Part shown: positions 1 to 23,790 of the stretch, piece by piece
Numbering within the stretch: the stretch's first letter is position 1
Layout: each line of letters starts with the position of its first letter
IMG/VR virus record: IMGVR_UViG_3300030450_000543
Span: 1 to 23,790 of that record
DNA length: 23,790 bases
Strand: one strand, 5' to 3'
DNA from: a virus
The notes under the pieces: model-generated
Databases searched by the model: none
What the model was told of the DNA's origin: nothing
What the model saw: only the letters and a program-made list of their open reading frames with translations
Program-made: the position numbers and the translations under genes

Positions 1-510
1 GGTGAAGAGCCAGATATTCTTGTTGTTCACCCTTCAGTTGCTTACTACCTCTATCAGGTAGGAATGTTAACTTTCTCTACTGCTGCAATGGTTGCCGATG
101 GCGCTGTTACATGGGGTGGTGGCGGAGTTGGCATCGGAGCCAAGGAAGTCGGTCAGTTCGCAGGATGCACAGTTGTTGTTGACGAAGCTGTTAACACAGT
201 TGCTCCTGGTACAGGCGGTCATCTAAGAGAGTTCTATTGCTACTTACTTAAGCGTGGAACAATTCTTGAAGGTATTCAGCAAGATCTAAGGATTGAAGCT
301 GATCGCAACATCTTGTCTAAGCAGAATGTACTTTCTGTTGACTACCACACTGCGTATCACGTAATGGGTACTAAGTGGACTGATGCTGGCGACAACCCAA
401 CAAACGCAAACCTAGCGACTGCTAACAAGTGGGGAGCTACATACAATGTGGACCTAATCCCTGCTGTTCAAATAACAGTTAACAGCCCACTAGACTTATC
501 AACCATTTGA
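1..510 (+). CDS. Major capsid protein, C-terminal part (5'-truncated by the window)
   Basis: The frame is open from base 1 to the TGA at 508-510, so this is the last ~169 residues of a longer protein; the internal ATG at 64 is not the real start. The visible part contains HPSVAYYLYQVGML, a 'GCTVVVDEAV' strand and a C-terminal block (REFYCYLLKRGTI, then IEADRNILSKQNVLSVDYH) that I associate with HK97-fold coat proteins of the P22/gp13-like type. It forms the icosahedral head shell. Context agrees: head-tail connector genes follow and a strong terminator sits right after it, as expected for the most abundantly expressed virion gene. Assignment to capsid is by pattern plus gene order; the exact family is less certain because the N-terminal half is missing. 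Confidence 0.8.
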   Translation, partial: GEEPDILVVHPSVAYYLYQVGMLTFSTAAMVADGAVTWGGGGVGIGAKEVGQFAGCTVVVDEAVNTVAPGTGGHLREFYCYLLKRGTILEGIQQDLRIEADRNILSKQNVLSVDYHTAYHVMGTKWTDAGDNPTNANLATANKWGATYNVDLIPAVQITVNSPLDLSTI

Positions 511-540
511 TCTAGTCTTATAGCAGGTCTGCATAAATTA

Positions 541-566
541 GCCTCACTTTCGGGTGGGGCTTTTTT
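541..566 (+). terminator. Rho-independent terminator after the capsid gene
   Basis: GCCTCAC (541-547) pairs with GTGGGGC (554-560) through seven pairs including one G-U, around a 6-nt loop, and is followed by six T (561-566). It lies 30 nt after the capsid stop and before the connector genes, so it probably limits read-through and keeps capsid mRNA more abundant than connector mRNA. Confidence 0.85.
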
Positions 567-604
567 ATGACGCTATGATATAAAGGAGATTTACTAATTA
601 CATT

Positions 605-1135
605 GTGGCAGCAGCTATCCACGCCACCTTAAAGGGTTCAAATTCTAATAGTTATGTGACTTTGAACGAGGCTGATCTTTATTTTGAAACCGTTCCAAGT
701 GAAACAGATTGGGATGATAAAAGTGATGACGCTAAAAATAGGGCATTAATTTCAGCGTGTCGCTGGATCGACAGTTTGAATTACTACGGTACTCGCTGTG
801 ACGATGACCAAGCACTGAAATGGCCTAGAAATAACTACGAGGTAGATAATGTTGAACTAACTTGTGATGCCATTCCTAAAGATGTGAAGTACGCACAATA
901 TGAATTAGCGAGACAACTTGCTAATGATACTGATGCAATGACGGGTAATAAAGGAACTGACGGTAATATCGAAGAGGTTAAATTAGGTGATATGGAAGTA
1001 AAGTATTCAACGCAAAGCCAAGGCACTGGAACGGTTAACAATGTTTTTGACGTTTATCCGTGGCTTCAGTCCTATATTGGTTCTTATTGTCTTGGCGGCT
1101 CTGGTAGCTATCAGGTAAGGACGGTGAGAGGCTGA
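605..1135 (+). CDS. DnaT-like head-tail connector/adaptor protein
   Basis: 176 residues. The N-terminus (SYVTLNEADLYFE, then ALISACRWIDSLNYYGTR and ALKWPRN) matches the phage family labelled 'putative DnaT-like ssDNA-binding protein', which in this position is generally taken to be a head completion or adaptor protein under the portal, not a replication factor. The start is GTG; an AAGGAG at 583-588 lies 16 nt upstream, rather far, so an ATT at 602 (13 nt) cannot be excluded. It is the first gene after the capsid terminator and is followed one base after its stop by the head-closure gene. The exact structural role is inferred from position. Confidence 0.7.
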   Translation: MAAAIHATLKGSNSNSYVTLNEADLYFETVPSETDWDDKSDDAKNRALISACRWIDSLNYYGTRCDDDQALKWPRNNYEVDNVELTCDAIPKDVKYAQYELARQLANDTDAMTGNKGTDGNIEEVKLGDMEVKYSTQSQGTGTVNNVFDVYPWLQSYIGSYCLGGSGSYQVRTVRG

Positions 1136-1136
1136 T

Positions 1137-1514
1137 ATGGCTCTAACAGACACTACTTTCGCAGCTATTCCTGAAAAGCTTTTAAGTCAGTGGGGTATTT
1201 CGATCACTTTCATTAAGGCGGCTAGTACGCAGACATACAACACAACCACGGGAGTAGTAAGTGGTTCGGATACAAATGTTTCATTAAAAGGACTAATCAC
1301 ACAGTTAAGTCCCGAAGAGACAAAGGATCTCTATCAAAAAACCGATATAAAAGTAATAATTGGTAACAAAGAACTAGGAGATTATTATCCAACCACTAGA
1401 GATCGCATCCAATACACCGAAGCAGGAGCAACAAAAGTTGCAAGAATAGTTGCTGTATCTACAAGTAGAGGGGATAAACCTATTCTTCATACGCTTATAG
1501 CGAGGACACAATAA
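1137..1514 (+). CDS. Putative head closure (head-tail joining) protein
   Basis: 125 residues, no signal or membrane segment. The composition and layout (WGISITFIKA, then a threonine-rich turn, LKGLITQLSPEE, DIKVIIGNKELG, and DRIQY before a C-terminal strand RIVAVSTSRG) look like the small all-beta stopper/head-closure proteins of siphophages, which plug the connector once DNA is packaged. I do not recognise a specific named family. The ATG follows one base after the upstream TGA, and its own TAA overlaps the next ATG (ATAATG), so translation is likely coupled through the connector block. Function rests mainly on size and on its place between adaptor and gp10-like gene. Confidence 0.55.
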   Translation: MALTDTTFAAIPEKLLSQWGISITFIKAASTQTYNTTTGVVSGSDTNVSLKGLITQLSPEETKDLYQKTDIKVIIGNKELGDYYPTTRDRIQYTEAGATKVARIVAVSTSRGDKPILHTLIARTQ

Positions 1515-2065
1515 TGCCTAAAAATAAAGGTCTAGACCCTAAAAAGTTTATTGGAGGAATACAGCACGAAGTTAATCAAATGGCTAGGCAAGCAGCCTTA
1601 GAAGTAATAAATGAGCTGGCGCGATTAGGCCCAGCGTACTCAGGAGAATTTAGAGGAAGTTGGGTGGCTGTACCTTTAGGAGGAGGAAGGGCAGGAGGAA
1701 AAGGGCGTTTTCCTTATCGAATAAGTCATATCCCTAAACTCAATAATCATCCAAGAGAACTTAAGAGAGCCATAAAATTTTCGATACAGAATACACAGCC
1801 CTATGCCGATTACGCCCTTGATCTTAAGATGGGCCGTTTCTTTAAACCCCTTGGCTACCCTATAAAACAACCTGTAAAAGTAGGTACTAGAGCCGCAGGA
1901 TTAACTTATAGAGGTGAGGTTCAGAGTGGTGGGGGCCAGTCAGTCAGTACCGCAGAACTAGATTGGTATTCAAACTACGTGTACGGAGGGGCTTTGCAGA
2001 AATCGGTAGAAAAAGGTGTAAAACAGTGGTGGCAACCTTCTTCTAATTTGGCTTCCTCTCTTTAA
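1514..2065 (+). CDS. HK97 gp10-like tail completion/neck protein
   Basis: 183 residues, basic. Hallmarks of the HK97 gp10-like family are an N-terminal helix (QMARQAALEVINELARLGPAYSGEFRGSW), where a pore-adjacent 'P-x-YSGxFRGSW' turn is followed by a beta domain, and a C-terminal 'YSNYVYGGALQK' block with 'PYADYAL' before it. Such proteins sit at the head-tail junction and are needed to complete the tail or join it. The ATG overlaps the preceding stop by one base and the tail-terminator gene starts 4 bases after this stop, consistent with a neck operon. Confidence 0.65.
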   Translation: MPKNKGLDPKKFIGGIQHEVNQMARQAALEVINELARLGPAYSGEFRGSWVAVPLGGGRAGGKGRFPYRISHIPKLNNHPRELKRAIKFSIQNTQPYADYALDLKMGRFFKPLGYPIKQPVKVGTRAAGLTYRGEVQSGGGQSVSTAELDWYSNYVYGGALQKSVEKGVKQWWQPSSNLASSL

Positions 2066-2069
2066 TTAA

Positions 2070-2507
2070 ATGGATTTCCAGGCTGTTCGTTCAAAATTTG
2101 AGGCTCCTTTAGCCACGGCATTTGCGGCATTATCACCTGCTGTTCCTGTCTATTTTGACAATTTAAGTAATGTTTTATCCGAAACTACAGATGAATTTAT
2201 TCACATAAATCTTCAATTTGGAGAGGTAAGTGAATCTGCTTTAACCGCAATGCACGATCAGATAAGGGGGTCTATTGTTATTAGGGCTTGTGCAGAGAAG
2301 GGTAAGGGTCCGGCTAGAAGTCAGACTTTAATTAATACAGCTTATACGTCGCTGCAAACTATAAACAATACCGCTAAAGGATCTAGTGGGGTATATGTAA
2401 GAACGGGGGCAATATCGGGACCAAGATTTCAGGATGGGACGGACGATGAAATACCTTTTTTCATCGCAAGAATAGAAACTGGTTTTCAAGCAACTGTTAT
2501 TTCTTGA
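2070..2507 (+). CDS. Tail terminator protein (lambda gpU-like / DUF4128-like)
   Basis: 145 residues. A helix (FQAVRSKFEAPLATAFAAL) followed by 'VPVYFDN', 'FIHINLQFGE', 'GSIVIRACAEKGKGPARSQTLIN' and a C-terminal strand 'PFFIARIETGF' is the layout of the alpha/beta tail terminator that caps the tube at the head-proximal end. Its place immediately before the tube gene fits. The start codon follows the previous stop by four bases and no clear Shine-Dalgarno is visible, suggesting re-initiation by the same ribosomes. Confidence 0.7.
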   Translation: MDFQAVRSKFEAPLATAFAALSPAVPVYFDNLSNVLSETTDEFIHINLQFGEVSESALTAMHDQIRGSIVIRACAEKGKGPARSQTLINTAYTSLQTINNTAKGSSGVYVRTGAISGPRFQDGTDDEIPFFIARIETGFQATVIS

Positions 2508-2582
2508 ATATAAGGGATAATAGACGCTAAACTGTTTACATAGCGGGTAGCACCCGTATGTCCAAACCTAACTCCCTTAAAC

Positions 2583-3341
2583 ATGGCTACTGTTCTTTCG
2601 GGTACTGCGGGTGCATTGTATTACTCCCCCGCAGGAACCAGTTCCACAAAAATCACCGCTGCTAACTTCCCTGTTGGCTCAGGTGGAGATACATCAAACA
2701 TACAGGTAGGAACTTACTTAGGATTCAAGGTAAATGATCCAGTAACTCTTGCATACCCAAGCGGTGCAACAACAACCAACTGCATTGCCGCAGGAGCTAA
2801 GTTTGTTAAGACTTATGATGCTGCTACAGGTGAATTAACTCTTTCTGCGACAGCAGGTGGATCTGTGTTAACAGCCACCGCAGCCCCAAGTGGTTTTGGT
2901 AGTGATTATGCAACTCTTATCTACACCGCACCAGCAGTTGTTGGTTCTGTTCGTGAATGGAGTTTTGAAATAACTAGAGCAGAGATCGATGTAACAACAA
3001 TCGGACAAACAGTTGGTCAAACAGCTCCATTCCGTACATTCATCTCCGGTTTTGCTGATGGTTCAGGCTCCGCAACTGTTTACACAACAGATGACGACAC
3101 CCTACTTTCCAGCCGAATGATTGAAGACGTTATTCAACGTGAGCAATCAGGTGCAAAAGTAAAGCTCTACTTGGATCGCATTATGAGTGGCGCAAGTGTA
3201 GACGACGCATCCAGTCGTTCGATTACAGCAGAAGTCATTCTGACTTCAGCAAGTTTGGGTGTTAACCCTGATGATGGTCAGTCAGTAGACATTGCTTTCC
3301 GTCCAAGCATTGCTCCTACTTTCGATCTATCTAAGACTTAA
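2583..3341 (+). CDS. Major tail tube protein
   Basis: 252 residues, beta-rich, no cysteine-rich motifs. The key region is residues ~120-160 (SVREWSFEITRAEIDVTTIGQT, then FRTFISGFADGSGSATVY), the conserved 'tube' signature in which 'SWSFEITRDEIDVTTLG' is followed by 'SGTADWSG'. The C-terminal part ends in 'DGQSVDIAFRPSI'. The protein stacks as hexameric rings around the tape measure to form the tail shaft. It stands alone between a 75-base gap and a strong terminator, as expected for a high-copy virion protein. An N-terminal glycine/threonine-rich stretch (residues ~5-110) may be a surface-exposed extra lobe. Confidence 0.85.
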   Translation: MATVLSGTAGALYYSPAGTSSTKITAANFPVGSGGDTSNIQVGTYLGFKVNDPVTLAYPSGATTTNCIAAGAKFVKTYDAATGELTLSATAGGSVLTATAAPSGFGSDYATLIYTAPAVVGSVREWSFEITRAEIDVTTIGQTVGQTAPFRTFISGFADGSGSATVYTTDDDTLLSSRMIEDVIQREQSGAKVKLYLDRIMSGASVDDASSRSITAEVILTSASLGVNPDDGQSVDIAFRPSIAPTFDLSKT

Positions 3342-3372
3342 TATTGCACTAGCAATTTACTTATACGATAAT

Positions 3373-3397
3373 AACCTCGGTTCTGCCGAGGTTTTTT
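3373..3397 (+). terminator. Rho-independent terminator after the tail tube gene
   Basis: AACCTCGG (3373-3380) and CCGAGGTT (3386-3393) form a perfect 8-bp stem with loop TTCTG, followed by a T-run through 3397. It isolates the high-expression tube gene from the frameshifted chaperone and tape-measure genes downstream. Confidence 0.9.
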
Positions 3398-3439
3398 ACT
3401 GTCTAATACGCTACAGTAGTGACACACTAAACTATTTTT

Positions 3440-3784
3440 ATGCCATCCCCTTTAAAAGCTATTGATCGCTTAAGGAAAGCAGCTTCTCTGGAACCTGCTC
3501 CTAGAGAAGTAGAACTATCTGATGGTTCTATGTTCAAAATGTATGTAACACCCTTAACAATGGCTGAAAGGGAAAGAGCACAAAAGAGAGCTAAAAGTGA
3601 TGATGCCAATGCTTTCGCTCTTCAACTTCTTATTAATAAAGCTCTAGATGAGAATGGGCAAAAATTATTCTCCCCTGGCGAGATTGATGTATTGAAGAAC
3701 GAGGTTAAAGACAAGGATTTACAAGCATTAATGCTAGCGGTACTAGGCGTAGATGAGGATGATGAGATAGACCCAAAATCTTAG
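3440..3784 (+). CDS. Tail assembly chaperone, short form (gpG-like)
   Basis: 114 residues, charged, helical. It has the pattern of siphophage gpG chaperones: an N-terminal 'LSDGSMFKMYVTPLTMAERERAQ' sheet-to-helix segment and a helical 'ALQLLINKALDENG' segment, ending in an acidic tail. It lies between tube and tape-measure genes, the invariant place for this chaperone, which coats the tape measure before tube polymerisation. The last codons GAC CCA AAA TCT TAG embed the heptamer CCCAAAA, and the stop follows one codon later, so a fraction of ribosomes should shift -1 into the following frame to make the long form. Not present in mature virions in characterised relatives. Confidence 0.8.
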   Translation: MPSPLKAIDRLRKAASLEPAPREVELSDGSMFKMYVTPLTMAERERAQKRAKSDDANAFALQLLINKALDENGQKLFSPGEIDVLKNEVKDKDLQALMLAVLGVDEDDEIDPKS

Positions 3785-3966
3785 CTACCGAACTAAAACA
3801 CGATAATTTACTAAGGCTTCAGTTCGGTATAGGCAAGGAATTAGGTAAATCTTTGTCCGAAGTTAGACAGATGACACTAGAGGAAATACTTGGCTGGAGC
3901 GCATATTTTCAAATTACTAACCAAGAACAAGAGCAAGAATTAGAAAAAGCTCGTAAACGACGGTAG
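3440..3966 (+). CDS. Tail assembly chaperone, -1 frameshift fusion (gpGT-like), join 3440..3778,3778..3966
   Basis: A -1 shift at CCCAAAA (3772-3778) lets translation continue in a second frame from ATC (3778-3780) to the TAG at 3964-3966. This adds 62 residues to the first 113, for about 175 aa. The added part (ILATELKHDN..., ending in a Q/E- and K/R-rich helix) contains 'MTLEEILGWSAYF', the W-x-AYF type signature of gpT segments. The extension has no plausible start of its own in that frame before the late Met in 'QMTLEE', so it is explained only by frameshifting. In lambda, gpT binds tube protein while gpG binds the tape measure; the same division is inferred here. Confidence 0.85.
3772..3829 (+). 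promoter_or_regulatory. -1 programmed ribosomal frameshift site with stimulatory stem-loop
   Basis: The slippery heptamer C CCA AAA (3772-3778) has the X XXY YYZ form in the gpG frame, and both codons re-pair as CCC AAA after the shift. A 7-nt spacer (3779-3785), which includes the zero-frame TAG, is followed by a perfect 9-bp inverted repeat, TACCGAACT (3786-3794) with AGTTCGGTA (3821-3829), and a 26-nt loop. Spacer and stem geometry match known -1 stimulators. No upstream Shine-Dalgarno stimulator or convincing pseudoknot partner was seen. Confidence 0.85.
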
Positions 3967-3995
3967 ACTAAAAGCACTATTGACGAGAATTTATC

Positions 3996-6485
3996 GTGGC
4001 TAGTGGAGGGGTCAATGCAAATATTAATATTGCCGTAAAGAATTTACAGGCGTTAGACAGATTAAATAAGAATTTAGAGGCAAGTGCAAAGGCTCAACAG
4101 AAATTAGTTACTGGTTTAGACCGTGTCTCACAGCGTCTATCAAAAATAAATAGCCAGGGAAATGTTTTTGGGAAGATTGGTAGGGATGCAGGTGGCGCAG
4201 TTAAATCAGTAGGAAAATTACAGCAGTCCTTAAGCAAGATGGCTGGGCTGAGTAAGGCTGGGGGAGGAGCAACAGGTAAAGGAATATTTGCAGGGATTCT
4301 TACTTCAGGGGCCGGAGCAGCTTTAACTGTAAATGGAGTAACCAATGCTGTTAATGGCCTAATCGGCGGTCTAGGAAGATCGATTACTCCAACAACAGGC
4401 GTAGCAGCAGCTTTAAATAATATGGGTGCTGCTTTAAGTGCTCATCCAGCTTTATGGGGTGCTGCTGCTATAGCAGCAATGGCCTTTGGTGACAAGATTC
4501 TTCCGGCTACTGTTGGAACATTTAAGGCAGTAGGTCAACTAGGGCAAGCTTTAAATAAGACAAGTAAAGATTTTGCACTTGCAAAGGCGACAGCCATTGA
4601 TTTCAACATTGGGATCATAAATGTCAAGAAACAAATAGAGAACATGGTGCGTGGAGCATCATTAAATGAGATAAGAACACTTGTTAACCAGTCGAAGAAT
4701 GAGATGGAAGGCTTCTGGTCTATGACTAGGGGCGCAGAACAAGCAGCAATTAAATTAGCAGCAGCATTAAAAGCACAGAAAAAAGAACAAGCAGCTATAG
4801 ATGATTTATTAAGAGCAGCACAGGGAAGAGTTAGAAAAGCAGATCTCCCTACTAAGAAAGAATCTAAGAGCGCACAGATTGCATATAAAGCAGCTCAATG
4901 GAGAAAAAAGGAATTAAAACTTACACAAGACAGAATTGCAGCAGAAGTAAAAGCTTCTCAACAGCAGATGAGAGATATAGCGATGCAAGAGGCAGCAGAT
5001 AGAAAGAGACTAGCTCGTGCTGATGCGCTTCAGAAGAAAGAAGAAGCTAGAGCAAGAGCCGAGAGAAGAGGAAGAATAGGAGAGAATTTAATGTTGGGAG
5101 CTGGTTTCCCAATGTTATTTGGAGGTGGAGTAGGAGCTGTAGGTGGTGGAGTATTAGGTGCAGGAGCGCAAGGGCTGATGGGAGGTCAAGGCTTTGGAGC
5201 GCAGATTTTACTTAGTGCTTTAGGTCAACAGATAGATGCTTTTGTAGGCAAAATATCGACTCTTGGGAAAGCTTTCAATGAAATAAATCCAGATGTAAAT
5301 GCTGTTATTAAGTCTTTAGGAGAAACAAATACTGCTTATGGCAATCACTTGGAGATACTGAAAAAGTTAAAAGGAGAAGCGGCTGCTATGGCAGCAGCAA
5401 CTAAAAAACTCGCTGGATTAATAGGGAAGCAAGGTGTTGCTGGTTTAAAAGAGTTTGGAAAGGATACACAGAGATTTGCAAATGAATGGACAAAATTCTC
5501 AACATTGGTAATGTCAAGTCTTGCTCAGTGGATTAATGCTACTGGGATCTTGAAAAAGTTAACTGACGCAGTAGCAAGATCGGTAAACTTTAAATCTGCC
5601 AAGAGGGCAGCTAATGAAGGAGATAAAGGACTTGCTATCCTATTTGCTCAGAGGTCTGGAATTAAAGAAAGAACAAATAAAGGTTCATGGAAAGAGAGGC
5701 AGAGAGCTGAAGAGGAGTTAAAAATTCAAGATAATCTTATAAATCAAGCAGAAATAAAAAGACAGGGACGAGTGACTGGGGGCGAATTATATGGCAAGGG
5801 TACAAGCAAGGTGGAGGAATTGAAGTTAGAACAACAATTCTTGAAAGAGAATATGTTATTAACAGAGAAAGAATTTGCTATAGAAGTTCAAGTAAGAGAA
5901 TTAAAAAAAGCAGGAGAAGTAGGTGACGAAACTGAGTTACGAAATGGTCTTAGAAAGATACAACAATTAAAAGAGGAAAGGCAAGAGGTCGTAGCGATAC
6001 GAGAAGCATGGAAAGGAATTAATCAATCAATTAGGGATGATATTACCCAAGGAATCAAAGGCTTAATTAAAGGAACAGCAACATGGGCTGACATGTTGAA
6101 CAATATTGCAGATAAATTCTTAGATATGGCTCTTAATCAAGCCTTGTATGGAAACATAATGGGAGAGTTCAGTAAAGGTTCAGGTATCTTTGGCAAGATA
6201 TTCGGTTTTGCCAATGGAGGTAGTCCTCCTGTCGGAAAACCTTCAATCGTAGGAGAAAAAGGACCAGAATTATTCGTACCAAGTAGCAGCGGAAAAATAG
6301 TTCCTAATCACGAATTAGGCGGAGGAGGATCAGTCAACGTAACAGTCAATGTTGATGCATCTGGAACGGATGTACAAGGTGATGACTCACAAGCTAAACA
6401 GTTAGGAACTATGCTTTCTGCCGCAGTTCAGGCAGAATTAGTAAAACAAAAACGTCCAGGTGGACTTCTAGCCGGAGTAGCTTAA
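3996..6485 (+). CDS. Tail tape measure protein
   Basis: 829 residues. The N-terminal ~90 residues are a heptad-rich coiled coil (NLQALDRLNKNLEASAKAQQKL). Hydrophobic glycine/alanine stretches lie at ~95-130, ~150-170 and ~363-410 (LMLGAGFPMLFGGGVGAVGG), long K/E/Q/A helices lie between them, and the C-terminal motif 'FANGGSPPVGKPSIVGEKGP' (from ~738, followed by ELFVPSSSG) is characteristic of this family. It sets tail length and may leave the tail into the cell envelope during DNA entry. By the rough rule of 0.15 nm per residue the tail would be near 125 nm. The start is GTG, 29 bases after the gpGT stop, with no clear Shine-Dalgarno. The following gene begins immediately after its TAA. Confidence 0.9.
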   Translation: MASGGVNANINIAVKNLQALDRLNKNLEASAKAQQKLVTGLDRVSQRLSKINSQGNVFGKIGRDAGGAVKSVGKLQQSLSKMAGLSKAGGGATGKGIFAGILTSGAGAALTVNGVTNAVNGLIGGLGRSITPTTGVAAALNNMGAALSAHPALWGAAAIAAMAFGDKILPATVGTFKAVGQLGQALNKTSKDFALAKATAIDFNIGIINVKKQIENMVRGASLNEIRTLVNQSKNEMEGFWSMTRGAEQAAIKLAAALKAQKKEQAAIDDLLRAAQGRVRKADLPTKKESKSAQIAYKAAQWRKKELKLTQDRIAAEVKASQQQMRDIAMQEAADRKRLARADALQKKEEARARAERRGRIGENLMLGAGFPMLFGGGVGAVGGGVLGAGAQGLMGGQGFGAQILLSALGQQIDAFVGKISTLGKAFNEINPDVNAVIKSLGETNTAYGNHLEILKKLKGEAAAMAAATKKLAGLIGKQGVAGLKEFGKDTQRFANEWTKFSTLVMSSLAQWINATGILKKLTDAVARSVNFKSAKRAANEGDKGLAILFAQRSGIKERTNKGSWKERQRAEEELKIQDNLINQAEIKRQGRVTGGELYGKGTSKVEELKLEQQFLKENMLLTEKEFAIEVQVRELKKAGEVGDETELRNGLRKIQQLKEERQEVVAIREAWKGINQSIRDDITQGIKGLIKGTATWADMLNNIADKFLDMALNQALYGNIMGEFSKGSGIFGKIFGFANGGSPPVGKPSIVGEKGPELFVPSSSGKIVPNHELGGGGSVNVTVNVDASGTDVQGDDSQAKQLGTMLSAAVQAELVKQKRPGGLLAGVA

Positions 6486-6824
6486 ATGGCAACTTTTCCT
6501 GATTACAAACCTGTCTATTCAGTCAGTAAAAGCAGCAAACCGAATGTACGGGTGGTGCGTTTCAACGGTTACGAGCAAAGAGTAACCTTCGGTCTAAACC
6601 AGAATCCAAAGAGTTACTCCGTAGATTTCAGTCTTAGCGACACTGAAGCAGATGAAATTGAGACTTTTTTAGATGCTAGAGCTGCTGATGCGGCAGCTTT
6701 TACATGGACTCCACCAGATACAGCAACTTCTGGTAATTATGTTTGCGGTGGTTGGACTAGAACAATGTTTGATTTCCAACGAAGCAAAATAAGTGCAACT
6801 TTCCGTCAAACATTTTCACCATAA
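6486..6824 (+). CDS. Minor tail protein, lambda gpM-like
   Basis: 112 residues. 'FPDYKPVYSVSKSSKPNVRVVRFNGYEQRV' followed by 'SYSVDFSLSDTEADEIETFL' and 'FTWTPP' is the gpM (Phage_min_tail) pattern; the lambda protein has nearly the same length (109 aa). It belongs to the tail-tip complex and caps the distal tube around gpL/gpI/gpK/gpJ. The ATG directly abuts the tape-measure TAA (TAAATG), and the same TAAATG joint recurs at its own end, indicating translation by re-initiation. Confidence 0.85.
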   Translation: MATFPDYKPVYSVSKSSKPNVRVVRFNGYEQRVTFGLNQNPKSYSVDFSLSDTEADEIETFLDARAADAAAFTWTPPDTATSGNYVCGGWTRTMFDFQRSKISATFRQTFSP

Positions 6825-7730
6825 ATGGCTTTTACTGCTTGGGCTGGTTCAACTGCTTATAGCGTTGGTGACATAAGAAGAGCAGTAACGCTCCAGCCAA
6901 CTGGTCTTGTTTTTAAATGTACTGTTGCAGGAACTTCTGGAAGTTCAGAACCTCCCTGGCCTACAGACGTTAACGGAACAACAACAGATGGAACAGCGAC
7001 ATGGACTGGTATCAGTGCGCTTTACGACGATTTATCTTCATTAGCTCCTGATACTGTCATTGAATTATTTGAACTTAGACCAACCTTAGAACTACATGGA
7101 ACAACAACTATAACTAGATGGCACTGTGGAGTAGCAACTGACCAAGTAAGTAACATCGTTTGGAACGGTAATTCTTACATTCGGATTCCAGTTCAGGCGG
7201 ATGGTTTTGATTTCACTTCGGCGGGAAGTTTACCCAGACCAACTCTTACGGTTGCTAATAATTTTCCTATCTTTGCCGCCTCTATTTCAGCTTTACTGAT
7301 TGATGTCAATGAGACAACAGCAGGTAATGACTTAGGAGGCGCGGAAGTAAGAAGAATAAGGACATTAAAGAAATATCTTGATGGAGAATCTGCTGCTGAT
7401 CCTTCCGCTACATGGCCTGAAGAACGTTGGTATATAGATAGGAAATCTTCAGAAAATAGAGATAGTGTTGTATTTGAACTTGCTTCAAAATTTGACCTTG
7501 CGGGTATGCACGTTCCGAAAAGACAGTTAGTAGCAAATATTTGTCAATGGGCTTATCGAAGTTCTGAGTGCAGCTACTCAGGCAGTAATTATTTTGATAT
7601 TAACGATGATAGTGTCTCCACTTTGGCGGCTGATCGATGCGGCAAACGTTTAAGTAGCTGCAAGAAGAGGTTTGGTGAAAACGGAGAGCTACCTTTCGGT
7701 TCATTCCCAAGCGCAGGAAGATTCAAATGA
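6825..7730 (+). CDS. Minor tail protein, lambda gpL-like, with four-Cys Fe-S motif and extra N-terminal domain
   Basis: 301 residues versus about 232 in lambda. Residues 1-65 (FTAWAGSTAYSVGDIRR, GLVFKCTVAGTSG, TDGTATWTG) form a small carbohydrate-binding-like module common at the ends of marine phage tail proteins. The gpL body starts near 'LYDDLSSLAPDTVIELFEL'. The C-terminal domain has cysteines at 240, 249, 272 and 279, spacing Cx8Cx22Cx6C, which equals the spacing I recall for the [4Fe-4S] ligands of lambda gpL. It ends 'LPFGSFPSAGRF' as the family does. It is a tail-tip component. The stop overlaps the gpK ATG by 4 bases. Confidence 0.85.
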   Translation: MAFTAWAGSTAYSVGDIRRAVTLQPTGLVFKCTVAGTSGSSEPPWPTDVNGTTTDGTATWTGISALYDDLSSLAPDTVIELFELRPTLELHGTTTITRWHCGVATDQVSNIVWNGNSYIRIPVQADGFDFTSAGSLPRPTLTVANNFPIFAASISALLIDVNETTAGNDLGGAEVRRIRTLKKYLDGESAADPSATWPEERWYIDRKSSENRDSVVFELASKFDLAGMHVPKRQLVANICQWAYRSSECSYSGSNYFDINDDSVSTLAADRCGKRLSSCKKRFGENGELPFGSFPSAGRFK

Positions 7731-8440
7731 TGCTACCAACTAACATTCAAGAGGCTGCACTTAAACAAGCTAAAGAAGAATTTCCAAGAGAAAGTTGTGG
7801 TTTAGTTGTTGTTATAAAGGGAAAAAGACGTTATTTCATTTGTAAAAACATAGCCGAGACCCCCTATGAACATTTTGTATTAGATCCAAATGACTATGCC
7901 GAAGCTCAAGATAAGGGAGAAATAGTAGCAGTCGTTCATTCACATCCGAAAACTAATCACGCTCCATCACAAGCAGACAAGGTGGCTTGCGAAAAAACAG
8001 GACTACCCTGGCACGTTGTCAATCCAAAGACAGAATTATGGGGTTATTGTGAGCCTTCTGGTTATGAATTGCCTTATGTCGGCAGAGAATTTGTTCATGG
8101 AATCATTGATTGTTATACGCTTTGTCGAGATTGGTATAACAAAGAATTAGGTTTAAACCTAAAAGATTACGAAAGGCGAGATGATTGGTGGCATAAGGGA
8201 CAAAATTTGTATTTAGATAACTTCAAAAGAGAAGGTTTCCATGAGATAAAAGAAGAAGAATTGCAGTTTGGAGATGCTTTATTAATGCAAATAGAATCAC
8301 CAGTCCCTAATCATGCTGCTATTTTCTTGGGGGAGAATTTAGTTCTCCATCACGTTCAAGGAAGATTGTCCTCCAGGGATGTGTATGGGGGCTATTATCA
8401 AAAGAATACTGCGAAGGTATTAAGGCATGAAAGTCGTTAA
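7727..8440 (+). CDS. Tail-tip peptidase, lambda gpK-like: JAMM metallopeptidase plus NlpC/P60 domain
   Basis: 237 residues with two enzymatic domains. The JAMM/MPN domain (~1-110) shows Glu22 (ESCG) and H71-x-H73-P with S81-x-x-D84, the complete zinc set. The NlpC/P60 domain (~122-237) has the catalytic Cys129 (DCYTLCRDWY), His196 (NHAAIFLG) and a likely third polar residue among His208/209. In lambda-type tails gpK is needed for tip assembly, and the P60 half may cut peptidoglycan during DNA entry. Length and order match lambda gpK. It is preceded by gpL with a 4-bp overlap and overlaps gpI by 14 bp. Confidence 0.9.
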   Translation: MMLPTNIQEAALKQAKEEFPRESCGLVVVIKGKRRYFICKNIAETPYEHFVLDPNDYAEAQDKGEIVAVVHSHPKTNHAPSQADKVACEKTGLPWHVVNPKTELWGYCEPSGYELPYVGREFVHGIIDCYTLCRDWYNKELGLNLKDYERRDDWWHKGQNLYLDNFKREGFHEIKEEELQFGDALLMQIESPVPNHAAIFLGENLVLHHVQGRLSSRDVYGGYYQKNTAKVLRHESR

Positions 8441-9053
8441 GGTTTACGGAGAATTGAAAAAACGCTTGGGCGGCAAAAGCCAGTTCAAGTTTGACGTTCG
8501 TACTCCAGCGGAAGCACTTAAAGCTTTGTGTGCAAATTTTCCTGGTTTAGACCAATGGTTACTAGATAGTCAAAAAGATGGAGTTGCTTATAAGGTTCTT
8601 TTAGGGAAAGAACGTATACACGAAGAAAACGCAGAAAAGCTCCTACTCCCTTGGAGCGAGAAAGAGACCTTTAGGATTACCCCTGTTATTGCGGGTGCTG
8701 GTGGTGCGGGGAGATTTTTAGCAGGTGCATTGCTTGTCGGTATTGCCATATTTAACCCTGTAGTAGGCATGGGATTAGCAGGAGGAATGGGCTTCGGTGC
8801 TGCTGCGGGAGCAGGTTTCGGAGCAATGATGGTTGCAGCAGCAGGAAATTTAGGTATTTATTTAATGCTTTCAGGTGTTGCTCAGATGCTTTCTCCTACT
8901 CCTAAAGCTCCTGACCTAAATGCTAATAAGATCAAAAACTACTCATTTAGCGGCATACTTAATACAACTTCCCAAGGTTTTCCAGTACCCATCTGCTATG
9001 GAAGGTGCTTCACTGGATCAGCAGTCATTTCCGCAGGTTTAGATGTTGTCTAA
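8427..9053 (+). CDS. Tail assembly protein, lambda gpI-like
   Basis: 208 residues. The N-terminal ~90 residues are a ubiquitin-like beta-grasp (MKVVKVYGELKKRLG, ending FRITPVIAGAGG). A very hydrophobic glycine/alanine segment (~90-165) follows. The short C-terminal part 'KNYSFSGILNTTSQGFPVPI' with 'CYGR' resembles the segment seen at the end of gpI proteins ('...NTTSQGNPVPVLYGR'). gpI acts with gpK in building the tip; in lambda neither is abundant in the virion. It overlaps gpK by 14 bases and its TAA abuts the gpJ ATG. Confidence 0.85.
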   Translation: MKVVKVYGELKKRLGGKSQFKFDVRTPAEALKALCANFPGLDQWLLDSQKDGVAYKVLLGKERIHEENAEKLLLPWSEKETFRITPVIAGAGGAGRFLAGALLVGIAIFNPVVGMGLAGGMGFGAAAGAGFGAMMVAAAGNLGIYLMLSGVAQMLSPTPKAPDLNANKIKNYSFSGILNTTSQGFPVPICYGRCFTGSAVISAGLDVV

Positions 9054-12000
9054 ATGGATAAAGAACTCACTGAACAACTAGGTTTTGGCGTTGCTGGTGC
9101 AGGTGGCGGAGGCTGTTTTATAGGGAAAACCCTGGTTTCCACTCCTGACGGACATAAACCCATATCGGAGATAAAAGAAGGAGATACTGTATTAAGTTTT
9201 GACGATCAATCAGCAATACATGAAGCAAAAGTTCTAAAGGTCCACGAACATGAAAACGAAGAGATATGGGAATACAACTTCTGGGGCGGATCTTCTTTTA
9301 CAGCAACCCCTAACCACTGGGTATTAAATCAGTTCAACGCATTTGTTGGCATTGGAACGCTCGACACAGATGATTGTGTTGTTAATGAAAACAATCACTT
9401 AGTACCAATTACAGGTAAGAAACCAATAGGTTTCGATACTGTTTATAACCTAACTGTAGAGAATCAACATACCTTCATTGCTAATGGAATAAGGGTACAT
9501 AATGCAGGACTAGGTTTAGGGATAAGGGGGTCTGGTGGTGGAAATAAAGGAGGAGGTGGTCACGTTCCAACAGAGGCCGACGATAACTTAAGAAGTGTTC
9601 AATACGGAAAAGTTTTAGACCTTATCTCTGAAGGTGAAATCGAAGGTATTGAAGGTGGCGGTAAGGGAATTTATCTAAACGGGACTCCAATTTTAAGTTC
9701 TTCTGGGTCAGCTAATTTTACTGGGTATGACTTTGCTACTAGGAATGGAACACAGGCTCAAACCTATTTAGGCGACGACAAGGCAAGAGTAGAAGTAGAG
9801 AAACAAGTAAACGTAGAAGTTAAACAATCTGTTCCCGTAACTAAACAGATCACAGATTCGGAGGTGGATCGTGTAAGAGTAACGATGAGGATACCTGCTC
9901 TCCAACAGTTTGAAGATGATGGAGACATCGTTGGTTCAAGTGTTTCTATAGATATCTTGATTCAGTACAACGGAGGTGGTTTTAACTCTGCTGTTGCACA
10001 AACGATTTCAGGTAAATCTAGTAGTGTTTATCAACGAGATTTCATGGTTCCTATCAACGGGGCTTTTCCTGTTGACATAAGGTTTACAAGGATTACTGCT
10101 GATGGTTCTTCTAGCAAGTCAGCTAATCAAACATGGTGGAGTAGTTACACAGAGATAAAAGATGAAAAGCTGAGATACCCTAACAGTGCTTTATGTTGGC
10201 TCAAATTTGACTCAACACAGTTCAATAGTATTCCAGACAGAAAATATTTAGTACGAGGAATAAAAGTAAAATTACCAAGCAATGCTTCAGTCGATACAAC
10301 AACACATATAGGAAGAGTTACATATAGTGGAATATGGGATGGAACGTTTGGAGCTGCTACTTGGTGTAACGACCCTGCCTGGTGTTTGTATGATTTAATG
10401 GTGTCTACTCGTTACGGTGCAGGGATACCAGAAAGTTCGTTAGATAAGTGGGATTTTTACAATATTTCGACGTATTGTAATGAATTAGTGAATGATGGAA
10501 AAGGAGGTCAGGAGCCGAGATTCGCTTGTAATATTTACTTAAATATGAGGGCGGAAATATACAATGTTATACAGCAAATGACCTCATTATTTAGAGGTAT
10601 TAGTTATTATGCCGCCGGAAGTCTAGTTGTTTTACAAGATAAACCTTCAGACGCTCAGTATCTATTAGGACCAGAAAATGTTATAGACGGGATATTCAAT
10701 TACTCAGGTTCAGGTCAAAAAGCAAGACATACAACTTGTGCCGTTGCATGGCAAGACTACGCAACTTTAGGTGATGTCCAATGGGAGTATGCAGAAAATG
10801 CAGATGCCATATCTAAATACGGAATCATCAATACAGAAATAAAAGCAATAGGGTGTTATTCGCAGGGTCAAGCGCAAAGAGCTGCTAATTGGTTACTACT
10901 GGCTGAAGCAAATTTAACGGAGACAGTTACCTTTGGAGTCTCAATAGATAGCGGTGTTGTGGTACGCCCAGGGATGGTAATCGAGATTGCCGATCCAGTG
11001 AAAGCGGGTCAAAGAAGAAGTGGTCGTCTTAATTCTGCAACCCTCAATCAAGTTGTTATAGATACTGCTGAGAATGTATCTGTTGATCTAGGAGAAAGCC
11101 CCACTATTTCAATATTAATGCCGACAGGTATGGTTGAAACCAAAGGAATAACAGGAATAACAGGTACAACAATAACTTTATCAAGCTCCTTAAGTGAAGT
11201 ACCGACTGCCGGAACGATATGGCTAATTGAAACAGCAAATTTAGTACCCCAGAAATTCAGAGTAATTTCAGTTACAGAGAGCGATTCAACTATCTTTAGT
11301 GTTACAGCTCTTCAGTACAACGAGAGTATTTACAGTGCAATTGAAAACAACACGAAGATAGAAACTCCACAGATTAGTGATCTTTCTGTTGCTCCAGGTG
11401 CAGTTACTAATATCACTGGTACTGAACACTTATATCAAGATGGATCGAATGTATTAACTGCTTTTGATTTGAGTTGGACACCTCCTGTTCAAAATGTTGC
11501 CGAATATTTAGTTAACTATCGGATGGGAAATAATAACTGGGTACAGGTAAAGACTTTATCTCCTTCACTCCAAATAAAAGGATTAAAGGCAGGAGCATTA
11601 CAGGTAGAAGTTCAGGCAACAAACTTTATAGGTTCTAGTAGTGAATTTGCTAATGCAAACTTTGATATTTTAGGTAAAACATCTATCCCTGGAAATGTCA
11701 CTAATCTCTCCATAGAACCTATCAACGAAAACTCAGCAAGACTTCGCTGGGACGCTACAACTGATTTAGATGTAAAGAGTGGCGGAAGAGTTCATATTCG
11801 TCATTCCAGCAAAACAGATGGATCTGCAACTTGGACTAATAGTGTTGATCTTATAAATTCCAAAGGGGGAGCAACAACAGAAACAGTCATACCTCTTGTA
11901 GCTGGTGAGGTGATGGTTAAGTTTGCCGATTCAGGCGGCAGAATGAGTGCATCAGAGACAAGTATCATTGTTGATCCTCCAGATCCAATAGGTGATTTAC

Positions 12001-12812
12001 AGGTTTATGTGAGAAGAGAAGATCAGGATTCACCTCCATTCCAAGGGGCTAAAGTTGATACTTTTTACAGTACTGAATATGATGCATTAGCTTTAACAGG
12101 TGATGCCGAATGGGACGCAGTAACCGATGTTGATGCTATAGGTAACTTTGATTTCATTGGGAATATAGAAGAAACAGGAACTTATACATTCTTAAATAAC
12201 TTGGACCTAGAGGGTGCTTTCGCTCTTGAACTGGAAAGAAGATTCGTAACAAGAGGTTTTCTACCTGCTGATTTAATAGATTCTCGTTTTGCAAATATAG
12301 ATACTTGGGAGGATTTTGACGGAGCTTCAGTTAACAGTGTAAACGCAATATTAGAAGTAAGAACCACTAATGATGACCCTGCAAGCGGTGGTGCGTCTTG
12401 GGGTTCTTGGCAAAGTTTTGTTAACGGAACGTTCCAGGGTCGTGGTTATCAATTCAGAACAACATTAACCAGTGGGGCTGTTGATGAAAACATCCTTGTT
12501 GATGAATTAGGCTATACAGCTTCTATAAAAAGAAGAAGCGAACAAAGTAATACAGCAGTATCTAGTGGAGCTGGAACAAAAACAGTAACGTTCACAAAGC
12601 CGTTCTTCACTGGAACGACTGCTTTAGGTGGAGGTACGAGCACCTATTTACCAAGTGTCGGAATTAATGTGAACAATATGGCTTCTGGAGATTACGTAGA
12701 AATGGGAGCTGTAACAGGTACTCAATTCCAAGTAACTTTTAAAGCGTCAAATGGAAGTGCAGTAAGCAGAAACTTCACTTGGACAGCTACCGGATACGGC
12801 AAAGGGGTTTAG
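9054..12812 (+). CDS. Central tail-tip (gpJ-like) host specificity protein with an embedded Hint/intein-like domain
   Basis: 1252 residues. Residues 1-20 are a short Gly-rich leader, 21-150 a complete Hint domain (separate entry), and 151 onward the usual gpJ start: Gly-rich 'GGGHVPTEADDNLRSVQY' then 'VLDLISEGEIEG', the hallmark of J proteins. The central tip domains extend to about 770. Two fibronectin-III-like domains follow (~780-872, FDLSWTPP; ~878-972, ARLRWDA), then the typical C-terminal block from 'IGDLQVYVRRED' (~979) to the end. It forms the trimeric tip hub that closes the tail and contacts the host. Without the Hint domain it would be about 1120 aa, close to lambda J (1132). The ATG abuts the gpI stop. 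Confidence 0.9.
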   Translation: MDKELTEQLGFGVAGAGGGGCFIGKTLVSTPDGHKPISEIKEGDTVLSFDDQSAIHEAKVLKVHEHENEEIWEYNFWGGSSFTATPNHWVLNQFNAFVGIGTLDTDDCVVNENNHLVPITGKKPIGFDTVYNLTVENQHTFIANGIRVHNAGLGLGIRGSGGGNKGGGGHVPTEADDNLRSVQYGKVLDLISEGEIEGIEGGGKGIYLNGTPILSSSGSANFTGYDFATRNGTQAQTYLGDDKARVEVEKQVNVEVKQSVPVTKQITDSEVDRVRVTMRIPALQQFEDDGDIVGSSVSIDILIQYNGGGFNSAVAQTISGKSSSVYQRDFMVPINGAFPVDIRFTRITADGSSSKSANQTWWSSYTEIKDEKLRYPNSALCWLKFDSTQFNSIPDRKYLVRGIKVKLPSNASVDTTTHIGRVTYSGIWDGTFGAATWCNDPAWCLYDLMVSTRYGAGIPESSLDKWDFYNISTYCNELVNDGKGGQEPRFACNIYLNMRAEIYNVIQQMTSLFRGISYYAAGSLVVLQDKPSDAQYLLGPENVIDGIFNYSGSGQKARHTTCAVAWQDYATLGDVQWEYAENADAISKYGIINTEIKAIGCYSQGQAQRAANWLLLAEANLTETVTFGVSIDSGVVVRPGMVIEIADPVKAGQRRSGRLNSATLNQVVIDTAENVSVDLGESPTISILMPTGMVETKGITGITGTTITLSSSLSEVPTAGTIWLIETANLVPQKFRVISVTESDSTIFSVTALQYNESIYSAIENNTKIETPQISDLSVAPGAVTNITGTEHLYQDGSNVLTAFDLSWTPPVQNVAEYLVNYRMGNNNWVQVKTLSPSLQIKGLKAGALQVEVQATNFIGSSSEFANANFDILGKTSIPGNVTNLSIEPINENSARLRWDATTDLDVKSGGRVHIRHSSKTDGSATWTNSVDLINSKGGATTETVIPLVAGEVMVKFADSGGRMSASETSIIVDPPDPIGDLQVYVRREDQDSPPFQGAKVDTFYSTEYDALALTGDAEWDAVTDVDAIGNFDFIGNIEETGTYTFLNNLDLEGAFALELERRFVTRGFLPADLIDSRFANIDTWEDFDGASVNSVNAILEVRTTNDDPASGGASWGSWQSFVNGTFQGRGYQFRTTLTSGAVDENILVDELGYTASIKRRSEQSNTAVSSGAGTKTVTFTKPFFTGTTALGGGTSTYLPSVGINVNNMASGDYVEMGAVTGTQFQVTFKASNGSAVSRNFTWTATGYGKGV
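9114..9503 (+). other. Hint (intein / bacterial intein-like) domain inside gpJ, residues 21-150
   Basis: All splicing-type motifs are visible. Block A starts with the catalytic Cys21 (GGGG|CFIGKTLVSTPDG, 'PISEIKEGDTVLSFD'). Block B is TATPNHWVL, with Thr85 and His88. Block F is 'DTVYNLTVENQHTFIANG' with His139. Block G is 'IRVHN', with His149 and Asn150. The domain is 130 residues with no homing-endonuclease insert. The next residue is Ala151, not Cys/Ser/Thr, so classical splicing lacks its +1 nucleophile; this fits A-type bacterial intein-like domains, which can cleave at either end and sometimes splice. It sits exactly between two glycine-rich stretches, so removal or cleavage should leave the gpJ fold intact. 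Confidence 0.88.
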
Positions 12813-12841
12813 ACTGTATTGAGTTACAACAATTGACGTAA

Positions 12842-13444
12842 GTGGCTACTCACGATTATGTAATTGCTAATGGAACGGGTGCAGCCGTAAGGAGTGATCT
12901 GAACGGTGTTCTATCTGCAATTGCTTCTAATAACAGTAATGCAACCGACCCAGCGACAACATTTGCATATCAATTTTATGCAGACACTGGAGATAATACT
13001 TTATACATAAGAAATGCTGCTAACAATGCCTACGTAGCGGTTTCAGCAGTTGGCGGCATTGGAACGACTAACTTTGGTCTCGCTCCAACAGCTTCACCAA
13101 CATTTACGGGAACTGCTGATTTCAATAGCAATACAGCGATCAAGGTTTGTGATGGGACTACCGCCCAAAGACCTGGATCAGCCAGCGTTGGGATGCTCCG
13201 CTACAACACAACTACAAATTCCTTCGAGGGATATTCTGGTTCCTCTCCTGCATGGGGAGAAATTGGTGGTGGCGGGGGTGCTACAGGAACAGGAACAGAC
13301 CAGATATTTTTAAACTATGGTCAAACTGTGACTGGTTCGTATTCAATACCTGCTTCAACTAACTCTTTGACTGCTGGACCTGTGTCTGTGGCAAGCGGTC
13401 AGTCGGTGACAATACCTTCAGGTTCCAACTGGACCATTGTTTAA
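12842..13444 (+). CDS. Putative tail fibre / structural protein (MATHDYVIANGTG family)
   Basis: 200 residues starting with GTG. The N-terminus 'ATHDYVIANGTGAAVRSDLN' and 'LSAIASNNSNATDPATTFAYQFYADT' is a module I have seen, from memory, in fibres of many marine cyanophages. The middle 'GTTAQRPGSASVGMLRYNTTTNSFEGY' is the common fibre repeat-type segment that turns a shaft, and the C-terminus is a Gly/Ser/Thr-rich beta region. It is likely a fibre attached to the gpJ tip. It begins 29 bases after gpJ without an evident Shine-Dalgarno. Receptor specificity cannot be read from sequence. Confidence 0.65.
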   Translation: MATHDYVIANGTGAAVRSDLNGVLSAIASNNSNATDPATTFAYQFYADTGDNTLYIRNAANNAYVAVSAVGGIGTTNFGLAPTASPTFTGTADFNSNTAIKVCDGTTAQRPGSASVGMLRYNTTTNSFEGYSGSSPAWGEIGGGGGATGTGTDQIFLNYGQTVTGSYSIPASTNSLTAGPVSVASGQSVTIPSGSNWTIV

Positions 13445-13472
13445 TTTACTGTTTATCGGCTAACATCTAATT

Positions 13473-14102
13473 ATGGCAATTACACTCAATGGCACGACAG
13501 GAATAGTCACTGCTGATGGCAGTGTTGGTGCTCCTGGCCTGAAAGGAACTGATGCAGATAGTGGATTAAGTTTTGCTGCTGATTCTATTAAATTCTCAAC
13601 GGGTGGGGTTGAGAGAATGGCAATCTCTAATAGTGGGGTTACTGGAATAAGTGCAGGAAAGATACTTGAAGTAGTATCTGCTGTCTCAACAACTTTGCTT
13701 AATAGCACAACTGTAGATACAGATCTTGACACTAATTTATCTGGATCAATAACAACAACTGGATCAAATAAAGTTTTAGTTCTAGTCAATCAAAATATAG
13801 TTGGTAGAAGAACTACTACAGGTGGTCTGAGTTTGGCTTGGAAGCTACAAAGAAGCACAGACGGAGGTGGCTATTCTGTAATTTATAATAGCGATGCTGA
13901 TCCATCACTAGAATTTAGAGCGTCTGGAGTTAGTGTTTATAACGTTTGCAGATGGAATGCTTGCTTGAATTTCTTAGACAGTCCAGGGGCAGGTACTCAT
14001 ACATATAAAACTACTTTAAAGATGTCAGGCGGAGAAGTCACTATGAAAGCTCAAGAAGATGGTCATCCATCAACTATTACTTTTATGGAGGTGGAAGCAT
14101 GA
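13473..14102 (+). CDS. Fibre protein, cassette 1 (paralogue of the gene at 14401)
   Basis: 209 residues. The N-terminal ~60 residues (ITLNGTTGIVTADGSVGAPG, 'LSFAADSIKFSTGGVERMAIS') are a fibre shaft segment with the widespread 'F.T.G.ERM.I' motif. From 'GKILEVVS' to 'STITFMEVEA' there is a ~145-residue beta-rich domain shared with the 14401 gene (same GKIL-x-VVS start, ITTT-, G-THTYK- and -STIT-x-MEV-x-A end), likely the receptor-binding tip. The last codons ATG GAG GTG also carry GGAGGT (14087-14092), a good Shine-Dalgarno 6 nt before the next ATG, which overlaps this stop as ATGA. Confidence 0.65.
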   Translation: MAITLNGTTGIVTADGSVGAPGLKGTDADSGLSFAADSIKFSTGGVERMAISNSGVTGISAGKILEVVSAVSTTLLNSTTVDTDLDTNLSGSITTTGSNKVLVLVNQNIVGRRTTTGGLSLAWKLQRSTDGGGYSVIYNSDADPSLEFRASGVSVYNVCRWNACLNFLDSPGAGTHTYKTTLKMSGGEVTMKAQEDGHPSTITFMEVEA

Positions 14103-14404
14103 CCTACGATAGATTCGATGCTTTAGTCTCGTTAAGACCGGGTAAACAGTACACATGGTCTGGGACGAATTATAAAGATATAGTTGGCACTGATATACCA
14201 ACAGAATCAGAAATAAACGCAGAACTAACTAGATTAAATACTGAATATACAAATAATAAATATCAAAGAGATAGAGAGGTTTTATATCCTCCTTTAACCG
14301 ATTTAGCAGATGCTTTGTATTGGAATAATGAAGGAGATGATACTAAAATAAAGGCGTATTATGCAGCTTGCAAAAAAGTAAAAGCTGATAACAAAAAACC
14401 ATGA
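14099..14404 (+). CDS. Small fibre-partner protein, cassette 1
   Basis: 101 residues, charged, soluble. N-terminal 'YDRFDALVSLRPGKQYTWSG' resembles small tail-fibre assembly or XkdW-like proteins. The C-terminal half is helical (INAELTRLNTEYTNNKYQRDRE, YPPLTDLADALY) and ends 'KKVKADNKKP', matching the 'KKVKDDNPKP' end of the paralogous partner at 15039. It is joined to the fibre genes on both sides by ATGA overlaps, so expression is tightly coupled. A chaperone for trimerising the preceding fibre is the favoured but unproven role; a fibre-attached small virion protein is the alternative. Confidence 0.6.
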   Translation: MTYDRFDALVSLRPGKQYTWSGTNYKDIVGTDIPTESEINAELTRLNTEYTNNKYQRDREVLYPPLTDLADALYWNNEGDDTKIKAYYAACKKVKADNKKP

Positions 14405-15042
14405 GCAGCGTAAAACTAAAACATAGTTCTGGAAACGGAACGATTATTAACGGGCCAGCAGCGAACCCTTCCGCAGACATCACCTTAAAAGTGCCGTCAA
14501 CAACGGGATCAGCAGGTCAGGCTCTTAAGGTTGCTTCTGCTAATCACAGCTCAACAAATGCGGAACTTGAATGGGGAGGTTCTGGCAAGATTTTAAAAGT
14601 AGTTAGCTTTAGTTTTACATCTTTAGACGATATAACTTCTAAAACTTGGACAGATACTTCTCTCACAAAATCAATAACAACTACAGCAGCAGATACTTCC
14701 GTTTTAGCTTTAGTCTCTATATCTTGGGCTTTTAATAGAAGTTCTGCCTCTGGTGGATTTGGTTTAAGACTTCTAAGAGATTCTACAACACTTTATCAAG
14801 GTGAAGATGATGGCACGAATGGCCCAGAAGGATTTTATATAGGACCATTTAACGGTAATGCAGTTTGGAGATCTTTTTGGACTCCAACTTATTTAGATGT
14901 TATTGGTACTCATAATGCAGGAGTTGCTTATACATATAAAGTTCAAGCTGCTGTATCTGATGAATCTAGTAGTGATCGTATAAGAATCAATAAAGCATCA
15001 AGTGCTAAATCAACAATAACTCTTATGGAGGTGGCAGCATGA
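14401..15042 (+). CDS. Fibre protein, cassette 2
   Basis: 213 residues. The N-terminus differs from cassette 1: 'MSSVKLKHSSGNGTIINGPA' with 'ADITLKVPSTTGSAGQALKV' is the other widespread cyanophage fibre shaft/neck module. The C-terminal ~140 residues from 'GKILKVVS' are homologous to the cassette 1 tip domain (shared -SITTT-, VLALV-, LLRDS/LQRST-, GTHNAG/GAGTHTYK, STITLMEVAA). GGAGGT at 15027-15032 lies within the MEV codons as in cassette 1. Same tip on different shafts suggests domain shuffling between two receptor-binding proteins. Confidence 0.65.
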   Translation: MSSVKLKHSSGNGTIINGPAANPSADITLKVPSTTGSAGQALKVASANHSSTNAELEWGGSGKILKVVSFSFTSLDDITSKTWTDTSLTKSITTTAADTSVLALVSISWAFNRSSASGGFGLRLLRDSTTLYQGEDDGTNGPEGFYIGPFNGNAVWRSFWTPTYLDVIGTHNAGVAYTYKVQAAVSDESSSDRIRINKASSAKSTITLMEVAA

Positions 15043-15329
15043 CTTTAGACAACGACGCAATTTTTAAAGCTTATCCCAACGTAAAATCTATTAGAGGTGA
15101 TGTGGCTTATGATGACAGTGGGAATAAAGTAACTCTTGTTCAGTCAAAGATTGATACAGCAAGAACAGAGTTAAATACTGCTGCGGCTGCTATCGCTTAT
15201 AAGGCAACAAGAAAAAATCAATACCCTGAGATTGGCGATCAGCTAGACGACCTTTATAAACAAGGTGCTTTCTCTGCTGATATGACAGCTAAGATTAAGA
15301 AAGTAAAGGACGATAATCCAAAACCATGA
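15039..15329 (+). CDS. Small fibre-partner protein, cassette 2
   Basis: 96 residues. Weakly similar to the 14099 partner: both have a helix with 'T-LN-', an 'AYKATRKNQYPEIGDQLDDLY' versus 'KYQRDREVLYPPLTDLADALY' block, and end in 'KKVK-DN-KP'. The N-terminus 'DAIFKAYPNVKSIRGDVAYDDSGNK' is distinct. ATGA overlaps occur at both ends. The recurring fibre-then-partner order argues that each partner serves its upstream fibre. Confidence 0.6.
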   Translation: MTLDNDAIFKAYPNVKSIRGDVAYDDSGNKVTLVQSKIDTARTELNTAAAAIAYKATRKNQYPEIGDQLDDLYKQGAFSADMTAKIKKVKDDNPKP

Positions 15330-15757
15330 GCACATTAAACGCCCAAAACGTAAAGCACGAAACTAGCGGAATTAATACGCTGGTCTTTGATAATGGCGGA
15401 ACGTCAGGTGGTAATGGTCGAGTAACGACTAAAGGAACGATTGGAGAAATTTCTGCTCTTGGTAATCAGACGGGCAACGTAACGATTGATATGAAAACAG
15501 CTAATAATTTCAGCATGACTTTGACAGGGAATCTCGTTTTAAAAAATCCAACAACAGTTGCAGCGGGTCAAAGTGGAGTTATCTATATCACTCAGGATGG
15601 AACAGGCTCAAGGACTTGGAGCGCAGAATCATATTGGGATTTTGCTGGGGGAACCTTGCCGACTTTAAGTACAGGAGCTAATGCGGTTGATGCTGTCGTT
15701 TGGCACGCTCGAACAGCTTCTAAAATTACAGCTCAAGTTGTCCTAGATTTACAATAA
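15326..15757 (+). CDS. Fibre / structural protein
   Basis: 143 residues. 'MSTLNAQNVKHETSGINTLVFDNGG' followed by 'SALGNQTGNVTIDMKTANNFSMTLTGN' and 'GQSGVIYITQDGTGSRTW' is a beta-rich module recurrent in tail fibres of marine phages, ending 'VVWHARTASKITAQVVLDL'. It has no partner gene of the 100-aa type after it; instead its TAA overlaps the ATG of the large adhesin (TAATG). It probably assembles with, or decorates, the neighbouring fibres. Confidence 0.6.
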   Translation: MSTLNAQNVKHETSGINTLVFDNGGTSGGNGRVTTKGTIGEISALGNQTGNVTIDMKTANNFSMTLTGNLVLKNPTTVAAGQSGVIYITQDGTGSRTWSAESYWDFAGGTLPTLSTGANAVDAVVWHARTASKITAQVVLDLQ

Positions 15758-18222
15758 TGTCTTCACTTGGTTCGCCTAATCCTCTGTTAATTGGCGGAGC
15801 TAAAGACTATGAAATTGAAAGGTCTTTAAGGTTTAACAAAGATGATTCGGCTTATTTTAATAGAACTCCTGCGAGTGATGGTAGCTTAACAACATGGACA
15901 TGGAGCGGGTGGTTAAAAAAAGGACAGCTCCGAAACAGTTATAATAGCCATCAAACGATATTTCGTGCTTGTCCCCAAGATGGCAAACTTACTGCTATTT
16001 ACTGGAGAAAAGGAGATAATGCAACTTCTTCTGATGCTGATTGTCTTAGCTTCGCATACTATGCTGGGTCTGGGGCTACAGATTTCCATGTAACTACGTA
16101 TGCACAATATAGAGATATCGCCGGTTGGTATCATGTCGTAGCTATTTGGAATACTACAACTGCTACAGCTAATGATCGTATGCAGTTATGGATTAATGGT
16201 TCAAGAATAACTGTTCCTGAATTGCAATGGAACGTTCAACCTACTCAGAACTTGGCGTCTTATGTCAATGATGCTTCTTATGTTCATACGATTGGGAAAA
16301 GCGGCTCTCCACATGCAGATGACTTTTTAGATGGTTATCTTTCAGAAGTGCATTTTGTTGATGGGCAAGTTTTAGATGCTAGTAATTTTGGCGAAACAAA
16401 TGAAGATACAGGGCAATGGGTTCCTAAAAAATATGCTGGCAGTTATGGAACGAATGGATTCTATTTAAACTTTTCGGATAATTCAGGCACTACAGCAACA
16501 ACATTAGGTAAAGATTCAGCAGGAAGTAATAACTGGACTCCTAATAACTTCTCAGTTGCAGCAGGAGATGGTAATGATTCAGTAATAGATACACCTACAA
16601 ATAATTATTGTGTTTTGAATCCTTTATCTCAATATGATATCTCTGCAGGAGCAAGCACTTATACTAATGGAAATTTAGATTGCGTCCTTGCAACCCAATC
16701 TGGATCTAAAGGTAAAACAGCTTCTACTTTTGAGATTTCTTCTGGTAAATGGTACTGGGAATGTAAATATGTAGCTCGAAGTGCTGCTAGCGGTAATCAT
16801 TTAGGTGTTGGTTTAGCTAATGCAGATTCACCTATACCTATGAAGGAGGGTAAGGCTTGGTATTACTATGGAAATACTCAAAGACAATATTATAATGATG
16901 CTGGTAGTGTAACTGAAGATACTACTATGGGAGTTGCTGTTGAGCCAGGAGATATGTTTTCTGTTGCTCTTGATTTAGATAATGGTAAATGGTATGTAGG
17001 TAAAAATAATACTTGGATTAATTCTGGTAATCCTGTTAGTGGTTCTGGTTCTGTCTGGGATAATGTAACAGGAACAGTTATACCTACTTTTTCTAATACA
17101 ACTGGAGGAGGTACTCAAACTATTTCAGTTAATTTTGGACAGAAAGGTTTCGCTTATACACCACCAACAGGATTTAAAGCATTATGTACAGCAAACCTAT
17201 CTGAAGCAACGATTAAAAAAGGTAGTGATTATTTCAATACTGTTCTTTATACAGGAACAGGTTCATCTCGAACAGTACCTGTTGGTTTCGCTCCGAATTT
17301 TACTTGGATAAAGAAACGTAATTCTGCTGAGAACCATGAGGTACAAGACACTGTAAGGGGAGCTACGAAAAGACTGGCATCAAATACTGCTGATCAGGAG
17401 AGTACAGTTGCAGGTAGTATCTCAGCCTTTACTTCAGATGGTTTTACAGTTGTAGATGCTGGTACAACTAATGAAAATACACATACTTATGCTGCTTGGA
17501 ACTGGAAAGGCGCAGGAAGTAATCAGACTTTAACTGCAGGTGATAACGACACAGTGGTTAACGCTAATCCTACGGCAGGGTTCTCCATAGTTACGTGGAC
17601 AGGTACAGGATCTACGCCAGCTTCAATGGCTCATGGATTAGGTGTCGCTCCAGAACTGATTCTAATCAAGACTAGAAGTAATGGTACGAATTGGGTTGTC
17701 TATAATAAACCTTCTGGCATAAGTAAATATATGCACCTACCTGAGACTAATGCCGCAGCAAGTTCTACAAATTATTTTGCAGATGGCAGTGGAAATGGAC
17801 CTAGCAGCACTGTTTTCTGGGGTAGGAATGATGGAAACACTTCTGGTCAAACCATGGTGGCTTACTGTTTTGCAAGCGTAGAAGGTTACAGCAAGGTAGG
17901 TAGCTATACAGGGAACGGAAGTGCTGATGGTACTTTTATTTATACAGGATTTAAACCTGCTTTCGTCCTAAGTAAGTCTTCATCTCATGCTGAAGCTTGG
18001 AATATCTTTGATAATGTGAGAGACCCTGATAATAAGGTTCATCATTTATTAGTACCTAATACGAATACAGAAGAAAATAATTCAACTGCTGCAAGAGAAT
18101 TAGATTTCCTTTCTAATGGATTTAAAATGAGAGGCACTAATGACACAATAAATGGAAGTGGTAAAACCTATATATACTTAGCTATAGCTGAACGACCTTT
18201 CAGATACGCCAACGCCCGCTAA
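15757..18222 (+). CDS. Large adhesin: LamG-like, SPRY-like and repeated C-terminal domains
   Basis: 821 residues. The leader 'SSLGSPNPLLIGG' is followed by a LamG/concanavalin-like domain at ~20-215 (RSLRFNKDDSAYFNRTP, WTWSGWLKKG, GWYHVVAIWNTT, MQLWINGSRIT, DGYLSEVHFVDGQVLD). A SPRY-like domain lies at ~285-460 (SGKWYWECKY, HLGVGLANAD, SVALDLDNGKWYVGKNNTW). Three related repeats then follow at ~496-586, ~612-710 and ~714-821, each opening with a YTGTG/WTGTG/YTGNG strand, then a G-aPxfxxIK segment. The last ends 'YIYLAIAERPFRYANAR'. These are sugar/protein-binding folds, so it is the best candidate for the main receptor-binding adhesin. Length and late position fit. Confidence 0.75.
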   Translation: MSSLGSPNPLLIGGAKDYEIERSLRFNKDDSAYFNRTPASDGSLTTWTWSGWLKKGQLRNSYNSHQTIFRACPQDGKLTAIYWRKGDNATSSDADCLSFAYYAGSGATDFHVTTYAQYRDIAGWYHVVAIWNTTTATANDRMQLWINGSRITVPELQWNVQPTQNLASYVNDASYVHTIGKSGSPHADDFLDGYLSEVHFVDGQVLDASNFGETNEDTGQWVPKKYAGSYGTNGFYLNFSDNSGTTATTLGKDSAGSNNWTPNNFSVAAGDGNDSVIDTPTNNYCVLNPLSQYDISAGASTYTNGNLDCVLATQSGSKGKTASTFEISSGKWYWECKYVARSAASGNHLGVGLANADSPIPMKEGKAWYYYGNTQRQYYNDAGSVTEDTTMGVAVEPGDMFSVALDLDNGKWYVGKNNTWINSGNPVSGSGSVWDNVTGTVIPTFSNTTGGGTQTISVNFGQKGFAYTPPTGFKALCTANLSEATIKKGSDYFNTVLYTGTGSSRTVPVGFAPNFTWIKKRNSAENHEVQDTVRGATKRLASNTADQESTVAGSISAFTSDGFTVVDAGTTNENTHTYAAWNWKGAGSNQTLTAGDNDTVVNANPTAGFSIVTWTGTGSTPASMAHGLGVAPELILIKTRSNGTNWVVYNKPSGISKYMHLPETNAAASSTNYFADGSGNGPSSTVFWGRNDGNTSGQTMVAYCFASVEGYSKVGSYTGNGSADGTFIYTGFKPAFVLSKSSSHAEAWNIFDNVRDPDNKVHHLLVPNTNTEENNSTAARELDFLSNGFKMRGTNDTINGSGKTYIYLAIAERPFRYANAR

Positions 18223-18231
18223 ACTAAACTC

Positions 18232-18780
18232 ATGGCTTTTCAACTTGATTCAAAACCTTTAGCTGTAGACGTTGCTTTTAAAACGTCCGATGGCACGCAA
18301 TACCCTGCCAACTGGTTAAGGCTTGCAACTGCTGATGAAAAGAAAAAGATCGGCATTACTGAAGTTGCTGATGAGGCGACTTACGACCAACGGTTTTATT
18401 GGGGCGTAGGTAATGCAAAGAGGCTTACTGATGAAAATGCTAAAGATTCAGATGGCAAATTAATAAAAGATTCAGACGGCAATCAGGTAATTAACGAAGG
18501 ATTAAAAACACAATGGGTTAGACAACAGAAACAACAGGCAGGAAGCCTATTAGCTAAATATGATTGGTACGTTACACGCAAAGCTGAGAAGACAACATCG
18601 ATCCCCTCCGCAATAGTGACTTATAGGGACGCAATAAGAACAACATGTAAGACAAGGGAAGATGAAATCAATGCTTGTTCTGATGTGGCAGCGTTAAAGA
18701 AATTAATTGATGGAACTTATGATAAAGATGGCAAAAGAACAGCAGGAATCACCTTATGGCCGACTGATCCGAACGCATAA
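18232..18780 (+). CDS. Putative tail fibre assembly / chaperone-like protein
   Basis: 182 residues. N-terminal 'QYPANWLRLATADEKKKIGITEV' with 'YDQRFYWGVG' and a C-terminal 'LLAKYDWYVTRKAEKTTSIP-AIVTYRDAIRTTCKTRE' match the general pattern of tail fibre assembly proteins, in which a 'sDW...R..E......P....YR..lR' block forms a helical hairpin. It directly follows the adhesin gene by nine bases, as gp38/Tfa-type chaperones follow their fibre. The internal duplication 'KDSDGKLIKDSDGNQ' is a short acidic loop. Alternatively it could remain on the virion. Confidence 0.6.
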   Translation: MAFQLDSKPLAVDVAFKTSDGTQYPANWLRLATADEKKKIGITEVADEATYDQRFYWGVGNAKRLTDENAKDSDGKLIKDSDGNQVINEGLKTQWVRQQKQQAGSLLAKYDWYVTRKAEKTTSIPSAIVTYRDAIRTTCKTREDEINACSDVAALKKLIDGTYDKDGKRTAGITLWPTDPNA

Positions 18781-18845
18781 TCATAACGTTACCCATCATA
18801 TAAAGCGGTAATAAAGCAGCCAGGCTTGCAAAGGTAATTACAATT

Positions 18846-19103
18846 ATGGGTGTAAGGGCTTTAAAAAAAGCTTCTCTCCAAATTCCTTCCATGCAAAAGA
18901 TTATCAATGCTTTAAGTGTAATCTCCTTTTTGCTTGTTGTTGCAATCTCAGGCGGAGGGGTGTTTGGCTACCTTTGGATTACAAATGAAGAGAACCAAGA
19001 AAAGATTAAAAAACAACTCATAGGAAACTTAACAGAATCGCTCCCTATACCGAAAGCTTTAACTGGCCCTGCTCTTCCCACGGCTCCCATTCCAAAATTC
19101 TAA
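18846..19103 (+). CDS. Small single-span membrane protein, unknown function
   Basis: 85 residues. A basic N-terminus (MGVRALKKASLQIPSMQK) precedes one hydrophobic helix at ~23-45 (LSVISFLLVVAISGGGVFGYLWI), then a charged helix (NEENQEKIKKQLIGNLTESL) and a proline-rich end (PIPKALTGPALPTAPIPKF). The topology could suit a spanin- or pinholin-like lysis role, but no specific family is recognised. Its TAA overlaps the nuclease ATG (TAATG). Confidence 0.6.
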   Translation: MGVRALKKASLQIPSMQKIINALSVISFLLVVAISGGGVFGYLWITNEENQEKIKKQLIGNLTESLPIPKALTGPALPTAPIPKF

Positions 19104-19588
19104 TGGCAGAACTAAAACCCCCAAATCGTATTAGTTGCTGGAACTACAAGGTAAGCAAAGTGGATCGTGTTGTAGATGGGGACACGATTGATGTAACCAT
19201 TGATCTCGGCTTTGACTTATCTATTAAGCAACGGGTTCGAGTAGCAGGAATAGATACACCAGAAAAACGCACCAGGGATTTGGAAGAGAAAAAGCTTGGT
19301 ACGGATGCTACTTACTGGTTAGAGGATAAATTGGATGATGCAGTTAACGACGGCTATGAATTAACGCTTCGGACGGAGCTGGATAAAGGAGCAACTGGAA
19401 AATATGGAAGATTATTAGGATGGATATACGTCGGTAGTGGAGTTGTTTCACTAAACGAGCAGATGATTGCGGAAGGTTATGCGTGGCCTTATGACGGGGG
19501 AACAAAACAGAAAAACTTTGAAGAACTAAGGGAGGTCAGAAGATCTCTCGGCACTTTACCCCCAAAAACTGATGGAAGCAGCAACTAA
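19103..19588 (+). CDS. Thermonuclease (staphylococcal nuclease homologue)
   Basis: 161 residues with the complete SNase active-site pattern: 'VVDGDTIDV' (Asp25/Asp27), 'RVAGIDTPE' (Arg46, Asp51, Thr52, Glu54) and 'KYGRLLG' (Arg103), followed by 'LNEQMIAEGYAWPYDGG'. The family is Ca2+-dependent and cleaves DNA and RNA phosphodiester bonds. No signal peptide is seen, so action inside the infected cell (host DNA/RNA breakdown or nucleotide recycling) is more likely than secretion. It overlaps the upstream membrane-protein gene by one base and the next gene by 17 bases. Confidence 0.9.
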   Translation: MAELKPPNRISCWNYKVSKVDRVVDGDTIDVTIDLGFDLSIKQRVRVAGIDTPEKRTRDLEEKKLGTDATYWLEDKLDDAVNDGYELTLRTELDKGATGKYGRLLGWIYVGSGVVSLNEQMIAEGYAWPYDGGTKQKNFEELREVRRSLGTLPPKTDGSSN

Positions 19589-19703
19589 CGCTTGGCACTC
19601 AATGAGCTATGCCGAAGGGTTTTTATTTACTCTTTGGATCGTGGCTTTGTACTGGGGCAAAAAGAGAATAGACTTGTACTTTGACCGCAAGATGAAAAAA
19701 TGA
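19572..19703 (+). CDS. Very small membrane protein, 43 aa
   Basis: ATG at 19572 overlaps the nuclease end by 17 bases; TGA at 19701-19703. The translation has a hydrophobic span 'GFLFTLWIVALYWG' near residues 16-29 and a basic tail (KKRIDLYFDRKMKK), giving one membrane helix with a cytoplasmic positive end. The stop overlaps the next ATG as ATGA, so it is embedded in a tight overlapping chain, which is the main support that it is real. Function unknown. Confidence 0.6.
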   Translation: MEAATNAWHSMSYAEGFLFTLWIVALYWGKKRIDLYFDRKMKK

Positions 19704-19858
19704 ACTGCTGGCACTGCAAAACAGAATTAAGTTGGGAATCTGATGTTGATATTGATGATTATGACGGTGAATGGGAACTAGATGAGCAATTTTCAATGAT
19801 TACTTTTTTAAGTTGTCCCGACTGTGGTTCTGCTGTTGAAGTATTCAAGAAAAAATGA
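19700..19858 (+). CDS. Mini zinc-ribbon protein, 52 aa
   Basis: Starts at ATG 19700 inside an ATGA overlap and ends at TGA 19856-19858, which again overlaps the next ATG. Two knuckles, C3-WH-C6 and C39-PD-C42, flank an acidic stretch (SDVDIDDYDGEWELDE). This 'MNCWHCKTEL...LSCPDCGS' layout is, from memory, a recurring orphan in marine cyanophages and other marine phages. Zinc binding is strongly predicted; whether it binds nucleic acid or a host protein is unknown. Confidence 0.75.
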   Translation: MNCWHCKTELSWESDVDIDDYDGEWELDEQFSMITFLSCPDCGSAVEVFKKK

Positions 19859-20052
19859 AAGAGATGCTGGATTTACTAGGGGGATTATTTGTTTATAAGA
19901 GTCCTGAACCTTTTGAGGGGTATGCAAGATTCTTAAGAGAGCTAACTAGCAAGCAACTACAGAAACTTGCTGGAACGAATAGTCATTACAGCAAAACGAT
20001 ATTAATTAATATGATTATTGATGAGATGAAGGATAATGAGCGAAATACCTGA
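19855..20052 (+). CDS. Hypothetical small protein
   Basis: 65 residues, soluble, helical: 'LDLLGGLFVYKSPEPFEGYARFLREL' then 'SKQLQKLAGTNSHYSKTILINMIID' and a polar end. No family recognised; the 'L-ELTSKQLQKLAGTNSHYSK--LI-MI' phrase looks like a small helix-turn-helix-like or SAP-like helical bundle, but this is speculative. It overlaps the zinc-ribbon stop by ATGA and the next gene by 17 bases. Confidence 0.6.
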   Translation: MKEMLDLLGGLFVYKSPEPFEGYARFLRELTSKQLQKLAGTNSHYSKTILINMIIDEMKDNERNT

Positions 20053-20773
20053 TATTCAAATTAAGGGGATTAATATCCCAAATATTCAGTCAGGAATATA
20101 TATCCATCCATCTTTAAATGCTCCAGATGTTCCTGTTGTTGTCCCTCTAGGGTTTCCAATTATTGAGATGCCTTGCGTCACAACTAGGCAAGGCGACTAT
20201 GAAAATGATGCGCTAATAACGAATGATCCTGAAGGTAATGTCACGCTTTGTCCAGGGGGTGTCCCAAGTTTCAACGCAATGGACTACACGCCAGAAAGCA
20301 TTGTTCCAATTGAGGAATCACAACCTCAGAGACACTCAGAACCAGAAACGCCACCAACAGACGAGCCACCACCAGCCCCCAAGAAAAGCGAGGATTGCCC
20401 GCCTCCTGATGCTCCAGAAATCGGAACCAAGGTTCCTGACGGGAAGGGGACGAAAGAGATAACAGGATATGAATTAGTTGGGAATACCTGCGTCACTCAA
20501 TATTCAGAAGTTACTTTCGCTGAGCAGATTGTTGATGCTATCCCAAGTGTTCCGCAGGTGGTTCAAGTTGGATCGATTGCAATAATTGCAACGAGTGCAG
20601 CGGCTTCAACTCCGATTTTGTTACGTGTAGTAAAGCCGATTGTTAAACAAGTAATGACCAGAGTACAAAAGCTATTAGGAAAGAAACCTGACAAACCAAC
20701 TCAATCAGAGATTAGAGCTAACGCTTATCGGAAGAAGAAGGATTTACCACCGTTGAAGAAGAGGAAGAAGTAA
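20036..20773 (+). CDS. Proline-rich membrane-associated protein, unknown function
   Basis: 245 residues. The N-terminal ~90 residues are beta-rich with repeated 'INIPNIQSGIYIHP' and 'VPVVVPLGFPIIEMPC' segments. A proline/acidic linker occupies ~95-125 (EPETPPTDEPPPAPKKSEDC). A short domain follows (VPDGKGTKEITGYELVGNTC), then 'VTFAEQIVDAIPSVP', a hydrophobic span at ~178-198 (VGSIAIIATSAAASTPILL) and a strongly basic tail ending KKRKK. A virion or membrane-anchored accessory protein is plausible; I recall similar proteins in cyanophages without function. Its 3' end overlaps the convergent minus-strand gene by 56 bases. Confidence 0.65.
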   Translation: MSEIPDIQIKGINIPNIQSGIYIHPSLNAPDVPVVVPLGFPIIEMPCVTTRQGDYENDALITNDPEGNVTLCPGGVPSFNAMDYTPESIVPIEESQPQRHSEPETPPTDEPPPAPKKSEDCPPPDAPEIGTKVPDGKGTKEITGYELVGNTCVTQYSEVTFAEQIVDAIPSVPQVVQVGSIAIIATSAAASTPILLRVVKPIVKQVMTRVQKLLGKKPDKPTQSEIRANAYRKKKDLPPLKKRKK

Positions 20774-21521
20774 CTGGAATATTATGTCGGTGCGGTAGGA
20801 CTTGACCCAACTTAGGTCTTACAACAACGTCCTGGCATAACTTAAAAAATGGGCTATTTTCAGCGAACTCTATGCCCTTTAACTTAAGTTCCCCACAATT
20901 TTTGAGCCGTGCGATGTGATAATTGAGTTGTGAATCCATGAGCAGTTGTTTTGTTCTAGCATTTTGAGTGTCGACACTTTGCTTGCACCTTCTTTGAAGT
21001 GAATTATCTAGTGGGATGGAGAAGGTCATAGAAAAACCGAGGTTCAAAGCGTGGTTGTCCTTCTGTCCAGTTCTGTTTTGCGTGTAGTGAGTTATTTCTC
21101 CATCATCTCCGTATTGAGGTTGAGAGTACCAATATTCCCGTGGAACGGAATACTGATGACTATCTGTAACAAATGGGCTAAAAGTTAACATTGGACCTTG
21201 GCATAAAATATTACCTCCATACTGATTTTGTATTAAGTTTCCTTGTAAGGATTGTATCGCCATATTGGTCACCGAACCACTGGAATTAGCGACAGGAGCA
21301 GCAGTTTGGGAAGTATTTGCTAATACTTTAGGGGATAAAATTACACTTATTATTGTGAGAATACTGAGGTAGTTTCTGTAACGCTTTCTATATTTGTTGT
21401 CCGAATTATGTTTGTTACATTTGACAACCCTGGACCCGTATAACTCTCTACGAATTGGAAGGGATTTCCGTTCGTGGTGAGTGTGACTGATGGTTTGTTG
21501 GTTAGGTTTGCGCCTGTCCAC
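20718..21521 (-). CDS. Exported cysteine-containing protein, unknown function; start uncertain
   Basis: Up to 267 residues. The recognisable part begins with a signal-like segment (KYRKRYRNY, then hydrophobic LSILTIISVILSP and KVLA|NTS at residue ~68). A domain with 'GGNILCQGPMLTFSPFV', 'NRTGQKDNHALNLGFSMTFSIPLD', 'CKQSVDTQ', 'HIARLKNCGELKLKGIEF' and 'CQDVVV' follows: four Cys after cleavage (107, 179, 209, 229), a pattern I recall from cyanophage exported proteins. The frame opens at a GTG (21521) lying 172 bases inside the upstream gene with no Shine-Dalgarno, and no ATG/GTG/TTG occurs nearer the signal segment. So the true start may be a rare codon, or the start may be lost. Confidence 0.65.
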   Translation of the reverse strand: MDRRKPNQQTISHTHHERKSLPIRRELYGSRVVKCNKHNSDNKYRKRYRNYLSILTIISVILSPKVLANTSQTAAPVANSSGSVTNMAIQSLQGNLIQNQYGGNILCQGPMLTFSPFVTDSHQYSVPREYWYSQPQYGDDGEITHYTQNRTGQKDNHALNLGFSMTFSIPLDNSLQRRCKQSVDTQNARTKQLLMDSQLNYHIARLKNCGELKLKGIEFAENSPFFKLCQDVVVRPKLGQVLPHRHNIPVTSSSSSTVVNPSSSDKR

Positions 21522-21775
21522 GTGTAATTAGTACCGTTGATTGTTTGGGTTGTAGTTGTTGGGGCGGGTGAAATGTTGCCATCAATTGATAAGCCTGTCC
21601 CATTCAAGGTGTAAGTGTGTCCAGTATTATAATCGTGGGATGAAATATTTTCCGTAACAATACTTGTGGTACGTGTGACCGCGCTCATAGTGCCTGACGA
21701 AAAGTTCGGGACTACAGGCACTGCAAGGGTTTCTGAGGGAATTAATAATATAAATAGCAGTAAATAACGCTTCAT
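21350..21775 (-). CDS. Exported beta-rich protein (VPNF/VESYT type), unknown function
   Basis: 141 residues. Clear signal peptide MKRYLLLFILLIPSETLA with cleavage near residue 18. The mature part is Thr/Ser/Asn-rich: 'VPNFSSGTMSAVTRTTSIVTE', 'GHTYTLNGTG', 'FQFVESYTGPGLSN' (VESYT at 109-113) and 'RTTNIESVTETTSVFSQ'. No cysteines. It resembles, from memory, exported proteins conserved in marine cyanophages. It shares an approximate layout and the VESYT motif with the 22481 gene. ATGA overlap with the gene upstream. Confidence 0.75.
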   Translation of the reverse strand: MKRYLLLFILLIPSETLAVPVVPNFSSGTMSAVTRTTSIVTENISSHDYNTGHTYTLNGTGLSIDGNISPAPTTTTQTINGTNYTWTGANLTNKPSVTLTTNGNPFQFVESYTGPGLSNVTNIIRTTNIESVTETTSVFSQ

Positions 21776-21966
21776 TTATTTAATTTAGCCCCCGTTCTTA
21801 AATCCCTCTTTCCTCCCCATTTCCAAGTTTGAAACCATTCGTTTTCAGAATCTAAAATTTCGGGGTTAGTGTCAGAGATCAAACTATAAAGCTCACCGAC
21901 AGCACAAAGGTGATAAGGATCACCCTTGTCGAAAGCTTCAAAGAAATCTCTGAGGTCTACTTTCAT
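21772..21966 (-). CDS. Hypothetical small protein
   Basis: 64 residues, soluble, acidic N-terminal half (VDLRDFFEAFDKGDPYHLCAVGELYSLI) and Trp-rich end (WFQTWKWGGKRD). No signal peptide, no family recognised. It starts in a TAATG overlap with the 22481 gene and ends in an ATGA overlap with the 21775 gene, so it is an integral member of the minus-strand operon. Confidence 0.65.
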   Translation of the reverse strand: MKVDLRDFFEAFDKGDPYHLCAVGELYSLISDTNPEILDSENEWFQTWKWGGKRDLRTGAKLNK

Positions 21967-22481
21967 TAGTCCACAAGTGTTTCGATAATGCTTGTTGCAG
22001 TACAGCTAGAACCAGCACCCATAGTTCCACTACAGGTATGCACGCCGCTTGTCAAACTCGTTATCGTTCCTCCGTTCACTCCGCCCGAACCTGTAACAGT
22101 AGAACCAAGAGAAGGGAGCGAGCCAACTACACCAGAGCTAACCGTCGTGGCTGATTGGATTGCATCCCCGTGGGTGTAACTTTCAACCGCTGAGAACGCA
22201 GATCCAGCAGTGGTTATGGCTAGATTTGTGTCCACAATCGCAGGGACTCCTGCCGTCAGACTTGTAGTAGTTAGCGATCCAATTGCTCCGCTAGTTGTTG
22301 TACCTGAAACCGTGGTACTTGGCGTGACATTAGACCCTGAGACTGAATAAGTTGAACCTATTCTTGTCGCAGAAGAATAAGCAGGATCAAGAGTAATAGT
22401 CGCACTCGATTTTATGGAGTGACGAATATCGGCTTGCACTGGTGTGGCTAACAGCAAAAGCAGTGGAAGTAGTTTTCTCAT
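21966..22481 (-). CDS. Exported Ser/Thr/Gly-rich protein, unknown function
   Basis: 171 residues. Textbook signal peptide MRKLLPLLLLLATPVQA with cleavage before DIRHS. The mature protein is low-complexity beta-rich: 'IKSSATITLDPAYSSATRIG', 'TYSVSGSNVTPSTTVSGTTT', VESYT at 99-103, and two Cys (150, 160) that could form a disulphide in the periplasm or on the surface. Similar exported proteins accompany fibres in cyanophages (from memory). ATGA overlap with the holin-like gene upstream. Confidence 0.75.
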   Translation of the reverse strand: MRKLLPLLLLLATPVQADIRHSIKSSATITLDPAYSSATRIGSTYSVSGSNVTPSTTVSGTTTSGAIGSLTTTSLTAGVPAIVDTNLAITTAGSAFSAVESYTHGDAIQSATTVSSGVVGSLPSLGSTVTGSGGVNGGTITSLTSGVHTCSGTMGAGSSCTATSIIETLVD

Positions 22482-22948
22482 GGTTTTAGTTGTCCTGATA
22501 CGGGGTCAATTTCTTTGCCTGTTATTGGATCGTATTTAACGACCTCGGCTCCTTCTATCTTAAGAGGTGTTACTACTCTGATGGTCTGATACGCGCCACC
22601 GCCATTATTTGCAGCCATCATTTTCTCCATATCCTCCTTGGTAATTCCGTTTCCGCCTTTTTTAGATGCAGCTTGGACGCCAAAAGTCGTTAATGTTGAT
22701 GTAAATATCGAAGCAATGAACGTGGGATCAAATGTTTGTTTAGCGAATCCTGGGATATCTATGTACGCCAAAGTCAAGCAGAATCCAGACCATACAACAA
22801 TGCCCAAACGCACTGCTACACCTATGATTTGAATTTGTTCATCCTTATCGGGTGTAAGTTCCTGAAGCTTGCCTAGTACACCTTCTTTCTTAGCTACTTT
22901 CTTTTCCTTTGGTGGAACGTCGTTTTGTGTTGACTTGGGTTCTGCCAT
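22478..22948 (-). CDS. Two-helix membrane protein, possibly a holin
   Basis: 156 residues from ATG 22948 (MAEPKSTQNDVPPKEKK). A longer reading from TTG at 22972 adds eight residues but lacks support. A charged N-terminal helix is followed by two hydrophobic segments: 'IIGVAVRLGIVVWSGFCLTLAYI' and 'TFIASIFTSTLTTFGV'. A soluble C-terminal part ends in 'DPITGKEIDPVSGQLKP'. Two helices with a polar N-terminus and small size fit holin-like proteins, but no endolysin is adjacent, so this is tentative. It heads the minus-strand operon; 29 bases separate it from the divergent 22978 gene. Confidence 0.65.
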   Translation of the reverse strand: MAEPKSTQNDVPPKEKKVAKKEGVLGKLQELTPDKDEQIQIIGVAVRLGIVVWSGFCLTLAYIDIPGFAKQTFDPTFIASIFTSTLTTFGVQAASKKGGNGITKEDMEKMMAANNGGGAYQTIRVVTPLKIEGAEVVKYDPITGKEIDPVSGQLKP

Positions 22949-22977
22949 AAGATAAATGCAATACTCTAGCAATCTAG

Positions 22978-23157
22978 ATGACAGAGATTATTGCGGCAAT
23001 CGTAGGGGCTTGTTTTTCTATGGTCCTAATGACAGCTAGTAACGTTAGTAATAGGAAGCAAAGAGATACTAGAGAGATATTTAATCGTTTAAATAAGCTT
23101 GAGCAACAAGTCGCAGTAGTGTTAAACAGTAGAGGGGACTGGAGAAAGAGATTATAA
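22978..23157 (+). CDS. Small membrane/coiled-coil protein, 59 aa
   Basis: ATG 22978 to TAA 23155-23157. The translation starts MTEIIAAIVGACFSMVLMTA (a membrane helix) followed by a charged heptad helix (RKQRDTREIFNRLNKLEQQV). This 'helix plus short coiled coil' form is, from memory, frequent in cyanophages near holin-like genes, and could act in lysis timing. A 73-aa frame on the opposite strand is a shadow of it. No strong Shine-Dalgarno, and its start lies 29 bases from the divergent start. Confidence 0.6.
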   Translation: MTEIIAAIVGACFSMVLMTASNVSNRKQRDTREIFNRLNKLEQQVAVVLNSRGDWRKRL

Positions 23158-23168
23158 TTAACATCACT

Positions 23169-23202
23169 AAAAAACCCCTGCCAGTGGGGGATCATGCAGG
23201 GG
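23169..23202 (-). terminator. Hairpin with T-run on the minus strand (possibly bidirectional)
   Basis: CCCCTGC (23175-23181) pairs perfectly with GCAGGGG (23196-23202) around a 14-nt loop. Six A (23169-23174) precede it, which become a T-run on the minus strand, so it is a strong intrinsic terminator for leftward transcripts. On the plus strand the tail is only CTATTTA, so it is weak there, yet it sits 12 nt after the 22978 gene and could serve that too. Confidence 0.75.
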
Positions 23203-23278
23203 CTATTTAGGTCTCTTTAGGTAACGACGGTCTAAAAGTAGCAAGTTTGTATAGTGTATGTAAGTGCTACAAGTACCT
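23203..23278 (+). promoter_or_regulatory. Possible promoter region for the right-edge genes
   Basis: The gap between the hairpin and the gene at 23279 contains two TTTAGGT copies (around 23205-23222), a -10-like TATAGT (23250-23255), and a 6-bp inverted repeat GTAGCA (23238-23243)/TGCTAC (23265-23270) flanking it. No good -35 is visible. Support is weak. Confidence 0.3.
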
Positions 23279-23464
23279 ATGCGAAAACTTCTGAGTCCTT
23301 TAAAGCCTATTCTCTACGCTTACTTGAGAAGTGAGGCAGGTAAGAAGATGATTATCAGCTTGCTTACTTCCTTAGCTAAACAGACAGATAACTCTCTAGA
23401 TGACCAAGCAGTTGCCTTTATCAAAGAGAGGGTGTGGAATCATTCTTCATCAGGGTTAAGATGA
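23279..23464 (+). CDS. Hypothetical small helical protein
   Basis: 61 residues from ATG 23279 (MRKLLSPLKPILYAYLRSEAGKK, cut here); a GTG at 23264 would add five residues but offers no better ribosome site. The helices are amphipathic, with 'KKMIISLLTSLAKQTDN' and 'LDDQAVAFIKERVW'. No membrane span is certain. Its TGA overlaps the next ATG as ATGA. Family unknown. Confidence 0.6.
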   Translation: MRKLLSPLKPILYAYLRSEAGKKMIISLLTSLAKQTDNSLDDQAVAFIKERVWNHSSSGLR

Positions 23465-23754
23465 GTAAATTACCTGAAGATTTTTCCTACGTTTTAGAAC
23501 TAGCTAAACCTCCTACTGTAGAAGAGGAGCTTGAAATGGAGAAGATGGTACGCCATGCCCTACAAATAAACGATGTAGATGAACTGAAGAGACATGTAGA
23601 GGCAGGTCTTAGACAGAACTATCAACAAAGTGTTTTTATATCCCACTGCCTAGACAAGATTCATTACATGTACGCAAAAATAGCTTGCATGGAAAACAGA
23701 GTAGTACAACCAAAGCCAAGCTGGTTCGCTAAACTTTTCAACCGAAAATCATAA
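23461..23754 (+). CDS. Hypothetical small acidic/helical protein
   Basis: 97 residues from ATG 23461, coupled by ATGA to the previous gene; an upstream ATG (23434) lies inside that gene and is less likely. The sequence is helical and charged: 'PPTVEEELEMEKMVRHALQI', 'DVDELKRHVEAGLRQNYQQS', 'CLDKIHYMYAKIACMENRV', then a basic/aromatic end 'SWFAKLFNRKS'. No family recognised. The last 36 bases of the window after its stop show nothing supportable. Confidence 0.65.
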   Translation: MSKLPEDFSYVLELAKPPTVEEELEMEKMVRHALQINDVDELKRHVEAGLRQNYQQSVFISHCLDKIHYMYAKIACMENRVVQPKPSWFAKLFNRKS

Positions 23755-23790
23755 TTTACTTCTGCGTTCTTCTACCCAGAATTTAAGCTC

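Follow-up and report, generated by a model that had tools for sequence, protein, structure and literature searches.

A-type bacterial intein-like (BIL) domains, reportedly described by Amitai in 2003 and by Dassa in 2004, are the described elements with which the domain reported here can best be compared. Like it, they (2lwy being an example) are endonuclease-free Hint folds of about 130 residues with Cys at position 1, a TxxH motif, a block F, a terminal His-Asn and a non-nucleophilic +1 residue. BILs have been described from variable regions of bacterial proteins that are not themselves conserved (PMC5874633, PMC7765530). Type A BILs, which have His-Asn and lack a +1 nucleophile, are able to splice and mostly cleave; the path proposed for them starts with an N-terminal thioester and Asn cyclisation, after which the freed amine attacks the thioester (PMC4031507). 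The Tetrahymena domain BIL2 acts via an N-terminal thioester without canonical splicing (PMC8616854). Phages also carry inteins, in TerL, helicase, polymerase and RNR, such as that of phiCbK TerL (PMC3556154). Those inteins, often larger, are Hint domains in enzymes of DNA packaging and metabolism, whereas the domain described here occupies the N-terminus of a structural protein. The open-access PMC literature searched yielded no report that places a Hint or BIL domain in a gpJ or tail-tip protein. Nor do we know of any description of a Hint step, autoproteolytic or self-ligating, in the receptor-binding hub of a siphophage.

The window, by which we mean the whole stretch of DNA analysed, is a 23.8-kb virus record (IMGVR_UViG_3300030450_000543, positions 1 to 23,790). 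It holds a siphophage tail operon with gpK-like, gpI-like and gpJ-like genes in the lambda order (7727-12812), and the following features were assigned.

7727 to 8440, plus strand: gpK-like JAB and NlpC/P60 protein (Pfam Prok-JAB, NLPC_P60).
8427 to 9053, plus strand: gpI-like tail assembly protein (PHROG 32, E 3.6e-50).
9054 to 12812, plus strand: gpJ-like central tail tip or host specificity protein, 1252 residues; its N-terminus carries the Hint domain.
9054 to 9113, plus strand: N-flank, the equivalent of an N-extein, MDKELTEQLGFGVAGAGGGG; the -1 residue is Gly20 (Gly in 200 of 202 loci).
9114 to 9503, plus strand: A-type BIL-like Hint domain, Cys21 to Asn150, 130 residues, from profiles, PDB sequences and the model.
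9114 to 9116, plus strand: Cys21, position 1, the putative N-S acyl shift nucleophile (conserved in 191 of 192 homologues).
9306 to 9317, plus strand: block B, T85-P-N-H88 (TxxH; Thr in 192 and His in 191 of 192).
9468 to 9470, plus strand: His139, the block F histidine (192 of 192).
9498 to 9503, plus strand: block G, His149-Asn150, putative site of Asn cyclisation (192 of 192 each).
9504 to 9563, plus strand: C-flank, AGLGLGIRGSGGGNKGGGGH, with Ala151 at +1 and Gly at +2 (from 202 loci and comparison with empty sites).

The product of the third gene matches PHROG 31 (central tail fiber J) over residues 158-1241 with E 2e-224, as well as Pfam FNIII-A_GpJ and Phage-tail_3; its match to NCBIfam lambda_TipJ is under the curated cut-off. 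The PHROG 31 and FNIII-A_GpJ domains and the K-I-J gene order identify it as a lambda gpJ-like tail tip protein, and the stop codon of the gpI-like gene lies immediately 5' of its start codon. The hydrophobic, Gly/Ala-rich middle of gpI (8427-9053) occurs as several unrelated alleles in relatives that are about 90% identical elsewhere (L126, L135, L125, L104, L098 and L124), and looks like a swap-prone cassette. It corresponds to H1/H2 of lambda gpI, for which outer membrane entry has been proposed. This variation is independent of the Hint state: an apparent link between the two disappeared when the same gpI allele was seen with and without Hint. Elsewhere in the window, two tandem pairs at 13473-15329 (13473-14102 with 14099-14404, and 14401-15042 with 15039-15329), each of a protein of about 210 residues ending in TITxMEVxA and one of about 100 residues, resemble duplicated fibre plus chaperone modules. 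A DUF7483 protein (15757-18222; Pfam E 1e-109), a staphylococcal-nuclease homologue (19103-19588) and, on the minus strand, a DUF6450 protein (22478-22972) were also noted.

Hint profile searches were performed with the 185-residue N-terminal piece of gpJ, and E-values refer to each tool's own search space. Pfam Hint (PF01079) was matched with E 2.7e-8 and 34.1 bits against a cut-off of 29.7, and PT-HINT with E 9.8e-7 and 29.5 bits against 27.7; Intein_splicing (E 2.1e-8, 34.6 bits) fell slightly below its cut-off of 35.8. NCBIfam TIGR01443 (intein_Cterm) and TIGR01445 (intein_Nterm) both exceeded theirs. Among PDB sequences, Tetrahymena BIL2 was the best match (E 2.6e-8), and the Clostridium thermocellum BIL 2lwy (E 2.9e-5) and mini-inteins were among the best. 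An AlphaFold2 model built on a 54-sequence alignment (A3) has a BIL/intein fold at residues ~21-150 with pLDDT ~95. Values below 50 at residues 1-17 and 153-185 mark the flanks as disordered, so that the predicted structure is a compact Hint fold carried on two flexible Gly-rich arms. Foldseek returned BIL2 as the best structural match (E 1e-11, TM ~0.8), with 2lwy at a target TM of 0.87 and 1.6 A, the NpuDnaB intein at a target TM of 0.86, and the gp41-1 intein. Profile scores over curated cut-offs and the predicted Hint beta-fold place the domain in the Hint superfamily.

The domain runs from CFIG to RVHN, with T85-P-N-H88, H139 and H149-N150, and is followed by Ala151 at +1. By sequence it is A-type BIL-like and distinct from a canonical intein: Cys1 and TxxH each occur in 191 of 192 homologues and His-Asn in all 192, and no +1 nucleophile is obligatory across 202 loci. 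We write "BIL-like" because the element sits at a fixed site in the conserved gpJ in all 202 loci, rather than in variable regions of non-conserved proteins, a departure from A-type BILs that is distributional and not mechanistic. It forms an orthologous family in a conserved virion protein of hundreds of phages, and is nonetheless optional among near-identical genomes. The class 1 mini-inteins (NpuDnaB, Ssp DnaB, gp41-1) share its fold, Cys1, TxxH and His-Asn but require Cys, Ser or Thr at +1, where the gpJ Hint has Ala or Gly in 198 of 202 loci and one of the required residues in two; in the window +1 is Ala, and a canonical intein was rejected on this ground. Class 3 inteins lack Cys or Ser at position 1 and have a block F Cys (WCT triad), whereas here Cys1 is present and block F (VYNLTVE) has no Cys. 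A homing intein was likewise rejected, as all 130 residues are Hint and no endonuclease domain lies inside the element. The nearest non-gpJ relatives found are BIL-type domains in RTX-type proteins encoded on Trichormus variabilis and Roseibium plasmids (32-33% identity over 95% of the domain), which share Cys1, TxxH, YN[FL]TV..HTYVAG and RVHN. They differ in having Glu or Asp at +1 and in residing, without Gly-rich flanks, in large calcium-binding proteins rather than phage gpJ.

The initial annotation, made from the sequence alone, had described a complete 130-residue Hint domain (Cys21 to His149-Asn150, blocks A, B, F and G) of A-type BIL-like class in a gpJ. Its boundaries proved exact by profiles, conservation and fold; the class (Cys1, His-Asn, non-nucleophilic +1) extends to 192 homologues and 202 loci, the gpJ setting agrees with the gpJ profiles and K-I-J order, and the structural modelling that it had proposed as a check does give a Hint fold. 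Its placement of the domain within a glycine hinge needs amending: the Gly-rich flanks are there, but the domain is an N-terminal module of gpJ and does not lie deep in a hinge.

Family scans of IMG/VR kept the best 80 relatives for the window-domain query, and two other queries gave at least 442 and at least 561 confirmed stretches. The 202 distinct loci come from the best 80 of each scan and are not a census. In all 202 the Hint domain lies at the gpJ N-terminus and is followed by the gpJ motif. Its length is exactly 130 residues in 79 of the first 80 members, the exception being L022, which lacks Cys1. Among 192 unique full-length sequences, in domain numbering, T65, H119, H129 and N130 are present in 192, and Cys1 and H68 in 191; the non-catalytic residues W57, N67, W69, L71, N72, F77 and D87 are invariant. 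The median dN/dS over 720 pairs is 0.098, indicating strong purifying selection, and the pattern of conserved residues indicates that the domain is under selection for its chemistry. Strong purifying selection and one fixed site are unlike a diversification device, a role that the initial annotation had also raised; its suggestion of cross-linking found no support.

Some members deviate. In L022 (around 1341-1786) Cys1 is lost (GGGGFVGT), and in L015-L017, from three metagenomes, TPNQ replaces TPNH in block B, with the gpJ frames still open in each case; some phages may do without the N-terminal step, unless the sequences are errors or decaying copies. A second branch of the family has Gly at +1 (mostly GGHR...) and lacks the second Cys (DDC to HDA in L165); it includes L165 1333-5337, on an Oxalobacter sp. 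contig, and L247, L249 and L255, on virus records of 99-110 kb.

All gpJ-Hint homologues lie on environmental or MAG/draft contigs, and a search of 50,697 isolate phage records (INPHARED) found no member of the family, only distant Vibrio helicase inteins. By gpJ and tape measure, the closest isolates are the Prochlorococcus/Synechococcus siphophages MED4-117, MED4-184 and S-H1; the gpJ proteins of MED4-117 and MED4-184, at 37-38% identity the closest isolate relatives of the window gpJ, start straight after gpI and have no Hint, in contrast to the window. A scan of host genomes yielded two contigs, one from a cyanobacterial MAG and one from Oxalobacter, the Oxalobacter member lying beside K, I and J genes. 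Given these isolates and the member in a cyanobacterial MAG, the host of the window phage is probably a marine picocyanobacterium, while the family reaches further. In MED4-117 (L082 2781-3749) and MED4-184 (L083 2365-3333) gpI and a JAB-like part of gpK form a single fused protein of 322 residues (phrog_35166), which is too short for an added NlpC/P60 domain. The gpJ of MED4-184 (L083 3400-6973, NC_020847.1) is unannotated and in two frames near its start, either a sequencing error or a real frameshift; that of MED4-117 is intact.

The residues at the junctions are narrowly constrained. Across the 202 loci, +1 is Ala in 178, Gly in 20, Lys in 2, Ser in 1, Thr in 1 and Cys in none, and +2 is Gly throughout. 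The Hint domain mostly begins 12-21 residues (at most ~26) after the gpJ start. The C-flank carries IxG[SA]GGGG again, a motif shared by the N-flank and the start of Hint-less gpJ, so that C-cleavage alone would yield an N-terminus like that of Hint-less phages. Strict covariation of the two flank repeats was rejected: residue matching is weak, with 73 matches against 61.7 expected in a count that ignores the relatedness of the sequences. An internal translation start was also considered as a source of Hint-free gpJ. No ATG, GTG or TTG occurs within 60 codons downstream of the window Hint, and an in-frame ATG within 40 codons is absent in 194 and present in 8 of the 202 loci, so Hint-free gpJ would have to form post-translationally.

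The initial annotation had suggested a survey of related phages for gpJ with and without the insert, and both forms were found. Inspection of 80 loci from a gpJ-core search showed Hint in 51 (in one of them judged from a truncated contig end) and clearly none in 27; contig ends cut off the other 2. Empty-site relatives have the same Gly-rich gpJ start, MTRILGAGGGGGGGGGGKGGGG in L126, compared with MTRIVGSGGGGGGG-[Hint]-AGLGLGIAGAGGGGGGGGKGGGG in L135. These two share long flanking blocks of 94-96% DNA identity, apart from the variable gpI stretch and, immediately 5' of gpJ, 248 bp at 87%, and the net insert of ~435 bp corresponds to the 130-codon domain and ~15 codons repeating the IxG[SA]GGGG start. 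Further pairs without and with the domain are L118/L089, L124/L098 and L160/L151; in L118/L089 even the N-terminal codons of the empty and full forms agree closely. On an unrooted gpJ-core tree built by a quick method, at least eight presence/absence changes are required, four of them forced by well-supported branches. The Hints of L010 and L014 are 85% identical on gpJ cores that are 28% identical, so the N-terminal module seems mobile between distant gpJs; Hints of about 85% identity on such 28%-identical cores were likewise seen between L010 and L018-L020, and the gpJ of L018 and L019 is ~1800 residues long. From these comparisons the domain is an optional module, likely gained or lost repeatedly by recombination at the Gly-rich gpJ start. 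Since close relatives manage without it, the domain is not generally required for a working tip, and the earlier suggestion that tip maturation depends on a Hint step is not supported. Its suggestion of autoprocessing fared better, with profiles, residue conservation, predicted fold and junction residues all supporting its likelihood.

From the sequence, the predicted fold, the conservation, the fixed site and the pattern of presence and absence, we infer a chemistry, timing and benefit as follows. The Hint domain probably excises itself from precursor gpJ, whether through cleavage, through ligation without a nucleophile, or through both. gpJ would be made as a precursor with a small, endonuclease-free Hint near its N-terminus, which would fold independently between disordered Gly-rich arms. 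Cys21, aided by T85 and H88 of block B, would turn the Gly20-Cys21 bond into a thioester, and Asn150, aided by H139 and H149, would cyclise and cut the Asn150-Ala151 bond. With Ala or Gly at +1 the branched intermediate could not form; either N- and C-cleavage would part the flanks, or Ala151, its alpha-amine freed, would attack the Gly thioester and so join them. In both cases the 130-residue domain would leave gpJ before the trimeric tip assembles or while it does so, and mature gpJ would have a Gly-rich N-terminus of the same kind as in Hint-less relatives. Removal at this stage is the simplest expectation, as in the lambda tip the N-terminal part of gpJ lies packed together with gpI and gpL (PMC10721106, PMC11101478). 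If C-cleavage alone sufficed, the near-perfect conservation of Cys1, TxxH and Gly-1 would lack an explanation, which suggests that the N-terminal step is selected as well; the Cys1-less L022 and the TPNQ of L015-L017 suggest that it is not absolute.

One form of self-removal is that in which splicing dominates. The domain would then be a near-silent mini-intein that leaves gpJ with a slightly longer, ligated Gly linker (Gly20-Ala151), and recombination would spread it as a neutral or selfish passenger. Every residue needed for the N-S acyl shift and for Asn cyclisation is retained, the small, unhindered residues at -1, +1 and +2 would suit direct, nucleophile-free ligation, and type A BILs can splice through attack of the freed amine (PMC4031507), yet known type A BILs with the non-nucleophilic +1 seen at 200 of 202 loci mostly cleave (PMC4031507). 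The C-flank is already a complete Gly-rich start, so ligation would be unneeded. Patchy presence among phages ~90% identical and the disparity between the L010/L014 Hints and their cores fit a passenger, but one without a homing endonuclease. On balance we consider dominant splicing possible and rather doubtful. It is hypothesized, more speculatively still, that the optional self-removing module is a timed maturation or conjugation switch, improbable as this seems at present: gpJ would be kept unready, or its Gly-thioester passed to an amine of a tip subunit, until the Hint reacts.

If the Hint stayed in the mature tip in a structural or adhesive role, it would be conserved for its fold instead of its catalysis, which would account for the several invariant non-catalytic residues. 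The catalytic positions, at 99.5-100%, are conserved beyond the demands of structure alone, and a tip like that of lambda, where the gpJ N-terminal region packs against gpI and gpL (PMC10721106), would probably have little room for three more 14-kDa domains, making this reading unlikely. Marginally less likely again is a conjugation platform, in which a lysine amine, of the C-flank or another tip subunit, attacks the Gly thioester and the N-peptide becomes isopeptide-linked. The idea draws on BIL2 (6tmm, 6y75), the top PDB match in both sequence and fold, which is reported to form isopeptide bonds (PMC8616854), although BIL2 belongs to the BUBL context of ubiquitin-like flanking domains and its isopeptide formation is reportedly zinc-activated. 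A Lys lies within the Gly-rich C-flank in 195 of 202 loci, but it also occurs in Hint-less gpJ and is not Hint-specific; of the adjoining gene products, gpI is a tail assembly protein and gpK has a JAB domain. The N-flank that would be transferred is only 12-26 residues long with variable first residues, and close relatives have no Hint. A fortuitous resemblance, a defunct relic or an artefact of assembly, to which the exclusively environmental or MAG/draft homologues and 0 of 50,697 isolate records might point, is refuted for the gpJ-Hint family: its 192 unique homologues are conserved, independent libraries match it significantly, and it is under purifying selection and occurs on hundreds of contigs.

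Self-removal remains the reading that we prefer, and the family is well suited to pursuing it. There are hundreds of orthologues at one site, gpJ has been located in the lambda virion at atomic detail, and natural gpJ pairs differ almost solely by Hint, which makes the purpose and removal of a BIL directly testable. The peptides that would tell the processing states of gpJ apart in virions are AGLGLGIRGSGGGNK, the ligated ...GGGG-AGLG... and Hint-internal ones. Mature gpJ probably begins at residue 151 or is ligated there, and annotation and structural work on these abundant uncultured phages is affected accordingly. In the window phage, the host-contacting tail-tip protein probably trims itself to its working size before the virus functions.
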